A DNA stretch of 63,880 nt. Source: a virus. The notes under the pieces were generated by a model. The model was not told the origin of the DNA, ran no database searches, and saw nothing but the letters and a program-made list of their open reading frames with translations. The translations under genes and the position numbers were made by a program. Below, piece after piece: positions 1 to 63,880 of the stretch; position 1 is the stretch's first letter, and the number at the start of each line of letters is the position of its first letter. The stretch is from the IMG/VR virus record IMGVR_UViG_3300044731_001192, positions 1 to 63,880 of that record. One strand, written 5' to 3'.

Positions 1-73
1 GCAGGAGGTTGTGAGGGGGGAGCGGAAGGACGCGGAGGACAGGTGGAGGGAGTGTTGTGGGGGGTTAGAATGA
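1..73 (+). CDS. 3' end of a gene cut by the window start (partial)
   Basis: An open frame enters at base 2 and stops with TGA at 71-73, overlapping the ATG at 70. It encodes QEVVRGERKDAED followed by RWRECCGGLE. The residues EVVRG also occur in the (-) protein at 37686-38078 (ELEEVVRG), and bases 3-21 equal the inverted strand of 37879-37897. I infer that this is the true or alternative C-terminus of a gene whose first 66 codons resemble 37879-38078. The stretch is far more G+C-rich than the rest of the window. Function unknown. Confidence 0.5.
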   Translation, partial: QEVVRGERKDAEDRWRECCGGLE

Positions 74-225
74 GCAAAGAAATAGACCTGTTAGAAAGTT
101 GTTTAGATGAGTTTCAGTACTATGAAGTTCCTTGTTTAGAATTAATAATTAAAATCAAAGAACTACTAGCACAAACTGGACAAGAACCAGACACAAGAGA
201 ATCTTTGGAGGCTAAGCATGACTGA
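70..225 (+). CDS. Small hypothetical protein
   Basis: A 51-residue acidic protein, probably helical, with no family I recognise. I start it at ATG 70 because that ATG overlaps the preceding stop (ATGA); the open frame extends upstream only through G-rich sequence. Its 3' end overlaps the next gene by 8 bases, so it looks like the head of a coupled series of small accessory genes. Confidence 0.6.
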   Translation: MSKEIDLLESCLDEFQYYEVPCLELIIKIKELLAQTGQEPDTRESLEAKHD

Positions 226-376
226 AGCAGAGAAAATAACTTATGAAGAACTACTGAAAGATTTACGTGAAGACAGTAAACATCGAGTTTATCATTTAGA
301 CAAATTAGAAAGATTCGTAAGTGTGATTAACATCAGAATCAATAAAGCACTACCTGACGGTTGGGAGATACAATGA
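218..376 (+). CDS. Small hypothetical protein
   Basis: A 52-residue charged, mostly helical protein (starts MTEAEKITYEELLKDL). It overlaps the gene before it and shares an ATGA start/stop with the gene after it at 373-376, the usual sign of translational coupling. No function recognised. Confidence 0.6.
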   Translation: MTEAEKITYEELLKDLREDSKHRVYHLDKLERFVSVINIRINKALPDGWEIQ

Positions 377-747
377 ACAAAGAAAAAATACTAAAAATCA
401 GCGAATACAATAAACATGAGTACGAAGGGTTTGAAATACAAACATCTGAACAAACTATTCTAGTTGCAATTAATAATACTGCACAATGTTGTGAAGAGTG
501 GGGTTATGTTTCTACTATAGATGACACTGAAGATTTTATAGGTGCAGAATTACTAAACATTATTATCGTAGGTGAGAACCTAAGTACCCGAGAGTTTACT
601 GTAGACGAGAAAGGTATGGCTATGTTTGTAAACTTTGAAACAAATAGAGGTACGTTTCAACTTATTATGTACAACATGAGTAACGGTTACTACGGGCATA
701 CAGCAGTAGTAAAGTCAAATCAATTAACTATTAAGGCAACATTATAA
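373..747 (+). CDS. Hypothetical protein
   Basis: A 124-residue protein starting MNKEKILKISEYNKHEYEGF. I chose ATG 373 because it overlaps the previous stop as ATGA; an upstream in-frame start at 361 would lie inside the previous gene. The pattern suggests a small beta-rich domain. The stop shares bases with the next start (TAATG at 745-749). No function recognised. Confidence 0.6.
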   Translation: MNKEKILKISEYNKHEYEGFEIQTSEQTILVAINNTAQCCEEWGYVSTIDDTEDFIGAELLNIIIVGENLSTREFTVDEKGMAMFVNFETNRGTFQLIMYNMSNGYYGHTAVVKSNQLTIKATL

Positions 748-1271
748 TGAAAACTGTAGAACAAACACTATTGATAGGCGGTATCGAAGTAAAGAGACAA
801 GACGAGGAGTACGCAATGACGTGGTACGAAGCGTCAGAAACATTAACTGATGGTTGGAGGCTACCAACAAAAGAAGAGGTAAAATTACTTTACCGACTTT
901 ACCGACATATTGTTGGTTTTGATAGTAATTGGTATTGGAGTTCGTCTGAGTGTCTTCCCATCTATTCATGGAAACAAGATTTTGGTAGAAGCTCCGATTA
1001 CTTAATTGGTAAAAATTGTGCAGCAGCGGTTCGTGCGGTACGCTTCATAAAGAATAAAGAATCAAGACCAAGAGATTACTCTAAAAGGGAAAAAGATAGA
1101 CTAGATTTGATTGACGAAATGGCTGAAAAAGCCATGAATGATGCAACTATAAAAACACTGACTGAGGTGTATCATAACGAACGATACTGCTACTTCAGAA
1201 ATATGAGTCATGACGAGTTAATCAGTACAGCCAAACAAATGGATATGTTTATAGAGGAGACACTACTTTGA
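747..1271 (+). CDS. DUF1566/Lcl-like domain protein
   Basis: A 174-residue protein. Residues about 24-100 carry the hallmarks of the DUF1566 family (C-type-lectin-like fold): MTWYEASETLTDGWRLPTKEE, then YWSSSE, then AAVRAVRF. A charged helical tail follows. Family members are often surface or ligand-binding modules and sometimes the variable targets of diversity-generating retroelements, but no reverse transcriptase is encoded here. There is no signal peptide, so a cytoplasmic role is likely. It overlaps both neighbours by a few bases. Confidence 0.6.
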   Translation: MKTVEQTLLIGGIEVKRQDEEYAMTWYEASETLTDGWRLPTKEEVKLLYRLYRHIVGFDSNWYWSSSECLPIYSWKQDFGRSSDYLIGKNCAAAVRAVRFIKNKESRPRDYSKREKDRLDLIDEMAEKAMNDATIKTLTEVYHNERYCYFRNMSHDELISTAKQMDMFIEETLL

Positions 1272-1432
1272 AAAATGTTGAAGTATTTATAGAACAAACC
1301 CCAGAACAATACGTTTCTGACCTATCCATCACTATTACTTGTAAGAAGTCAGAAACATTTGAAGCACAAGCAATTATAGATTATTTAAGCAGCATAATTA
1401 ATATCGTCTATAGGAAACAATACAATGATTAA
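1268..1432 (+). CDS. Small hypothetical protein, TTG start
   Basis: A 54-residue frame (reads KNVEVFIEQTPEQYVSD after the start) that opens with TTG overlapping the previous stop and closes inside the next gene. GAGGAGA at 1255-1261 is a good ribosome site for this TTG. The start is therefore unusual but supported by spacing and overlap. No function recognised. Confidence 0.5.
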   Translation: MKNVEVFIEQTPEQYVSDLSITITCKKSETFEAQAIIDYLSSIINIVYRKQYND

Positions 1433-1598
1433 ATTAACTAAGTACGAGATAAAGTTTAGACACTGGAACATACTAAGTAAAGTTCATGACGAACGGTATG
1501 ACTTCATAAAAGCAAGTTCAATAGAGCGAGCAAAAGCAGCGGCACGATACAAATACGGGGATTTAATAGATATTCTGTACGTGAAAGTATTTGAATAA
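1425..1598 (+). CDS. Small hypothetical protein
   Basis: A 57-residue basic protein (starts MIKLTKYEIKFRHWN, ends LYVKVFE) overlapping the preceding gene by 8 bases. Residues 29-45 form a likely basic amphipathic helix (KASSIERAKAAARYKYG). No family recognised. Confidence 0.5.
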   Translation: MIKLTKYEIKFRHWNILSKVHDERYDFIKASSIERAKAAARYKYGDLIDILYVKVFE

Positions 1599-1636
1599 AG
1601 ACCTTAACAACCAATATGTAGGTAATTTATATTAAG

Positions 1637-1807
1637 ATGAAAGCGATACGTAAGCGATACCCAGATGACACAAGGCTAGGTTTCTTCCTTGAGTCTAAAA
1701 GAGTCAGGATGTTTAAGTTTGAGATACCCGCACCACAATTAATCTGGACTAAGTGCTATAACAGCCAATATTGGAGAAAGAGAAATGAAAATAGAGCTGA
1801 CGGGTAA
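1637..1807 (+). CDS. Small basic hypothetical protein
   Basis: A 56-residue, strongly basic protein (starts MKAIRKRYPDDTRLGF, ends WRKRNENRADG). Its last 23 bases overlap the start of the next gene in another frame. No obvious ribosome site stands out, so this call is weaker than its neighbours. Confidence 0.4.
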   Translation: MKAIRKRYPDDTRLGFFLESKRVRMFKFEIPAPQLIWTKCYNSQYWRKRNENRADG

Positions 1808-2273
1808 CTATAAACATTACACAGCAGAAGGTAGGGTAGTTTTACTATCCCACCAACTACCTGACAAAACCTACACTGGAGTCGTAACTAAAACTCACAC
1901 TACTGGAGAAATTACTACTATGTTATGGTTACCAGATGGACAATGTATACAAAACAGTAAATACAATATAATACCAACAGTAAATTACCATCAATTAGCT
2001 AAATTGACAAACACTACTTACGATTTAATTAGAACAGCCTACACTTCAGGTAAATTAAACATACAACCAGCCTTTACTAAGTACAGGGAAGTAATATTTC
2101 ACGAACAAGACGTACTAAACATGTTAAATAACTTCGACAAAAAAGAATTACGCAATTTAATTGTACAAGCAAGCAAAGAAAGCAGTAGAGCCAAGTACGA
2201 ACGAAGAAAAATTAGTAAAAAGTTGCACGAAATGCACTATGCTAATATGCTTACTACTCTAAACAAGGGGTAA
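1785..2273 (+). CDS. Putative HTH-containing protein
   Basis: A 162-residue protein with a strong site, GAGAAAGAG, before ATG 1785. Residues about 67-110 (HQLAKLTNTTYDLIRTAY, then VIFHEQDVLNML) resemble a MerR/excisionase-like helix-turn-helix with a wing. A charged helical tail rich in Lys and Arg follows. A DNA-binding role is inferred from this pattern only. Confidence 0.5.
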   Translation: MKIELTGNYKHYTAEGRVVLLSHQLPDKTYTGVVTKTHTTGEITTMLWLPDGQCIQNSKYNIIPTVNYHQLAKLTNTTYDLIRTAYTSGKLNIQPAFTKYREVIFHEQDVLNMLNNFDKKELRNLIVQASKESSRAKYERRKISKKLHEMHYANMLTTLNKG

Positions 2274-2276
2274 GTT

Positions 2277-3038
2277 ATGCCAGACATAGTAATAGAAATA
2301 GAGCCGTTGCCGTATCAAACATACATTAGAGGTAATGTCAATAAAACTACTAAATTCAATGCAAAAAGTTCTATAAATTATGACAATTATGTTCAAAGCA
2401 TGAACTACGGTTTTAGTGACTTTAAAGAAACTTTTGAAATTACTTTTCTTAATCTGACAACTTACCCACAAATTAAGTTTGATTTGTACGGAGAAGTGGC
2501 AGCAAACAAAGTAGTGAAAATAAATTTAGCTGATTTCACCGTAACTGGGATAGTAAATTCACCAAGTACAGCAAGTATAGCCGCAAAATGTACTTCGTTA
2601 TGTACTGCATTTGAATTATTATCAGCAATACGCCACTTCATACAAACAAACAAACAAAGTGGTGCTGATTTTAACTTCAATACTAAAACGTACAACATAG
2701 TAAGCAACTTAAACCTATTTAATCCTACTGTAACAATATCACTTAACAGTATTACAATAGTATTGCAATGTAATGTAGTAACAATACCTACGATAAACAG
2801 TGAAGGCACGACTATAACTCAGTCAAGCATATTAGTACTACATCAAACAGCAAACCTAACAAGTTTAATTAATTTTTTAAAAAACGTAAGGCAACAAGTA
2901 GCTTACAGTTTTAATACTTTCCCAGATACTTCGATAAGCACAATAGTAAAACAACCAACTACATGGGACACAACTACAATCAAAACACCACAAGGATATA
3001 TTCACACACTAAGTTGTTCATTGACAACTTTCTATTAA
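2277..3038 (+). CDS. Hypothetical beta-rich protein
   Basis: A 253-residue protein, rich in Thr, Asn, Ile and Val, with alternating hydrophobic strands and little predicted helix. It begins three bases after the previous stop behind GGGGTAAGTT. No signal peptide or transmembrane segment is evident. The composition resembles that of structural proteins in this phage, so a minor virion protein is possible, but I recognise no family. Confidence 0.6.
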   Translation: MPDIVIEIEPLPYQTYIRGNVNKTTKFNAKSSINYDNYVQSMNYGFSDFKETFEITFLNLTTYPQIKFDLYGEVAANKVVKINLADFTVTGIVNSPSTASIAAKCTSLCTAFELLSAIRHFIQTNKQSGADFNFNTKTYNIVSNLNLFNPTVTISLNSITIVLQCNVVTIPTINSEGTTITQSSILVLHQTANLTSLINFLKNVRQQVAYSFNTFPDTSISTIVKQPTTWDTTTIKTPQGYIHTLSCSLTTFY

Positions 3039-3044
3039 AGCATA

Positions 3045-3073
3045 TTGCAATACACACAATCGACCAGTATAAT
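3045..3073 (+). promoter_or_regulatory. Sigma70-type promoter
   Basis: TTGCAA at 3045-3050, a 17-base spacer and a perfect TATAAT at 3068-3073. It sits between two (+) genes and would start a transcript about 30 bases before the ATG at 3110. With the terminator at 3333-3357 it frames a single short gene. Confidence 0.7.
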
Positions 3074-3109
3074 TAACGCTCACCAATAACTTAATAACCG
3101 AGAAACAAA

Positions 3110-3307
3110 ATGGAAAATTTTACATTCACATTCAAATTAGAAGAAATTAACTTAATCTTAGAAGCTTTAGGTAATGTAGCTTATAAAAAATCAGTAAAAG
3201 TAATTGCTGGTATTCATGAGCAAGCAGAAGCACAACAAAAGGCAAAACAAGCTGAAGAAGTACCACAAAAAGGTAGTAAATCAGTAAAAGGTGAGCTAGT
3301 TGATTAA
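3110..3307 (+). CDS. Small hypothetical protein with its own promoter and terminator
   Basis: A 65-residue protein. The N-terminal half resembles an amphipathic fold (NFTFTFKLEEINLILEAL) and the C-terminal third is Gln, Lys and Glu rich. It lies alone between a near-consensus promoter and an intrinsic terminator, so it is probably made strongly and independently. No family recognised. The upstream sequence GAGAAACAAA is a weak ribosome site. Confidence 0.65.
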   Translation: MENFTFTFKLEEINLILEALGNVAYKKSVKVIAGIHEQAEAQQKAKQAEEVPQKGSKSVKGELVD

Positions 3308-3332
3308 GCTAATTATACATTATTAGCAAACT

Positions 3333-3357
3333 AAGGGGCTTTATTGCCCCTTTTTTT
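3333..3357 (+). terminator. Rho-independent terminator
   Basis: Perfect 7-base stem AAGGGGC / GCCCCTT with loop TTTATT, followed by a run of T. It closes the 3110-3307 transcript ahead of the phoH-like gene. Confidence 0.85.
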
Positions 3358-3381
3358 ATACTTAAAATACGGGAAAATGTA

Positions 3382-4125
3382 ATGTCAAGGAAACAAAGAA
3401 AAAAGTACATCGATAGACCTGATAAAAGAGAACAAGAAAGTTCAAATAGACGAGTACAACAGGCTGACCAAATAATAGAACCTAAGTTTGCTAAACCAAT
3501 AGTACGTTTAGTAGCTAAAACTAACGCACAACAAAAATACATTAACATTATTAACAATAACATACTGACAGTATGTTCTGGAGCAGCAGGAAGTGGTAAA
3601 ACATACATAGCTGCTAGTATAGCTTTACAGTACTTAATGGCAGATAAAGTAGATAAAATAATATTAACAAGACCAGCAGTAGAAGCAGGTGAAAAACTTG
3701 GAGCATTGCCAGGTACTCTTGAAGATAAGTATTCACCATATTTAGAACCTTTAGAAGATATATTCGTATCACACATAGGTAAAGGTTTTTACAAATACCT
3801 ACTAAGTAGTGGTAAAATAGTAGGAAAACCAATGGCATACTTACGTGGAGTAACATTTAACAATTCATTTGTACTTTGTGAGGAAAGTCAAAACACCACA
3901 ATAAGCCAAATGATGTTATTCTTAACACGAATAGGTGAAAACAGCAAAGTAATAGTAAGTGGAGATGTAAATCAAAGCGACATTAGACAAACATCAGGAC
4001 TTAAAGATGCTTTAGAAGTGTTAAGTAATGTCCCAGACGTAGGATTTCATACTTTTACAATAGAAGATTGCGTAAGAAGTACATTAACAAAAAACATACT
4101 TAAACAATACGAAAATAGGAGTTAG
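3382..4125 (+). CDS. phoH: PhoH-like ATPase
   Basis: A 247-residue P-loop ATPase. Walker A is GAAGSGKT at residues 67-74. The family signatures ILTRPAVEAGEKLGALPG, YLRGVTF, the Walker B-like FVLCEESQNT and VIVSGDVNQSDI follow in order. PhoH proteins are common in phages, and some are fused to or work with RNases; the substrate is unknown here. An N-terminal 35 residues are highly charged. The endolysin gene starts one base after its stop. Confidence 0.9.
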   Translation: MSRKQRKKYIDRPDKREQESSNRRVQQADQIIEPKFAKPIVRLVAKTNAQQKYINIINNNILTVCSGAAGSGKTYIAASIALQYLMADKVDKIILTRPAVEAGEKLGALPGTLEDKYSPYLEPLEDIFVSHIGKGFYKYLLSSGKIVGKPMAYLRGVTFNNSFVLCEESQNTTISQMMLFLTRIGENSKVIVSGDVNQSDIRQTSGLKDALEVLSNVPDVGFHTFTIEDCVRSTLTKNILKQYENRS

Positions 4126-4126
4126 C

Positions 4127-4645
4127 ATGATATTAGAAGATTTTAATAAAGCGTTTGACATAATAATAGGAGTTGAAGGCGGTTTTAGTGACGACCCTAA
4201 TGACAATGGCAACTGGACTGGTGGAGTAAAGAATAAAGGCGTACTTAAAGGTACTAAATATGGTGTAAGTGCTGCTGCTTTTCCTAACTTAGATATACAA
4301 AACTTAACTATACACCAAGCAAAAGAAATTTATTACAAAAACTATTGGGAAAAAGCAGGATGCCAACTTATTTGTATTAAATACCCATTAAATATACTTT
4401 TATTTGATGCAGCAGTACAACATGACCCGTCAGATGCTAAAAAACTATTACAAAGAGCATTAAATATTCCAGAAGACGGTATATTTGGCAACGGTAGTAA
4501 AAATAAAATAGCACAATCAAATATAAATGACCTTTGTGCAACATATTTAACAACAAGACTTAAATATTATCAATCATTACGTTTATGGAATACTTATGGA
4601 AACGGTTGGAGTAATAGATTATTTAAAGTAGCCCTTGCTTGCTAA
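4127..4645 (+). CDS. Endolysin, GH108 N-acetylmuramidase
   Basis: A 172-residue lysozyme of the glycoside hydrolase 108 type. The N-terminus carries IIGVEGGFSDDPNDNGNWTGG, where Glu17 in the EGG motif is the family's catalytic acid. The region around residues 120-160 resembles the PG_binding_3 half (LLQRALNIPEDGIFG). There is no signal peptide or SAR segment, so it should depend on the holin for access to the wall. Its last 23 bases overlap, tail to tail, the holin gene on the other strand. Confidence 0.88.
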   Translation: MILEDFNKAFDIIIGVEGGFSDDPNDNGNWTGGVKNKGVLKGTKYGVSAAAFPNLDIQNLTIHQAKEIYYKNYWEKAGCQLICIKYPLNILLFDAAVQHDPSDAKKLLQRALNIPEDGIFGNGSKNKIAQSNINDLCATYLTTRLKYYQSLRLWNTYGNGWSNRLFKVALAC

Positions 4646-5057
4646 CTTTCTTAGTGTCAACTCCTTTGAACTTATCTACTGACCTTAAACCGCCTAAACC
4701 AAGTAAACCATATAAAATACCTTCACTTGCTGTATCAGATAACATAGGAAATGGCGGCAAGTGAAATACTGAAGTTATCCAATTAAGCATACTTAGCCCA
4801 ACTCCAGCATAAAATAGACTAATTACTCCTACCCACAATGCAGCAGGTCTAGCTCCAGCAACAAAGAAACTACTATGTTGAGCCTCTTCTTTATTTATCT
4901 CAAGTTGCCCAAGTACTAACTTATACTGATTATCCATTTCAGTAGCAAGTGCATTTAGTTTAATTTTTTCAATTTCAGTAGCATCTGGGTATATTTTATC
5001 AACCACAGTACTAGCTAAATTACTAACTGAACTTATTGCATCATCTATTCCAAACAT
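4623..5057 (-). CDS. Putative holin (3TM / GTA-holin-like)
   Basis: A 144-residue protein. I start it at 5057 because a clear GGAGG lies just upstream on the (-) strand. A charged N-terminal helix is followed by RPAALWVGVISLFYAGVG and a second and third hydrophobic stretch, the pattern of the three-TM holin family (PF11351-like). It is the last gene of the late (-) operon and sits next to the convergent endolysin, which fits a lysis role. Confidence 0.75.
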   Translation of the reverse strand: MFGIDDAISSVSNLASTVVDKIYPDATEIEKIKLNALATEMDNQYKLVLGQLEINKEEAQHSSFFVAGARPAALWVGVISLFYAGVGLSMLNWITSVFHLPPFPMLSDTASEGILYGLLGLGGLRSVDKFKGVDTKKVSKQGLL

Positions 5058-5058
5058 A

Positions 5059-5394
5059 TTAACCTCCGACAGAATGTAATACAACTGTAATCGAAGCATA
5101 CTGATTAGTATAAGTAGCAGTATACTCACTTTTTATAACATACTTTTCACCGTTATAAGTTATTCGTTTAACTCCTTTAGTACTTTTTAAGAAATCTTCC
5201 AATACTTTTGCCTCATTAATACCATTAAAACTGTAAGGAAGATAGGAAAAAACTAAAGTAGGTTCTGTTACAAGCGAATTAATGCCGCTAGTTTTTTCAA
5301 TATTATATAAGTCCCCATAAGAATCTGTTTTAACACTGTAATTTTTGGATAAATTACTATCAAGTCTTTTCAATACAAGTTCTGGAAATTCCAT
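5059..5394 (-). CDS. Minor tail protein, possibly gpM-like
   Basis: A 111-residue protein directly after the tape measure gene (one-base gap). Lambda encodes gpM, a tail-tip protein, in this position. Length and position agree, but the sequence (MEFPELVLKRLDSNLSKN, ending VVLHSVGG) is too diverged for me to assign the family from sequence alone. Confidence 0.5.
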   Translation of the reverse strand: MEFPELVLKRLDSNLSKNYSVKTDSYGDLYNIEKTSGINSLVTEPTLVFSYLPYSFNGINEAKVLEDFLKSTKGVKRITYNGEKYVIKSEYTATYTNQYASITVVLHSVGG

Positions 5395-5395
5395 A

Positions 5396-8300
5396 CTACA
5401 CTACCCTCCTTTGAGCAGTTCTTTGTTGTTTATTATTAACATTAACTTGTTTTTGGGCTTCTTGTTTAGCAATTTGTTTGACAATCTCTATACTTATTTG
5501 ATTACCAAGCTCTTTTCCATCTTTACCAGTACCGTCAACATTAACAGTAATATTATTAACATTACTACTATTTACATTGTTATGCTTAGGTGACATCGGT
5601 TTTACGTTATCTTTAATATTACCAACACTACCTCCAGCAGCAAAATCACCATGAGAATTAGCTTTATCAAAGAAATCTTTACCGTACTTTTTAACTAATG
5701 CAGGAGGTACTACTATTTCATCATTACTTAACCGTACAAGTAAATCTGAACCGTACTTATTAGTTAAGGCATTTGCACTACTAGCTTTTAGTACATAACT
5801 TCCTTTAGGTACAGCGGCATAATTACTATCAGATAAACTATTACCTTTTCCACGTACTTTTCCACCTGAAGGAAATTGTAATATATTACCACCACCAGCA
5901 TAACCAACAACTCCGCCAGTATATTTACCAGTAGGTGCTTCATCAACAGAACCTCCTGTACTAATACCCCCAACAAGCGCAAGCATAGCTTTAATCATTA
6001 ATTTAACTTTAGCTAATATAAGTTCTTGAACAATGACATCCATAATCATCTTAACAATACTAGCACCTAAAGCTTTAACACTTTCCATTGCTGTTTTATT
6101 GCCAGTAGCCCAATCAGTTAAAGCCGTAGTAATATTTCCACTAACTTCATTAGCAAAAAGGTCAGCTACTTCTTGTCCTGCTTGTTTAGTTTTCTCAAGT
6201 TCATTATTAAAACTAGCCATTTTATTAGCTAATAAGTCTCTATCACCACCAGAGTCCGATATAGCTTTAGTCATGAAGTCAGCTCTACTTTCACTAGAGT
6301 TCATTTGAGCAAATTTATCTCGATTAGCAGCACTTCTAGCATAAGCAGCTCCATATTTACCAAAACTACCACCACTTTCTTGTAAATTAATAGCTTCAAA
6401 TTTATTGTCAAAAGCTCCAGATTTATTAGATAACCGAGCAGCAGCCGCATTAGCTCTAGCAGTCATAATTTCTTTCTCAGATAAAATACGTATGTTTTCT
6501 TTCTGTGCCGCTACTTCCTCTTTAGTTAAAGGAACTAATTGACTTCTTTTAAGTTCAATAAGCTTACGTTCTTCAGCAGTCCTAGCTTCATTATATCTTT
6601 TATCTAGTTCTGCGTGGTCAGCCTCCATATTATTCAACAATTTAAGGTCGTTTTTAAACTTTAATTGTGTTTCTAATATAGTTGCTTGTTCTTGTCCGCT
6701 ACTATTAAGTTTAAGTACTGCAATATTAGATTGAGTAAAAGCATCTTTAGTTTTTTCAGTATGTTCAAGACGTAAACGGTCTAATTCCTCTAGTGCTTTT
6801 TCTTTAGTATATTGAGCATCTAACTCTTTGTTTTCTAATTGAATTATCCTAGCTTCACCTTTAAAAGAAGCACTTACTAGATTACCTTGATTACTTTTCT
6901 TAGTAGTATCAGATGTAATTAAAGCTAGTTCGGGTAAAAGTTTACTGGAGAGAGCTAAGACTTTATCTATATGATTTATAGTTTCAGGAAACGTTGTATC
7001 GGCATGATTTTGATTAACTCCTTTTTCACCAGCATTATAAGCACCTGCGATTTTAGGTAAATTATCATTGTACGATTTTTCAAGATGTTTCCAAAATCTA
7101 CTAGCAGCAGTAATATTCCCTTCAGTAGTAGTAATATCTAAATCCTTAGCATAGGTATTAGTAGGCAATACTTGTCCAATACCTATAGCACCCTTCGAAC
7201 TTATAGCTTTTTGATTCAATCCACTTTCAACAGCTAAATTAGCTAAAAAGGCTTCTTGATTCTTAACACCTTCACGAGCAGATATTGCATTTATCTGAGC
7301 AATAAGTTCTTTATTTTTTGGGTCGTTAAGAAGAGCTACCCTAGCAGAAGTTTCATTAGCACTAATTTCACCACCAGTTCCAAAATCAATTCTACGCTGT
7401 CCAGCAACTGTCTTTTCGCTTAGTCCTACATTAAGGTTACTGACCCCTTTAGCCGTTTCTTCAACAAAGGTAGCAATAGTTTTCCTAAGAGCTGTAATAT
7501 CGGTTTCATAAAATAGTGGGACTTCTTTAAGCCCTAAGATATATTCCTGTTGGGCACTTAATGTTTCTTTGTTAGCTTTACGATTAGCTAAATCTTCTTG
7601 AGCTAGTCTAAGATTCTTTTCAACCAATTGATACTCTGGATTACGGCGTATAACATCCTCTGATACTTTAGACCCACCAGCAGTATCTTTAACTACTATG
7701 CCACCAACAGGCAACTTAGTATTACTTCTATTTACACTAGCTAAAGCAATTGCCGCCTCAATATTACTCAACTCCTTCCTAGCATTATCTGCTTTGTCTG
7801 TGGTAACTGTCTGACTATAATTGACACGCGAAACGTCCCTAAACTTTCTAGCTTCCTCTAATCCACGTAAAGCAACATCTTTCTCAAGAGCATTTCTTCT
7901 TACAGCGATTTCATACTCTTTTTCAGCTAAACTAACTCTAGTTTCAAAGTACTTTAAAAAACTAACACTATTTGTTTTAAAGTTCTTTTCAAGAAGTTGT
8001 TGTTCTAATTGAATAGCATGTAACTGTACTTTTGCTTGCACTTCCGCAGTAGCCGTAATAGCTTCACTAAGTTTATTAAAAGTTTCAAGATATTTGTTAA
8101 CTTTGCTTTGGAGCATTGTAAACATCTCTTCACTACCTTCTTCACTACCTTTTATTAAGGCTTCTTTAATATCAGAACTAAGTTTATCATTAAAAGCTTT
8201 CTGTTTTGCCGCAACTTCTTCAGCGTCTTTTTTCTTTAATACGTCTTTGACTAATTCTGGATGAAATATTTCTGCCCAAGAGAATTGCCCTGCTAATGCT

Positions 8301-11300
8301 TCCTGAACTTGTCTAAAAGGGCTACGTGCTTTAAGTAAATCACCAGTAAAAGTACCAATAACATCATCTATTATATTTTTACCAAGAACTGCAAAACCTT
8401 TAGCTACTTTATTAGTATAATCCATAGAATAATTAGCATTATCTACAGCTTTATCTAATATAGTTTTGTTACCGCCTTCTTTAGTTATGAAATAATCATC
8501 TTTAGCTTTCTTTGCTCTTTCCCATGCAGCTTCAACTAAATCAAGTAACTTAATTTCCTTATTATTCACAGTTTCAGACGCATGACTAAGAACATATAAA
8601 GCAGTAGTAATATTTCCAAAAATTGTAAGCGAAGTTCCTAATTTTAAAAACCAAGCACCCACAACAGGTAAAAGTCCTTTAAGTTTCTCTAAAAAAGTTG
8701 CAGTAGTAGCTATACTTGCACTAGATAAAGCAAATTTAGTAACTAAATGTGACAAGAAACTACCACCAGCCATAATAAGTAGAGCAGAAAAAGCTGCATT
8801 TAATGCCTCTAAATTATTTTTTATAAGTTCTAGTCCGTTTGCAAACAACTTAACTGAAGCAGTTATCTTACCTGAAGTATTTTCATAAATTGACTGTACT
8901 AAATAAGTCCAACTATTGCTTAATCTTCCTAATTCAGCATTAAGACCTCTAGCAGCTAAAGCAAAACTTGAAGTATCAGCAAAAAAGTCTCTATAAGTAG
9001 CAGCAAATTTAGCTAAAGTTTCTTTAGGTAATACAAGACCTTTTTTCATGTCTTCCATTAACTTACGAGTAGTTATCCCCATACTCAAAGCAAATATAGA
9101 AACAGCAGCAGGCAATTGGTTACCTAACTGTTTCTTTAACTCTTCCATCATTACTTGATTTTTACCGTACATCTGGTTAATAGCGACAAAAGCAGAACGT
9201 AACTTATCAGCAGGTAAATGCAATACAGTACCTGCTTCAGTAATATCATTAAATATCGCTCTAATTTTACCTGCCGATTCACCTGAAAACTTAGCAGAGG
9301 AAGCGAATTGCCCATACTGTTCACGTAATACAGAAATACTTGCACCTGTTCTAAGAGCTAATTCATCTAAATACTCAAATTCTTTATTAACATTTTCAAG
9401 AGTTCCAAATACAGCAGTAAAAGTAGCTCTGGCACTATCAAGTTCTATACCTACTTTGGGTATGTCTGAAATAGCACTAACAACTCCTCTTACAATCCTA
9501 TGTCCAATGTCAAATTGAAACAATCTAGTTAATAAATGTTGACTAGCTCTACCATTAGTTAGTAAAGATTCACTATTCTCTCTGTTAGAACGAGTAGCGT
9601 CATCAGTAGCTCTGGCTGCCCTAATCCTAGCATCGTATTCAGCATTAATACTAGCTATATTTCGTCCAGTATTATTTACGTTAGCTACTATACTGTTTTG
9701 TAAAGCAGCCATGTCCATATTTCTAGCAGGATTGACTCTACCATTACTTAATAAATGTGGCTGAGCTTCTATATTAGCTAACTTAGCTTCAAAAGCAAGT
9801 CGTCTTTCTTCATGTTTTTTCCAAATTTCTTCAACTGCTTTTGCTTTGTTATATTCAAGTACTCTATAGTTATCAGCACCATGTTTAAGTATTATTTCTT
9901 GTAATTGTAAATCTTGTCTAAGTTTATTAGTAGCCTCTGTATATGAAGCCGATAAACTACTTTTATTGCTGCTTAGTAAGTCATTTTGTTGTAATAATGC
10001 TTTATGATTCTTATAAGTAGAGGTAATTCTCTTTAAAGCAGCGTTCAATTCATCTAATTCTGTTTTTAAATTAGCATACAAAGCACTATCAGCCCCATAT
10101 AACTTTTTAACATCTCTTCTAGCCGCTATAATATCAGTTTTACTGTCGGTAATAGCTTTACTTTTAGCAATCATATCAGCTTCTAACTTATCAAAAGCAC
10201 TCAACTTAGGTAAATTAGCGGACAAAGCCGTACTATAGTTATCAGTAAATCTAGTAACATCTTGTAAAGCAGTAACGGCTTTTATTTGAGCAGCGTAATG
10301 TGCATTAGTAGTGCGAATACTTTTTTCAGTTCTGTCAATATTAGTCGCAATAGCTTTATTAAGTTCTTTAATATTAACTGCTCGTATTGTATTTTCAGTA
10401 CCGTCACTATTTCTTATCGGTGTAATTTCTAGTTTCTGCAAAGCATCCATTTGATTCTTTTTAATATTCTCATGGTCTTTCCATATTTTTTCAATATCTT
10501 TCGCTTTCTTATACTCAATATGTTTAATAGAATTTGCACCACTTTCAGCAATTATAGCTTCTTCAGTAAGTCTATTCTTTAAACCAGTAGTTAATGCGTT
10601 ATAGTCTTTTGGTACAGTCAATTTAAGATACTGTAAATTAGTAGTTTGTTTAAGTAAAGTGTGCATTTCTTTGAGTTCAGCATTAACAGTAGCTAATGCC
10701 GTTTTTAATTGTTTTTGTATCTCAGCATACTTCCTAGTACCAGTTGAAGCTAAAGACAACCTTTCTTCTAGTAATTTTATAGCGTATACAGCTTTTAACT
10801 CTAGTTTTTCTTGTTCAGTTAATGTTACATTCGTTTTTTGTAAGCTATTATTGTAATCTGCAATAGAATGAATAGTTTCATAGGCTGTAGTAATTACTAA
10901 ATTAGATACAGAGACGTAATTATTAAGTTCACTAGCCGCTGAAGAAAACGCAGCAGACAACCTTTGTAAATAATCAGCCGAAAAAGCATCTTTAGATAAT
11001 GTTTTTAAGCGAGTATAGTAATTAACAACTTTTCCAACATCTTCCCTAAAGTAGTTCATCAATGCCGCAGTTTTTTCAAGTTCCTTTCCTTTAACAACCG
11101 CATCTATGTTAGCTACGTTTGCAGCAAAACCAGCTCTACCAGATTCACCAGTTCGTGAACTAGCTTCATCTCTTAATGCTTTTCTAGCTAATGATTCAGT
11201 ACTTGGTGTTCTTAGTTTTGCAAGTTTTTCCTCTGCTTTAATTTGCTCATCAATAACTTTTACTGTTTTTTGTCTTTCAACAGCATTATGTTTTAGAATA

Positions 11301-12550
11301 TCTCCAACTGCATGTAATCTTTTTACATAATCCACATCTTCAGGCGATAAATATTTACTTGTTGAACCAGTTCTTGGGTCAAAAGTCTCTGTTACTGTAG
11401 TAGCTTTACGTATTTCTGCTTTAGTAGGAATTACTATATCTTTAGTAGATGTACTTAATAATTTGTCTGCAACATATTTAGTAACTTTATCGAACAAATT
11501 AGCGGGTATAGAGTCAAGAGCTTTTTTAGCCTCAACAACAGCTTGTTTGAATATTACCGTTTCTGCTGCTTTTATTTTCTTATTAAAAGTTTCAGGTGAC
11601 CAAGTTTCTTCTTGAGTTATTGGTTTACCTCTGGATACTTCAATTGGCTTATTAACGTGTCTTGCAAGGTCTGCCAAACTATTAGCTAGTAAGACCTTAA
11701 TAGCTTTTTGTTCTATTTCCTCTCTAGTACGGTCTTTCGCTGGGTCAATCTTAGTATTGTACACATACTCAGGTTTACCTAACGCAACTCTTCTATCTTG
11801 TTTATCAAAATAAGGTGCAAAAGTTTTCTCTAATTCTTTTTCGCGTTGTTTATACGCACTAGACGCTATACCACTCGTAGCTTGCAGTATAAGTTTTTCA
11901 ATATCGTGACCAGTTAAACGTATTTCATTAGAAAATGTCTTATCTAGTGCTTTAAAACCTGCATGTCTAAATAAATCAGCATCATTTGTGCTAATAGATT
12001 TTTCAGTACCTCGTGCATATTCCTTACTTTTTAAATTAGTAAGGTTTTGTCGTTCCATTAGTGCAGATGAATTTACCGAAGCCTCTGCTCTAGCAAGTCT
12101 ATCAATAAAGTTTTTTTCTAGTTGCTTTAGATTTTCACGTATTTCTATAGTCTTAGTTTGAGTATCTGCGTAAGCATCTACTTTTTTTTGTGTAGTTATA
12201 GGTTTAGAAGTTCTATCTATTCCCCTTAACTCTTTACCAACCTCACTATTGATAGCGTTATTAAGCGTCTTAATATCATTAAGAGCTTTCATGACTTTAT
12301 TTAATTCCGCTACACGACCACTAGCAGAAGGATTTTTGCCTATAGAATTAATAGATTCAACAATAGTACCTAGTGATGGAGCAAGGGACGAAAGGTTAAG
12401 TAAATCTTTCTGTGCAGCGTTAAAATTCTTCGCTAATTTTGTAACGGACTCGCTACTAGCTTTAATAGCCGAATCAATATTATTAATTAAAGGACTAGCT
12501 TTATCTTCAGCTTGTAGTTCGTATACAATAACATTTTTATCTTTAGCCAT
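5396..12550 (-). CDS. Tape measure protein with lytic transglycosylase domain
   Basis: A 2,384-residue protein that should set tail length. About 1,000 N-terminal residues are coiled-coil-like and include a diverged internal repeat (units near residues 660 and 880). The conserved tape-measure domain follows around residues 1030-1200, then hydrophobic helices about 1240-1320. A soluble lytic transglycosylase domain carries the ESGLNQKAISSKGAIGIGQ motif, with catalytic Glu about 1775, and AGAYNAGEKG. A Gly-rich tail has the usual SDSNYAAVPKGSYVLKA end. It presumably helps cut peptidoglycan during DNA entry. Confidence 0.93.
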   Translation of the reverse strand: MAKDKNVIVYELQAEDKASPLINNIDSAIKASSESVTKLAKNFNAAQKDLLNLSSLAPSLGTIVESINSIGKNPSASGRVAELNKVMKALNDIKTLNNAINSEVGKELRGIDRTSKPITTQKKVDAYADTQTKTIEIRENLKQLEKNFIDRLARAEASVNSSALMERQNLTNLKSKEYARGTEKSISTNDADLFRHAGFKALDKTFSNEIRLTGHDIEKLILQATSGIASSAYKQREKELEKTFAPYFDKQDRRVALGKPEYVYNTKIDPAKDRTREEIEQKAIKVLLANSLADLARHVNKPIEVSRGKPITQEETWSPETFNKKIKAAETVIFKQAVVEAKKALDSIPANLFDKVTKYVADKLLSTSTKDIVIPTKAEIRKATTVTETFDPRTGSTSKYLSPEDVDYVKRLHAVGDILKHNAVERQKTVKVIDEQIKAEEKLAKLRTPSTESLARKALRDEASSRTGESGRAGFAANVANIDAVVKGKELEKTAALMNYFREDVGKVVNYYTRLKTLSKDAFSADYLQRLSAAFSSAASELNNYVSVSNLVITTAYETIHSIADYNNSLQKTNVTLTEQEKLELKAVYAIKLLEERLSLASTGTRKYAEIQKQLKTALATVNAELKEMHTLLKQTTNLQYLKLTVPKDYNALTTGLKNRLTEEAIIAESGANSIKHIEYKKAKDIEKIWKDHENIKKNQMDALQKLEITPIRNSDGTENTIRAVNIKELNKAIATNIDRTEKSIRTTNAHYAAQIKAVTALQDVTRFTDNYSTALSANLPKLSAFDKLEADMIAKSKAITDSKTDIIAARRDVKKLYGADSALYANLKTELDELNAALKRITSTYKNHKALLQQNDLLSSNKSSLSASYTEATNKLRQDLQLQEIILKHGADNYRVLEYNKAKAVEEIWKKHEERRLAFEAKLANIEAQPHLLSNGRVNPARNMDMAALQNSIVANVNNTGRNIASINAEYDARIRAARATDDATRSNRENSESLLTNGRASQHLLTRLFQFDIGHRIVRGVVSAISDIPKVGIELDSARATFTAVFGTLENVNKEFEYLDELALRTGASISVLREQYGQFASSAKFSGESAGKIRAIFNDITEAGTVLHLPADKLRSAFVAINQMYGKNQVMMEELKKQLGNQLPAAVSIFALSMGITTRKLMEDMKKGLVLPKETLAKFAATYRDFFADTSSFALAARGLNAELGRLSNSWTYLVQSIYENTSGKITASVKLFANGLELIKNNLEALNAAFSALLIMAGGSFLSHLVTKFALSSASIATTATFLEKLKGLLPVVGAWFLKLGTSLTIFGNITTALYVLSHASETVNNKEIKLLDLVEAAWERAKKAKDDYFITKEGGNKTILDKAVDNANYSMDYTNKVAKGFAVLGKNIIDDVIGTFTGDLLKARSPFRQVQEALAGQFSWAEIFHPELVKDVLKKKDAEEVAAKQKAFNDKLSSDIKEALIKGSEEGSEEMFTMLQSKVNKYLETFNKLSEAITATAEVQAKVQLHAIQLEQQLLEKNFKTNSVSFLKYFETRVSLAEKEYEIAVRRNALEKDVALRGLEEARKFRDVSRVNYSQTVTTDKADNARKELSNIEAAIALASVNRSNTKLPVGGIVVKDTAGGSKVSEDVIRRNPEYQLVEKNLRLAQEDLANRKANKETLSAQQEYILGLKEVPLFYETDITALRKTIATFVEETAKGVSNLNVGLSEKTVAGQRRIDFGTGGEISANETSARVALLNDPKNKELIAQINAISAREGVKNQEAFLANLAVESGLNQKAISSKGAIGIGQVLPTNTYAKDLDITTTEGNITAASRFWKHLEKSYNDNLPKIAGAYNAGEKGVNQNHADTTFPETINHIDKVLALSSKLLPELALITSDTTKKSNQGNLVSASFKGEARIIQLENKELDAQYTKEKALEELDRLRLEHTEKTKDAFTQSNIAVLKLNSSGQEQATILETQLKFKNDLKLLNNMEADHAELDKRYNEARTAEERKLIELKRSQLVPLTKEEVAAQKENIRILSEKEIMTARANAAAARLSNKSGAFDNKFEAINLQESGGSFGKYGAAYARSAANRDKFAQMNSSESRADFMTKAISDSGGDRDLLANKMASFNNELEKTKQAGQEVADLFANEVSGNITTALTDWATGNKTAMESVKALGASIVKMIMDVIVQELILAKVKLMIKAMLALVGGISTGGSVDEAPTGKYTGGVVGYAGGGNILQFPSGGKVRGKGNSLSDSNYAAVPKGSYVLKASSANALTNKYGSDLLVRLSNDEIVVPPALVKKYGKDFFDKANSHGDFAAGGSVGNIKDNVKPMSPKHNNVNSSNVNNITVNVDGTGKDGKELGNQISIEIVKQIAKQEAQKQVNVNNKQQRTAQRRVV

Positions 12551-12567
12551 TAGCGAGTCCTAAGTTA

Positions 12568-13053
12568 TTAATTTCGTGGAGTATTTCTCAATGCGTCAAA
12601 CAAAGCATTTCTAATTGCATCTCTATAAGGCATACTAGACCAAAAATGGTCAAACCAAGCATTAGTACAATTAGCAGCACCGCCCCAATTGTCTAAATCA
12701 TCGCCAGCTTCTTCAGTATTCTTAATAGATTTAACTAATTTACCTTTTAAATAACATTTAACATCTCTAAAAGATAAAACTTCATTTTTTACAAATACTT
12801 TAACTTTCTCTGCAATTTCACTTGCTTGTGCTTCTATATCAGCAAGTTCAGTATCAGTAAGAGCTTCTAACTGCTCTTCAGTTAAATCATCATTAGTATT
12901 AAATAATGCTTTAAAGTCTTTAAATTTTTGTTGTGCGTCTTCTACGTTATATCTTTTAAATTCAGCACCAAAATTGTCTTTTTTTCCTAAACAATCTTGC
13001 GGTACGATTGGTAAAATAACTGAAGGAGTTTGTAGTGCTAGTTCAAATTTCAT
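12568..13053 (-). CDS. Putative tail assembly chaperone
   Basis: A 161-residue acidic protein just upstream of the tape measure gene, where tail assembly chaperones (lambda gpG/gpGT) lie. The middle is Glu/Asp rich (NDDLTEEQLEALTDTELAD) and the C-terminus is compact with several Trp residues. No programmed frameshift is visible, because the frame before it ends 7 bases upstream and does not overlap. The role is inferred from position. Confidence 0.5.
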   Translation of the reverse strand: MKFELALQTPSVILPIVPQDCLGKKDNFGAEFKRYNVEDAQQKFKDFKALFNTNDDLTEEQLEALTDTELADIEAQASEIAEKVKVFVKNEVLSFRDVKCYLKGKLVKSIKNTEEAGDDLDNWGGAANCTNAWFDHFWSSMPYRDAIRNALFDALRNTPRN

Positions 13054-13060
13054 AGTAGTT

Positions 13061-13771
13061 TCAATTAGTTGATGGTTTATTGTTAAGATAACTATTATAC
13101 ATTACAGTTATCTTGTTTAAGGAGTCTTTTAAATCTAATTTACTATCTTCGCTAAGTTTAAGTATAGCCGCTAAAGGTAGTCTATCGTATTCATCCGTCC
13201 AAAACCTACAAGCACAGAAAATATCATACACCTTTCTATTCTCATTTAAAAGTATTTGGTAATTATCTTGCAATGTTAGGGCAGGTTTGTTTGTTATTTC
13301 AGGTACATCGTCATCAGTAAAGGTAATGTAATCACTGTACTCAGCTATTAAGTCTTCTTCTTTCACTTTAACCTTATTACTAAAGTCTAAATTAGCTCTA
13401 TATTCGCCTAATTCAACTAAATTACCGTACACAACATTATCATTACTAATATTTTCGTTTAAATAACTGTTAAAAGATACTGCGATTGGTGCGAAATAAG
13501 GTGTACTTCTTAATAGCAAACTAATTATATCGCTATCTATTGTGTTAGTCAATGAACCATTACTAAGTATAATACCATCAACAAATACTATATTAGTTCT
13601 AAGTATTGCAATTAACTTAGGCATATCAGCAGAAAGCAGTAATCTTTTTAAGCGTTTCTTTGAATGTTTTTTAAGATACTTAAAGGCAATAGTGAAATTA
13701 TTTTCTATATTTGCTGAATCTTTAGCTACTAATTGCAATGTTATGTACGATGGAAGAGTTAATAGCGTCAT
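13061..13771 (-). CDS. Tail-module protein, possible second assembly chaperone
   Basis: A 236-residue protein between the tail tube and the chaperone candidate. The N-terminal part is basic (KKHSKKRLKRLLLSADMPK) and the rest acidic. No motif is recognised. It starts a new transcript unit, since an intrinsic terminator lies just upstream at 13790-13829. Confidence 0.55.
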   Translation of the reverse strand: MTLLTLPSYITLQLVAKDSANIENNFTIAFKYLKKHSKKRLKRLLLSADMPKLIAILRTNIVFVDGIILSNGSLTNTIDSDIISLLLRSTPYFAPIAVSFNSYLNENISNDNVVYGNLVELGEYRANLDFSNKVKVKEEDLIAEYSDYITFTDDDVPEITNKPALTLQDNYQILLNENRKVYDIFCACRFWTDEYDRLPLAAILKLSEDSKLDLKDSLNKITVMYNSYLNNKPSTN

Positions 13772-13789
13772 AATAAGTAAATAGACGTA

Positions 13790-13829
13790 AAAAAAAAATA
13801 AAAAAAAAAGGGTAGAATTAACTACCCTT
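13790..13829 (-). terminator. Rho-independent terminator after the tail tube gene
   Basis: On the (-) strand: 8-base stem AAGGGTAG / CTACCCTT, loop TTAATT, then a long T tract. It lies just after the stop of the tail tube gene, so high expression of the upstream head-tail genes probably ends here in part. Confidence 0.88.
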
Positions 13830-13852
13830 AGTATGCTAAGTAATGTTGGTTA

Positions 13853-15493
13853 TTATAGTAAAGTTAATTCACTAACACCTGAAGCTTCAAAAGTTAAATC
13901 GATTGAAGCGACATTACCTTGCGTTGTGTGTTTGTAACCTTTTAAAGTTAATTTATTCATGTATACACAATAACTAGCACCCGCAGCATCACCTTGTCTA
14001 AAGTAGAAAGTAAATTCTTTACCTACGTTGTCTTCGGGACGGAAAGAAGTAGCATCTGGTGATGTTGTTGTACTACCGCCTGTATAAGTCACTCTAGCAG
14101 TATCTTCTAAAATAGTAATCATAACATCATGAGCAATTGCTTGCGGATACCAAAAATCACCGCTACCAGTTTGAGTACGTTTTAAATCAAACCCATCGAA
14201 GTTACTAGCACTAAAAGAAATGAATGAAATGTTTTCAACTTTATCTGCTATGTCAGCGGCTGGCACATTACCAGAAGCAATAACAGCACGTTCTATATTA
14301 CTATTTAACGTAACTGGAGCAATATTAGTTTTTTGTTCATTGATATTAGTAATAAAACTATCTGAATTTAAAATGCTTGCTTCGTTACCATGAAAGTTAA
14401 ATTTAAACTTAGGTCTTTCAGCAATTTTAATATTTAAATCGACAGTACCCCGAACACCAGTCAAAGTAACTACTTTTTGCTCTGTGATGTCTAATGAAGA
14501 TTTGCGAATTTGTGCAGTTAATGAACTATTACTCGCTAAAGCATTAGTAAATTTAAGAGTGCTTAGACTTGCATCAAGGGCAGTAGTAGAGGCTACAGCA
14601 GCTTTGAAATTAGTTACGGCTGTGGATGTTCCAGTTATGTTCCCTATAGTAGTTACTAAAGTACCAAGATTAGCTAAAATTCTAACTTTATACGCGGCTG
14701 CTGTTGTGTTATTGGTAATGGTTATTTCTGATATAGCTTTTCTAACTGAACCTGCTGTAGTCTCCAAATTACCTAGTACTGCGATAACGTCAGTTGTGTA
14801 GGTAGCTGGGGTTGGTAACGCAAAAGAGTCTACGAGAGCTTGGATAATGGACAAAGTACTAGCCGTTTTAAACCCCTCTAAAGAATTTAATTTAGAAGTT
14901 AAATCTAATATAGCGTTATTAATACCCGATTTTACAGCACCTACATTAATTCGGTCTCTTTGTACTTTTATTGCTGCTTCGTTATTAGAGTTAATCAAAG
15001 CCCATGCATTTAAATCATCTACAATATCAGCCTCCTGCCCGCTAGTATTAGCAAACAGTTTGTTTTTAACTGAAATAACTGATGCTTTTAAGGCTGTTAC
15101 TTCAGTTATAGCTGAGGCTAGTTGGGTTAAAACAGCGGAAGGTAATCTACTATTAGTAGTAGTTTCTACTGCATTTAAATTGCAACATTCTAAAAACTTA
15201 GATACTGGAACTACTCTGGTAGGTTCAACTAAAGAATTAACTAAACTACCAAGTACAGGTACATAACTATCACCACTAAAGTCACCAAAAGTATCAGTAA
15301 TATTAACAACACTGTCTCTTGATAAAAAATCACCTACTAAAGCTTCAGAACTTGTAGGAATATTTGGGTCATAAGTAACACCAGTCATGATAATAACGTC
15401 AGCAGCGGCAGGAACAGCATTAGTATTTTCTACCGATTCAATTTTACCAAATACAGCTACTTGAGTAGCATTAAACTTTGCTATTTGTGTCAT
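13853..15493 (-). CDS. Major tail tube protein with a large central insertion
   Basis: A 546-residue protein placed between the tail terminator and the chaperones, the tail tube position. The outer parts look like tube sequence: residues 1-115 and about 345-546, the latter with ISFISFSASNFDGFDLKR and FTFYFRQGDAAGASY. Between them lie about 230 Ala/Thr/Ser/Leu-rich residues with helical heptad-like spacing that do not look like tube sequence, probably a domain exposed on the tail surface. A terminator follows. Confidence 0.7.
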   Translation of the reverse strand: MTQIAKFNATQVAVFGKIESVENTNAVPAAADVIIMTGVTYDPNIPTSSEALVGDFLSRDSVVNITDTFGDFSGDSYVPVLGSLVNSLVEPTRVVPVSKFLECCNLNAVETTTNSRLPSAVLTQLASAITEVTALKASVISVKNKLFANTSGQEADIVDDLNAWALINSNNEAAIKVQRDRINVGAVKSGINNAILDLTSKLNSLEGFKTASTLSIIQALVDSFALPTPATYTTDVIAVLGNLETTAGSVRKAISEITITNNTTAAAYKVRILANLGTLVTTIGNITGTSTAVTNFKAAVASTTALDASLSTLKFTNALASNSSLTAQIRKSSLDITEQKVVTLTGVRGTVDLNIKIAERPKFKFNFHGNEASILNSDSFITNINEQKTNIAPVTLNSNIERAVIASGNVPAADIADKVENISFISFSASNFDGFDLKRTQTGSGDFWYPQAIAHDVMITILEDTARVTYTGGSTTTSPDATSFRPEDNVGKEFTFYFRQGDAAGASYCVYMNKLTLKGYKHTTQGNVASIDLTFEASGVSELTLL

Positions 15494-15642
15494 ACAATTT
15501 CTCCATCAATCTCAGGTTGTTTGTTAATTTCTTCTATTTTTTCTTTAGCGACAGCAATAGCATCGACTATTTCGTCCTGTTCTTCTTGTTTATTTTGTTT
15601 AAAGTACTCTTCAACACTTAAACCATTAATTGTTCTTGTCAT
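15490..15642 (-). CDS. Small acidic hypothetical protein
   Basis: A 50-residue frame (MTRTINGLSVEEYFKQ...) with GGTGAG upstream and an ATGA overlap with the tail tube gene. It is very rich in Glu and Gln and probably one long helix. The position suggests a helper of tail tube assembly, but nothing proves it. Confidence 0.65.
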   Translation of the reverse strand: MTRTINGLSVEEYFKQNKQEEQDEIVDAIAVAKEKIEEINKQPEIDGEIV

Positions 15643-15653
15643 AATCTCACCTA

Positions 15654-16067
15654 TTAGTAAATAACTCTATCAAATGTAAAAGCCCAGACCATCTTAGTAA
15701 TTCTTCGTCCATTAGTTCTAACAAAATCGCCATTAAGAAAAGTAAAAGACCTTATATGTTCTAAATCACTTAACGGTTTATAGTTTTGCAATGCTTTGTA
15801 TAGTGTAGTAAGGCAGTTAGGGTACATATTATTAGTTGCAATCAATTCAACCGAGACTAAAAATACAATTTCACTATCTAATTCACTAGCACAATCAAAA
15901 GCAATACTTGTCTCAGCACTTGTAGACATAAAACCATTATAATCTACAAAAACAACAGTGTCACTTAATTGTAAATCTAATTCTTCAGGAAGTATTTCAG
16001 GAGATTCTTTACAAGCGTAAGAAGTTTGTTGTGTTATGTATGTAGACAAGTGAGCTAAATTTATCAT
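15654..16067 (-). CDS. Putative tail terminator (gpU-like)
   Basis: A 137-residue protein with AGGAG upstream. Size, the alpha/beta pattern and the position just before the tail tube gene fit lambda gpU-type tail terminators, which cap the tube and join it to the head. The C-terminus (ITKMVWAFTFDRVIY) matches the usual final strand. The sequence is diverged. Confidence 0.6.
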   Translation of the reverse strand: MINLAHLSTYITQQTSYACKESPEILPEELDLQLSDTVVFVDYNGFMSTSAETSIAFDCASELDSEIVFLVSVELIATNNMYPNCLTTLYKALQNYKPLSDLEHIRSFTFLNGDFVRTNGRRITKMVWAFTFDRVIY

Positions 16068-16068
16068 A

Positions 16069-16374
16069 CTAAATGCTCCTTAAATAACACAGTATTTTAA
16101 CCCAACCAGTAGTATCAGGGATAATATTAGTAACTACAAACTTGTAAGTTTTTCCTGAAGTTGTCCAAGTTAGTACATCATCTAAATTTACTAACTCACC
16201 ATAAGCGATTGTAGTGATAAAATAGTACTCTTTACTACCATAAGCAATACTACCATCATCTAATTGGTACATTTTAGTATTTTCACTAGGTAGTACTTTA
16301 ATATTACCGTATATAGTACTAATAGTGTCTCCAATTCCGTCTAGTAAAAAGTTATCCTCAGCTAACATAATCAT
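16069..16374 (-). CDS. Head-tail connector-like small protein
   Basis: A 101-residue protein that starts with an ATGA overlap on the stop of the gene before it. It is beta-rich (IAYGELVNLDDVLTWTTSGK, then YKFVVTNII). In lambda-like clusters a head-tail joining protein lies here between the capsid and the tail terminator. Function inferred from context only. Confidence 0.5.
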   Translation of the reverse strand: MIMLAEDNFLLDGIGDTISTIYGNIKVLPSENTKMYQLDDGSIAYGSKEYYFITTIAYGELVNLDDVLTWTTSGKTYKFVVTNIIPDTTGWVKILCYLRSI

Positions 16375-17126
16375 CGTAATTTTAACTCCATTATTAAGCC
16401 ATTGATTCTATTAGTAAAATTCACTTTTTCTAAAGTAGTTTTACTGTTCAGTAAATAAGCTATCGGTAAATTTCTTAACTGCATTAATGGATAACGCTTC
16501 TTTGTACTTCTAATGTACATACCACTAGGAGTTGTTTTATCTACTTTCATATTAGGGTTACTAAGTTTACTAATTTTAGTAAGGTCTTTAGGATTAAGCA
16601 TACTATTTTTATCGTAGTAAAACCCTTTTGCCCTAGTATTAATAGCTCTTTGCATGTTAGGTGATGTTGAGCTGTTCATTTTTCTTGGTATTCTTACTTG
16701 TACCATTGGTGAACTTTTCTTAACTTTAACTAAAGTCATAAATACTGTTTTATTAGTAATAGGAGCTATGATAGGACGTTTTCTATGCTTAGCACTTTTC
16801 TTAATATAGTAAGATTGTCTAGCTACTGTAATTCTTCTCATCTCAAAAGGAAAGTTACTTAAACTGTCCTGTTTAATGAATATTTCAATAGCCGCTCTTT
16901 GAACATTACTACTACCCTTAACTGTTTTAAGTTTTTTTAATGGTGTGACTCGCATTAACTTAGCCGCACCATTAAAAGAATTTCTATGAGCATATATTTT
17001 AGAATACTCTTTAGTCATGTCATCAGCTAATTTATTCAATGCAGTGTTAAATCCAGTAACTTGTACGCTGTCATTTCCAAATACAGTTCCTATCGTACCT
17101 AACTTAGTTACTCTAACAGTTGCCAT
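16371..17126 (-). CDS. Minor tail / tail completion protein (gpZ-like)
   Basis: A 251-residue, very basic protein. The order capsid - connector - tail terminator and the LNKLADDMTKEYSKIYAHRN helix near the N-terminus fit the lambda gpZ group, which finishes the tail so it can bind the head. The similarity is weak and the assignment rests mainly on position. Confidence 0.5.
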   Translation of the reverse strand: MATVRVTKLGTIGTVFGNDSVQVTGFNTALNKLADDMTKEYSKIYAHRNSFNGAAKLMRVTPLKKLKTVKGSSNVQRAAIEIFIKQDSLSNFPFEMRRITVARQSYYIKKSAKHRKRPIIAPITNKTVFMTLVKVKKSSPMVQVRIPRKMNSSTSPNMQRAINTRAKGFYYDKNSMLNPKDLTKISKLSNPNMKVDKTTPSGMYIRSTKKRYPLMQLRNLPIAYLLNSKTTLEKVNFTNRINGLIMELKLR

Positions 17127-17141
17127 GACAGTTCCTACACA

Positions 17142-17177
17142 ATAAAAAAAAAATGCCCACTATCTCTAATGGGCATT
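17142..17177 (-). terminator. Rho-independent terminator after the major capsid gene
   Basis: On the (-) strand: stem AATGCCCA / TGGGCATT with a 10-base loop, followed by ten or so T. It lies between the capsid gene and the gpZ-like gene, so capsid mRNA is insulated from the tail genes. Confidence 0.9.
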
Positions 17178-17191
17178 GAAATCAGTAAATA

Positions 17192-18451
17192 TTAATACTG
17201 TTTTCCTGAGCTACAGACTTTCCAACTAATTGCTGAGTTAATTTCAGTGTGGTAAACGGCAAAATTAGTATGAATTTCATACTCTTCAATTTTACTTTTT
17301 TCACCTTTCCATGAATTAATCCAGAATTGTTGAGCAGCCCACATTGCACCATAGTGCATAATCTTACCAAAGCGAATTGCACCATATTGAGAAGGAGGTA
17401 CTAATAAAACATACCCTTCAGGCATAAAACGAGTTTTAGCACCTGTACTTCTATCATGGTACATACCATTGTAAGTATAAGTTGGAATCTTAGAACCACC
17501 ATAAATTACAAAACCTTGAAGAGTCAATCCTTCAATTTCTTGTGGATGTGGGTACAAGTCCAACATTACTAATGGTTGGGTACGGTCAAAAGTATTTTGA
17601 GCTTGTTCTTTGTAAGTAGTATTAATATCATTTAAATACCAAGACCAAGCATCATTACCCATTACAATGTAATCAGTACCAGAACGATAAGCAGCAACAT
17701 CTAACATTCTATTAACATGTTTAACTGGACTTACTGCAATAGCAGGAGTCACAGCAGCATTACTATTAGTAGAATCTTTACTATCCCAAGACATACCACC
17801 AGCAACATCGGAAGCAGTATTAGCTTTAATACTTGTTAAGTCAGCTTCAGGAACAAGTTCATTAAAAATAGCTAATTTATTTGCATCTCTAGCAGCTTGA
17901 GTACTAGCAGCACTAAAAGAGTATTTTGTACGCTCCATATCCCATTTAACTTCTTTATGTTGACCTTTTTGGTCAGCTAAAGTAGTACTAAAAGTACCAT
18001 AAACTAGGATATTTGCACGAGATAACTCGTACAAGTTTTCGAACCGTTCATAAGCAAGTGCAAATTGTTGTTGCATATTAGAAGCAACATTTCTAGCAAG
18101 AGTAGCTCTATCTAATGAAACAGTATTAGGTTGTTGAGCTAACATTCTTTGATTGATTTCTTGGTAATTAGGACTTCCAACATGTTCTTTAGAATATGCA
18201 AATGAAAGTTCTTTAGTACCAAAGTTTGGTAATTGTACACGATAAGTATCTGCTTCAGGGTCTACAAATTGACCCATTAAGTTACGTTTATTAAATTCAA
18301 TATCGTAATTTACAGTATCACGCCAAGTTGTATTAATATCGTTGAAAGATTGTTTAAATAATAAAGGACGTTTTTGTACGTTACCTTTAATATATCCTTC
18401 AATATTCTTACCCGCCCCATAAGGGGTTTGAAAAGTAGTTAAATCAGCCAT
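17192..18451 (-). CDS. Major capsid protein
   Basis: A 419-residue protein that follows the protease/scaffold and decoration genes, the place of lambda gpE. It starts at ATG 18451, overlapping the preceding TGA (TGATG) with GGGGAG just upstream. Motifs such as LFKQSFNDINTTWRDTVNYD and the C-terminal GAMWAAQQFWINSW fit a lambda-E/HK97-fold subunit. A terminator follows directly. Confidence 0.82.
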   Translation of the reverse strand: MADLTTFQTPYGAGKNIEGYIKGNVQKRPLLFKQSFNDINTTWRDTVNYDIEFNKRNLMGQFVDPEADTYRVQLPNFGTKELSFAYSKEHVGSPNYQEINQRMLAQQPNTVSLDRATLARNVASNMQQQFALAYERFENLYELSRANILVYGTFSTTLADQKGQHKEVKWDMERTKYSFSAASTQAARDANKLAIFNELVPEADLTSIKANTASDVAGGMSWDSKDSTNSNAAVTPAIAVSPVKHVNRMLDVAAYRSGTDYIVMGNDAWSWYLNDINTTYKEQAQNTFDRTQPLVMLDLYPHPQEIEGLTLQGFVIYGGSKIPTYTYNGMYHDRSTGAKTRFMPEGYVLLVPPSQYGAIRFGKIMHYGAMWAAQQFWINSWKGEKSKIEEYEIHTNFAVYHTEINSAISWKVCSSGKQY

Positions 18452-19218
18452 CAGATTTCTGTCTCCCCAGTAGTCCAAGTACCAATAGCAAACTCAGTGC
18501 CACCAGCAGTATTTTCAATAAATTTTTGTTTAGCTAATTCAGTAACACAACCAGTATTGTAAGCAGTAACTGCTACAGTAGTATTATCTGCTTTAGTGAC
18601 AGTATCGATTGCAGTATCAACTTCCCAAACAATTTCTTCACTCCAGAAATTACCAGAAATATACATAACCGCAGGCACATCAACACTTGTAGCATCTACA
18701 TCAAATAACAATAAACCAGCAGCAGGTCTTTGAGCAGTACCACCAGCAGTAATTGTAATAGGATGTGTTAAACCACCATGCGAACCAGAGACAGCAAAAT
18801 TGCTTACATCAGTTAGATAAGTAGTTGAAATTGCTTCTAAAGTAGCAGTAGTAGCTCCAGCCTGTAAAGTCCAACCAGATAAAGTACCAGAAAAAGTACC
18901 TTTAGTAGTTGTTTTACTAATAAAAGCGGCTACTACTTCAGCAGGAGTCATTGCCGCAGTTGTAGTAAGAGTTAATCCACCAATAATAATAGTGTCAGAA
19001 CTACCAGTAGTACCAGCAAAAACAGTACTAGCTAATTCTGTCATAGTAGCTTTAGCAATCATCTTACCTGATGTATCACTTTCTAACCAAGACATAGCTT
19101 TAATAACTTGACCAGATTTTACAATAATCTGTCTAGTATTTTTACAAGGTTCAGCACCTCTTGAACCGTACTTTGTAGTACGATTTGCAAATGAAACAAA
19201 TCCACCATTACTTGCCAT
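18451..19218 (-). CDS. Capsid decoration protein
   Basis: A 255-residue protein in the lambda gpD position. It starts at ATG 19218 behind GGGAGAAC; the longer frame is less likely. The first 65 residues and the last 80 resemble a decoration fold (SGQVIKAMSWLESDTSGKM). The middle 100 residues are Thr/Ala/Gly rich, suggesting an inserted beta domain on the capsid surface. Confidence 0.65.
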   Translation of the reverse strand: MASNGGFVSFANRTTKYGSRGAEPCKNTRQIIVKSGQVIKAMSWLESDTSGKMIAKATMTELASTVFAGTTGSSDTIIIGGLTLTTTAAMTPAEVVAAFISKTTTKGTFSGTLSGWTLQAGATTATLEAISTTYLTDVSNFAVSGSHGGLTHPITITAGGTAQRPAAGLLLFDVDATSVDVPAVMYISGNFWSEEIVWEVDTAIDTVTKADNTTVAVTAYNTGCVTELAKQKFIENTAGGTEFAIGTWTTGETEI

Positions 19219-19627
19219 GTTGTTCTCCCAAATCACTCATTGCAGAAACTAAATCTAACATAGAAAAAGTACCGTTACCTAAAGTATCTGTTTCAGCACT
19301 TACTTGAGCAGCCGCTAATTTAGATAATTCAGCTTTAAGTTTATCATCGACACTACTCATAGAAGTAGCCGCTGCATTAATAGCAGTATTTTCTCCTCTA
19401 GCTTCAGCAATATCACTAAACAAATCACTAACTTGGTCTAGTGAATACCCTTTAACAATAGCATTAGTAATTGTAACATCACTAACATTAAATGTTTTTC
19501 CAGCTTCCATTACTTTTTGAACTCGAATACGTTCTTCTTTAACAGCTTTACTAACTTCTAAAGTTGTACTTGCTTTTAAAGAATCATGTTGAGCTAATAA
19601 CTCAATATATTTTTCTTCAGTTGACAT
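19208..19627 (-). CDS. Nested scaffold protein (Nu3-like) from an internal start
   Basis: Inside the protease gene, codon 287 is ATG (protein starts MSTEEKYIELLAQHDS) and is preceded by a strong GAGGGG site at ideal spacing. The 139-residue product equals the helical C-terminal part of the protease. Lambda makes its scaffold Nu3 in the same nested way from gene C. The ribosome site is directly visible; separate expression is inferred. Confidence 0.72.
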   Translation of the reverse strand: MSTEEKYIELLAQHDSLKASTTLEVSKAVKEERIRVQKVMEAGKTFNVSDVTITNAIVKGYSLDQVSDLFSDIAEARGENTAINAAATSMSSVDDKLKAELSKLAAAQVSAETDTLGNGTFSMLDLVSAMSDLGEQHGK

Positions 19628-20485
19628 TAATATCCCCTCGTTGTTGGTATTATTTACTACAGTATTAGACGTACTAACTAATTCTAACATAACATCAGCA
19701 ATAGATGTTACTATTTTATCTACTAAACCTACTTTAACACCCTCTTCAGCACTTATAGTTTTTCCAGCTAACTTAACTATAGTTTCTAATGACAGATTTG
19801 GTCTATATTCAAGTACAGTATTGTTAAATTTATTGTCAACAGTTATTAACTTAGCTAGTAATTCGTCTTTAACTGCTGTACTTAATGTTTCATGCGGATT
19901 ATAAGAAGCTTTACTTTCTTTACTTCTTAGTATTGTGTAAGAAACACCTTCTTTTTTATCTGCCTCGGTAACATCTACTAAAGACATCACTGCACCGATA
20001 CTAGCTACATCTGCAATATCTACTGCAAATATTTTAGAACAACTTGATGCAATTAAATAGGCTGCACTACAAGCTTGACTATCAGTAAAAGCTACTGTAG
20101 TAATGTCCATTTTTTCTAATGAACGGATTAAAGAAGATAAGCCAAAAACACCACTAACTTCGCCACCGCAACTAGCAATATCAAATAAAATAGTAGTGTA
20201 ATTTTGTTTAATACACTCATGTATTTGATTTGTAATGGATTCATAAGAAGTTAAGCCACTAGCTCCTGCTCCATTTTTATTAACTAAAGAACCATGTACT
20301 TTAATAAGTGCAATTTTATCAACAGAATCGAAAGAACTACTTGTTACTTTACTTTTCTCAGTAGAGTCTATAGTCTCCTCTGCGAGCATTTTTAGAGAAA
20401 TGCGGTCTGTTAGAATTTCTAATTTATCTGACGTTATTAATAAAGGTGTATTAATAAGTCTACTTAGTATGTTTGGATATAGCAT
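19208..20485 (-). CDS. Head maturation protease (S49/gpC-like) fused to scaffold
   Basis: A 425-residue protein. Residues about 55-260 form a ClpP/SppA-type S49 protease with the GGEVSG turn, nucleophile Ser140 in DSQACSAAYLIAS and a likely general-base Lys192 in KESKASYNPHE. Residues about 290-425 are helical and Ala/Glu/Lys rich, like lambda Nu3 scaffold. It should cut scaffold and portal-associated proteins during head maturation. AAGGATTTT lies before the start. Confidence 0.88.
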   Translation of the reverse strand: MLYPNILSRLINTPLLITSDKLEILTDRISLKMLAEETIDSTEKSKVTSSSFDSVDKIALIKVHGSLVNKNGAGASGLTSYESITNQIHECIKQNYTTILFDIASCGGEVSGVFGLSSLIRSLEKMDITTVAFTDSQACSAAYLIASSCSKIFAVDIADVASIGAVMSLVDVTEADKKEGVSYTILRSKESKASYNPHETLSTAVKDELLAKLITVDNKFNNTVLEYRPNLSLETIVKLAGKTISAEEGVKVGLVDKIVTSIADVMLELVSTSNTVVNNTNNEGILMSTEEKYIELLAQHDSLKASTTLEVSKAVKEERIRVQKVMEAGKTFNVSDVTITNAIVKGYSLDQVSDLFSDIAEARGENTAINAAATSMSSVDDKLKAELSKLAAAQVSAETDTLGNGTFSMLDLVSAMSDLGEQHGK

Positions 20486-20556
20486 ATTAAAAATCCTTAT
20501 TTTTTGTATCGTATATGTTAATACTATTTAGATAGTGAAAGCAACTATTTACCTAA

Positions 20557-22068
20557 TTAAGAACCTGTCGTGTTACTTTTCGGTTTAATGTTCCCACTGT
20601 TATTGTCAGTCAAGTTTGTTCGTTTATTTCTTGCCGATTTAACTTCTTTTTGATTAGTTGCTGTACCTTGTTTTGGTATTAACAAATCTTCTAACCCAAG
20701 TTCTTTTAATTTAAGTCTATCAGCAGCAATTTCTTCAAGACTACTTCCACGAGCAATTAATATTTTACTTAAAGTTTCTAAACCAGTTTGAAATTCTAAA
20801 GCATCTGTTTGAGCGTCTTTTAGTGGGTCTACACCATAACGAATAGGGTACTGATAAGAAGCAATTGCGTCACTAACATCAAAGTCAATACTAGCTAACA
20901 TTTTAAAGTGTTTTGCTATCGGGGATAAACCATCTGGAATATTAACTGTTTGGTAGATAAATTCTACTCTTTCTCGTAAGTTTATTAATATGCCTCTTAA
21001 ACTACTAAAGTCCATTCCACTTGTATCACCACTTAGTTGGTAATAAGGTAAATTAAGTGCTGAACTAATTTTTTGATATTCTTCTCTTAATAAAGCTACC
21101 AAATTTGAACCAATATCTCTGGATTGTACTAAATTAAACTTACCTTTAGTGTATTGAACACCACCACCAGTAGCAGCAAAATGCAATTGTTTCTCAACAT
21201 CATTTGTATAACGTCTTCCTCGCATTTGAACAACACCAGTTGGGTCACTTGTAAGGTCATTTTGTTCTTCGACAATCCAAGTAATTGCACTAGCACTATT
21301 TTGAGCAGCTACAGTTGCAGAACATAAGTCTTCTATTTCATACAAAGAGAGTAAACAACAGGCTAAAGTAGGAATTCCTCTCCATTGATTACTTCTACGT
21401 CTTTCAAATATGTGAATAACTTCATTAGCACTAACAGGTATTCTTACTTGTGGATTAGTTGGACTGCCTACTCCATAGTACCTATCTTTGAAAAAGTGAT
21501 AAATCTCAGGTCTAGTTGAAGTTAATTTATCAAAAGTAATGCCATAACGTGTTCGTCCATAGGGAGAATTTTCATCATAGTTCCAACCAGTGTAACTTAT
21601 ATCTAAATATTCACTTTCAATTGGTTGTATTTTTAATTTAACCCTATTTGTGTTATTTTTCTTAACTATAAGTAGACGAGCAAGTGCTTCTCCACTCTGA
21701 AACCTATCACAATTCCAAGTAGCTTGTAAAGAATTAAAGTCGCCTTTATTATCTAAGCATGGATTTTGAGTAAATTCATCCCAAAGTTCTTGCATTAATT
21801 TATGTGTATGCCCGTCTTTAGTTTTCCAATTAACTTTTAAAGCACCGAGAGAAGTCACAAACTTGTCCATTGCAGAACTAGCTATTGGATTGTTCCTAAT
21901 AGTGTGGCGTATTCTACTTTGCATAAATAGGTATTCACCTACTGCAAGCATATCAGCATCACCTACAATAGCTTCTCTATGTGCATCTTTATAAGCAGTA
22001 CTAGCCGCTGAGTACGCATTTTGTCTTAGTAAAAAACTATATGGATTTTCTTCAACTGTTGTTGTCAT
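20557..22068 (-). CDS. Portal protein (lambda gpB type)
   Basis: A protein of about 503 residues. The order gpW - portal - protease and motifs such as RIRHTIRNNPIASSAMDKFV, DRFQSGEALARLL and EVIHIFERRRSNQWRGIP mark the lambda-type portal family that forms the dodecameric DNA channel. I use ATG 22068; a TTG at 22080 is also in frame and neither has a good ribosome site. Confidence 0.88.
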   Translation of the reverse strand: MTTTVEENPYSFLLRQNAYSAASTAYKDAHREAIVGDADMLAVGEYLFMQSRIRHTIRNNPIASSAMDKFVTSLGALKVNWKTKDGHTHKLMQELWDEFTQNPCLDNKGDFNSLQATWNCDRFQSGEALARLLIVKKNNTNRVKLKIQPIESEYLDISYTGWNYDENSPYGRTRYGITFDKLTSTRPEIYHFFKDRYYGVGSPTNPQVRIPVSANEVIHIFERRRSNQWRGIPTLACCLLSLYEIEDLCSATVAAQNSASAITWIVEEQNDLTSDPTGVVQMRGRRYTNDVEKQLHFAATGGGVQYTKGKFNLVQSRDIGSNLVALLREEYQKISSALNLPYYQLSGDTSGMDFSSLRGILINLRERVEFIYQTVNIPDGLSPIAKHFKMLASIDFDVSDAIASYQYPIRYGVDPLKDAQTDALEFQTGLETLSKILIARGSSLEEIAADRLKLKELGLEDLLIPKQGTATNQKEVKSARNKRTNLTDNNSGNIKPKSNTTGS

Positions 22069-22082
22069 GTTTTTACTCAATA

Positions 22083-22355
22083 TTAAAGGTGTCTTTTTAC
22101 TATTAACGGTATGTAAGAGTCTTTTCTAAATACTCTAGTAGAAACTTCTTGAATACTAGCAATATAATCTTGCAATCTTCTTCGTTCTGATAGTAATGTT
22201 TTAAGTAAATCTTGTGGGTCAGTAAATTTATACGCTCTATGAAATTCGTTAGTACCTACTGTGACTAGGTTAAGTCTTTTTCCAGAATATATTGAACTAA
22301 TTGCTGAATTAATAGTAAGTAATTCTGCTTCTGCTTGTTCTAATGTCAGTGCCAC
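22083..22355 (-). CDS. Head-tail joining protein gpW-like
   Basis: A 90-residue protein (MALTLEQAEAELLTINSA, then FTDPQDLLKTLLSERRRLQ) with the two-helix plus hairpin pattern and length of lambda gpW, located between terminase and portal as in lambda. It binds the portal after packaging. Its start overlaps the previous stop. Confidence 0.78.
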   Translation of the reverse strand: MALTLEQAEAELLTINSAISSIYSGKRLNLVTVGTNEFHRAYKFTDPQDLLKTLLSERRRLQDYIASIQEVSTRVFRKDSYIPLIVKRHL

Positions 22356-22789
22356 TACAATTCCCCTATATAGTTAAAGATGTTTCTTTCGACCGCTCTC
22401 CTTCTAGCGACCTTAACACTAACTACTCTACCATTTTTATTAAAAATAAGAAAACCATAGCTTGCTGATTTAAAATCGCCTGCCTGTAGGTTAGCTAATA
22501 AGTTACTGTTTTTAAAGGCTTGTAAACCTATGTCAAATATTAGTAATATTAAGGCAGTTATTTGATTAGGATTTAATCGTACTTTTACTACTTTAAATAA
22601 ATTAGTTTGTATTGTTGTTAATGTTTGCTCTAATATGGTATCAGCAACCTGTTCCGTCATTGTCAAACCATTAAATACATTTAAAGTGTGGTTGTAGCCT
22701 ATGACCCAAACATCATTTATTTTTGTAGCAGTTAATAGTAACTCGTATTGGTCTTTAACTATCTCAATAGCTTTTGTTATCGCTGACAT
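22355..22789 (-). CDS. GH24 lysozyme-like protein, possibly inactive
   Basis: A 144-residue protein beginning MSAITKAIEI behind GGAAAAA. VWVIGYNHT, LNPNQITALILLIFDIGLQAFKNSNLL and VARRRAVERNIFNYI match T4/P22-type lysozymes in order. In a by-eye alignment to typical GH24 enzymes the catalytic Glu position holds Tyr, with a Glu one residue later. It may be a degenerate lysozyme with a structural role, or an enzyme with a shifted acid. It sits inside the packaging module, not beside the lysis genes. Confidence 0.6.
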   Translation of the reverse strand: MSAITKAIEIVKDQYELLLTATKINDVWVIGYNHTLNVFNGLTMTEQVADTILEQTLTTIQTNLFKVVKVRLNPNQITALILLIFDIGLQAFKNSNLLANLQAGDFKSASYGFLIFNKNGRVVSVKVARRRAVERNIFNYIGEL

Positions 22790-22940
22790 TTGTATTTTTC
22801 CGTAATTTCTGAAGGCACTTAGAACAAATAAACTCATTCTCTATTATACTACCAACATGATTACAGGTACTACTATTTTTTAGTAAAGAATACAAATTTA
22901 TTGGTGTTAATTTTAACATACTCCAAGTTAAGTTACTCAT
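22764..22940 (-). CDS. Small zinc-binding-like protein
   Basis: A 58-residue protein. ATG 22940 lies inside the last codons of the terminase gene (GAAAATGAGTAA). It holds a C-x-H...C-x2-C set (TCNHVG ... ICSKCLQKLRKN) that could bind one zinc. It also overlaps the start of the lysozyme-like gene, which argues for coupled translation. Function unknown. Confidence 0.5.
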   Translation of the reverse strand: MSNLTWSMLKLTPINLYSLLKNSSTCNHVGSIIENEFICSKCLQKLRKNTNVSDNKSY

Positions 22941-24915
22941 TTTCATCTTCCAGTAACCAAGTTTCTAGTTCTTTCCATCTGGTGTCAGTATATTCACGTA
23001 TTCTTAAATAATAAGCAGAGTGAAATGCGTTTTTACAACCATCCATTGCTTCTTTTCTCTTACCACTAATTAATAAGTATCTTTCTTTAGTAGTATTGCT
23101 TGTTACATCTATTATTTTTCTACACGAAGTCATCTGTTCTTCAAAATCCCCATAACTTTGTTCATTAAAGTAGAAGACATCGCTATGCACATCTTTAGAA
23201 GTATTTAGCATAATTCTTCTAAGTACTTCATCATGACATCTATGTGCTCCAATGAAATATACTTTAACTCCTAATGTTTCTGCCATTGTTCTTCTATCTT
23301 GATGTACAGAAGTTATTTCAAATTCTCTAGGTTCTGCGTATATATCATCTGAAGAATATTTAAGTTCTCTAGTACCTTTAGTTGCTAGTACTGTTTTATT
23401 ATAATCAAGTTCCATCATACGTACCCAACGGTACACTAATTCAACAGTACCGCCATCTCCAGAATCTATACTTGTAGAATCTATTGGTACTCTTTTACCT
23501 GTAACATGTGGATAACCATTTAATACAATGTCAGTTAATCTATTCCAAACTGAATCTTCCCAATTAAATACATTACCAAATATTTCTTTCCATTCTACTA
23601 ACCAACAACAGTTATTTCTACCCCAAGCTAATACAACATAAGCAAATCTATTATGTTGTACGTCAATTCCCATTGTTAATACTAATCCTTCCATTGGAAC
23701 AATGCCTTCAGGATAGTTAGTTCTAAGTTGTTTCATGTCAGCAGCTTCAATAGCACTAAATCCACTAGCATAAGTATCACCTTTTCTATTGTTTACGTAA
23801 CTTTTCATAGGTGCTTCGTTACCTTTAGCTAATTCTATTTTAGCAAGTATTTCTGCCTTAGCTATTTCAGTATAATTACTACCATCTTTGAACGGACTCA
23901 TTAATTCGCTAAAATCAAAACCAAAAGTGTCAGTAATATTTGCATTTCTTGGATGCCAACCTTTACTAAACTTACCTGTGTGAGTTGTAAAACCGTATTT
24001 TTTACCACTAATTATATTTAAGGTTTTTTGCTCAAAACTCCATTCAACTGAACAAAAAGGGCAAGAAAAATAAGCACTTTCAGGGTTGTGAATACCATAA
24101 ATGTCATCTATTTTTCTATCTTGGTATTCGTCATAATGTAAATTGACAAAAGCATCACTATTCATACTAACTAATTCGTTGCAATTATGACAACAAGCTT
24201 TAAAAACCATCCAATTACTACTTTTCATAGCTTTTTCTACTCTACTAAAGTCTTTATGAGTAGGAGTACCTCCGAATATGAATTTTCTAATAGTTAATGG
24301 TACTGTTTTTTGCCTTTCTTTTAAGTTAATAAAACTGTCACCTTGTCCATGAATGTCATCTCTAGCATCATCAGGTTCTTCAATCTCAACATAAGGAATA
24401 TTGTCACTTTTTTGGTTACTAATAGAACCTAATGTGACTAAACGTAATGAACCATTAGGAAAAGTATACTGAAACATACTTTCTTTATTCTTAGCTACAC
24501 CTAAGTTAATAACATTTCTGAGTATTCCAACATTGTTAATAAATTCTTTCCATTTTCCTGAAGCAAAAGTACGTGCGGCAGCTTGAGTAGGAAAAGCAAG
24601 TAACATGTTTTTACCATTTACATGTATTGTTTTTCCTCTGTAGTTATTTATAACTTCCGTCCAACCAATCCTCGCACTTTTCTTAGCTACAATTGTTGGT
24701 ATAAAAGGGTCGTCTAAACAATCATAAACAAATTCCATGTATGGTGTAATGTCTGGGTCAAAGCTACCAATACCAACACTACTTTCAATACTTGTTATAA
24801 TTCGGTACTTTTTTGCCCACTCTATTGTACTAATCCTAATCGCAGGCTTAAATACTCCTAATAATTCACCAAAAAACTTTCTTTCGGCTATATTCTCTAA
24901 AGTTCTATTTAACAT
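22933..24915 (-). CDS. terL: Terminase large subunit (GpA/lambda type)
   Basis: A 660-residue packaging motor of the GpA family. The ATPase half has VAKKSARIGWTEVINNY as the variant Walker A region and VEIEEPDDARDD as the Walker B/coupling region. A zinc finger lies in the middle (CHNC ... CPFC). The nuclease half opens with LTMGIDVQHNRFAYVVLAWG, where the Asp is catalytic. The N-terminal segment, at 24639-24860, has a shortened copy at 37721-37870. Confidence 0.93.
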   Translation of the reverse strand: MLNRTLENIAERKFFGELLGVFKPAIRISTIEWAKKYRIITSIESSVGIGSFDPDITPYMEFVYDCLDDPFIPTIVAKKSARIGWTEVINNYRGKTIHVNGKNMLLAFPTQAAARTFASGKWKEFINNVGILRNVINLGVAKNKESMFQYTFPNGSLRLVTLGSISNQKSDNIPYVEIEEPDDARDDIHGQGDSFINLKERQKTVPLTIRKFIFGGTPTHKDFSRVEKAMKSSNWMVFKACCHNCNELVSMNSDAFVNLHYDEYQDRKIDDIYGIHNPESAYFSCPFCSVEWSFEQKTLNIISGKKYGFTTHTGKFSKGWHPRNANITDTFGFDFSELMSPFKDGSNYTEIAKAEILAKIELAKGNEAPMKSYVNNRKGDTYASGFSAIEAADMKQLRTNYPEGIVPMEGLVLTMGIDVQHNRFAYVVLAWGRNNCCWLVEWKEIFGNVFNWEDSVWNRLTDIVLNGYPHVTGKRVPIDSTSIDSGDGGTVELVYRWVRMMELDYNKTVLATKGTRELKYSSDDIYAEPREFEITSVHQDRRTMAETLGVKVYFIGAHRCHDEVLRRIMLNTSKDVHSDVFYFNEQSYGDFEEQMTSCRKIIDVTSNTTKERYLLISGKRKEAMDGCKNAFHSAYYLRIREYTDTRWKELETWLLEDENE

Positions 24916-25528
24916 TATCGTAATTCTCTAATATTTCGGTCAAATCTACTCGCTTATTGAGCATTTCTTTAACAAAGTTTTCACTATCTTGTTCACAATT
25001 CTCTAGTATACGTTCAGCAGCAGTATATAAACTACTAAAACATTTATCTACTATTGGTTGTAATGCGGGGTCGCTTTCACCAGCACTTCTTAGTATGTTT
25101 GCAATGTTATTAAATACAGGCTCACATAATAGTAAAAGTTCAGTCTTATCCAGTACAGCACTACGTTCTTTTAAGTTAATAATATGTATCTGTTCTTCTC
25201 TAGCTCTATCTAGTTTAATTTTCTGTATGATTGCTGCTTCTTGTATTTTAGGAAGTCCACTTTCAGTATCACTTAATCTGCTTTTTTTACTTGATTTTGT
25301 TTCATCTTGTTTAAGTTGTACTTTTGCTAATGCTACTTCGTGCTGTTCTCTGTAATGTTTAAATGCTTTTACTAAGAACTCTCCAACAGTCCCTCTAATT
25401 GGAATTATTCCCTTTAATTTTAAATTATTCCATGTATTGGCATTAATATCTAGTACTTCTTGTAATCTGGATTCTATACAAGGTTGTTGTAAACTTTGTA
25501 TAAACAAATCATCTTCTTTTTTTATCAT
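24905..25528 (-). CDS. terS: Terminase small subunit (Nu1-like)
   Basis: A protein of about 207 residues overlapping the large terminase start by 11 bases. The N-terminal part has a helix-turn-helix-like stretch (RLQEVLDINANTWNNLKLKG, then TVGEFLVKAFKHY), followed by a charged helix (REEQIHIINLKERSAVLDK) typical of Nu1/DUF1441-like small subunits. It should recognise the packaging site. I use ATG 25528; a TTG lies 12 bases upstream. Confidence 0.78.
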   Translation of the reverse strand: MIKKEDDLFIQSLQQPCIESRLQEVLDINANTWNNLKLKGIIPIRGTVGEFLVKAFKHYREQHEVALAKVQLKQDETKSSKKSRLSDTESGLPKIQEAAIIQKIKLDRAREEQIHIINLKERSAVLDKTELLLLCEPVFNNIANILRSAGESDPALQPIVDKCFSSLYTAAERILENCEQDSENFVKEMLNKRVDLTEILENYDNVK

Positions 25529-25574
25529 TTTACTTACCAATTAGTTAAAATTTAATTAAAAATTTAGTTATAAA

Positions 25575-25602
25575 TTGAGTTATACTTATAACATGCTATA
25601 CT
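25575..25602 (+). promoter_or_regulatory. Divergent-region promoter with internal palindrome
   Basis: TTGAGT at 25575-25580, a 16-base spacer and TATACT at 25597-25602 would drive the (+) tail-tip operon. The spacer holds a perfect inverted repeat, GTTATA CT TATAAC (25579-25592), a plausible operator placed where a bound repressor or activator would act. The terminase genes start in the other direction 50 bases away. Confidence 0.5.
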
Positions 25603-25636
25603 TTTGTATCTTAATCGTACAGCAAACAGGTGACTT

Positions 25637-25924
25637 ATGCCAGAGTTATTAGAACGTATAGTAAAATTAGAAACGCAACAACTTATGTTTACAAAGAGTA
25701 TTGATGATTTGAAGAGCTACTTAGTACAAGAGATTAGCGAAACAAATGAACATACTGATGCTTTATTCAAAGAACTTCAAGTAACATTGCATGACATAAA
25801 GACTTCTATTGATAAAGTAGAAGAACAAACAGCTAAGTGGAAGAATATATTTTGGGGTGTGGTAATAACTGTAAGTTTCTTTATTGGACTTTACCAAGAA
25901 GTTAGTAAATATTTTATTAAATAA
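25637..25924 (+). CDS. XhlA-like coiled-coil membrane protein
   Basis: A 95-residue protein. Residues 1-65 form a long amphipathic coiled coil (MPELLERIVKLETQQLMF). One transmembrane helix follows (NIFWGVVITVSFFIGLYQ) with a short basic tail. This is the layout of the haemolysin XhlA group seen in phage lysis modules, but here it leads the tail-tip operon. A second holin-like or membrane-anchoring role is possible. Confidence 0.6.
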   Translation: MPELLERIVKLETQQLMFTKSIDDLKSYLVQEISETNEHTDALFKELQVTLHDIKTSIDKVEEQTAKWKNIFWGVVITVSFFIGLYQEVSKYFIK

Positions 25925-25928
25925 TTGT

Positions 25929-26459
25929 ATGACAAATTTAACTACGCCAAAAGAGTTACTAGAAGACCTTGAGTTACCAAATGCTATAAGGCTTTTTGAC
26001 GTAAAGTTTAATGATGTTTTTTATCATTTTACTGATACTATTCGTCCTACCGACATCTTTTGGAACTCTAATAAGTATTTACCATTTCCATGCGCTATTA
26101 CCAATACTGGGTATACTGTTGATAACTTGAGTGAAACACCTAAGTTAGTATTAGCTAATATTGGTAATGCGTATTCTAATATTTTTGCCTCTATACCTAA
26201 CCTAAAAGGGGCTGAAATAACCTATATACTTACGTTTGAAACCTACATTAACAATACTTCATTAAATAATAACAATCTTTTCATTGAGAAAAAACATTAC
26301 AAATTTTCTCGTCTACTTAGTAAAAACAATAAGCAAATTGTCTATGAACTTGATACTTTACTTAATTGGCGAAATAAGAAACTTCCTAGTAGACAAATAC
26401 TTAGAGAAGGTAAATTAAATATGCGTTTTGAAGGTGCAGGATTAAGGAAACAAAAATGA
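25929..26459 (+). CDS. Minor tail protein, gpL-like
   Basis: A 176-residue protein starting MTNLTTPKELLEDLE. The stretch YLPFPCAITNTGYTVDNLSETPKLVLAN matches the start of lambda gpL-type tail-tip proteins, and gpK, gpI and gpJ follow in order. gpL usually carries an Fe-S cluster near its C-terminus; I see no Cys set there. It ends with an ATGA overlap onto the gpK-like gene. Only a weak ribosome site precedes it. Confidence 0.65.
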   Translation: MTNLTTPKELLEDLELPNAIRLFDVKFNDVFYHFTDTIRPTDIFWNSNKYLPFPCAITNTGYTVDNLSETPKLVLANIGNAYSNIFASIPNLKGAEITYILTFETYINNTSLNNNNLFIEKKHYKFSRLLSKNNKQIVYELDTLLNWRNKKLPSRQILREGKLNMRFEGAGLRKQK

Positions 26460-27166
26460 TATTAACAATTGAGGCTTTAAATAGCATTGAGTACGTTACT
26501 AGGTTAATGTACCCTAATGAAATGTGCGGTATTATTACTAATAATGGTGAATTTAAACAAATTACTAATGTTAGTGAAAATCCTACGAAGTCATTTGAAC
26601 TTCACCCTATGGAATTTTACAAAGAAAAAGATAATTTCGTTGCTATTGTACATTCACATACAAGTACTAGGTATTTACACATTTGTACTCCGTCTAAATT
26701 AGATTGGACTACTCAACAAATATGGAATATTCCATTTTTTATAAGTGGATTTGATGGTTTCGTGTACACAAGTCCAATAAAATTTCCATTAGAAAGACAG
26801 GATGATTACATTGGAAGACCATATATATATGGAATATTCGATTGCGGTACACTTGCTAAGGATTTTTATTGGTTTAATTTTAGTATTAGTATTGAAATAG
26901 ACCCAATAATGTCACTAACTCCTAAGAATTTATGGGCTAATACTATTTCTACCTTACTAATGAGTAATAATTTCATCGAAGTTAGTGGGGCTAAACAAAA
27001 AGGCGATTTACTGCTAGTTAATGTGTTCGGTGATTTTAATAATCATGTGATTATTTATTTAGACGAAGATTGGGTACTTAATCAAAATATTACGTCAGCG
27101 TATGAGCCGTATTCTGATTGGGAAAATAAAATTAATAAAATATACAGGCATGAAAGTTTATGTTAG
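26456..27166 (+). CDS. Tail-tip protein gpK-like: JAMM plus NlpC/P60
   Basis: A 236-residue two-domain protein. Residues 1-110 look like an MPN/JAMM domain (Glu in PNEMCG, HSHTS and later a Ser/Asp pair). Residues about 120-236 form an NlpC/P60 peptidase with Cys in FDCGTLAKDFYWF and His in NNHVIIYLDED. gpK-type proteins probably cut cell-wall peptides or process tail proteins during tip assembly. It overlaps both neighbours. Confidence 0.82.
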   Translation: MILTIEALNSIEYVTRLMYPNEMCGIITNNGEFKQITNVSENPTKSFELHPMEFYKEKDNFVAIVHSHTSTRYLHICTPSKLDWTTQQIWNIPFFISGFDGFVYTSPIKFPLERQDDYIGRPYIYGIFDCGTLAKDFYWFNFSISIEIDPIMSLTPKNLWANTISTLLMSNNFIEVSGAKQKGDLLLVNVFGDFNNHVIIYLDEDWVLNQNITSAYEPYSDWENKINKIYRHESLC

Positions 27167-27858
27167 TACTTATCTATACGAGTAAATTTTCTAAAACTTA
27201 CGATATTGAGATAAGCAATTTACTGCAATTGAAAGATTACCTTTGTGTTAATGATGCTGAAGTTTGGTCACTTATGAAAGACATGCAAATGGCTTATGTA
27301 GTTGGTGATTCTACAGAAAAGTTAAAAGAGCAAATACTTTATAAAAACATGTTGAAAACTTCTATAACTTCTTACGATACTTTAGTTATTTGTGAGAAAA
27401 TTGAAGGTGAGTTTATTGCAACTTTGACTGCTTTTCTAGCTATTCAATTAGTTTTAATGGGTATGGGCGGTTTTGCGGCTGTTATGACTGCTACTGTAGT
27501 AACTGGTTTATTAGTTATGGGAGCTGTCTATGGGTTAGGGCAATTATTAATGATGCTTGTCCCTACTCCAAACATGGGTAATAATGACCCTAGTAAAAAG
27601 AAAGACTTAATGTTCAATGGGATACCTAATATTGCCGAACAAGGAGGAAGTGTTCCTCTAATCTTCGGGGAGTGTTTATTTGGTGGTGTTTTAATAGGAA
27701 ACACTCTAACTACAGTAGGTTTTAAAGTTGGGAGTAGTTTTACTGCCGATGCCAATATTCCTTTAGTTGCTAGTGTTAGTGCTACTACTACTAAAGTTCC
27801 TAATAATGATGGTACTCCTAAAAACGTAGTTGAGAGTGAATGGTATAGGGTAGGTTAA
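27160..27858 (+). CDS. Tail assembly protein gpI-like
   Basis: A 232-residue protein. A ubiquitin-like N-terminal part is followed by hydrophobic Gly-rich helices (LVLMGMGGFAAVMTATVV) and then the family signature FNGIPNIAEQGGSVPLIFGE with a GGVLIGN step. This matches lambda gpI, which works with gpK and gpJ in the tail tip. The stop lies two bases before the gpJ-like gene. Confidence 0.82.
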   Translation: MLVLIYTSKFSKTYDIEISNLLQLKDYLCVNDAEVWSLMKDMQMAYVVGDSTEKLKEQILYKNMLKTSITSYDTLVICEKIEGEFIATLTAFLAIQLVLMGMGGFAAVMTATVVTGLLVMGAVYGLGQLLMMLVPTPNMGNNDPSKKKDLMFNGIPNIAEQGGSVPLIFGECLFGGVLIGNTLTTVGFKVGSSFTADANIPLVASVSATTTKVPNNDGTPKNVVESEWYRVG

Positions 27859-27860
27859 AA

Positions 27861-30800
27861 ATGGCTGATGATACGCTTAGAAGTAGACAAGATATGAGAA
27901 TTTTACTAGCTGTTTCTGAAGGAGAAATAGAAAGTATAGATGAAATTTACTTAAACGATGTAACTATTAATAGTTTTAACTGTGATTTTGCTAAAACTAC
28001 TGGAAAACTTAATCAAAAAGGTATTAATGGATTTGATGATTTAGCAGGGGGTAGTAAACCAAGTTCAGGCGGACTTGAAGTTAAAAAAGGAGGTAAACCA
28101 ACGGGAAGTACTGATACTACTGAGAATAATCTCACTAATTTTCCTGCTGCACCAGCAAGATTTTATAATTTAGCTTATGAAACCACGTTTGTACGAGTAT
28201 TAATACAAATGGATTCCTTATTTTTACATAAGAAAGATGGAAGTAGTAAAGAAACTGAGATGGATTTTACGATATGGGTTTGGTATAGCAGTACTAGTAT
28301 TGTTGAAACGGCTAATATTAACGAATATGGCGGAGCAACTTCTACAAATATTAAGAAGAAAGGTCTGAGTATGAGTAAATATTCTACTGCAATTGAAATA
28401 GATAGACCAATACTTCTTACTAATGCTAATGGTTTCTGGCATGTAATGGTTGTGCGTAATTCTCCAGACGCTTTAACTGATGCTGTTAATGTCGGTGAAA
28501 TTGAATACTACTCTTCAGTATCTAAAGTAGTTCTTACAGAATATGTAAACGCAGATAATACTACTTATGCGGGTACTGCATTATTAGCAGTTAGAATAGA
28601 AGATGCAAGTATGGTAGGTAATAATTTTCCTACTGTATCTGCCAAAGGTAAAGGACTTAAATTAAAAGTACCGATTTCTACTTATTACAATAGTATTGAT
28701 AGAAAGTATTTAAAGCCGATGTGGAATGGTAAGTTTGAACCTACTAAAAAGTACACTAATAACCTAAGTTGGGTAGTTTATAATTTAATAAGTGACGCTC
28801 TTACTGTTGAAATACCTAATGAAGTTGTTAATAATGTTGCTACTTATACTAGCGTTGTGCTTGGTTGCGGTATTCCTGAAGAATTTATTGCAAAATATTC
28901 TTTTGATAAGTTTGCTAAATATTGTGACGATATTTTACATGTAGATTATGGTCTTATTCAAGCAAGTAAGATAGAAAATTTCACTAAAACTGGCGGTACT
29001 GTTCAAATACTTAGTACCTATTTAGGTTCAATTGAAGTAGGCGATTTTATAGTAGTTACTGGAGTCAATGGTAATTACAATACTACAGATAGTGTTTATG
29101 GTACTACTGTTTCTGCGATAGTCGCTAAAGGTAATAAACATGGGATTAAATATACTCAAGGTACTGAAACTGCTGATGAAGTGACTGTAGTAACAAATGC
29201 AGTAGTAAGATATTACAAAAAGTCAAATATTCTTAGACGTTATAGTGTAAATGGACAATTCTTAGAGAGAAAAGAGGCTGAAACTTTTATAAATGACATA
29301 CTTTCTATTGGAAATTGCTTCTTAGCAGAGGTAGATGGGTTAGTTTCTATACAATACGATTGCCCACTTACTCCTACAGAAATAAATGACACTTTAATAT
29401 TTACTAATCAGAACGTATTAGATGGGCTATTTGAATATAGTGACTCTTCCCTTAATGAAACTTATACACAAGTTAATGTAACTATTCAGGATATTACCAA
29501 CAATAACTCCACTAAAACAATAGTAGTAAGTGCTAGTGATTTAATAGATTGGTGTAATGCACAAACACCAATGGTTAAACCATACTACTATTACAATAAT
29601 GTTACACCGCAACCCGCTTTACCTGTCAATTATTTTGTTAATCAATTCGAATTTAACGTATTTGATGCGATTATGGAAGGTACTACTGATAGTAGAGTTG
29701 CTTTTAGAAAAGGTAGAAGTATTTTATGGGATTCTTTAATGAATTCTCAAATAGTTAGTTTTAAAACCCTTATACAAGGCAGTAGTTTGTATAAAGGACA
29801 AGTAATACGAGTAGTTGACGATACAATTATCAATACTGAAGCTAAATTAACTGGAAGAGTTAAATCGCACAGCATTAGTGGAAGTAATTTGACTATTGTT
29901 TTCGATAGAATTATTACTTTAGATGCTGGAGTAGCTTATTCATTAACGTATATGGGAAGTAATAGTGTACCAACAATTACTGTTGCCAATAATTTTGAAC
30001 TTGTTAGTAATGTTACTGTTAATAGAGCGGCTGGAAGTTATGTAGCTACTTTTACTAAAGAAAATCATGGACTTCTTAACTCTGATTTTATAGCAATTAC
30101 ACCTGACAATGCCACAACTTACCCTGATTTTGCTATTGAATATGTCAAAGTAACTGTAATTGACCAAAATAACGTATCATTTCTTACTGCAAGTTCTAGT
30201 GCAAATCCTAAAACAGTAACATGTTCTATTGATAAGTTACTTGTTATTCAAAGTGTTTCTCCAGAAACTGTAATAATTTCTTCAAACACTTCAGTAAGAA
30301 ACATAAGTAGTTACACTTTTGAAAGTACAAATACACCAATAAGTGATAGTAATTTTGCTTTCATAAATAACGAACCTAAGTTATTTAAAGTACTTAGTAC
30401 TGTTAAAGAAGATGACTATTATGTTACAAGTTGTATTAGGTACGACCTTAATAAATTTATATATGTAGATTCTGAGGCTGGTATTGATAATGTTACTTCA
30501 CCTAATGCTCAGGAAAGTAGATATTCTGTTGATACTACTGTTCGTTTGCCTGATATTGATAAAGTACTTTTAAAAACTAAATGGAAAACTAATACTTTTA
30601 CTACTTATAATGCGGATAAAACTACAAGTCCTAGTCATACTGTAAATTTAACTGTAGTGTTATCTTGGAACTATACGCCAGTGTATACTAGATACGGTAC
30701 TCGTCTTAGTTATTATGACGATTACTTGTTGTTACCAAATGAAGAAGATAATTCTTTTAACTCTCAATATGCTGTATATTTTGAAGTACAATACTCTATT

Positions 30801-31022
30801 AACAATGGAGTAACTAATACTATAGTAGTAAGTGTTACTACGGCTACTATAGATTTAGTATTTACTGCGGCTGAGGATGAAATTAATACACCAACTGTTT
30901 TTACTTATAGTATAGTACCTAAAAGTGGTCTTCCAAATGTTGTTATAATTTATCCTGATAAACTTAGTCAGGAATATACTATAAATCCAGATAAACAGAC
31001 CATATCACTAATAGCTGGTTAA
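27861..31022 (+). CDS. Tip attachment / host-specificity protein gpJ-like
   Basis: A 1,053-residue protein whose start (SRQDMRILLAVSEGEIESID) is the conserved gpJ N-terminus. It forms the central tail hub, and its C-terminal part usually contacts the receptor. It has the usual alternation of hub and fibronectin-like beta domains; the last 250 residues are Thr/Asn/Tyr rich and probably receptor-facing. Confidence 0.88.
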   Translation: MADDTLRSRQDMRILLAVSEGEIESIDEIYLNDVTINSFNCDFAKTTGKLNQKGINGFDDLAGGSKPSSGGLEVKKGGKPTGSTDTTENNLTNFPAAPARFYNLAYETTFVRVLIQMDSLFLHKKDGSSKETEMDFTIWVWYSSTSIVETANINEYGGATSTNIKKKGLSMSKYSTAIEIDRPILLTNANGFWHVMVVRNSPDALTDAVNVGEIEYYSSVSKVVLTEYVNADNTTYAGTALLAVRIEDASMVGNNFPTVSAKGKGLKLKVPISTYYNSIDRKYLKPMWNGKFEPTKKYTNNLSWVVYNLISDALTVEIPNEVVNNVATYTSVVLGCGIPEEFIAKYSFDKFAKYCDDILHVDYGLIQASKIENFTKTGGTVQILSTYLGSIEVGDFIVVTGVNGNYNTTDSVYGTTVSAIVAKGNKHGIKYTQGTETADEVTVVTNAVVRYYKKSNILRRYSVNGQFLERKEAETFINDILSIGNCFLAEVDGLVSIQYDCPLTPTEINDTLIFTNQNVLDGLFEYSDSSLNETYTQVNVTIQDITNNNSTKTIVVSASDLIDWCNAQTPMVKPYYYYNNVTPQPALPVNYFVNQFEFNVFDAIMEGTTDSRVAFRKGRSILWDSLMNSQIVSFKTLIQGSSLYKGQVIRVVDDTIINTEAKLTGRVKSHSISGSNLTIVFDRIITLDAGVAYSLTYMGSNSVPTITVANNFELVSNVTVNRAAGSYVATFTKENHGLLNSDFIAITPDNATTYPDFAIEYVKVTVIDQNNVSFLTASSSANPKTVTCSIDKLLVIQSVSPETVIISSNTSVRNISSYTFESTNTPISDSNFAFINNEPKLFKVLSTVKEDDYYVTSCIRYDLNKFIYVDSEAGIDNVTSPNAQESRYSVDTTVRLPDIDKVLLKTKWKTNTFTTYNADKTTSPSHTVNLTVVLSWNYTPVYTRYGTRLSYYDDYLLLPNEEDNSFNSQYAVYFEVQYSINNGVTNTIVVSVTTATIDLVFTAAEDEINTPTVFTYSIVPKSGLPNVVIIYPDKLSQEYTINPDKQTISLIAG

Positions 31023-31032
31023 GGAAATTATA

Positions 31033-32037
31033 ATGTCAGCACTTCATAGTAAAGCTACTACTATACATAGATTACATTCTTGGGAATTTGACACTATTAC
31101 AGATAGAAACGCTCTTCTAGTTAAGGTAGAAGACGTTAGTAAAAGTATTGAGTTTAAAAGATACGTTACTGAGGATTTAGAAGGTGGAATTATTAAAGAA
31201 AGAGTATCTTATAAAGCTACTTTAACTTTAAGTAATACTGTTTTAGCTGATAATGTGTCTGTTGTTATTAGTGTAAGCGATTATAATGCCTACAACGGTA
31301 ATCGTATCTTAGATAAAGTTAATAATACTACTTATATTTTAACTGTCCTTACACCACCTGCTTTAGTACCAACCACAATTACACAACTTACTTCAGAACC
31401 ACATACAATAACAACTTTCACCTTAAAATACGTAATACCGCTGACAATTGCTGACATTGGTAAAAGATGTTATCAAAAAGATACTAAAACTTTCTATGAT
31501 TTAGTTAGTTTTACAAATAATGTAGCAAAATGGAGTAGTAATAATACTTTTACACAAGAAATTGTAGAAGATTGGGATACTGTATTAGAGGCTGGAGTTT
31601 ATTATTGTCCTGCTAATTTACTTGATGCATCTGCCACACACAATCCTACTACTACTTATGATTATGTTGGTTTTGTACAAAAACTTAGTACCAATGAAGT
31701 AATTCAAACAGTTCAAACAATTGTTACTGAAAATAATATAAGTTCTATTAGAGAATATAAGAGATTTTCTTACTACGACTTGTTATACCCACAAACAATT
31801 GTCTTTTCTAATTGGCAGCAACTTAATGAAACGATTGAACATACTTTTAGTAATACTAATGAAGTAGTTATCACACATAACTTAGGTAAATACCCATTAG
31901 TAAATATTCTTAAAAAAGAAACAGTAAATAATGTCACTACTTATGAAATAATATTAGCTAACACTGTACATATAAGCGTTAATCAGGTTAAGATAAATTT
32001 TTCTACCGAGTTGACAGGGAAAATACTTTTAAATTGA
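31033..32037 (+). CDS. Fibre-associated protein
   Basis: A 334-residue protein after gpJ. The C-terminus has a motif common in tail fibre and appendage proteins: a Thr/Val strand, VVITHNLGKYPLVNIL, then INFSTELTGKILLN. The first 100 residues are beta-like. It probably links the hub to the fibre or caps it. A GGAAATTATA site precedes the start. Confidence 0.65.
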   Translation: MSALHSKATTIHRLHSWEFDTITDRNALLVKVEDVSKSIEFKRYVTEDLEGGIIKERVSYKATLTLSNTVLADNVSVVISVSDYNAYNGNRILDKVNNTTYILTVLTPPALVPTTITQLTSEPHTITTFTLKYVIPLTIADIGKRCYQKDTKTFYDLVSFTNNVAKWSSNNTFTQEIVEDWDTVLEAGVYYCPANLLDASATHNPTTTYDYVGFVQKLSTNEVIQTVQTIVTENNISSIREYKRFSYYDLLYPQTIVFSNWQQLNETIEHTFSNTNEVVITHNLGKYPLVNILKKETVNNVTTYEIILANTVHISVNQVKINFSTELTGKILLN

Positions 32038-32047
32038 GGAAAAAATT

Positions 32048-32755
32048 ATGAAACTATACAGTGACTTAGATATTAGTAGTAACGATTTACTAGCTATTAA
32101 AACCCTGCAACTTACACCTATTAGTGGGACTGATTACGAGTCATCTGATGACACATTGCTTAATACACCAGTCGGAACTATATATTTAGATAGTGACATT
32201 CATTTAGATGGGGATGATGTAGATAACGTACCATCTAATTTAGCTAAAATAGGACTGAAATTAAAATATAGAACGCCGCAGTATAATGATAACAATCCTG
32301 CAACTATTTATGACGGTAAATTTAATTGGTTGTCTATTTTAGGTGGTTATTTAGCTAAAGAAGGTGCTGCTACCCTTCTAAGATATAACTTAGACGGAGG
32401 TAGATTACTTAATGCTAATACTACACCTAGATTTGCTAGTGAATTAGTATGTAAAAGTTATGTCGATGGTTTAATTGGAGGTAAATTTACTTTTGATATT
32501 GTAGGAGATGGTACAAAAACAGAGTTTGCGACTCCTACTGCTCCTGCTGATGGTGCTATTATGGGACATATAAGTACTGTAACCTTATATGAAAGGTCTG
32601 GTAACGGCTTAAATGGGTCTTATTTATACACAGTAGTTTTAGCTGATATAACTATCGAAACTTCGACTATCTCAACTGGAGTAACAAACATCGTAAAAGT
32701 AAAATTTACCGTAGCCCCTGCCATTAACACACATTACGAACTTAGAGGAGCATAA
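32048..32755 (+). CDS. Fibre-associated protein
   Basis: A 235-residue protein starting MKLYSDLDISSNDLLAIKT. The C-terminal half (DIVGDGTKTEFATPTA, then VKVKFTVAPAINTHYELRGA) is a beta domain often found near the start or hinge of phage fibres. Its position between two fibre genes supports an adaptor role. GAGGAAAAAATT is a good ribosome site. Confidence 0.65.
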   Translation: MKLYSDLDISSNDLLAIKTLQLTPISGTDYESSDDTLLNTPVGTIYLDSDIHLDGDDVDNVPSNLAKIGLKLKYRTPQYNDNNPATIYDGKFNWLSILGGYLAKEGAATLLRYNLDGGRLLNANTTPRFASELVCKSYVDGLIGGKFTFDIVGDGTKTEFATPTAPADGAIMGHISTVTLYERSGNGLNGSYLYTVVLADITIETSTISTGVTNIVKVKFTVAPAINTHYELRGA

Positions 32756-32758
32756 TAT

Positions 32759-35700
32759 ATGAAAATTTTAGGTACATTGACGGTAGATACTGCTGATGCG
32801 TTAGACAAAGTAACTGATTTTAATGCTGATTTATTAGATGGTAAGAGTAGTAGTTTATTTCTTAGTAGAAATAGTGGAACAACTGGCACAGATGTTAGGT
32901 TTGCTCAGCGAAATAATGATACTACTATTACTAATGCTGATTTACAATTGCAATTAGCTAATGGGAATGATTTTGCGCTTTTTACTGCTCTAAGTACAGC
33001 TACTACGTATGCAACCACTACTAATAGTTTAACAGTAAAAAGTACAGGACTAATTGGTATTGGTAGAGCAAATCCTTTGGCAAAATTACATTTACATTTG
33101 ACTACTGCTGAACAAGGAGATGCGTTATCTCCATTTGTAATTTCAAATAGTACTGATACTGCATTATTTCAAGTTGACCATAATGGTAAAGTAAGCATAG
33201 GTAAGTCCACTATATCAGAAAGTCCTACTAATTTATTATGTTTATATCTGGCTAATGAAGCTTCTAGTGGAGGTATTACGGTAAAAAATACATATACTCC
33301 GTCTAGTGGCACTTTGACAATGGATGTCGTTACTTTAAATATGAACGGAAGTAGTGACGGTAATAATGCCTCGCTATACACCAATAAAAAATTATATATA
33401 AAAAGTGACAACGGTACAATATTTAGGAATGGTACTGGTGCAATATTTAATATAGACTCTTCTGGTCTAGTCGGTATTAATGGTTTAGCTGATACTGGTA
33501 GTCAATTAGTTGTAGGGGGAACAACTACTACTACTGGAGTTACTAGAATTGGGATTAAGTCTGCTTTAACTTATACTTCTACTACAGGTGATGCAATTAC
33601 CTCTGTAAGAGCAATACAAGCTGCTATAACTATTGGTGTAAATAATACTTCTGTTAATGCCGTTTATGGTTTGTATATAGAAGCCGCTACTGTAACGGCG
33701 GGTACTGTTATAAGCAAGTACGGTATCTACCAAGCAGGTGCAAATGATACTAACTATTTTGGTGGTGATGTTAAACTAGCTAAAACTATAGGTGTAGGTG
33801 GAGCAAGTCCTAATGCTATCTATGGGTTGTCGATAGGAGCTATAAGTGGTGGTGTTAATCTATATGGGATAACAGACCAAGAAGGTACTTATACTTTATC
33901 GGGAGCAGGCACTGAGGTAATTCCTTACCGAGCGTATTCAAATCTAGTTCTTGGAGCACATACGCTTACAAATTGGTATGGATTCAATTCTACTCTTGCT
34001 TCTAAAACTGGAGGAACTCTTACAAATGCCTATGCTTTTTATGCAAACTCACCTTCTCTGGCAACAAATAACTTCGCTTTCTATTCGAATGGAGGGGCTA
34101 AATCTGTTTTTGGAGGTAATGTTGGTATCGGAGTTACTCCCAGTACTTGGAATCAAGGAAAGGTTTTAGAAATAGGTAATTCTGGTAATGCTCTCTGGGG
34201 TAATAGTACAGCTAATCTGTACCTCACAGAAAATACTTACTATGATGGTGCTTGGAAATATGCTAGTTCATTTGGAGCTGCTACTTATCAAATGCTTCAA
34301 GGTAAACACATTTGGAGCAGTGCTGCGTCAGGTACTATGGGGAATACTATTACTTTTACACAAGCAATGACTCTAGCTTCCGATGGAAATTTAGCTGTTG
34401 GTACAACTTCCACCGCAGGGGCAAGACTAACTGTTAATACTAACGAGACTAAAGGACAAAATGCGTCAGTAGCAATTTTTGGAACATCTACAAGTGTCAA
34501 TGATTTTCAACTTTCTTTTTATAGAGAAGCAAATAATTTTTATTCTATTCAGGTAGTTGAGCAAAGCGTAGGGTATAAAACTTTAGTTTTACAACCTTCA
34601 GGTGGTAATGTCTTAATCAACACAACAACAGACAATGGGGTTGGTAAGTTGCAGGTGAATGGGGGTGTAGCAGTAACTGGAGCGATTAGTACTACTACTG
34701 GTGCTAACTTTGCTACTACTTCAGGCAATGTCGGTATTGGTACAAGTAGTCCAGCAAGTCGTTTAACTGTAAACGGAGTTACAACATTTGTAGATGGTGG
34801 AGATGCTCGTGTTGGTACTATTAGATTTGCTGGTGGTGCTTTTCAGATAATATCGTCTGCAACAGAAGTAGTCATTGATGCCCCTTCTTCTTATATTGCA
34901 TTAAGAACAGGAGCAGCAGGTACAGCCACAGAGCGGATGCGTATTGCCTCCAGCGGCAACGTCTTAATAGGTACAACAACAGACGATGGTGTTAACAAGT
35001 TACAGGTGAATGGTGGTATCGCAGCAAACGGGTTGACCATCACAGGTGCAAATGCACTTCGTGGGTCGTATGGTGGAGGCGGAGTAGGCACAAACTTTGC
35101 AGCTGGTGATGGGGCGTTGCAAAACAACACCACAGGCGGCAACAACACAGCCAGTGGGGTGAACGCACTTCACGACAACAACGCAGGCAGTAACAACACA
35201 GCCAGTGGGGTGAACGCACTCTACGACATTACTGAAGGCAATAACAACACAGCCTTTGGATGTAACACTGGTCGCGGGATTGTTACTGGCTCAGGTAATA
35301 CCATTATCGGCTCAAATGTAACTGGTTTAGCGTCTGGATTGACAAACAACATCATCATAGCTGACGGTGCAGGGAATAGGAGAATAAATGTAGGCAGTAC
35401 GGGTAATGTACTTATAGGCACAGCAACAGACGATGGCGTAAGTAAGTTGCAGGTGAATGGTAGTGTTGTTGCTAATGGTATTGTTGGTGCTAAAAATCCT
35501 CTTGCACATCATCAAACAGCTATAGGTGTTTTGCAATATACAAGTAACGTAACATCTATTCGTTCTTATGGTGCAACGTCTGGTACAGGAGCTATTTCAT
35601 TTAATACTGGTGGTGGCGGTGGCTCTGCTGATACAGAACGTGTCCGTATCGACTCCAGCGGTAACGTGGGAATTGGCACTACCACACCAACAGAAAAACT

Positions 35701-36082
35701 AGATGTAATAGGTAATGCAAAAGTAAGTGGTACTTTGTCTGTTGGTGGAGCGATTACTGCGGCTAATATTAGCAGTAGTTATCTCTGGGTGTTTACAGCG
35801 GCTGATGGTGTTCTATCGTATGCTACAAACGCTACATTAACCGCTAGTAATTACATACAGCCCCGTAGCGGTGATGGTGTCGGGACTTCATTAACTACTG
35901 CTCCAAATGTTTATAATAAAAATGTATGTGTGTATAGAAGCACTACCGTTTACACCACTCCTGGCAGCATAACTGCGTATGAACAAGTATTTCCAGATGT
36001 CGCAATCTCTATTGGAGGGGTATGTACTATAGGTTTTTTAGCTTCACAAAATGGTTATGTTTTTCGTGTAATCTTCTCATAA
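32759..36082 (+). CDS. Large tail fibre protein
   Basis: A 1,107-residue fibre with many trimeric-fibre repeats: SSGNVGIGTTTP-like units and a three-copy GNVLIGT..DDGV.KLQVNG unit. Near residues 785-840 are NTASGVNAL repeats like those of YadA-type stalks. The segment around 34890-35400 is more G+C-rich than its surroundings and contains near-identical DNA repeats, suggesting recent exchange. The protein ends without a chaperone; that domain is in the next gene. Confidence 0.85.
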   Translation: MKILGTLTVDTADALDKVTDFNADLLDGKSSSLFLSRNSGTTGTDVRFAQRNNDTTITNADLQLQLANGNDFALFTALSTATTYATTTNSLTVKSTGLIGIGRANPLAKLHLHLTTAEQGDALSPFVISNSTDTALFQVDHNGKVSIGKSTISESPTNLLCLYLANEASSGGITVKNTYTPSSGTLTMDVVTLNMNGSSDGNNASLYTNKKLYIKSDNGTIFRNGTGAIFNIDSSGLVGINGLADTGSQLVVGGTTTTTGVTRIGIKSALTYTSTTGDAITSVRAIQAAITIGVNNTSVNAVYGLYIEAATVTAGTVISKYGIYQAGANDTNYFGGDVKLAKTIGVGGASPNAIYGLSIGAISGGVNLYGITDQEGTYTLSGAGTEVIPYRAYSNLVLGAHTLTNWYGFNSTLASKTGGTLTNAYAFYANSPSLATNNFAFYSNGGAKSVFGGNVGIGVTPSTWNQGKVLEIGNSGNALWGNSTANLYLTENTYYDGAWKYASSFGAATYQMLQGKHIWSSAASGTMGNTITFTQAMTLASDGNLAVGTTSTAGARLTVNTNETKGQNASVAIFGTSTSVNDFQLSFYREANNFYSIQVVEQSVGYKTLVLQPSGGNVLINTTTDNGVGKLQVNGGVAVTGAISTTTGANFATTSGNVGIGTSSPASRLTVNGVTTFVDGGDARVGTIRFAGGAFQIISSATEVVIDAPSSYIALRTGAAGTATERMRIASSGNVLIGTTTDDGVNKLQVNGGIAANGLTITGANALRGSYGGGGVGTNFAAGDGALQNNTTGGNNTASGVNALHDNNAGSNNTASGVNALYDITEGNNNTAFGCNTGRGIVTGSGNTIIGSNVTGLASGLTNNIIIADGAGNRRINVGSTGNVLIGTATDDGVSKLQVNGSVVANGIVGAKNPLAHHQTAIGVLQYTSNVTSIRSYGATSGTGAISFNTGGGGGSADTERVRIDSSGNVGIGTTTPTEKLDVIGNAKVSGTLSVGGAITAANISSSYLWVFTAADGVLSYATNATLTASNYIQPRSGDGVGTSLTTAPNVYNKNVCVYRSTTVYTTPGSITAYEQVFPDVAISIGGVCTIGFLASQNGYVFRVIFS

Positions 36083-36095
36083 ACAATATAAAATT

Positions 36096-36644
36096 ATGAA
36101 AATATTAGGTACAACTTTAACTTATAACGGTGTTGATGCTACAACAACAGGGATTAATGCAAATTCACTAGCAATTAGAGATGAAAATGCTCACTTAATA
36201 GCTAGTAGGGTAAGAGTTGATGGTATAGGTGGTAGAGGCAGTACCACTATCACTTCTTATGCTAATATAAATGGTAATAGTTTTACTATCTCTGGCTTTT
36301 CCAGTGTATCTTCCGATATGCGATTAAAGTACGTGACAGGTAACTTAACAAATGCTACTGCTAAGTTATGTTTATTAACTCCATTTAAATACAAACATTC
36401 TAAGTTAGCCTTAGAAATGTACAACAACAAAGAACTTACTAACGACAATGACAGGTACGGTCTCTCAGCACAGGAATTACAGGTAGTTTTCCCCGAGGTC
36501 GTCTCAGACAAGTTTATTAAAGACGCTCATGGTAATAAATACCTTAGTGTAGCTTATTCTGAACTTATTCCTGTACTTATTCAGAGTATTAAAGAACTTA
36601 ATGAAAGAATAACTTCATTAGAAGGTGTAAATAGCAGTAAATAG
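36096..36644 (+). CDS. Fibre protein with Peptidase S74 chaperone domain
   Basis: A 182-residue protein. Residues about 70-182 are an intramolecular chaperone domain of the S74 type: SSDMRLKYV with the Ser-Asp cleavage site, YGLSAQELQVVFPEVV, then YSELIPVLIQSIKELNERI. It begins MKILGT, as does the large fibre. Normally this domain is the C-terminus of the fibre it folds; here it follows a short 70-residue fibre piece as a separate gene. Confidence 0.85.
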   Translation: MKILGTTLTYNGVDATTTGINANSLAIRDENAHLIASRVRVDGIGGRGSTTITSYANINGNSFTISGFSSVSSDMRLKYVTGNLTNATAKLCLLTPFKYKHSKLALEMYNNKELTNDNDRYGLSAQELQVVFPEVVSDKFIKDAHGNKYLSVAYSELIPVLIQSIKELNERITSLEGVNSSK

Positions 36645-36694
36645 TAGTAAAATACGTAAGAAAACTTAACTAAACAACTAACAGGACAAAAGCA

Positions 36695-37135
36695 ATGGCA
36701 AATTACAGAGAAAAAGTAGTTACAGGTTCAATGACTAAATATACAAGATGCGTTAGTGGGTCATTTCATAATGCAACTGACAAACAATATTCTTCTATTA
36801 CTTTTAATGAAGAAGAGAAAGTTACTTTACCTGATGGTACTGTAATTAATGGACAACAAAACACAAGTGTTAATGCTAACTTTGCAACACCAAAAGCTAC
36901 TTTTGATTTATTAGATAGTAATGATAAAGTAATCGGTACTGCTAGTTATAGTGATGTTTACACTATGTTGTACTCTTTGTACCGTTTTGAAGCTAAAAAA
37001 CGTGATGATTTGTTAATTGAATCACAAAAAATGCAAGAAAAACAATTGTTAGAACAAGCAGACGCTCTTAGAAAACAATTAGACGCTATTAATGCGACTA
37101 CTGCACCTGTTGTTGAACCAGTTATTGCAGGTTAA
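36695..37135 (+). CDS. Hypothetical fibre-module protein
   Basis: A 146-residue protein. A beta-rich N-terminal part (YREKVVTGSMTKYTRCVSGS) is followed by a coiled coil from about residue 110 (EAKKRDDLLIESQKMQEKQL). It is the last gene of the fibre operon and is followed directly by a terminator. A fibre assembly or virion role is inferred from position only. Confidence 0.6.
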   Translation: MANYREKVVTGSMTKYTRCVSGSFHNATDKQYSSITFNEEEKVTLPDGTVINGQQNTSVNANFATPKATFDLLDSNDKVIGTASYSDVYTMLYSLYRFEAKKRDDLLIESQKMQEKQLLEQADALRKQLDAINATTAPVVEPVIAG

Positions 37136-37141
37136 TTAATT

Positions 37142-37168
37142 TGTGGGGCTAATAACCCCACATTTTTT
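37142..37168 (+). terminator. Rho-independent terminator at the end of the tail-fibre operon
   Basis: Perfect 7-base stem TGTGGGG / CCCCACA with loop CTAATAA and a six-T tail, starting 7 bases after the stop. It separates the (+) fibre operon from convergent (-) genes. Confidence 0.88.
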
Positions 37169-37397
37169 ATTCAGTTATGTTTATTTGTAAGCCATTCTTT
37201 GTAAGAAAACTGTCAATTGTTTGTTTACAGAGTTCAATGGTGTCTTCGGCTATCCAATTTTTGCCGTTGTCTACTATTTGGTAATGTGTTATAGAAGCTT
37301 CCGATGGACGTACTGGTACAACACACCCTTCTTTATTTAATTTCCAGTCAGCACAAACACTTCTTACTGGCACTATCTCAAACCCTTTATATTCCAT
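37167..37397 (-). CDS. Hypothetical protein
   Basis: A 76-residue protein (starts MEYKGFEIVPVRSVCADW). It reads like the small domain many phages carry for which no function is known (KGFEI at the start, then a WIAEDTIELCKQTID helix). It ends inside the terminator stem on the other strand. Confidence 0.6.
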   Translation of the reverse strand: MEYKGFEIVPVRSVCADWKLNKEGCVVPVRPSEASITHYQIVDNGKNWIAEDTIELCKQTIDSFLTKNGLQINITE

Positions 37398-37413
37398 CGT
37401 AATTGCTCCTTAA

Positions 37414-37689
37414 CTATAAGTAATACTTCGAATATAACAATACTTCAAATATAGCAATGCCAATAAGTATAGCTATTACTGCGGCTAATGCAATTATTGT
37501 ATTGTCCTTATTACTAATTTCTTTAAGAAGGGAATCTATTGCAGTAGTTTTATCGTTAATTTCCTTAAACAAACTTGCTTGCCTACGACTAGCATCGGAA
37601 AGTCTATCAAGCAATTTAGTATTTTGCTCCAGTAATTCTGCTTTTGTTGTTCGTTTTACTGTTGTATTTACTTTTACTGTGTCGTTCAT
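37414..37689 (-). CDS. Coiled-coil protein with C-terminal membrane anchor
   Basis: A 91-residue protein. Residues 15-62 form a coiled coil (LLEQNTKLLDRLSDASRR), then one transmembrane segment (IIALAAVIAILIGIAIFEVL) and a short tail. The layout recalls 25637-25924 but the sequence differs. Its ATG overlaps the stop of the gene upstream (ATGA). A membrane-linked accessory role is likely. Confidence 0.65.
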   Translation of the reverse strand: MNDTVKVNTTVKRTTKAELLEQNTKLLDRLSDASRRQASLFKEINDKTTAIDSLLKEISNKDNTIIALAAVIAILIGIAIFEVLLYSKYYL

Positions 37690-38078
37690 TTTGATAACTC
37701 CTCTGAGTCAGCCAATAACATGTAGTTGTCTATAACTTCCGTCCAACCAATCCTTGCACTTTTCTTAGCTACGCTTGTTGGTATAGAAGGGTCATCTAAA
37801 CTTGTTATAATTTGATACTTTTTTGCCCACTCTATTGTACTAATCCTAATCGCAGGCTTACATACGCCTAGATAAATATCCCCCCTCACAACCTCCTCCA
37901 GCTCCTTCCACCTCTCCCCATCCACTTCAGGCACAACATCCATCATCTCAAACACCTCCTCCTCCCCCTCTGGGTCAAGCCAATTAAATACCCCTTCCCT
38001 TTCTTTCTCCTTAAAGTAATAAGTAACCGCATACGTTACCCCATCCAATTCCACATCAACTTCATAAACATCTTTCAT
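37686..38078 (-). CDS. Chimeric gene: small protein fused to a terminase fragment
   Basis: A 130-residue protein. Residues 1-66 (MKDVYEVDVELDGVTYAV ... ELEEVVRG) come from G+C-rich DNA and have no family I know. Residues about 70-120 repeat the N-terminus of the large terminase (KPAIRISTIEWAKKY, VAKKSARIGWTEVI) in the same frame, minus 24 residues. It has a good promoter and GAGG site, so it is probably expressed. The 66-residue part may also join the fragment at window position 1-73. Confidence 0.6.
   Translation of the reverse strand: MKDVYEVDVELDGVTYAVTYYFKEKEREGVFNWLDPEGEEEVFEMMDVVPEVDGERWKELEEVVRGDIYLGVCKPAIRISTIEWAKKYQIITSLDDPSIPTSVAKKSARIGWTEVIDNYMLLADSEELSK
37721..37870 (-). repeat. 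Partial duplicate of the terminase large subunit gene
   Basis: 150 bases that match 24639-24860 of terL in two blocks (37721-37800 with 24639-24718; 37801-37870 with 24791-24860). A clean 72-base, in-frame deletion separates them. Only about ten differences are visible, so the copy is recent. It ends 8 bases before the inferred inverted-repeat border at 37879. Confidence 0.9.
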
Positions 38079-38109
38079 CTCATTTTCCTCTTTTCGTTAC
38101 TGTTGGGTA

Positions 38110-38138
38110 ATTATCCCTGTAAATGTAAACCCCGTCAA
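38110..38138 (-). promoter_or_regulatory. Sigma70-type promoter for the 38078 operon
   Basis: On the (-) strand: TTGACG (38138-38133), a 17-base spacer and GATAAT (38115-38110). It would start RNA about 25 bases before the ATG at 38078, which has GAGG at the right distance. It drives the chimeric gene and the two small genes after it. Confidence 0.65.
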
Positions 38139-38148
38139 CATTATTTTC

Positions 38149-38207
38149 ATTGTTTCTTATTTGTTGACAATACCTTCGGTAGTATTGTTTCTTGTTTGTT
38201 GACAATA
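38149..38207. repeat. Pair of 24-base direct repeats upstream of a promoter
   Basis: Two copies at 38149-38172 and 38184-38207 differ at one base and both end in TTGTTGACAATA or TTGTTGACAATA-like sequence. Between them, ACAATAC / GTATTGT with a CTTCGG turn can form a hairpin. They lie just upstream of the (-) promoter at 38110-38138, where activator or repressor sites are common. Confidence 0.6.
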
Positions 38208-38214
38208 ACCATCG

Positions 38215-39405
38215 TCAATAATAGTTCGGTAAAATCAATTCAGTAGTAAGTTCACTAACGCAATTGTATTTTTCCTTTATCTTGAAAGACTGTATGACAC
38301 TTTCAGGCATGTTTCTTGTCATTTCTTCAAAGTCTCTAAGAATCTTAGTTATTAAATACTCTCTGTTTTTAGTAAGTAATTCGTGTGTTATGTTCAGTCT
38401 CTTACTCACTGTTAGCATGTAGTGTTGGTACATGGCAGCTAATTGGTCATTCCTGAAGCTGAACCCTAATACTTCACTTACTGAGCTAATAGGGGCATTT
38501 TCTTTGTTTATTTTATTGAATTCTGTCACTATCCAGTGCCAGTAAGTGCTTTTAAAGTCTTTTGTTGCTGAGAACAATACATAGTTATTAGGAATTTCAA
38601 AAGTAATTAACGCTTTACCGATGCAACCAGACATTAAAACAACCTCCTCATGTGTTGCTACGTCCCATTTACTCGCTCTTCGTAATAAGTACGTCTTATT
38701 TTGCACCATTATGTGCTTGTTTGTTATGTAGTTTAATGTGTTTGTTATGTTGTTGTAGCTTATTCTGAGTAGTTCACGCCTGTATGTTTCGTAGGTTTCT
38801 TCAATTCCACAATATTCAGTACATAGGGCTAGTACTTTTGCATGGTCGTCACAAGAATTGTAGAAGGTTTCGCTAATTTGTCCGCATAGAATGTTAAGAA
38901 AACTTCTTCTGTAGTAGATTGTTGAGATGTTTTTACCGATTGTTATTACTTTGCCGAAATTGTCTATGTAAGTTTCGTAATTGTCGCATGTGGCTAAGGC
39001 ATCGTTTAGAAGCAACAGAGAAGCTAAATGCGTGTGTTCTTTTGTGTTGGGGTTAGGTTTGCCTACCTCTTCGTAATTCCTGCCTAAAAGCGTTATTTTC
39101 TTGCCATTTTTAGTGTAGATGAAGTTTTTGTCTAGGAATTTCTTAACACTTTTTAGGGAATCGCCTTTGAGGGAGGCTGAGGTGTGCTTACCTACAATTG
39201 GTGAAGTGTATGAATCGCCCGAAGTCGCTTGACCAACTATTGTGGGTGCTGAAGACCTCCCGAGACAAAAGTAATTAGCAAAGTCAGGGTAACTGTTAAG
39301 AGTTAAAGGGTACGTTACTGAAGTCACAGCCGCAGTTATCGGGCATGGAGGTTTAGGAAGCTTAGTTGGTGCAGGTGTTGGTACTGTTGGTGCTGAAGTA
39401 ATCAT
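38215..39405 (-). CDS. Hypothetical protein (396 aa) next to the repeat-rich region
   Basis: A 396-residue protein that I do not recognise. The first 25 residues are Pro/Thr rich; the rest is mixed alpha/beta with several Cys residues (NILCGQ, NSCDDHAKVLALCTEYCG) and a basic C-terminal third. An AGGATT ribosome site and an extended -10 promoter precede it. Its place beside a large array of hairpins makes a replication or DNA-binding role worth testing, but there is no motif to support that. Confidence 0.65.
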   Translation of the reverse strand: MITSAPTVPTPAPTKLPKPPCPITAAVTSVTYPLTLNSYPDFANYFCLGRSSAPTIVGQATSGDSYTSPIVGKHTSASLKGDSLKSVKKFLDKNFIYTKNGKKITLLGRNYEEVGKPNPNTKEHTHLASLLLLNDALATCDNYETYIDNFGKVITIGKNISTIYYRRSFLNILCGQISETFYNSCDDHAKVLALCTEYCGIEETYETYRRELLRISYNNITNTLNYITNKHIMVQNKTYLLRRASKWDVATHEEVVLMSGCIGKALITFEIPNNYVLFSATKDFKSTYWHWIVTEFNKINKENAPISSVSEVLGFSFRNDQLAAMYQHYMLTVSKRLNITHELLTKNREYLITKILRDFEEMTRNMPESVIQSFKIKEKYNCVSELTTELILPNYY

Positions 39406-39437
39406 GAAAAATCCTATAAAATAAGAAGAGAAAAGCT

Positions 39438-39446
39438 ATTATAGCA
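39438..39446 (-). promoter_or_regulatory. Extended -10 promoter for the 39405 gene
   Basis: On the (-) strand, TGCTATAAT (39446-39438) is a perfect extended -10 element, 32 bases before the ATG at 39405. No clear -35 box is seen, as is usual for this class. Confidence 0.5.
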
Positions 39447-39528
39447 TGTAATTTATAAAAGGGTATGAAAAAGTATACACTAGGGAAAAAGGTTAAGTCG
39501 TTGAATAATAACAATAAAATAAGGAGAG

Positions 39529-39592
39529 TGGGTATAAACCGCCTTGTAGAAAGAAAAGAAAATAAACATATATACAAGGTACTTTATACCCA
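39529..39592. other. Bipartite hairpin 1
   Basis: Outer stem TGGGTATAAA (39529-39538) pairs perfectly with TTTATACCCA (39583-39592). After a 3 x 3 internal loop, CCTTGTA pairs with TACAAGG, leaving an A-rich 24-base loop. T residues follow on the (+) strand. It could be a structured RNA or an origin cruciform. Confidence 0.65.
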
Positions 39593-39740
39593 TTTTTAGT
39601 GCAAAAGATAAGAAAAACAGCTTCAAGTTCTTGATTTTCCTCATGTTTAGGAAATTTGAAAATAAATTATTTTTGTATAGTTTTTCATTCCCTTTTCTTT
39701 TTCTCTTTGCGAAGCAGTAACTTACTTGGTATTTGGGTAG

Positions 39741-40645
39741 CGTAAGCTGCATTAGCTGTCTTTGGTTTTGGTTACGCAAAACTGCCGTACAATAAAAGTG
39801 TACATTGGGTCTGAAAATAAGCTCAATAAAATCAATGAGTTAAAAACCAAGTTGGCAAATAGCTACAGGAGAAACATATTATACCTGTCAGTATTTGCCA
39901 ACTTTAATGTCAATAAAATCAACTACTTAACGCTTACTGTGTACACTTATACGTTCCAAGATATTCTTTTCTTGCTTTTTTGTAAGTACTTTGCCTTATC
40001 GTAGGTAATTTGTAAGTCAAGGCGTAAGTCAATGCGTAAGCAAGCCATCAGTGTGCTTTGGTTTTGGCTACGCAAAACTGCTTAACTTATTAATATGAGG
40101 TACTCAGTACGAAGTACTCGTACTTAATAATAAGTTTACTTATTGCTTATTGTGCGATGTTGCGTAAGCCGTAAGCCGTAAGCTGGTTCTGGTTTTGTCC
40201 CAAAACTGTTGCTCAAGATAATTATTAATTAAATGCAAAGTATGCTTATTAATTTGCGTAAGCAAAGGGTGTTGCGTAGCAATGTAATGCAATGCTGGTC
40301 TTGGTTTTGTGCCAAAACTGCTGATTACTTATACTATATATATAATATGTACTTATACTGTGCAGTGTAAACAGTAATTGGTTTGTATTGAATCAGTTTG
40401 CTCTGGTTTTGTGCCAAAACTCCCTACTACATTACTTTCAATTACTTTAATATATATATATACGTAGTAAGAACATAGTTTTTTGCGTAAGCTGCGTAGC
40501 ATTTTGTACGGTCATTGTGTTTGGTAAACTATACTGCTGGGGATATTGTTTCATAAAACAGTACTAATGGGGTGCAATGGGCTGCGTAAGCATTGTTTCC
40601 TAAATGAGTACTAATCAGTTGAAGTGTTGCGTAGTCTTGCGTAGC
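39741..40645. repeat. Array of dispersed GGTTTTG...CAAAACTG hairpin repeats
   Basis: At least five same-orientation units near 39764, 40060, 40191, 40302 and 40415 share (T)CT(T)GGTTTTG, 3-6 bases, then CAAAACT. Four of five units have a GCGTAAGC or GCGTAGC element upstream. Two weaker relatives (TGTTTC.TAAA followed by AGTACTAAT) lie near 40548 and 40597. From the second unit on, spacing is about 110-130 bases. No gene is coded among them. It is not a CRISPR array: repeats are short, palindromic and unevenly spaced. Confidence 0.75.
39849..39904. other. Bipartite hairpin 2
   Basis: Outer stem AAGTTGGCAAATA (39849-39861) pairs perfectly with TATTTGCCAACTT (39892-39904), 13 bases. A 3 x 3 internal loop and an inner ACAGG / CCTGT stem with a 14-base loop follow. 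The architecture equals that of hairpin 1 although the sequences differ. It is flanked by two copies of TCAATAAAATCAA (39819-39831 and 39910-39922). Confidence 0.7.
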
Positions 40646-40842
40646 AATTTTTGTCGAAGTAGGGTGTAATGTTTGGCGAGTGGGGCTGTATTAGGAGGGT
40701 TTTTGGCGAAGCCAATGTAGTTAGTTAGGGGGAAATTTGAGTTGTGGAAGTTGGTAGATGGAAATTGTTCGCCATACATGTTCTCGCAAACATAATTTTT
40801 ACTTGAAAGTATCTTTGCGCCATGACGGTATACAAGCAACAA

Positions 40843-40882
40843 TCCATAAAAATACCAGTGCACTTTTAAAATGCACTGGTAT
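40843..40882 (-). terminator. Terminator for the 41738-40892 operon
   Basis: A perfect 11-base stem ATACCAGTGCA / TGCACTGGTAT (40852-40862 with 40872-40882) lies 10 bases after the stop at 40892. On the (-) strand it is followed by TTTTTATGG. It is a strong intrinsic terminator for the two genes transcribed towards it. Confidence 0.85.
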
Positions 40883-40891
40883 CAACAAAAA

Positions 40892-41170
40892 TTAATCTTT
40901 TGTTATTTTTAAAGTATAGTCATTTATCCTATACACGCTATAGCTATGCCCATGAATTTTTACTATAAAACCATTGAATGGGATTAATTTTTTTAGTTTA
41001 TATCCTTGCACGTCTATTGTAGTTTCTAAGCTTTTAAAAACTTCGTAACGTAGTAATTGAACAATTAAACTGTTTAGTTTAATCGAATCAATCTCATTTA
41101 AAATGTTATAAGTTTTTCTAGGTATTATTTCGCTTATAATGTTTTCTAATAATTCTATTTCGTATCTCAT
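40892..41170 (-). CDS. Hypothetical protein
   Basis: A 92-residue protein starting MRYEIELLENIISEII. I start it at ATG 41170, one base after the stop of the previous gene and behind AGGGGC. The C-terminal half looks like a small beta domain (GFIVKIHGHSYSVYRINDY). Function unknown; it is co-transcribed with 41172-41738. Confidence 0.6.
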   Translation of the reverse strand: MRYEIELLENIISEIIPRKTYNILNEIDSIKLNSLIVQLLRYEVFKSLETTIDVQGYKLKKLIPFNGFIVKIHGHSYSVYRINDYTLKITKD

Positions 41171-41171
41171 A

Positions 41172-41738
41172 CTATGCCCCTTTTGTTTGTTTAATATCAT
41201 AGTAGTAATTTGTCACAGTACTGCCCGACCGCGTTACACTTTGTTCAATAATCAAATCCAACTCTAGTAATTTTAACTGTTCACGCAACATGTTCAAATC
41301 GATTTGTACTGTCTTACTCTCTCTCTTAAAAGTGAATTGTTGCAATGTGGTATCTATTTTGTTGATGAAAGTACAAGCTTGCATCAAGCTTGTAAAATCA
41401 TACTTGCCAGTATTACATTTTGCCAATAAATCGGCGTGTTTTTTACTTACCGCTTTATTTATGAACAGTTCATTGGCATTGTCTTCCTTGCTTAGGTTGT
41501 ATAATCCATATGCTAACAACCATTCCATGTTACCCATATAGTCAATAGTCGGCAAGTTCTGTATCTCAAACTTGCCATTCCCCTTATCATACGTTTTTAC
41601 TATCTTTAGAGCATTGGCTAACATAACTGATATTTGTTGGTTATTGAACTTTGTTTTAAGTTCTACATCGATAGATTCATTCATTAATGAATCGATAACT
41701 TTAATATTATTTAATTCTAATTGATTTACTTTTGTCAT
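41172..41738 (-). CDS. Hypothetical protein, possible regulator or replication protein
   Basis: A 188-residue protein starting MTKVNQLELNNIKVIDSL, with AAGGG upstream. It is mostly helical; LNMLREQLKLLELDLIIEQS followed by a beta hairpin resembles the end of a winged-helix domain. No family is certain. It is transcribed towards the repeat-rich non-coding region and is preceded by inverted repeats. Confidence 0.6.
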   Translation of the reverse strand: MTKVNQLELNNIKVIDSLMNESIDVELKTKFNNQQISVMLANALKIVKTYDKGNGKFEIQNLPTIDYMGNMEWLLAYGLYNLSKEDNANELFINKAVSKKHADLLAKCNTGKYDFTSLMQACTFINKIDTTLQQFTFKRESKTVQIDLNMLREQLKLLELDLIIEQSVTRSGSTVTNYYYDIKQTKGA

Positions 41739-42011
41739 TTTGTTTTTACCCTTTTTAAAATTAATTAGCATCGATTAATACTAATAAGCTATTAATATAG
41801 CTTGTACATAATATAATCGGTTTAATGCCAGCTTGTATACATTTTTTTATACTTTACACGATATTTTACATTTTACACGATTTTACCAACTATTCTATCA
41901 ATCAATTCTAGTCACAATGCCATGCAAGCCACGTCCTATAAGGCTTTATAATACCTAGTACAATGCAAGGTTATTTTAGTAAATAAAAGTAACTTTTTTA
42001 TAATAAATTCT

Positions 42012-42087
42012 GGTATTAAAATCAATGACTTGCGAATGTATTTTTTTATTATTATTTTATGGTAATAAAATCAATGACTTGCAAGTA
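42012..42087. repeat. Direct repeats with AAAATCAATGACTTGC core
   Basis: Two copies (about 42012-42036 and 42063-42087) share GGTA.TAAAATCAATGACTTGC with one difference. Related sequences, TCAATAAAATCAATGAGTT and TCAATAAAATCAACTACTT, flank hairpin 2 at 39819 and 39910. A set of four such sites in one 2.3-kb stretch resembles origin iterons. Confidence 0.6.
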
Positions 42088-42131
42088 TGGCGGGTATTGG
42101 TATGTGGGATAGTTGGCAGGACGTGGACATG

Positions 42132-42244
42132 CCCCCCGCCGTACTACTTGAATATAAGGCGGGCGGAGGACTGGGAAGAAGGAGTGGAGGAGGGGAAGTA
42201 GGTGGTATTAAGGGCTGGGTCGCTAGAAAATGTGGGGGGATTTT
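42132..42244 (+). repeat. 113-base inverted repeat, left copy
   Basis: A perfect reverse complement of 63768-63880. It lies 13 bases beyond the stop of the exonuclease gene and is strikingly G+C rich and purine rich compared with its surroundings. Matching stops at 42245. The right copy is cut by the window end, so the full repeat may be longer. Confidence 0.95.
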
Positions 42245-42257
42245 TGTTACTTCGTAA

Positions 42258-42767
42258 TCATGCAAGTTCCATTAACTTAACATACACAAGTAAGCACATA
42301 AAAGTATCATTCAATGCGTCATGTTTATCAGTATTAAGCATATCATGAAGTTCTTTAAACAACTTCACAGGATAAAAGTACTCAAAAACATGTACTAACT
42401 TATGTGATTGCAACTCTTTAAGGTATTTTCTAGCCAAACGTAATGTACAAATATCATCAACATTACTATGTAACATGCGTAAGTCAAATGAAACATTATG
42501 CCCAATAACAAGTTCACAATCACTAGGTAAAGCAACACTTGTACTTACAGGTTTACCAAGCAACCTTAGTTTAGTAATTCCATGTACTTCTAATGCTCTT
42601 GGATTAATACTAACAGTTGGATTAAAGTACTCATTAGTAGTAGGTAGGGCTAATATCTCTTCACAACTTAGTGATAATATGTTGTCAGGAACTTTAACAG
42701 TAGCAAGTTGTATCACTTGGTCTCTGCAAGTAACACCTGTAGTTTCAGTATCTATAGCATAAATCAT
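42258..42767 (-). CDS. DnaQ-like 3'-5' exonuclease
   Basis: A 169-residue DEDDh exonuclease. Exo I is DTETTG (residues 6-11), Exo II is GHNVSFDLRML and Exo III is HDALNDT with the catalytic His and Asp. Alone, this fold trims 3' ends of DNA or RNA. As the family A polymerase at 47026-50718 has its own exonuclease domain, this protein probably acts in repair, recombination or RNA turnover. Last gene of the (-) early operon. Confidence 0.85.
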   Translation of the reverse strand: MIYAIDTETTGVTCRDQVIQLATVKVPDNILSLSCEEILALPTTNEYFNPTVSINPRALEVHGITKLRLLGKPVSTSVALPSDCELVIGHNVSFDLRMLHSNVDDICTLRLARKYLKELQSHKLVHVFEYFYPVKLFKELHDMLNTDKHDALNDTFMCLLVYVKLMELA

Positions 42768-42776
42768 ATAATTTCC

Positions 42777-42902
42777 TTATATAGTAACCATTCTCACTAT
42801 CGCTGCTATTATTACTAACAAAACCATAGGTAAGTACATGTGAAAAGTAAAATAACCGATTAAAGTAAGTTCACAAATTATAAATAGTAAAGTAAATTGC
42901 AT
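42777..42902 (-). CDS. Tiny membrane protein
   Basis: A 41-residue frame with a good AGAGGG site 10 bases upstream of ATG 42902. It is nearly all hydrophobic: TLLFIICELTLIGYFTF and VLLVIIAAIVRMV could be two membrane helices. It fits the gap between two genes exactly. Role unknown, perhaps superinfection exclusion or an accessory holin. Confidence 0.55.
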   Translation of the reverse strand: MQFTLLFIICELTLIGYFTFHMYLPMVLLVIIAAIVRMVTI

Positions 42903-42903
42903 A

Positions 42904-43068
42904 TTAACAACCCTCTATTAAGTTAAGAAACAGTTTAACGCACGTCATAAAGCCAAATACCTTAAACATTATAGAAAAATCAGCAGAACCTCTAGTATGT
43001 GCATTTGCTAACAAGTGGCTAAGAATATTACAAGTAATCATTGCTGAAAGTAGTATCACATTAGTCAT
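42904..43068 (-). CDS. Small hydrophobic protein
   Basis: A 54-residue frame whose ATG overlaps the stop of the gene upstream by 8 bases and whose last codons supply the ribosome site (GAGGG) of the next gene. MTNVILLSAMITCNILSHLL and VFGFMTCVKLFLNLI could be membrane segments. Function unknown. Confidence 0.5.
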   Translation of the reverse strand: MTNVILLSAMITCNILSHLLANAHTRGSADFSIMFKVFGFMTCVKLFLNLIEGC

Positions 43069-43651
43069 TACTTTCACTCCATTTTATTATCTCAGGATAC
43101 TTTAATTGTTGTTTAAGTTGATATTCAAAGTCATGCCATTCAATAGCATACCTATGTTTACTTCTTTGCATTATTATGTTTTGTAAACTTGCATAATTAA
43201 ATGTGACCATTCTTGTTTGTAAGAATCCTTCAGGTAGATTATCTCTAAGTAAGATTATATCTTTACAACCATCTTTAAGGTCTAAAAAGGCATTAACAAT
43301 ACTTGCAGAAGTACTAAGACTAAAATCTTGATACGACAATTCAGTCTTACTAAGTGTGTGCATAGTAGAAGCACTTTGACTAACAACCCCTACAGTATAA
43401 GTAGCAAATTGTGACCAGAAGCTTCTAGTACTTGTTATCATTACCCATACATGTATTTGTCTTAGTACTTTACTGTGCGAATAGTTGCCTTCCTTAATAC
43501 TTTTACTGTTAAGTAATGTTAGTAACTTAACCATCTTAGGTCTAACTTCTTTAAAGTACTCCTCAAAAGGGGTATCTTGTTTATAATACGATAAGGCAAG
43601 ACCTCTAAGTGCTTGTTCATGCCCAGCTTCATGTTCTATTGTTAATTTCAT
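43061..43651 (-). CDS. ThyX-like (flavin-dependent thymidylate synthase family) protein
   Basis: A 196-residue protein. STRSFWSQFATYTVGVVSQS, STMHTLSK and LPEGFLQTRMVTFNYASLQN, then IIMQRSKHRYAIEWHDFEYQ, follow the layout of a phage family related to ThyX. True ThyX enzymes have RHRxxSxxxxSxR, which is not intact here, so catalysis is uncertain. Its operon also encodes a TSCPD protein; a dUTPase is encoded further upstream, supporting a nucleotide role. Confidence 0.5.
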   Translation of the reverse strand: MKLTIEHEAGHEQALRGLALSYYKQDTPFEEYFKEVRPKMVKLLTLLNSKSIKEGNYSHSKVLRQIHVWVMITSTRSFWSQFATYTVGVVSQSASTMHTLSKTELSYQDFSLSTSASIVNAFLDLKDGCKDIILLRDNLPEGFLQTRMVTFNYASLQNIIMQRSKHRYAIEWHDFEYQLKQQLKYPEIIKWSESND

Positions 43652-43652
43652 A

Positions 43653-43829
43653 TTAAATCACCTTGTAAAAATTATCTAAAGCAAGTTTAAAGTCATTGTT
43701 AGTTTTACTTGCCCATCTTTTATGCGTACTACTCTGTCTAAATGCTTCTCGCCAATCACCTTTCAAGTAATAAGCAATACCAGCACTTACAAATACACTA
43801 ATAAGTTCTTTCTTTTCTGCTTCACTCAT
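43653..43829 (-). CDS. Small hypothetical protein
   Basis: A 58-residue frame (MSEAEKKELISVFVSAGIAY ...) filling the gap between two genes, starting inside the TAATG of the gene before. It has a helical, basic second half (WREAFRQSSTHKRWASK). Function unknown. Confidence 0.6.
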   Translation of the reverse strand: MSEAEKKELISVFVSAGIAYYLKGDWREAFRQSSTHKRWASKTNNDFKLALDNFYKVI

Positions 43830-44212
43830 TAAAATTTCCTTTTGTATCTCATAACACCGTTTCGACTTGTAAAAAATAAGTAATTTGTCTTAATATGTTT
43901 GCTACTTAATATTTTTTTCATTTTAGCAAGTACTTTTGGTTCTTTAATTCGTTTACTAAGTAATTTATTTGTAGTGTATTGCTTACTTTTAACAATATCG
44001 CACAAATTACTACTTTTACTACCGAACCCATACTTCTCGTAGAATTCTTTTCTATTAGTTGCAACACTAGCTACTTTAAGCCAATCAGTTTCACTAAGCG
44101 ACCTAGCTTCATGGTACGTACTTAAAAGTAAACATCTTTGTTCAGCAGTACTTAATGTAGCATTAGCAAATTGAGAAGTGACAAGTAGTACTATTAATGT
44201 TAATGTTTTCAT
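43829..44212 (-). CDS. Secreted SleB-like cell wall hydrolase
   Basis: A 127-residue protein with a clear signal peptide (MKTLTLIVLLVTSQFANA). The mature part matches the SleB/Hydrolase_2 pattern: STYHEARSLSETDWLKVAS with the catalytic Glu, VATNR, LCDIVKSKQYT and YLFFTSRN. It should reach the periplasm and cut peptidoglycan. It is encoded in the nucleotide-metabolism operon, far from the other lysis genes. Confidence 0.75.
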   Translation of the reverse strand: MKTLTLIVLLVTSQFANATLSTAEQRCLLLSTYHEARSLSETDWLKVASVATNRKEFYEKYGFGSKSSNLCDIVKSKQYTTNKLLSKRIKEPKVLAKMKKILSSKHIKTNYLFFTSRNGVMRYKRKF

Positions 44213-44235
44213 GATATTCCTATTTATTTGTTTAA

Positions 44236-44454
44236 TTAAACATTAGTTAAGGGTATTAAATTGTAGAACGTAAAGTTTAATTGAGTATCTATTGTTACGT
44301 TATAGTAAATACAATGACCGTCATGACTGTACAAGTTAAAAACAGTACTACCGCCGATACACGTCATATCAACCATACGACCTTCTAAGAACACAACAAT
44401 AAGTGAACTACTTTCAGCAATATTCGATGCTTCTTTTACAGTATAAAGTTTCAT
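44236..44454 (-). CDS. Hypothetical protein
   Basis: A 72-residue protein starting MKLYTVKEASNIAESSSL. I use ATG 44454, just past the previous stop (TAATATG); an in-frame GTG is 9 bases upstream. The N-terminus has an amphipathic helix like that of a small excisionase or regulator, but the rest is beta-like. No function assigned. Confidence 0.55.
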   Translation of the reverse strand: MKLYTVKEASNIAESSSLIVVFLEGRMVDMTCIGGSTVFNLYSHDGHCIYYNVTIDTQLNFTFYNLIPLTNV

Positions 44455-44455
44455 A

Positions 44456-45013
44456 TTAACCACACTTACTAAAGCCGCAACTTGTACATGTTAAACACCC
44501 GTCCATTACTACTAGAGCTTCCTCTTTACATTCAGGACAAGTTAGTAATTTGGCAGGGACATTCACACTAACAACAACATTCAAAGAAGTTAAGTGAAAA
44601 TTAATGATGTCACCTATCTCATGGACAAGTGAATTATAATACTTACCTTTACCTGTCGACTTGTCTTTGCCCCAATAACCACTATTAGGAGCTGTTATTA
44701 CTGTAAGTTCTTCTACTACAAAAGAAATATCACCGCCTTTTCGAAATATCGCACTAATCATACGAGTTAATGCACTAATAAATTGAAAATTACTGGTATT
44801 CTTACTATTAACAAACACTTCAAAAGGTACATTATCTAAGTTATTAATTGTAATGTAATAACTATGTTCCTCGTTACTGGGTTTAATTTTGTAAGTAGTG
44901 CCATTTAGTAGTAATGCAGGACGCTCTAATAATGTACTAATAATTGGAGCTTCTTCCTGTACTTCGTCTTTACAAATCTTATAACCTACTATTTTCTTAT
45001 CTATTTTTACCAT
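44456..45013 (-). CDS. Stand-alone TSCPD domain protein (NrdJ C-terminal-like)
   Basis: A 185-residue protein. YYITINNLDNVPFEVFVNSK, then LTRMISAIFRKGGDISFVVE, is the TSCPD domain found in the C-terminal part of B12-dependent ribonucleotide reductase (class II, NrdJ). It ends in the zinc-ribbon-like CPECKEEALVV ... GCLTCTSCGFSKCG, again as in NrdJ. The catalytic alpha-barrel is not encoded in the window. It could bind the host reductase or be the small part of a split enzyme. AGGTGA precedes the start. Confidence 0.75.
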   Translation of the reverse strand: MVKIDKKIVGYKICKDEVQEEAPIISTLLERPALLLNGTTYKIKPSNEEHSYYITINNLDNVPFEVFVNSKNTSNFQFISALTRMISAIFRKGGDISFVVEELTVITAPNSGYWGKDKSTGKGKYYNSLVHEIGDIINFHLTSLNVVVSVNVPAKLLTCPECKEEALVVMDGCLTCTSCGFSKCG

Positions 45014-45017
45014 TAGT

Positions 45018-45167
45018 TCACCTTTGATGTTTTACAATGTTAATAATATCTACTGAGTGTCCACAATCTACACACTTCTTAATGCCAAGTGATTGCATAT
45101 AAGTATACGTGTGTGTGTGAAATACTCTGTTGAACATTTTCTTAAATTTACGTATTAGTTTGTACAT
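45018..45167 (-). CDS. Small zinc-ribbon-like protein
   Basis: A 49-residue frame (starts MYKLIRKFKKMFNR) with a KKCVDCGHSVDI CxxC knuckle. It overlaps the end of the RepL-like gene by 20 bases; a second ATG 30 bases in could also be used. Function unknown. Confidence 0.45.
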   Translation of the reverse strand: MYKLIRKFKKMFNRVFHTHTYTYMQSLGIKKCVDCGHSVDIINIVKHQR

Positions 45168-45630
45168 TTGCTTCAGTCTCTTTCATGTATTCTTGTAAAT
45201 TAAGTTCGTCTACTTCTACTTGCCAAGAAGACAAATTACCTCGCCAAGCATACTTAGGGCTAAGTTTAATTGACTTCCTATTTTTAGAAACTATTAACCC
45301 ATTATCTATTAGTATCTTTAATGCTCTTGACACTGAAGGTAAATCTATATTAAGTTTTTTACTTAAAGTATCTGATGTAATAGTAACAGTGCTGCCTAGT
45401 TCTTTATTAGAAGCTAAGCTATGTATTAGAATATGGTACAATTTTAAAGCAGTAACAGACTTAATGGCTAGTATATTGTCTAAATTGCCCGCCATGTAAT
45501 AACAAAATTGTGGCATAGGTAAATTCCTATCTAAGTTAGTACGTACATGTAAGCTTGTGTTAGTGGGTAGAACCACCTTGCCAAACTTAGTAATGTGTGA
45601 TGTAATAGGGGTGTCGGCATGTAGTTTCAT
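45148..45630 (-). CDS. RepL-like winged-helix protein
   Basis: A 160-residue protein. Residues about 60-115 form a winged helix (SDTLSKKLNIDLPSVSRALK, then ILIDNGLIVSKN). A following YAWRGNLSSWQVE motif resembles RepL-type plasmid replication proteins and MarR-like regulators. It is the first gene after a consensus promoter that carries a palindrome, and a partial copy of that palindrome overlaps its own start codon. I infer autoregulation. It may start replication, regulate the operon, or both. Confidence 0.6.
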   Translation of the reverse strand: MKLHADTPITSHITKFGKVVLPTNTSLHVRTNLDRNLPMPQFCYYMAGNLDNILAIKSVTALKLYHILIHSLASNKELGSTVTITSDTLSKKLNIDLPSVSRALKILIDNGLIVSKNRKSIKLSPKYAWRGNLSSWQVEVDELNLQEYMKETEANVQTNT

Positions 45631-45666
45631 TAATGTATCTCGTATTAAGTTTTTGTGATAAATTAC

Positions 45667-45695
45667 ATTATACGATGTACATTAATGTATGTCAA
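45667..45695 (-). promoter_or_regulatory. Consensus sigma70 promoter for the 45630 operon
   Basis: On the (-) strand, TTGACA (45695-45690), an exact 17-base spacer and TATAAT (45672-45667): a perfect consensus. It would be very strong when not repressed, and its spacer holds the palindrome at 45678-45689. Confidence 0.88.
45678..45689. promoter_or_regulatory. Palindromic operator in promoter spacer
   Basis: TACATTAATGTA is a perfect 12-base palindrome between the -35 and -10 boxes. CATTAATGTA, 10 of its 12 bases, recurs at 45628-45637, over the start codon of the RepL-like gene. Two such sites fit binding by the gene's own winged-helix product. Confidence 0.6.
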
Positions 45696-45772
45696 TACAA
45701 TAAACAGCACCTACTTTTCTTTACTAATCAACTACTTACTAATTTTCCCTTATATAACATATATAACAAGCA

Positions 45773-45958
45773 TCAAACATACCCATCAGTGTCATCAAAA
45801 TCCTCTTCGTCCGTAGTAAAAAACCCTATAGAAATAACAAAAACTAACCAAGTAACATTTACTGTTAATGCAATAGGTAGTTCAATATCAAAGAACAAGC
45901 ATGGAGTTATCGCTATAATAGACCTATCTAACCATTCAAATCTAATATCAAAGTACAT
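45773..45958 (-). CDS. Small membrane protein
   Basis: A 61-residue protein (starts MYFDIRFEWLDRS; an upstream ATG at 45988 would add 10 residues). One membrane helix (LTVNVTWLVFVISIGFF) is followed by a very acidic tail (TTDEEDFDDTDGYV). Its start lies in the last codons of the gene upstream. Function unknown. Confidence 0.55.
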   Translation of the reverse strand: MYFDIRFEWLDRSIIAITPCLFFDIELPIALTVNVTWLVFVISIGFFTTDEEDFDDTDGYV

Positions 45959-46106
45959 GGTTATTCCAATAAGCGACACTACAAACAATACTAATACAGG
46001 TTAGTATAATTGCAGTAGTAGTTGTAATGTCAATTTTCCATTTACTAGCAACAAACAACAACAACAGGAAAATTATTACTAATACAATCGGTGCAATAAT
46101 TAACAT
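45948..46106 (-). CDS. Small membrane protein
   Basis: A 52-residue protein with two likely membrane helices (MLIIAPIVLVIIFLLLLFVA and TTAIILTCISIVCSVAYW). I chose ATG 46106 because GGGAGG, formed by the last dUTPase codons, lies at the right distance. Function unknown. Confidence 0.55.
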   Translation of the reverse strand: MLIIAPIVLVIIFLLLLFVASKWKIDITTTTAIILTCISIVCSVAYWNNHVL

Positions 46107-46107
46107 A

Positions 46108-46569
46108 TTAAAACCTCCCACTACTACCGAAACCACCAATACCTCTATTAGTTTCATTAGTAAATTCAACAACCTCATTAAACAACCTAGTACTACATCT
46201 TGTAATAACAAGTTGAGCTAATCTTTCACCTTGTTTAACTTCTAAACATTCTTCCATATTAGTATTAAGAATAAGTAATTGTATTTCGCCGTGATAATTA
46301 CTATCAATGCACCCAATAGTATTAGCTAATACCCCGCCACGTTTACCTAATGAGCTTCTAGGTATTAATAAACCTACAGTATTTCTACTATCTAAAGCTA
46401 TATGTACACCAGTAGGTACAATTACTGTTTCTTCAGGGAAAATGCTAATACTTTTAAATGGAATACAGGCACGTAAGTCATAACCAGCATCACCTTCTTT
46501 CTGTTGTGTAGGTTTAAAGTCAAATTCAGTAAGTTCTTTAGCTAATTGTGTTAATTTATATTCTAACAT
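46108..46569 (-). CDS. dut: dUTPase
   Basis: A 153-residue trimeric dUTPase with all five motifs: GDAGYDLRA, LIPRSSLG, GCIDSNYHGEI, QGERLAQLVI and RGIGGFGSSG. It turns dUTP into dUMP and keeps uracil out of phage DNA, which fits the uracil-glycosylase-like domain fused to the polymerase upstream. AAAGGA precedes the start. Confidence 0.93.
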   Translation of the reverse strand: MLEYKLTQLAKELTEFDFKPTQQKEGDAGYDLRACIPFKSISIFPEETVIVPTGVHIALDSRNTVGLLIPRSSLGKRGGVLANTIGCIDSNYHGEIQLLILNTNMEECLEVKQGERLAQLVITRCSTRLFNEVVEFTNETNRGIGGFGSSGRF

Positions 46570-46581
46570 TTTGTATCCTTT

Positions 46582-46617
46582 GAATAGTTAATAAGAAGTT
46601 CGTAACGTGAACTATTC
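46582..46617. other. Hairpin in the leader of the dUTPase gene
   Basis: GAATAGTT (46582-46589) pairs with AACTATTC (46610-46617), with an alternative AGTTC / GAACT stem inside. It lies within 13 bases of the dUTPase start. A further ATAGC / GCTAT hairpin lies nearby at about 46622-46638. The 184-base gap 46570-46753 holds no gene and may be a structured leader. Confidence 0.45.
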
Positions 46618-46753
46618 GATAATAGCCTAAGCTGCTATCAGATATGTAATAGCACAGTATAAGGTAATACTCACTTATCTATTATAGCTGGGATGTAGGA
46701 ATGAGTAACCTAAGCTCTAACCAGCAATACTAGCATTTATACTTTGCCAAAGT

Positions 46754-47029
46754 TTACGAAAACTTATTATCTATTATCAATGCACCGTTAAGTACAATCT
46801 TCACTCTACCAATTTCGGTAATAATACCCAGCTTCAGTAATTTATGTAAACATTTATTAACATTACATTGTGTCATGCCTAATTGTTTAGCTATTTGTGT
46901 TTGACTTATGGTTATAAACAAGTCATGTTGGTTATCTTGCTGTTTCAGTAGTAAAAACAGTACCCTGAAGTCACTACTATGTAATTTGAACAGCTCATTA
47001 GTATAAATATCAGTATGTAGGTGAATCAT
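46754..47029 (-). CDS. Small winged-helix DNA-binding protein
   Basis: A 91-residue protein made almost wholly of a winged helix: SDFRVLFLLLKQQDNQHD, then ISQTQIAKQLGMTQCNVNKC as the helix-turn-helix, then LLKLGIITEIGRVKIVLNG as the wing. It resembles the core of the RepL-like protein at 45148. It overlaps the polymerase stop by four bases (ATGA). Probably a regulator. Confidence 0.7.
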   Translation of the reverse strand: MIHLHTDIYTNELFKLHSSDFRVLFLLLKQQDNQHDLFITISQTQIAKQLGMTQCNVNKCLHKLLKLGIITEIGRVKIVLNGALIIDNKFS

Positions 47030-50000
47030 TTACAGTCTCCGTATGAAAGTTCACTCGTAAGTACGTTAGCTTTTATTACTAACGGGTCTGGGTAGTCTAC
47101 TTGTAACTCCATGTACTTTTTAATCCTTTCTGGGGCAGTAGTATCTTCTTTTTTAAAAATACCAGATAAACTATCATGAGTTTGTAGTAAAACATATATC
47201 TTATCATCACACATTCGTTCGTGCTTAACTAAATTAACTAATGCTTTATTCACTAAACAAGCTGTACTACTTTGCCCAATCCAAGCTACTACTTTATTTT
47301 CCCAAGTAGGTGATATAAAATCAGTAACATCACCTTTGAATCCAAACACATTAGTAACATAACCGTACTTCTTTGCTTCATTAATACGTCTAGTTTGCCA
47401 CACCTCTACTTCAGGGCATTTAGAATCATAAAATTGAAGTACTTTTTTAACTCTAGGTATACTTAATCCAGCTTTAGCAGCTAAAGTAGGTGCTTGTCCT
47501 CTGTAATTCTTACCATGAATAATACTCTTAAATATTTGACGTTCATTATCCTTCTTAGTAATATCTTTTTGGTAGTATTCACTAGCAAGAATACTATAAA
47601 CATCTTTACCGTCACGTATAATATCTTTGAGATATTTACAATCACTATCGTAAGCAACAAAACATAAGTCAACTGCTGAGTAATCAGAGTCAAAGAACAT
47701 GTAACCTACAGGCGGAATGAACATCTTCTTAACATTAGGAAGTTTAAGTATTCCTGAATAAGTATTATTAGCATCAGTTAGGAATTCAAAATCACTAAAT
47801 GTCTCATCAGTTTCTTGTAGTGCAATGTTTAAGTCTATTTTGCCCTTACTAGGCACGTTAGCCATATTTGTATTACCAGTGACATGAATTTCATTGTCAT
47901 AGCGTACTAACCACATAGTAGTAGGTGTTATAGGACAACCTACTACTCCTTTAAAGTATTCTTTATCCCAACGCTTACTCTCTAAACTACTATAATTTTT
48001 GTAAGATATACATAATGTGTATAATGGTTTTGTGCTAGTATTACCATATTCATTACTGTTAGTAAGGTCTATAGTTAAAGAAGCAGATATACCAGATATA
48101 TGGCACATAGTCTGAATTAAATCTACATTTTCGCGAATAGTTGAATAGTAATAGAAGCTTCCAGTATGTACTCCATTTTTATGACAAATATGTCCGTCCC
48201 AATAACTAAGTTCTTTTATAATTAACTGGCGTTGTCTAATAGGTAAGTCTAATAACCAAGTAGGAAATATCTTAGTATACCCTTTATCTGGTACTAAAAA
48301 TGTAGCATAACCTTCTTTATTATTTACACGAGTTCTGCAATCGGGAATAAGTTGTAGTAAGCGTTCTTTTTTACGGTCTTTTTTGAAAGATAATCTCCAG
48401 TTGTTTTTACTAGGTTCTAACCAACCATCTGCTGAACACACTACTAATAACTGTAACCACAAGTCCTCTATAGTATCAGTAACTTTTCCTTCATATTTTC
48501 CACAAATAACTGTATAAGTTGTAGTAAGTCTACTCATGTCTTTAGCTGTACGTATAGTGTTAAAGGTACTTCCTTTAGCTACGTCTCTATGACCTAACTG
48601 TAACATTCTATGTTCTGGTGTGAATAGTCCTTGTACATGTCTTCCATTATACTTCAATAGTTCCCCGTCCCAATCAGTAGTAAACCAGTCTACCTCTGCA
48701 AACTCTAACGTACCTTCTGCTGTGTATTGCATTATTCTACTAGGTTTAGTTGCTATCTTTACCCATCCTTCAGGAGTTAGAGCTTCTGCTTTTTCTATTG
48801 GTAGACAACCCCCACCAAACACATTCTTTCTACTAGAAAAACGATACGAAACAGTACCTGCTATATTATAATCACACCGCATTTTACCATCGTCATCTAA
48901 CTTAGCACTGAGAAAATTAGTAACAAATACCTTAATACTCTTATATTCAAGAAACAGAGTAAGAAGAGTTCTGTATTCTGGGTACGTATCTAAGTACGTC
49001 AACATAGCATCAGCACCGAAACTTTCACTACTACTTTTTCTATTACGCTTAGGAACTATACCTAACATGTCTTTAAATAGTCGTTTAACTTGCGGAGTAC
49101 TATTAAGATTGACTTCTTCACCACAGATGTAATTAATCTTAGTAATACATTCAGCCATTAAGTCTTTGAATATATTAAGATTCTTTTCTTTCTCATTAGT
49201 ATCTACTAAGATACCTCTGTTCATCATATCGACAACACAAGGGTTAAGTTCGTGTTGTTGAAACTCATAATTACGAAGTAGCGTCTCAGATTGTTGCAAT
49301 ACTTTATCTAAAAACTCAGTAATAGCTAATGTATATATAACGTCTTTACCGTTATATTTCCATCTAGTAAGATTATCTTTAACATCTATTTCATCTTTCC
49401 AGTAAGAATAATTATCACAATACATACTAGCAAGACTAGCTAAGTCTTTTTGCAAAGCATTATGCAGTACATGGTGCTGAATCATCGTATCGTAAGAAGC
49501 GTATACTCTAATCCACCAAGTTTTATAGTAGTATTGTGAATCGTAATTATAGTTTTGCCCAACATGTAAGCAATTATTATGCAACAGTACCTTATTAAGT
49601 AGGAATTGTATTTCACATTCCTCTTCTATAGTCCAGTAATGTCTAAACTTAGTGACAGTAGTACCAGCCAAAGCAGTAGCTCTCTGTTCAACACCGTACT
49701 TATTAATAAATGCAGGAGTATCCTCAGTAACTACAACAGAATACATCTCAATAAAAGGTATAGTGAAACTCTCATTACTTTTCCAACATAAACCAATACA
49801 ATCAATTGCTTGAAACTTTGTCTCAACATCTATTGATACTTTAGTTGGTTTTTTATCTAATTGTTCAAGTAACTCATTCAAGTAAGTTACTGCTTCAGGC
49901 AAAAGTAAAGCCACGTTAGTTATTTTATTGTCTGTTAGTATTTCATCAACAGACTTATTCTTTGCTTGCACTGCAAAACTAGCAACTTTAAGGTAGTCAC

Positions 50001-50718
50001 GTTGTATTATGTAGAACTTTTCTTGAATTTGGTAGTAAAATGCTGGCGACAACATCACTATTACGGCTACTTTGTTGTCTAACGGTACTTCTGAGTTAAA
50101 AGTAAGCAAACTACCTCTAAATTTATTCAAAGCACCGAATGGTTTAGGACTTTTTACAGTACTTCTAGTAGTTCCTATCGTTGCAATAGGTTTAGTACTA
50201 TCTTCTACATAAGTACCAAAAAGCATTAATGCCCATTTACCAGCAAGTACAACAATCTTTGGTTTTACTTTATTTATTTGTTCGATGAAAGCTTGTATTT
50301 GCCCATATAAATGCTGACTTACCCATACATCTTTAAGCCAAGTAATTTGTGTGTAAGTTTCGCCCTCTGGAATACCTCTTTTATTTACAAGACTATGTGC
50401 AAAGTCAAAATCACCTTTAGCATACCTTTCAGTGAATAGGTATGTGTAACAAACATTAGAATCATTTAGAAAATAACCATTAGAAGTAACAGCAGTTACT
50501 TTATTATCAGCTACTACTTTTTTCTTTGCTTCGTCTTCAGATAAGTATTTTGCCTCTGGAATAATGTTATGTATATTAGCTAACATACTAAAGCGTACTA
50601 AATTATTCTTAATTTCACCTGAAGAGTACTCAGAATACGGTTTACCACTACTTTCTTCTTTAACGAGTGGCATATCAGTGACAAACATTACATCTTTCTC
50701 ACTATATTCACGAATCAT
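47026..50718 (-). CDS. polA: Family A DNA polymerase with UDG-like domain and intein
   Basis: A 1,230-residue precursor. Residues 1-250 resemble a family 4 uracil-DNA glycosylase (KPKIVVLAGKWALMLFG, then LSPAFYYQ). Residues about 290-490 are a proofreading exonuclease (Asp297, Glu299; VGQNYNYDSQYY; KYNGKDVIY). The polymerase follows: RFSS, motif A DSDYSAVD (Asp1012), motif B RQIFKSIIHGKNYRG, motif C QTHDS (His1181, Asp1182). A 312-residue intein (638-949) interrupts it between GGG and TNMANVP. The spliced enzyme would have 918 residues. Confidence 0.92.
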   Translation of the reverse strand: MIREYSEKDVMFVTDMPLVKEESSGKPYSEYSSGEIKNNLVRFSMLANIHNIIPEAKYLSEDEAKKKVVADNKVTAVTSNGYFLNDSNVCYTYLFTERYAKGDFDFAHSLVNKRGIPEGETYTQITWLKDVWVSQHLYGQIQAFIEQINKVKPKIVVLAGKWALMLFGTYVEDSTKPIATIGTTRSTVKSPKPFGALNKFRGSLLTFNSEVPLDNKVAVIVMLSPAFYYQIQEKFYIIQRDYLKVASFAVQAKNKSVDEILTDNKITNVALLLPEAVTYLNELLEQLDKKPTKVSIDVETKFQAIDCIGLCWKSNESFTIPFIEMYSVVVTEDTPAFINKYGVEQRATALAGTTVTKFRHYWTIEEECEIQFLLNKVLLHNNCLHVGQNYNYDSQYYYKTWWIRVYASYDTMIQHHVLHNALQKDLASLASMYCDNYSYWKDEIDVKDNLTRWKYNGKDVIYTLAITEFLDKVLQQSETLLRNYEFQQHELNPCVVDMMNRGILVDTNEKEKNLNIFKDLMAECITKINYICGEEVNLNSTPQVKRLFKDMLGIVPKRNRKSSSESFGADAMLTYLDTYPEYRTLLTLFLEYKSIKVFVTNFLSAKLDDDGKMRCDYNIAGTVSYRFSSRKNVFGGGCLPIEKAEALTPEGWVKIATKPSRIMQYTAEGTLEFAEVDWFTTDWDGELLKYNGRHVQGLFTPEHRMLQLGHRDVAKGSTFNTIRTAKDMSRLTTTYTVICGKYEGKVTDTIEDLWLQLLVVCSADGWLEPSKNNWRLSFKKDRKKERLLQLIPDCRTRVNNKEGYATFLVPDKGYTKIFPTWLLDLPIRQRQLIIKELSYWDGHICHKNGVHTGSFYYYSTIRENVDLIQTMCHISGISASLTIDLTNSNEYGNTSTKPLYTLCISYKNYSSLESKRWDKEYFKGVVGCPITPTTMWLVRYDNEIHVTGNTNMANVPSKGKIDLNIALQETDETFSDFEFLTDANNTYSGILKLPNVKKMFIPPVGYMFFDSDYSAVDLCFVAYDSDCKYLKDIIRDGKDVYSILASEYYQKDITKKDNERQIFKSIIHGKNYRGQAPTLAAKAGLSIPRVKKVLQFYDSKCPEVEVWQTRRINEAKKYGYVTNVFGFKGDVTDFISPTWENKVVAWIGQSSTACLVNKALVNLVKHERMCDDKIYVLLQTHDSLSGIFKKEDTTAPERIKKYMELQVDYPDPLVIKANVLTSELSYGDCK
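47872..48807 (-). mobile_element. Intein with LAGLIDADG-type homing endonuclease
   Basis: 312 codons inserted in the polymerase. It begins with Cys638 (CLPIEKAEALTPEGWVKI), has block B TPEH (700-703), two endonuclease motifs (VVCSADGWL with Asp764; KELSYWDGHI with Asp841) and ends NEIHVTGN followed by Thr. The penultimate residue is Gly instead of the usual His, which occurs in some active inteins. The Cys1 nucleophile, last Asn and +1 Thr suggest it still splices. Confidence 0.88.
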
Positions 50719-50791
50719 TTCTTATACCTTTACATGTTATTAAATTACACTACCATGTTGTTAAAACGCACGTCCTTGTGCTAGTTACTAC

Positions 50792-51502
50792 TTATTCAAA
50801 TACTACAACGCCTTCAGGTAAATTACTAATTGCACCAAAACTCTTAACATAATGTCCAATATTACCAGTATAGTTATTTGTTTTTCTACCGATGTCAATA
50901 TACACTCTAGTAGCCTCTTCTTGTCCAGCAATAAGTTCATTAATGTTTTTAAGTTGTAGTTCAGCTAGTTTAGCTGGGTAAAGTACAGGGTCAATATCAC
51001 TATCAGCGGTAATTTCACTATAAAGTTCATTCATACCAGTGAAAATAGCTTCATTGATATTACTGTCACGTACATATTTTTTGATACCTGCTTCATCTGC
51101 TTCTATGTGAGCTACACCTAGTTCGTTAAAAAAACTATTAACTAAGTTCCAGAAATTTACATTAAGAATATCAATACCAAAATCACTAAGTCTGAAATAA
51201 CTAAGCTGTTTACTATCATTATCAGCAGTAATAATAACATTATCACTACCCATAGTAGTTTTAGCGTATGCACTATCAATAGATAACCTGCCACTAAGCA
51301 TACACCAAGCATTACCTACACCTTTTTTAGTTTTACCTTCTTCAGCTTTGATAATACCGTACTGTAAGGTGTTGATGACATTATCTTTCTTTCTACCGAA
51401 TCCAATAAAGTTACCAACATACGTACCTTCTGCTAGTACAGGTAGTTCAGTTACTTGACCTTTGTTCATTTCATTTAAGTAGCTTGCAAAATCTAAGTTC
51501 AT
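50792..51502 (-). CDS. Hypothetical replication-module protein
   Basis: A 236-residue acidic protein between the Sak4-like ATPase and the polymerase. The N-terminal 75 residues look like an OB-type beta fold (LPVLAEGTYVGNFIGFG, NTLQYGIIKAEEG). Phage single-stranded DNA-binding proteins often lie here, so that role is the best guess, without a motif to prove it. GGAAAAA precedes the start. Confidence 0.45.
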   Translation of the reverse strand: MNLDFASYLNEMNKGQVTELPVLAEGTYVGNFIGFGRKKDNVINTLQYGIIKAEEGKTKKGVGNAWCMLSGRLSIDSAYAKTTMGSDNVIITADNDSKQLSYFRLSDFGIDILNVNFWNLVNSFFNELGVAHIEADEAGIKKYVRDSNINEAIFTGMNELYSEITADSDIDPVLYPAKLAELQLKNINELIAGQEEATRVYIDIGRKTNNYTGNIGHYVKSFGAISNLPEGVVVFE

Positions 51503-51618
51503 TTGTTTTTTCCAATTGTAAGTTTAATTTAAAAGTTATACTGGTTACGACAATCCAGTGCGATTATAACTACTAGCAGTTATCGCCGAATACTTATAGC
51601 ATAGACTAAGGTGCTTAA

Positions 51619-52449
51619 TTATTCAAACAAGTACACGGGATTTGTAAAATCTGGTACAAGTTCATTGAATTTCAATTGTTTATCTCTAGGTATACCTCTG
51701 GGTACAGTAGCAATAGCATCTTTCAAATCACTGCCTACCCATACAAACTTACCACTTAGAGGTAAATATTTACAGTACAGAACTACTGAGAACTTACCTA
51801 AGAACTGAGACGTGTTTCTAATCCCAGGAAAACTAGGAGTAATATTCTTTAATGTACCTTTACTACCTTCTACAGCATCCTCACTATTCACAGACTCGTG
51901 AGCAAGTAGTATAAACTTGCACTTAATGTTCTTTTGTATCATTTCACTAAGCGATAGTATTATGTTTTGCATCTCACCTATTAGTGACATACCATTAACA
52001 CCATTCTCAGGGTTCTTTTGTTGACTTAACAATGCTTTAGTCGCATGACTTCTAATATTATCTTGCCATGTAGATAAACTATCTACAATAAAGACTGTAT
52101 TTTCATCAAAGTCACATATACTACCACAACTAACAGTCTCATTAGTAAAGTAATCGATACCAGTAAAATTATTTAACTGGTTATTAATAGCAATGAATTC
52201 GCTACTATCACCTTTAGTAAGTGTACTATCACCAAACACTGCTTTCTTTGTACTATTAGTAGTAGCTACGATTAACTGGTCTTTTTGTAAAGTAACTTTA
52301 TGTAGTCTAATTGCATCACTAATACCTAGCAAACAATTAACATCTAAAGCAAGCACTCTGATTTTGTACTTAGGGTTTTTTAAGTAAGATAAAGCACTTA
52401 CTGTTTTGCCGCTACCAGCAGCACCATATAATAATACACTCATTTTCAT
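51619..52449 (-). CDS. Sak4-like RecA-fold ATPase
   Basis: A 276-residue P-loop protein. Walker A is GAAGSGKT (residues 9-16) and Walker B NTVFIVDSLSTW. KCKFILLAHE and a C-terminal VGSDLKDAIATVPRG stretch follow, as in Sak4-type single-strand annealing or recombination ATPases of phages. It works next to a PD-(D/E)XK nuclease, an exonuclease-recombinase pair. Start and upstream stop overlap as ATGA. Confidence 0.8.
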   Translation of the reverse strand: MKMSVLLYGAAGSGKTVSALSYLKNPKYKIRVLALDVNCLLGISDAIRLHKVTLQKDQLIVATTNSTKKAVFGDSTLTKGDSSEFIAINNQLNNFTGIDYFTNETVSCGSICDFDENTVFIVDSLSTWQDNIRSHATKALLSQQKNPENGVNGMSLIGEMQNIILSLSEMIQKNIKCKFILLAHESVNSEDAVEGSKGTLKNITPSFPGIRNTSQFLGKFSVVLYCKYLPLSGKFVWVGSDLKDAIATVPRGIPRDKQLKFNELVPDFTNPVYLFE

Positions 52450-53465
52450 AAAATAGCCTCATTTGTTTTAAGTTTAATGAATTCTTTAAGAGAAAGTGGT
52501 TCTTTCATTGTACTTGTATGAACTTGTTGAACAAAACCATCTTCTGTAAGGTCTTGATAGAAAGCACTTGTACAATGTTTTGTCAATAAACATGGTCTAA
52601 AGAACAAAGTACATCCATGTGAATAATTCCGTAAAAACTTATTATTACCTGTACTTTTTAACGTGTTGTATGTATTTAACATATTTTCAACAATGTTCAG
52701 TAAATTATTGTACCAAGTTCGTTGAAACCAAGCATCTACTTGAAATTCATAGCTTACTACCACATCTTCATTTCTTGCATAACTATTTTTAACTTTGCAT
52801 TTTCTGATACAAACATGGGTAATTTGTAAATCACCCAGTATATCTTTACGTTTATTACCAATAGTAACGTATTGTACGAACTGATTTTGTGTTCTTAACA
52901 TGTCTAATTGTACTTCATGACTTGATAAGACACTTTTACATGTCTTCTCGTCAACTACATATACTACATTGTCTCTTTGCCCTAACATGTCTAACTTACA
53001 TTTAAGAATAATAGGCTTGCCTGTATCTGGATGAGTAAAAGGTAGTTCAATACTAAAGTCTTGTTCTACTGCTATGCTACCATCTTTAAGTTCAAGTGGA
53101 GTAATACTTCTACTCTCAAGCGGGTATTCATTAAAGTAAGCCTTAAATACCTCTACCATTTTAGCAGGGGTTTTTACTGTATCTTCGCAATTAGCAAAGT
53201 AGTAATTAGTAGCTAAGTCATTCTCTAAGTTAGTTACTCCTACTTGTATGCTTTCTTCGCTGCATAACCCTTCTTTGTAGTAAGCATTACGTGTTAGTTC
53301 CATACTCTTAGCGAATTCACCACCAGCAGCGAGGTCGTTGTTATACGTACTTCTACTCCATGCCTCACACCTTAACTTGTACCATTTGTATTGACAATTA
53401 TTGTACACTTCAAAATCCCTAGAAGTACTTAACGTCTCAGGGAAAAAACTAAGTGGTAGTTCCAT
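52446..53465 (-). CDS. PD-(D/E)XK nuclease (RecB/Cas4-like)
   Basis: A 339-residue nuclease. CKLDMLG supplies Asp159 and VYVVDEKTCKS supplies the D/ExK pair (Asp172, Lys174). A QLDMLRTQNQFVQYV helix follows in the RecB/PDDEXK_1 order. Several Cys residues in the last third (GCTLFFRPC, HCTS) with Cys24 could hold an Fe-S cluster, as in Cas4/AddB-like enzymes. It probably resects DNA ends for the Sak4-like protein. Confidence 0.78.
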   Translation of the reverse strand: MELPLSFFPETLSTSRDFEVYNNCQYKWYKLRCEAWSRSTYNNDLAAGGEFAKSMELTRNAYYKEGLCSEESIQVGVTNLENDLATNYYFANCEDTVKTPAKMVEVFKAYFNEYPLESRSITPLELKDGSIAVEQDFSIELPFTHPDTGKPIILKCKLDMLGQRDNVVYVVDEKTCKSVLSSHEVQLDMLRTQNQFVQYVTIGNKRKDILGDLQITHVCIRKCKVKNSYARNEDVVVSYEFQVDAWFQRTWYNNLLNIVENMLNTYNTLKSTGNNKFLRNYSHGCTLFFRPCLLTKHCTSAFYQDLTEDGFVQQVHTSTMKEPLSLKEFIKLKTNEAIL

Positions 53466-53862
53466 TTTTAATCCTCTTTTGTAGTTCGAAGAATTGTTGT
53501 TCTTCAGTAGTTAAAATAATACCTTTATGTATTTTAAATACAATATCGGCAAGTTTTTGCACATTGTCTTCAATAACTTCTTCAATTACTGCTTTCTTTC
53601 TACTTGCTCGTACTTTCGGTATCTTAACTTTAGGTTCTTTAGGTATTTTAACTTTAGGTTCTTTTTTAACCTTAGTAACTACTATTTTAAACCCATCTTC
53701 TTGCAATACACGCCTACTTGCTACAACTATTCTAGTTTCAGCTATACTTAACATCTGCCCAACAGACTTAATTTTAAGTTTCTCAGCTTCATTATGCAGT
53801 TCTAGCAATTCTTGTGGCGAATACTCACCTTTAGTATTGTAAATATTCATAACATTAGCCAT
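53449..53862 (-). CDS. Lys-rich protein with tandem KEPKVKIP repeat
   Basis: A 137-residue protein. The middle holds two exact copies of KEPKVKIP, coded by 24-base tandem repeats at 53618-53665, followed by KVRASRKKAVIEE. This histone-H1-like basic linker suggests DNA or RNA binding. The flanks are helical. It overlaps genes on both sides. Function unknown. Confidence 0.6.
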   Translation of the reverse strand: MANVMNIYNTKGEYSPQELLELHNEAEKLKIKSVGQMLSIAETRIVVASRRVLQEDGFKIVVTKVKKEPKVKIPKEPKVKIPKVRASRKKAVIEEVIEDNVQKLADIVFKIHKGIILTTEEQQFFELQKRIKNGTTT

Positions 53863-54502
53863 TTATCGGTACATTTTCATCAGTTTGATAATAATAAGTT
53901 GGACTACCTAGTAGTGGATTGTATGATTGTTCACTATAAGTAACATTGTAAGTACCGTATTCTAAATCTACTTTAAAAGTAGCATCAGCAATGCAACTAT
54001 TTTTAAGTATTTTTAATGCTTTTTGCACATCATCGTACTTGTTTTGGTAGCTGCATATAATCATGTTACAAAGTATTGGGTAATGAGTAGTTTTAACTAA
54101 AGGCACATGTTCTAATAAAGACGAAACAATTGATGTTCTAATAGCTTCATTAGCATAGGCATTGCCTCGCATCACTTCTTGATAGTGTTTTGTAAGCTCT
54201 AGTACATCAAGTTTGGTAGTCAACATACAAGTGACACCAATTTCTTCAATCTCTTCTAATGTATACTCTCTGCCATAAACTAATCTTTTGTTAGGTTTAA
54301 GTACAAGTGACTGGTAATAGTCATGACACTCTGCTCTATCAATAGTAGTTGGGTCTATGCCAAGCAAACGTACAGTTTCATGTGAAGTGTAACATGTTGG
54401 GTTGTACATTTTAGTCCATATAATCGCTTCAGTTAGTGAGATTATCTCAGATTTAAAAGTACCAGATGTCAATAACATGGGTGTGCTAAGTATTGCTCTC
54501 AT
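53855..54502 (-). CDS. DUF1874 / AcrIII-1-like ring nuclease domain protein
   Basis: A 215-residue protein. Residues 1-100 follow the DUF1874 (STIV B116-like) pattern: LSTPMLLTSGTFKSEIISL, then YTSHETVRLLGI, an Arg-x-Glu pair, KPNKRLVYGREYTLEEIEEI and G. The family includes AcrIII-1, a viral enzyme that degrades cyclic tetra-adenylate and blocks type III CRISPR. The catalytic His is kept as His41 and Arg73 matches a second key residue; the usual nearby Glu position holds Tyr76. Residues 105-215 are an extra domain of unknown role. Confidence 0.75.
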   Translation of the reverse strand: MRAILSTPMLLTSGTFKSEIISLTEAIIWTKMYNPTCYTSHETVRLLGIDPTTIDRAECHDYYQSLVLKPNKRLVYGREYTLEEIEEIGVTCMLTTKLDVLELTKHYQEVMRGNAYANEAIRTSIVSSLLEHVPLVKTTHYPILCNMIICSYQNKYDDVQKALKILKNSCIADATFKVDLEYGTYNVTYSEQSYNPLLGSPTYYYQTDENVPING

Positions 54503-54873
54503 TCGTATGCTCCATTTGTTAAATTATTAATATGTGTTGTCTCGTCTGTAAGCTCTTCTTCAAGTTCACTTATTGTTTCATTCAAACCTTCCAACTCAAG
54601 TAAAAGTTCTCGGTATGAAGGTATGTCTTCTTTATCTATGTTGTTTACGTACTCTTGTAAAGCTAGTCTGTAGTCAGTAGGGCAAACATTTTTAAAAGCA
54701 TGACTACTTGTATAGTAGTTGCCTACTATAGTAACGTCTTCATAAGTATCATCAATCATTTCATCGAATTCGTCAGTGAAATCAGTAGCAGTAAGTTCGA
54801 ATGTGTCGATACGGTCTTGTACTGCATCTCTAACTGCTATAACATCAGCTAATTTTTCAAATATTTCGTCCAT
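54499..54873 (-). CDS. Acidic coiled-coil protein
   Basis: A 124-residue acidic protein (starts MDEIFEKLADVIAVRDAVQD). The C-terminal 40 residues form a coiled coil (LLLELEGLNETISELEEELT). Its stop overlaps the start of the DUF1874-like gene as ATGA, so the two are translationally coupled; a partner role is possible. Confidence 0.6.
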   Translation of the reverse strand: MDEIFEKLADVIAVRDAVQDRIDTFELTATDFTDEFDEMIDDTYEDVTIVGNYYTSSHAFKNVCPTDYRLALQEYVNNIDKEDIPSYRELLLELEGLNETISELEEELTDETTHINNLTNGAYE

Positions 54874-54906
54874 ATTTTTACCTTTATTTTGTATTAGTTT
54901 AATTGT

Positions 54907-56208
54907 TTAACTCAGTCTATATAAATTTTCTTGTGTTCTACTATATGCTACATATCGTAACCTCTTTTTTAAGTTATTGTTATGACATAAATCTATGTCG
55001 TTATCACATACTATTACATTTTTTATGCTACTTCCTTGACTTTTGTGTACAGTCATTGCGTATGAATGTTTAATATTTGCAAATAGCATGTTAAGTCTAC
55101 TGTAATTCATCCATTTAATACTACGTTTACTTGTATCACGCTCATAAGTAGCGTCTCTGTGATACTTATATTTAAGTTTAGTAAAATCATTAAACAATAT
55201 TGGTGTGTAAAATGTAGCGACCGAATTACTACTGTAATGATTAGTTTTTATAGTTAATTCATAACAATCAACGCCAAGTATTGTTTTAGTGCTTACAGAA
55301 TTGACTACACCTTTAGTATTAGTAGTAAAAAGTGTATTCTCATTCTTCTTCTTATTGAGAATGTAGTCTATTGTACGGTCTTTACCACTAAGCTTATTTA
55401 CGAAACCGAAAGTAGGTTCAAATAGTATTACTTGGTCGTTCACTAAGAAGGCACTATCCGCAGCATGTGTACCAAAGATTGCATTTCTACTAAGTTCATT
55501 GTAGTAGTTAACCTTCTTATTAGTATAAGCTAGAAATTTACTACTGCCATTGAATATAGTTTCTATACCTTCTTGACTTGCTAAGAATTGATTAACAAAG
55601 TTAGTATTAACCTTGAATTTACTAGGCAGTATACCTACTGAATATATCAACTCCTCAGCTATAGTACAAAACTCATGTATCTCACCAGTACTTCTAACAT
55701 TCTCTACTAAGTCTATTGTTAAGTAATCTTTAGTGAAGACTGGTGGGATACACTTATCGTAAGTACCGACTTCTAGTATCGGTGGTAATTGACTTTTATG
55801 TCCAATAAAAAGTACATAAATGTTAAGTTGTTCTATTATTGACAACAACTCAGCACTGAGTGTACTACATTCATCAACAATAAGTAGATTGAAACTACTT
55901 AGGTCGGGTTCTTTTACTTGTTCTAGTACAAGTTTGTCTTCTCTAGCAGTCATGCAAAAGTTTAAAGCACTACATACTGTTTTTAATGTATACGCTTGTC
56001 CTAAGTTTATTTCAAGCTGCTTTACTGCCTCGTTGTAGGGGGCAAGTACAAGTGGTTTAATATTCGGTAGACTCTCTAAGAAATATTTTACTATGTACGT
56101 TTTACCTGTACCAGCCCCACCTTGTAGTAATGCTATTTTATTACTACCGTGATACCAGCGAGGTAATATTTGTAGTGCTTTTGTTTGACTATTTGTTAGT
56201 GTTGTCAT
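54907..56208 (-). CDS. SF1B helicase (RecD/Dda-like)
   Basis: A 433-residue helicase. Q/Walker A: NSQTKALQIL then LLQGGAGTGKT (Walker A residues 30-37). Walker B: LLIVDECSTL. Motif III: FIGHKSQLPPI. Motif V: MTVHKSQGSSIKNVI. Motif VI: YVAYSRTQENLYRL. This is the Dda/RecD2 type, 5'-3' translocases that load replication or recombination proteins. It is the first gene of the (-) early operon. Confidence 0.9.
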   Translation of the reverse strand: MTTLTNSQTKALQILPRWYHGSNKIALLQGGAGTGKTYIVKYFLESLPNIKPLVLAPYNEAVKQLEINLGQAYTLKTVCSALNFCMTAREDKLVLEQVKEPDLSSFNLLIVDECSTLSAELLSIIEQLNIYVLFIGHKSQLPPILEVGTYDKCIPPVFTKDYLTIDLVENVRSTGEIHEFCTIAEELIYSVGILPSKFKVNTNFVNQFLASQEGIETIFNGSSKFLAYTNKKVNYYNELSRNAIFGTHAADSAFLVNDQVILFEPTFGFVNKLSGKDRTIDYILNKKKNENTLFTTNTKGVVNSVSTKTILGVDCYELTIKTNHYSSNSVATFYTPILFNDFTKLKYKYHRDATYERDTSKRSIKWMNYSRLNMLFANIKHSYAMTVHKSQGSSIKNVIVCDNDIDLCHNNNLKKRLRYVAYSRTQENLYRLS

Positions 56209-56248
56209 AAGTAGTAGTGATTAGTAATTAGATTGTTTTTTTTTTTAT

Positions 56249-56311
56249 GTTACCAGCTTGCCTTGCCTTGCCTTGCCTTGCCTGTTACCAGCTTGCCTTG
56301 CCTTGCCTGTT
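56249..56311. repeat. CTTGC pentanucleotide tandem repeats
   Basis: GTTACCAG then five CTTGC units, CT, again GTTACCAG then three CTTGC units and CTGTTATC. The block lies between the helicase gene and its likely promoter, so it would be in the 5' leader of the (-) operon. Repeats of this kind gain and lose units by slippage. Confidence 0.85.
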
Positions 56312-56315
56312 ATCC

Positions 56316-56343
56316 ATTATCTATACAGGATTAAACCTTACAA
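56316..56343 (-). promoter_or_regulatory. Sigma70-type promoter for the helicase operon
   Basis: On the (-) strand, TTGTAA (56343-56338), a 16-base spacer and GATAAT (56321-56316). The transcript would carry the CTTGC repeats in its leader, about 100 bases before the ATG at 56208. Confidence 0.5.
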
Positions 56344-56426
56344 GGGCTAAAAATAATAAAAATAGCGCATATATAAAGAGTAAAAATTTATTGTTTTAAT
56401 GGCATTTAACGCAATTAATTATCCTA

Positions 56427-56455
56427 TTGTTTGCAATCGCTAAAATTGATATAAT
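56427..56455 (+). promoter_or_regulatory. Sigma70-type promoter for the (+) early operon
   Basis: TTGTTT (56427-56432), a 17-base spacer and a perfect TATAAT (56450-56455). It would start RNA about 80 bases before ATG 56542. Together with the (-) promoter it makes the 333-base gap a divergent control region. Confidence 0.65.
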
Positions 56456-56541
56456 CAAGATAAGCGTTAAACCGTTTTACGCACCACTACTACTTACTAC
56501 TAAGTAGTTAACTACTTTAAACACCTACTGAGGAATTAAAA

Positions 56542-57543
56542 ATGAATACACGTACAGATATAAACGCACTAAGGAATGTTAACCGTGATAGAGTAGCAGC
56601 AACAATAGCACCAGATGCTATTGAGTGTATCGAAGATTTAAGACAATATGTGGTGTACAACACCATACTAGGTAGAAACTGTTGTATAGTAAGCATGTCG
56701 TTAGTGAATATAGTATATACTGGTAACGGTGTAGTATGGTGTAAGACTCTTGACAAAATAGTAACTATGAAGTTGGGTAAGTTCCTGCACAAAGTAGGGC
56801 TTAATGACGCATTAGTAAAGGTATTAGTTGAAAAACAAAAGGTATTTGAGAGTAGCACCGATAACTACAAAGTGCTATTTACTAAGGACAGTGATGACAT
56901 CGTAAAAGCCTATGAAATACCACTATATGCTGAAGGAAGTACAAGTAAGTCTTGTATGACAGGTAGTGATAGTGTAAGGGTATATGCTGACAACGGTGAT
57001 TTGTCGTTGTTCTTAGTATATAACAATGAGGACAAGCTAGTAGCACGAACACTGGTACGTAATGGTAAGAAAACGGGTTACATCCGTGTATATTCGAACA
57101 GGAACTTGATTTCTAACAGTATTATGTACAAGCTGTTAGAGCAACACGGTTACAATGAAGTAACCGACCTAGATGGATGTTGCATAGATAAAGTATTCGA
57201 TGATTGCGGTAACCTCGTTTGCCCATACCTAGATGGTGATACTAAAGGTATTAGGGTGTACAGTGCAGCACTGCTAATTACCTCTGGTAGCCATGACTTT
57301 CTAGGAGATAGTACTTCTGGGATAGTAAGTGGTACTAGTTGCGACTGCTGTGAGAGAATAGTACCAGACGATGACATACACCAAAGTGTAAGTGACGTAT
57401 GGGTATGCAGTAGCTGCGTTACCGACTACTACTTATGGTTCGGGGAATCGTTGTACCACGAAAATGAAGTAACCCAACTAAGCGTATACATTACCTATGA
57501 AGGTAATGAGTACGACTACATCCCCACTAACTTTATTGCATAA
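56542..57543 (+). CDS. Paralogue A with SCMTGS motif and zinc-finger tail
   Basis: A 333-residue protein. Residues about 75-255 match the paralogue at 57554-58774: KLGKF, AYEIPLYAEG, SCMTGSDSVRVYADNGDLSL, KLVARTLVR, GNLVCPYLDGD and GDSTSGI. A zinc-finger-like tail follows (CDCCERI ... VCSSCVTDYY). SCM-type motifs occur in phage proteins of unknown function. First gene of the operon, with TGAGGAA before the ATG. Confidence 0.75.
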   Translation: MNTRTDINALRNVNRDRVAATIAPDAIECIEDLRQYVVYNTILGRNCCIVSMSLVNIVYTGNGVVWCKTLDKIVTMKLGKFLHKVGLNDALVKVLVEKQKVFESSTDNYKVLFTKDSDDIVKAYEIPLYAEGSTSKSCMTGSDSVRVYADNGDLSLFLVYNNEDKLVARTLVRNGKKTGYIRVYSNRNLISNSIMYKLLEQHGYNEVTDLDGCCIDKVFDDCGNLVCPYLDGDTKGIRVYSAALLITSGSHDFLGDSTSGIVSGTSCDCCERIVPDDDIHQSVSDVWVCSSCVTDYYLWFGESLYHENEVTQLSVYITYEGNEYDYIPTNFIA

Positions 57544-57553
57544 GGAGACTACT

Positions 57554-58774
57554 ATGCAATACAAGTTAATCAACCACAACCAGCTTGCACCAATACAAGA
57601 AGTGCAAGTTGCCATCGATGCTTACTTAACAGTAAGCCCAGACCACAGAGTAGTGCTTGACAGGCACTGTTATGTACAACTACTTGACTACGATAACGTA
57701 GTAGTGGACGTAATATCTCTTACTGATTTCTTATCAACGTACACGGACTACGATGATAGAACAGTAGAACATCTTTGTTGTAAGCAAGGTAATTTGAATA
57801 CTCGTAAAACTGTATTCTTACAACCTGCGGTAAAATTACTCCCGCATATCCGTAAACTAGTAATGCGAGCTTGTAGTAACCAATTTGGGATTGTACTAGA
57901 AGCTACAACAGACATTAGTAGCAATATAACTGTTACAAGTTTGTCTGGTACGTACCTAGTAAGACTTAATACTATCATTGGCGATAGTACAGACGACCAC
58001 GAGGTTATCAGTACATTAATCAACGAACATAGACTGTACGTTGAAAGCCAATTCAGCGACTACATGATGTTACTGCCTGAAATAGTAGATGCAATTGATA
58101 TTGGACTATGTAAAGAGAAAATTAAAGGTTTTGCTAGGTTCAGGTATGTAGGTAACTGCAACATAGAAGTAATTACTTTAATGAATCGTACAATTATTAA
58201 ATTGGGTAAATTTACCCGTATGTTCTCTACACTAAGTGATTATGCTATACGTGAGTTAGTAGAGAGTCAGAAAGCACTTGATAGTGACATAAGTAGATAT
58301 ACTATCAAGTACGTCAATAAAGCAGACGAATACGTAGCTGCTTATCGAATACCACTACATTGTCGTGGTAATGAGAATCCTAGTTGCATGACTGGCAGTA
58401 CAAGTGTACGAGTATATGCACATGACGTTAATCTAAAACTATTTCTAGTTTATTTAGAAAATAAATTAGTAGCACGTACACTAGTACGTACTGATATTAA
58501 TGCTTTTGTTAAGATATATCTTGATGAAAGTAGTATATGCCAGTCACAGGTTCACAGATTACTACAGTTAGAAGGTATTACTACAAGTTATAGTCTAACT
58601 GGAATAACACTTACCAAAGAATTAAATTTCGAAGGTAATATAGTATGCCCATTTATAGATGGGAGTACAGCAAGAATTACAGACTGTGGTACGCATTTAT
58701 TAATAGATATTAATGGTGCATCCCACTATGTAGGTAATAGTACAAGTGGTGTAGCTAATCCACATAACATTTAA
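57554..58774 (+). CDS. Paralogue B with SCMTGS motif
   Basis: A 406-residue protein starting MQYKLINHNQLAPIQEVQ behind AAGGAG. Its second half repeats paralogue A: LGKFTRMFSTLSDYAIREL, AAYRIPLHCRG, SCMTGSTSVRVYAHDVNLKL, KLVARTLVR, GNIVCPFIDGS and GNSTSGV. It lacks the zinc-finger tail. Its first 190 residues are only partly related, and the start of the related domain is in both. Function unknown. Confidence 0.75.
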   Translation: MQYKLINHNQLAPIQEVQVAIDAYLTVSPDHRVVLDRHCYVQLLDYDNVVVDVISLTDFLSTYTDYDDRTVEHLCCKQGNLNTRKTVFLQPAVKLLPHIRKLVMRACSNQFGIVLEATTDISSNITVTSLSGTYLVRLNTIIGDSTDDHEVISTLINEHRLYVESQFSDYMMLLPEIVDAIDIGLCKEKIKGFARFRYVGNCNIEVITLMNRTIIKLGKFTRMFSTLSDYAIRELVESQKALDSDISRYTIKYVNKADEYVAAYRIPLHCRGNENPSCMTGSTSVRVYAHDVNLKLFLVYLENKLVARTLVRTDINAFVKIYLDESSICQSQVHRLLQLEGITTSYSLTGITLTKELNFEGNIVCPFIDGSTARITDCGTHLLIDINGASHYVGNSTSGVANPHNI

Positions 58775-58805
58775 CAACAATAGTAACAACAACAAAGGAA
58801 AAAAT

Positions 58806-59012
58806 ATGAAATATTTACGTACAAAATGGTTAAACAACAAAGAAACGAAGTACCAAGTAGTGGATAACTATGGTACTAAACAACAAGTGCTTTGTAATGG
58901 AGTACAACGCACAATTGCTTACTACGAACTATGCGGTAATACCACATTGGTAGTAGTTAAGATAAACAGTAAAATACAGAAGTTTGATATTAACGACTGC
59001 ACGGTACTGTAA
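58806..59012 (+). CDS. Small hypothetical protein
   Basis: A 68-residue protein (starts MKYLRTKWLNNKETKYQV) behind AAAGGAAAA. It looks like a small beta barrel. Function unknown; part of the early (+) operon. Confidence 0.6.
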   Translation: MKYLRTKWLNNKETKYQVVDNYGTKQQVLCNGVQRTIAYYELCGNTTLVVVKINSKIQKFDINDCTVL

Positions 59013-59015
59013 TAT

Positions 59016-59066
59016 CGTACTACACATTATTAAGTTAGTGTGTAGTGCGGTAATAATAGTATTACC
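59016..59066. other. Two stacked hairpins between early genes
   Basis: CGTACTACACA (59016-59026) pairs with TGTGTAGTGCG (59039-59049, one G-T wobble). GGTAATA (59049-59055) then pairs with TATTACC (59060-59066) around loop ATAG. No T tract follows, so a processing or attenuation element is more likely than a terminator. Confidence 0.5.
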
Positions 59067-59087
59067 AAATAACTAAGGATTAAACAA

Positions 59088-59726
59088 ATGCTTACAAGAA
59101 CTTTTGAGTATACTGAAGACAATGACGGTAACTTAGGTTTTCTACCAGTAAATGCTCCTGCGTTTTTTAATGCAGGTGATGGTAGGATTGTTGCCCATGA
59201 CATGCTAGAACACTTCCAAAACACTACATGTTCGTGGGAAGATGAACTACTAGCACTAGGTGCTATGATATATGTTAGAGGTGAGTATGGGTACTTTACT
59301 TCTAATAGGCGTAACCCTGAATGGGAAGTACATCTAGCAGGTGACTTGCTACAAGTCATGGGTTTTGTTAGTAATAACAGGCACTTACGAGAGGTAAAAG
59401 TACGTGATACTAACGGCGTAGGTGAGGGTATCGACCATGCTATAGCTATTGCTTATAGTTCAATGTTAGCTGAACGTAAGTATGATGAAGCTGCCTACAA
59501 CCTACAAGTAATAAAGCACCAACTACCTTTAATAAGAAAGTGGTTGATTAAAGGGTATAACAAGGCAAATGCAAGATACCGTAACGGTTTTGCTAATACT
59601 GGTATGTTATTTTGTGAAATAGAGAAGGGGTTATCAAATCCAGTCTACCAGATAGAAGGTAGCAAAACAACAGTAATCGTTAACCTAAAACGTGGTACTG
59701 TTAAATTTAATCATACATTTTACTAA
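59088..59726 (+). CDS. Hypothetical early protein
   Basis: A 212-residue protein (starts MLTRTFEYTEDNDGNLGF) behind AAGGATT. It has a His/Asp-rich helix (GRIVAHDMLEHFQNTT) near residue 35-50 and a Tyr/Arg-rich second half. I recognise no family. The HDMLEH part is only a weak hint of a metal site. Confidence 0.6.
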   Translation: MLTRTFEYTEDNDGNLGFLPVNAPAFFNAGDGRIVAHDMLEHFQNTTCSWEDELLALGAMIYVRGEYGYFTSNRRNPEWEVHLAGDLLQVMGFVSNNRHLREVKVRDTNGVGEGIDHAIAIAYSSMLAERKYDEAAYNLQVIKHQLPLIRKWLIKGYNKANARYRNGFANTGMLFCEIEKGLSNPVYQIEGSKTTVIVNLKRGTVKFNHTFY

Positions 59727-59744
59727 TTACTAAGAGGAACTACC

Positions 59745-60320
59745 ATGAGATACGAATTAAACCACATTGATACATGCACATCAGACTACTTCAGTGGACA
59801 TCACTTAGATGTAGTACAAATAGCAGTACTTAATACTACTACTTATAGTGACATCAAGAATATGTTAAAAGACTTCTACTATGCAGTAGACCACATCGAG
59901 GACATAGACTTGGAAGTATACGCAGAAGCAGTTGATACACTATTCGAAGGTATTACTGATTTGAACGCAATACCTTCATGCTGCTCGTACATAGAGCATA
60001 GTAATGATGATGAAGATGAAGATTATGAAGACGTGTATATGTTCTTTTCATTAGCACGTTTTAGTACAGATGAACTAGACGAAGCATACGTAAAACAACT
60101 AGAGTATGCTGAGAATAGTGTAACAGTCAGTAAAGATAGAGTAGCTTGTACCATTACTATTACTGATATTAATGATGATACTAACTCAATATGTTTTCAA
60201 GACAATGAATATGACGCAATTCTAGCTAGAAGTGATGAATTCTATAGTAGCATTGGGTGCATTACTAGAGAACAAGCCGATATGCTTGCAATAAGTATAT
60301 ATGTAGACATACTAGGCTAA
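59745..60320 (+). CDS. Acidic hypothetical early protein
   Basis: A 191-residue, strongly acidic protein (starts MRYELNHIDTCTSDYFSGHH, with SNDDEDEDYEDVYMF near residue 86) behind AGAGGAA. Acidic early phage proteins are often DNA mimics or host-inhibitors, but this is only an analogy. No family recognised. Confidence 0.6.
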   Translation: MRYELNHIDTCTSDYFSGHHLDVVQIAVLNTTTYSDIKNMLKDFYYAVDHIEDIDLEVYAEAVDTLFEGITDLNAIPSCCSYIEHSNDDEDEDYEDVYMFFSLARFSTDELDEAYVKQLEYAENSVTVSKDRVACTITITDINDDTNSICFQDNEYDAILARSDEFYSSIGCITREQADMLAISIYVDILG

Positions 60321-60391
60321 TGTACCATAACCTTAGTACGTTATAAAACTGCTAATAAACCACTGTATAAATTAATAAAAGGAATACTGCA

Positions 60392-60619
60392 ATGAGAATG
60401 AAACAACACCACCGTGAAGTGATTGAACAGATTTTTGTATCATTTGTAAATGATAACAGAGACTACTTTAATAGTAAAAAAATACAAACAACACCCAATG
60501 GTATGGCATGGTTAATGTACCATAGATTAGTACCAATGGAAGTAAAAGATGAAATACACATGTACTGTTTAGATGCACATATCTTAACAGTAATTAAAAA
60601 AATCTACAAAACACTGTAA
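60392..60619 (+). CDS. Small hypothetical early protein
   Basis: A 75-residue basic, helical protein (starts MRMKQHHREVIEQIF) behind AAAGGAA. A 71-base gap precedes it. Function unknown. Confidence 0.6.
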   Translation: MRMKQHHREVIEQIFVSFVNDNRDYFNSKKIQTTPNGMAWLMYHRLVPMEVKDEIHMYCLDAHILTVIKKIYKTL

Positions 60620-60630
60620 GGAACAATACT

Positions 60631-60837
60631 ATGGGTAAGTACAGAGTATTCACGTCTGATGACGAAATAGTAGAAGTAAACCACGAAGAAACTATAAGGT
60701 CAATTGCAACAAGTAAAGGTGTACCAAGTTGGAATAGGTATAGAAAAATTTACGAGTATGAAGACTCATACGTTCGTAGACGTGAGTATCGGTGCGATTG
60801 CACTGGGTACGTATTTGCAATTTCAGACATACTATAA
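60631..60837 (+). CDS. Small hypothetical early protein
   Basis: A 68-residue basic protein (starts MGKYRVFTSDDEIVEVNH) with a Tyr/Arg-rich end (YVRRREYRCDCTGYVF). AAGGAA lies before the ATG. The CDC pair does not make a full zinc site. Function unknown. Confidence 0.55.
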   Translation: MGKYRVFTSDDEIVEVNHEETIRSIATSKGVPSWNRYRKIYEYEDSYVRRREYRCDCTGYVFAISDIL

Positions 60838-60847
60838 GGAACTAAAA

Positions 60848-61069
60848 ATGATATTAACAAACTACTACGAATTAATCGAACGCAACTATGTACAACATGG
60901 TAACTGGTACATAAAAGACACTATTAGCATTAACTTGCTGAGTGGTACTGTTAAAATACATGGAAAAGTAATACTAGAGGATTGTGCTACATTAATAAAC
61001 AAGATTGATATAGACAAAGTAGAACTACTTGATAGTCTAATCACAACTATAAAAGCTTCAGCAAAGTAA
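60848..61069 (+). CDS. Small hypothetical early protein
   Basis: A 73-residue protein starting MILTNYYELIERNYVQHGNW. I chose ATG 60848 because AAGGAA lies at the usual distance and a longer frame would sit inside the previous gene. Function unknown. Confidence 0.6.
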   Translation: MILTNYYELIERNYVQHGNWYIKDTISINLLSGTVKIHGKVILEDCATLINKIDIDKVELLDSLITTIKASAK

Positions 61070-61099
61070 AACAACATAAACCTATTAAGGAATTTAAAA

Positions 61100-62590
61100 A
61101 TGAAACTAACAACAGAACAAACAAGTATTATTAACGCGGTAAAAGAGGGTTTCAATGTACAAGTACAGGCTCTTGCTGGTACTGGGAAGAGTACAACTTT
61201 ACGAGAAATAGCAAAAGCAATACCAGAAAAGAACTTTCTAGTACTATGCTTTAATGCTGCAAACGCTCTTGAAAGTAACAAGCATAAAGATAAACCCACC
61301 AATGTAGTGTACAGTACTGTACATTCACTAGCGTACAATGAAATAGTTATTAAGAATAAACTTAAAAATAGTCTTCAGAACTACCTAGATTACAATGACA
61401 TAAGTGGGCTTGATGTACTAGCTAGTAGCTTAGCAGTAACAAGTAAACAAGCTGCTGCTGAACTAAGTATTCTAAGAAAAGCTGTAGTACACACGATTCA
61501 GGACTTCTGCAAAAGTGATAGTAGAATGTTACATGACTTTTGTACTGAAAGTTTGACTGATTACTTTGAGTATGATTATGACAAATATGAGCCAATACTT
61601 AAAAAGTTAGTACATATAACCCACGAATACGGCATAAAAGTATTTAGTGATGAAGCAAAGATTAACCATGACGTTTATGTAAAGTTGTACCAACTAGGCA
61701 GTAAACAGATAAGTACGGTTACTGATAAAGTTAGTAAAAAGAGTATGACTATCGATGTATGTATGCTTGATGAAGCACAAGATAGTAATGCAGTTACACT
61801 TGCTATACTAAAGCAACAACAGATGCAAACAATAGTAGTCGGGGATGATAACCAATCACTATACGCTTGGCGTGGTGCGACTGGTGTTGCAAACAAGTTC
61901 GTTGACTACTCACAACTAGAGCTAACAAACAGCTTTAGGTTTGGTAATGTAATTGCTAGTATGGCTAATGTTATACTAGCTAGTAAAACTGATTTAACTG
62001 TCAAAGGTCTCGGTACTGCTAAAGACGTAGTAACTAAAGCTCATTTATGCAGGACTAATGCTTCAGTAATTGAAGCTGGTATTGGTTACATGAATACTGG
62101 TGCTAAGATATTCGTTAATATTGATATTAATGATTTGTTTAGTAAACTGTACCACATACAAGCATGTTACTTTAATGATAAGCCAAAATATCCAAACAAA
62201 GAGTTAGTAAACATTGTAGACAAGGCTACTCTTAAAGAATTAATGGCTATTAACAAAGACATTGCACAATTAAGTAACCTACAAAGGCTAATGAGTACTA
62301 CGTTCGGTAATTTAACTCAAGCGAAGAGTAAGTTTACTGCATTATGTACTACTGCCGATAAAGCGGACATAACCATTAGTACAATACATCGTAGTAAAGG
62401 GTTGGAGTGGGACTCGGTAGTAATAGACGAAGACTTTGTGCAATTTAAAGAAGATGAAGATACTGATGAGTGTCCGATAGAAGCTATGTGGAATGACGTT
62501 GAGAAAACTAACATGTTGTACGTTGCAATAACAAGAGCTAGGGTACAATGTACTGTGCCATCGTATCTTACAAGTTATTTTGATATGTAG
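61100..62590 (+). CDS. UvrD-like SF1A helicase
   Basis: A 496-residue helicase. Q motif TTEQTSIINAV; Walker A ALAGTGKST (residues 24-32); motif Ia/Ib VYSTVHSLAYN; Walker B MLDEAQDS; motif III VVGDDNQSLYAWRGA; motif V STIHRSKGLEWDSVVID; motif VI LYVAITRAR. It is short and lacks the 2B domain length of UvrD, more like Fbh1/phage UvrD-like helicases. Probably acts in replication or recombination. Confidence 0.92.
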   Translation: MKLTTEQTSIINAVKEGFNVQVQALAGTGKSTTLREIAKAIPEKNFLVLCFNAANALESNKHKDKPTNVVYSTVHSLAYNEIVIKNKLKNSLQNYLDYNDISGLDVLASSLAVTSKQAAAELSILRKAVVHTIQDFCKSDSRMLHDFCTESLTDYFEYDYDKYEPILKKLVHITHEYGIKVFSDEAKINHDVYVKLYQLGSKQISTVTDKVSKKSMTIDVCMLDEAQDSNAVTLAILKQQQMQTIVVGDDNQSLYAWRGATGVANKFVDYSQLELTNSFRFGNVIASMANVILASKTDLTVKGLGTAKDVVTKAHLCRTNASVIEAGIGYMNTGAKIFVNIDINDLFSKLYHIQACYFNDKPKYPNKELVNIVDKATLKELMAINKDIAQLSNLQRLMSTTFGNLTQAKSKFTALCTTADKADITISTIHRSKGLEWDSVVIDEDFVQFKEDEDTDECPIEAMWNDVEKTNMLYVAITRARVQCTVPSYLTSYFDM

Positions 62591-62614
62591 TACTAAGCAG
62601 TAGTGTTGTAAAGT

Positions 62615-62643
62615 AATGGGCAGGTAATTCTGCCCATTCTTTT
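62615..62643. terminator. Bidirectional intrinsic terminator
   Basis: AATGGGCAG (62615-62623) pairs perfectly with CTGCCCATT (62630-62638), loop GTAATT, then CTTTTG. It lies between convergent genes ending at 62590 (+) and 62653 (-). T tracts are short on both sides. Confidence 0.65.
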
Positions 62644-62652
62644 GCCTAGTAT

Positions 62653-63129
62653 TTATGCAACAGTTTCTAGTCGTGCATTTTCTAAGTTATTAAGCTGTAT
62701 TCTAATAGCAGGAACTAAGCGTAATGCTTTACGTTCTGCAACAGTCATATTTTGTACTTTGTCGTTGTATTGATTAAGTACAGTCAAGTCATTAGTATCA
62801 GCAAGCTCTGTTAGTGCATAAGCAATAACTAAATCGTTAAACTTAGTAATACGTGTAGTACGTACTGCAAATTTTAAACTATTTAAATTCTCAATTTCTT
62901 TTTTAGCAGTAGTGAATAGTTCTGTTGATTCTTTAATGCCACTTAGTACACTGTTAAGACGTGCCTTAATACCTGCTTCTACTACTTTAACTAAAAATTC
63001 GGTAGGCATTTGCGATACGTCAAAAGTATAATGTAATACTTCTGCAAAATCAGTAACTTCAATACTAAAAGTACCAGTAGTTCCTTCAGTCAATGAAGTA
63101 ATTGTTGAACGTCTTTTTCTTTCTTGCAT
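62653..63129 (-). CDS. Hypothetical protein
   Basis: A 158-residue, mostly helical protein (starts MQERKRRSTITSLTEGTTG). I start it at ATG 63129 behind GGAAAT. The C-terminal part carries a Lys/Arg/Leu-rich helix (VAERKALRLVPAIRIQL). No family recognised. It is divergent from the kinase-like gene. Confidence 0.6.
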   Translation of the reverse strand: MQERKRRSTITSLTEGTTGTFSIEVTDFAEVLHYTFDVSQMPTEFLVKVVEAGIKARLNSVLSGIKESTELFTTAKKEIENLNSLKFAVRTTRITKFNDLVIAYALTELADTNDLTVLNQYNDKVQNMTVAERKALRLVPAIRIQLNNLENARLETVA

Positions 63130-63167
63130 GTTAATTTCCAAAATAAGTTATAATAATAAAAGGGTCG

Positions 63168-63186
63168 TAAGAGTGTTTAACTCTTA
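63168..63186. other. Inverted repeat between divergent genes
   Basis: TAAGAGT GTTTA ACTCTTA, 7-base arms, lies in the 106-base gap between the genes at 63129 (-) and 63236 (+). It may be a regulator site for the divergent pair. No strong promoter match was found beside it. Confidence 0.35.
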
Positions 63187-63235
63187 ATAAGTATTATCTA
63201 CTCTAGTTTTAATAATAGCAATAGGAAATTTTAAC

Positions 63236-63760
63236 ATGATAGTAATTAATATTTGCGGTGAAAATGGGGCAGGTAAAAGTACTGTTGCAAAGTATCTTAA
63301 CTATGAACTTGCACTATTGGGTAAAAAAACATGTGTACTGCATTTAGCAGATAAAGTTAAAAGAATAGCAGGACATATAATAGGGGAAGATAGTGAGTTG
63401 TACCATGATAGGTATACTAAAGACCAAGAAATAAAAGAACTATGTATAAGTAGAAGGCAAATATTATGTAATATTACTGAAGTTTTTATTAAGTATGTAA
63501 ACTGCGATTATTGGTGGCAAATAATAGACTATTATCTTACTTACGAATACGTAATAATTCCTGACTGTAGATATAAAGTGTGGTTGGATTTTTTAGTAAA
63601 AAGAGGACATAAATATTGCAATTACGTAATAGTTAAAAGTAGTAATGAATGTTTAGAAGAATTTAGCTATCTTGGTGAGTATGTTACTGTAGTTAATGAT
63701 GGTAATGAGAAAGAACTAGAAGAAAAAGTAAAGTATATTGCAAAACAGCTTGCACAATAA
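63236..63760 (+). CDS. Deoxynucleoside monophosphate kinase-like protein
   Basis: A 174-residue P-loop protein. Walker A is GENGAGKST (residues 8-16). The spacing of HLADKVKRIAGHII, YTKDQEIKELCISRRQILCN and YVIIPDCRYKVWLDFLVKRG matches T4 gp1-like dNMP kinases, which make dNDPs. AGGAAATT precedes the start. It is the last gene before the right inverted repeat. Confidence 0.8.
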   Translation: MIVINICGENGAGKSTVAKYLNYELALLGKKTCVLHLADKVKRIAGHIIGEDSELYHDRYTKDQEIKELCISRRQILCNITEVFIKYVNCDYWWQIIDYYLTYEYVIIPDCRYKVWLDFLVKRGHKYCNYVIVKSSNECLEEFSYLGEYVTVVNDGNEKELEEKVKYIAKQLAQ

Positions 63761-63767
63761 CATACCC

Positions 63768-63880
63768 AAAATCCCCCCACATTTTCTAGCGACCCAGCCC
63801 TTAATACCACCTACTTCCCCTCCTCCACTCCTTCTTCCCAGTCCTCCGCCCGCCTTATATTCAAGTAGTACGGCGGGGGG
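63768..63880 (-). repeat. 113-base inverted repeat, right copy, cut by window end
   Basis: A perfect reverse complement of 42132-42244 starting 8 bases after the kinase stop and running to the last base. It is G+C rich. Its outer end is not seen; the sequence past the window is expected to continue as the inverse of 42131 and below if the inverted-repeat model is right. Confidence 0.95.

Follow-up and report, generated by a model that had tools for sequence, protein, structure and literature searches.

The window analysed here, an IMG/VR virus record that is linear and 63,880 bases long, contains a run of minus-strand genes whose order is a Dda-like helicase, an acidic 124-aa gene, a 215-aa gene, a 137-aa gene and a candidate Cas4-like exonuclease (PHROG exonuclease match, E 0.00076), continued by a Sak4-like protein, a 236-aa gene and a family A DNA polymerase (Table 1). 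The 215-aa gene sits in a phage replication operon, between the helicase and the recombination and replication genes. The original prediction had placed a gene at this point and named no strand; an exact open reading frame with those limits is found on the minus strand, beginning with ATG and ending with TAA. Its codon usage, at 0.130 bits per codon, falls within the range of the genes of the window (mean 0.219, minimum -0.011) and does so in both halves of the gene, while the antisense frame and the two other forward frames over the same interval score between -1.04 and -1.46. The open reading frame is a real gene.

The start of the 215-aa gene overlaps the stop of the upstream 124-aa gene by four bases (ATGA, 54499-54502), and a further overlap of 8 bases joins it to the downstream 137-aa gene. 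The upstream product is strongly acidic, with 33 aspartate and glutamate residues against 7 lysine and arginine residues as counted on the printed sequence, so that the coupling to an acidic gene that had been proposed is present in the sequence. Promoter-like sites were fewer than the shuffle expectation, and terminator-like sites numbered one against 1.1 expected. In Klebsiella phage FKP3, which carries a homologue of the 124-aa (putative coiled-coil) gene, the neighbourhood of that homologue holds hypothetical proteins only.

Table 1. Positions in the window of the 215-aa gene, its parts and its neighbours
Feature	Position	Strand	Basis or remark
Family A DNA polymerase	47026-50718	-	about 310 extra residues (about 637-948) relative to the L001 polymerase
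137-aa gene	53449-53862	-	
215-aa gene: N-terminal remote DUF1874 homologue and C-terminal extension	53855..54502	-	open reading frame, codon usage, homology with decoy control
C-terminal extension, residues 100-215	53858..54205	-	no convincing match
DUF1874-like domain, residues 1-99	54206..54502	-	hhalign over residues 3-99; model pLDDT ~90 over most, Z 11.3 to 2j6b
Tyr76 codon, at the Glu88 position	54275..54277	-	Glu in 70/72 family sequences
Arg73 codon, equivalent of Arg85	54284..54286	-	alignment
Arg56 codon, equivalent of Arg66 in the hhalign register	54335..54337	-	
His41 codon, equivalent of catalytic His47	54380..54382	-	alignment
Coupled acidic 124-aa gene	54499..54873	-	phrog_9294 relative, E 1.7e-12
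Dda-like helicase	54907-56208	-	

Relationship of the N-terminal domain to DUF1874

Conventional searches return little for the 215-aa protein. Pfam gave no match up to E 1, and the PF08960 gathering score was not reached; PADLOC gave no match, PHROGs had one marginal hit, which was to another family (phrog_13442, E 0.23), and the sequence search of the PDB reached a best E of 0.078 with DUF1874 structures absent among the matches. A tblastn search of 50,697 phage records produced five weak matches (E 2-5), four of which (E about 5) are to genes of Fusobacterium phages that belong to the DUF1874 family. Pattern scans of the viral contigs, genome contigs, plasmids and nine phage records, which are sensitive to close relatives only, found no full-length homologue, and indeed no homologue of any kind besides the protein itself.

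To compare the protein with the family directly, we built family profiles from 83 DUF1874 loci drawn from genomes and viral contigs. A first, small family alignment gave a P of 0.001 only, and it was replaced by an alignment of 51 sequences, against which the profile-profile comparison with hhalign gave P 1.6e-6 and a probability of 90% over residues 3-99. The score was 42.8, whereas the highest among 850 decoys, made up of 150 versions of the protein with the first 100 residues shuffled and 700 unrelated open reading frames, was 23.1. In hmmsearch the protein was the top non-family open reading frame of about 1,400 scored (13.2 bits), against 8.4 bits for the next such frame and 9.5 bits for the best reversed one. 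When the family profile was run against the nine phage records it matched only two genes, the DUF1874 gene of contig L097 and the 215-aa gene (E 0.011), and in the reverse search, with residues 1-100 as the lone query, known DUF1874 proteins ranked first (E 1.5e-4). These tests draw on the same family sequences and are not fully independent, yet they agree over the full length of the domain. We are thus close to certain that residues 1-99 are homologous to DUF1874, as had been proposed for the N-terminal half of the protein under the name AcrIII-1-like, but because Pfam is silent we describe it as a remote homologue and not as a curated member of PF08960.

Comparison of a predicted structure with AcrIII-1 had been suggested as a check on this relationship. 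AlphaFold2 without an alignment was uninformative (mean pLDDT 34.6), whereas with the 51 DUF1874 sequences supplied as the alignment residues 1-100 were modelled with a pLDDT of about 90, except for residues 51-60 (65). The top 15 Foldseek matches of this family-guided model in the PDB were all DUF1874 structures, and VIA-align gave Z scores of 11.3 to AFV3-109 (2j6b), 11.3 to STIV B116 and 10.8 to AcrIII-1 (6scf); the next chain, an unrelated one, reached 5.6. Since the alignment input came from the DUF1874 family, the model is compatible with the DUF1874 fold rather than an independent proof of it.

The pocket and the C-terminal extension

Among 72 family sequences the columns of His47, Gly46, Arg66 and Arg85 are invariant, in the case of the glycine and histidine partly by construction, because one search pattern contained GH. 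The local alignment that pairs His41 with His47 is gapless, and the pairing of Arg73 with Arg85 is unambiguous, so that the two residues singled out in the original prediction are indeed retained; Arg56 corresponds to Arg66 in the hhalign register, with other registers possible. The replacement of the usual glutamate by Tyr76 also stands, at the Glu88 position, where the family has glutamate in 70 of 72 sequences and alanine in 2, but it is accompanied by other pocket losses that had gone unmentioned. Asn8, which is asparagine in all 68 family sequences with a residue in that column, is Ser6 here, Gly46 is Ser40, and the five residues that directly follow the histidine in the family are missing. 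In the crystal structure of AFV3-109 the histidine hydrogen-bonds the glutamate of the other monomer, and the ligand is surrounded by Asn, Glu, Thr and Leu (PMC1796864). Given that this glutamate pairs with the histidine across the dimer and that a tyrosine takes its place here, the alignment indicates that the pocket is remodelled through several changes, and does not simply lack one residue. The two family members with alanine at the Glu88 position (RLEAGQ) are Methylococcaceae DUF1874 proteins, L042 and L046, in which the histidine and arginine are kept.

The C-terminal extension, put at about 110 residues in the original prediction, measures 116. A query of the C-terminal 117 residues gave no match in Pfam, and in PHROGs only phrog_25207 (E 0.18). 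Residues 101-215 of the family-guided model have a pLDDT mostly of 50-75, and the model suggests there, with low confidence, helices followed by beta strands. Structural matches to the tail (Z <=5.6) fall on this low-confidence region and were set aside.

Set beside the known members of the family (PF08960, STIV_B116-like; SIRV1 gp29, 6scf; AFV3-109, 2j6b), the protein resembles AcrIII-1 in aligning over the whole domain, in its equivalents of the histidine, Arg66 and Arg85, and in a family-guided model that superposes on the family structures with Z about 11. It differs in the substitutions at Glu88, Asn8 and Gly46, in the deletion after the histidine, in carrying an extension of this length within 215 residues, and in a sequence that lies below Pfam detection. 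Fusion of DUF1874 to other domains is known from Csx1-Crn2 (PMC7293037; structures 8y7f and 8y7g), in which the same domain is likewise joined to another part; there, however, DUF1874 is C-terminal, accompanies the Csx1 ribonuclease and belongs to a CRISPR locus, while the 215-aa protein comes from a phage and has the domain at its N-terminus, followed by an unrelated tail. A viral parallel is contig L085, in which the protein at 1912-2535 combines DUF1874 with WDGH (PF25311), both of them strong Pfam matches. It too has the DUF1874 domain at the N-terminus and about 100 extra residues, but it is an ordinary member of PF08960 (E 5.6e-30) with a WDGH tail, whereas the tail of the 215-aa protein has no Pfam match. 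What appears to be new here is a remote DUF1874 homologue that combines a remodelled pocket with a new tail.

Probable gene gain and loss among related phages

Five related contigs (L001, L096, L097, L100 and L101) have in common the order of helicase, 137-aa-type gene or its position, Cas4-like gene, Sak4-like gene and polymerase. Neither the 215-aa gene nor a full-length relative of the acidic 124-aa gene is present in any of the five, and these absences are provisional, the contigs being fragments. Between the helicase and the 137-aa-type gene there is nothing in L001 and L096, and in L101 there is an 87-aa gene. Provisionally, then, the operon slot of the 215-aa gene is filled differently or is empty in the relatives. 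Because they have the same replication genes without it, we conclude that the 215-aa gene is not part of the core replication machinery.

One of these relatives, L097, does carry an ordinary DUF1874 gene (1825-2151, minus strand; E 1.1e-22 with the family profile), in a phage that shares the helicase, Cas4-like and polymerase order. That gene encodes only 108 aa, matches Pfam (E 1.1e-12) and is placed upstream of the helicase, and it and the 215-aa gene are probably separate acquisitions. L100, a close sister of L097, has no DUF1874 gene at the equivalent place, so that within this group of phages DUF1874 behaves like an accessory gene that is gained and lost. The L097 protein is also matched by the PADLOC model for Csx16 (E 1.2e-7), perhaps because these two families of ring nucleases have related folds. 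A 60-aa relative of the acidic gene lies about 300 bases from the L097 DUF1874 gene, but an association of DUF1874 with the acidic gene family is unsupported, because the 60-aa gene is present in L100 as well, where DUF1874 is absent. As for the host, the terminase gave distant matches only (<=32% identity), to phages of different hosts.

Proposed function, alternatives and other features of the window

AcrIII-1 degrades cA4 using its histidine, and Crn2 acts through the same histidine (PMC7293037; PMC12830947). A counter-defence role for the 215-aa protein is plausible from its sequence, and the likeliest single reading, which we put forward tentatively, is that of an active but altered signal-degrading protein. 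It would form a dimer, as AcrIII-1 does, and bind a cyclic oligoadenylate between the two subunits, with His41 acting as the general acid and Arg56 and Arg73 as supporting residues; removal of the signal would then leave type III CRISPR, or a related cyclic-nucleotide defence of the host, without activation. That the histidine and both arginines are retained speaks for a protein that still acts on a cyclic oligonucleotide, and the loss of the glutamate and the asparagine argues for a changed rate or specificity. With Tyr76 and Ser6 at the Glu88 and Asn8 positions, and with the segment after the histidine five residues shorter, the rate or ligand preference is probably unlike that of classical AcrIII-1. 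We do not file the protein as AcrIII-1, because Glu88 and Asn8 are replaced.

The same changes in the pocket could also mean that the protein binds without cleaving. It may bind tightly to a cyclic oligoadenylate, or to some other immune nucleotide, and neutralise the signal by sequestering it, with the tail possibly closing or multimerising the pocket, and we rate this as unlikely, though well short of negligible. AcrIII-1 can bind its ligand without cleaving it, for the inactive H47A variant has a KD of about 25 nM for cA4 (PMC7213978), and phages are known to use sponges that take up immune nucleotides (PMC11722364). The loss of the glutamate partner and the shortened segment after the histidine would suit such a protein; a protein that only binds should, however, have let the catalytic histidine drift first, and this is kept along with the two arginines, while the loss of the ligand-pocket asparagine should weaken binding itself. 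To a similarly low probability we assign a two-domain viral signal scavenger, in which a dimer pocket that lacks the His-Glu pair, and whose shape the deletion has altered, would recognise a different immune nucleotide or would only sequester it, the new C-terminal domain would set its target or assembly, and the acidic coupled product would be its partner.

The protein may instead have left immune signalling altogether, its fold being re-used, for example, within the replication operon for a regulator or a protein associated with DNA. The position of the gene between the helicase and the recombination and replication genes would fit this, as would the loss of much of the conserved pocket and the reported interaction of AFV3-109 with double-stranded DNA in vitro (PMC1796864). 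Against it are the relatives that have the same replication genes without the 215-aa gene, and the conservation of the histidine and arginine, and we consider it rather improbable, though slightly less so than binding without cleavage. A mere chance resemblance to DUF1874 would accord with the silence of Pfam, with phrog_13442 at E 0.23 as the only PHROGs match, and with the single-sequence model at a pLDDT of 34.6, but it is very hard to reconcile with the decoy-controlled profile comparison and the forward and reverse searches, all of which single out DUF1874 over the full domain, and we regard it as highly improbable.

A survey by family profiles found AcrIII-1 in 36 of 28,114 phage genomes (PMC12409355). 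The 215-aa protein falls below the thresholds of such surveys while its relationship is still demonstrable, and hence viral DUF1874 proteins may be more numerous and more varied than such counts suggest. If the protein is active on cyclic oligoadenylates, the His-Glu pair would be dispensable or replaceable, and the protein would help to separate binding from catalysis in DUF1874.

Elsewhere in the window, the insert in the family A DNA polymerase begins with cysteine and ends with HVTGN before a threonine, and by these features it looks like an intein; Pfam reported no intein domain on the polymerase. Two adjacent plus-strand genes (56542-57543 and 57497-58774) encode proteins that have the stretch SCMTGS.SVRVYA in common and probably arose as tandem paralogues; phrog_6980 is matched by the first (E 2.7e-9), and a relative is found in L001 (1523-2647, minus strand). 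A 185-aa protein (44456-45013, minus strand) matches ribonucleotide reductase families, among them the large-subunit profile, of which it covers only the last part; it would be either a fragment or a small piece that stands alone.
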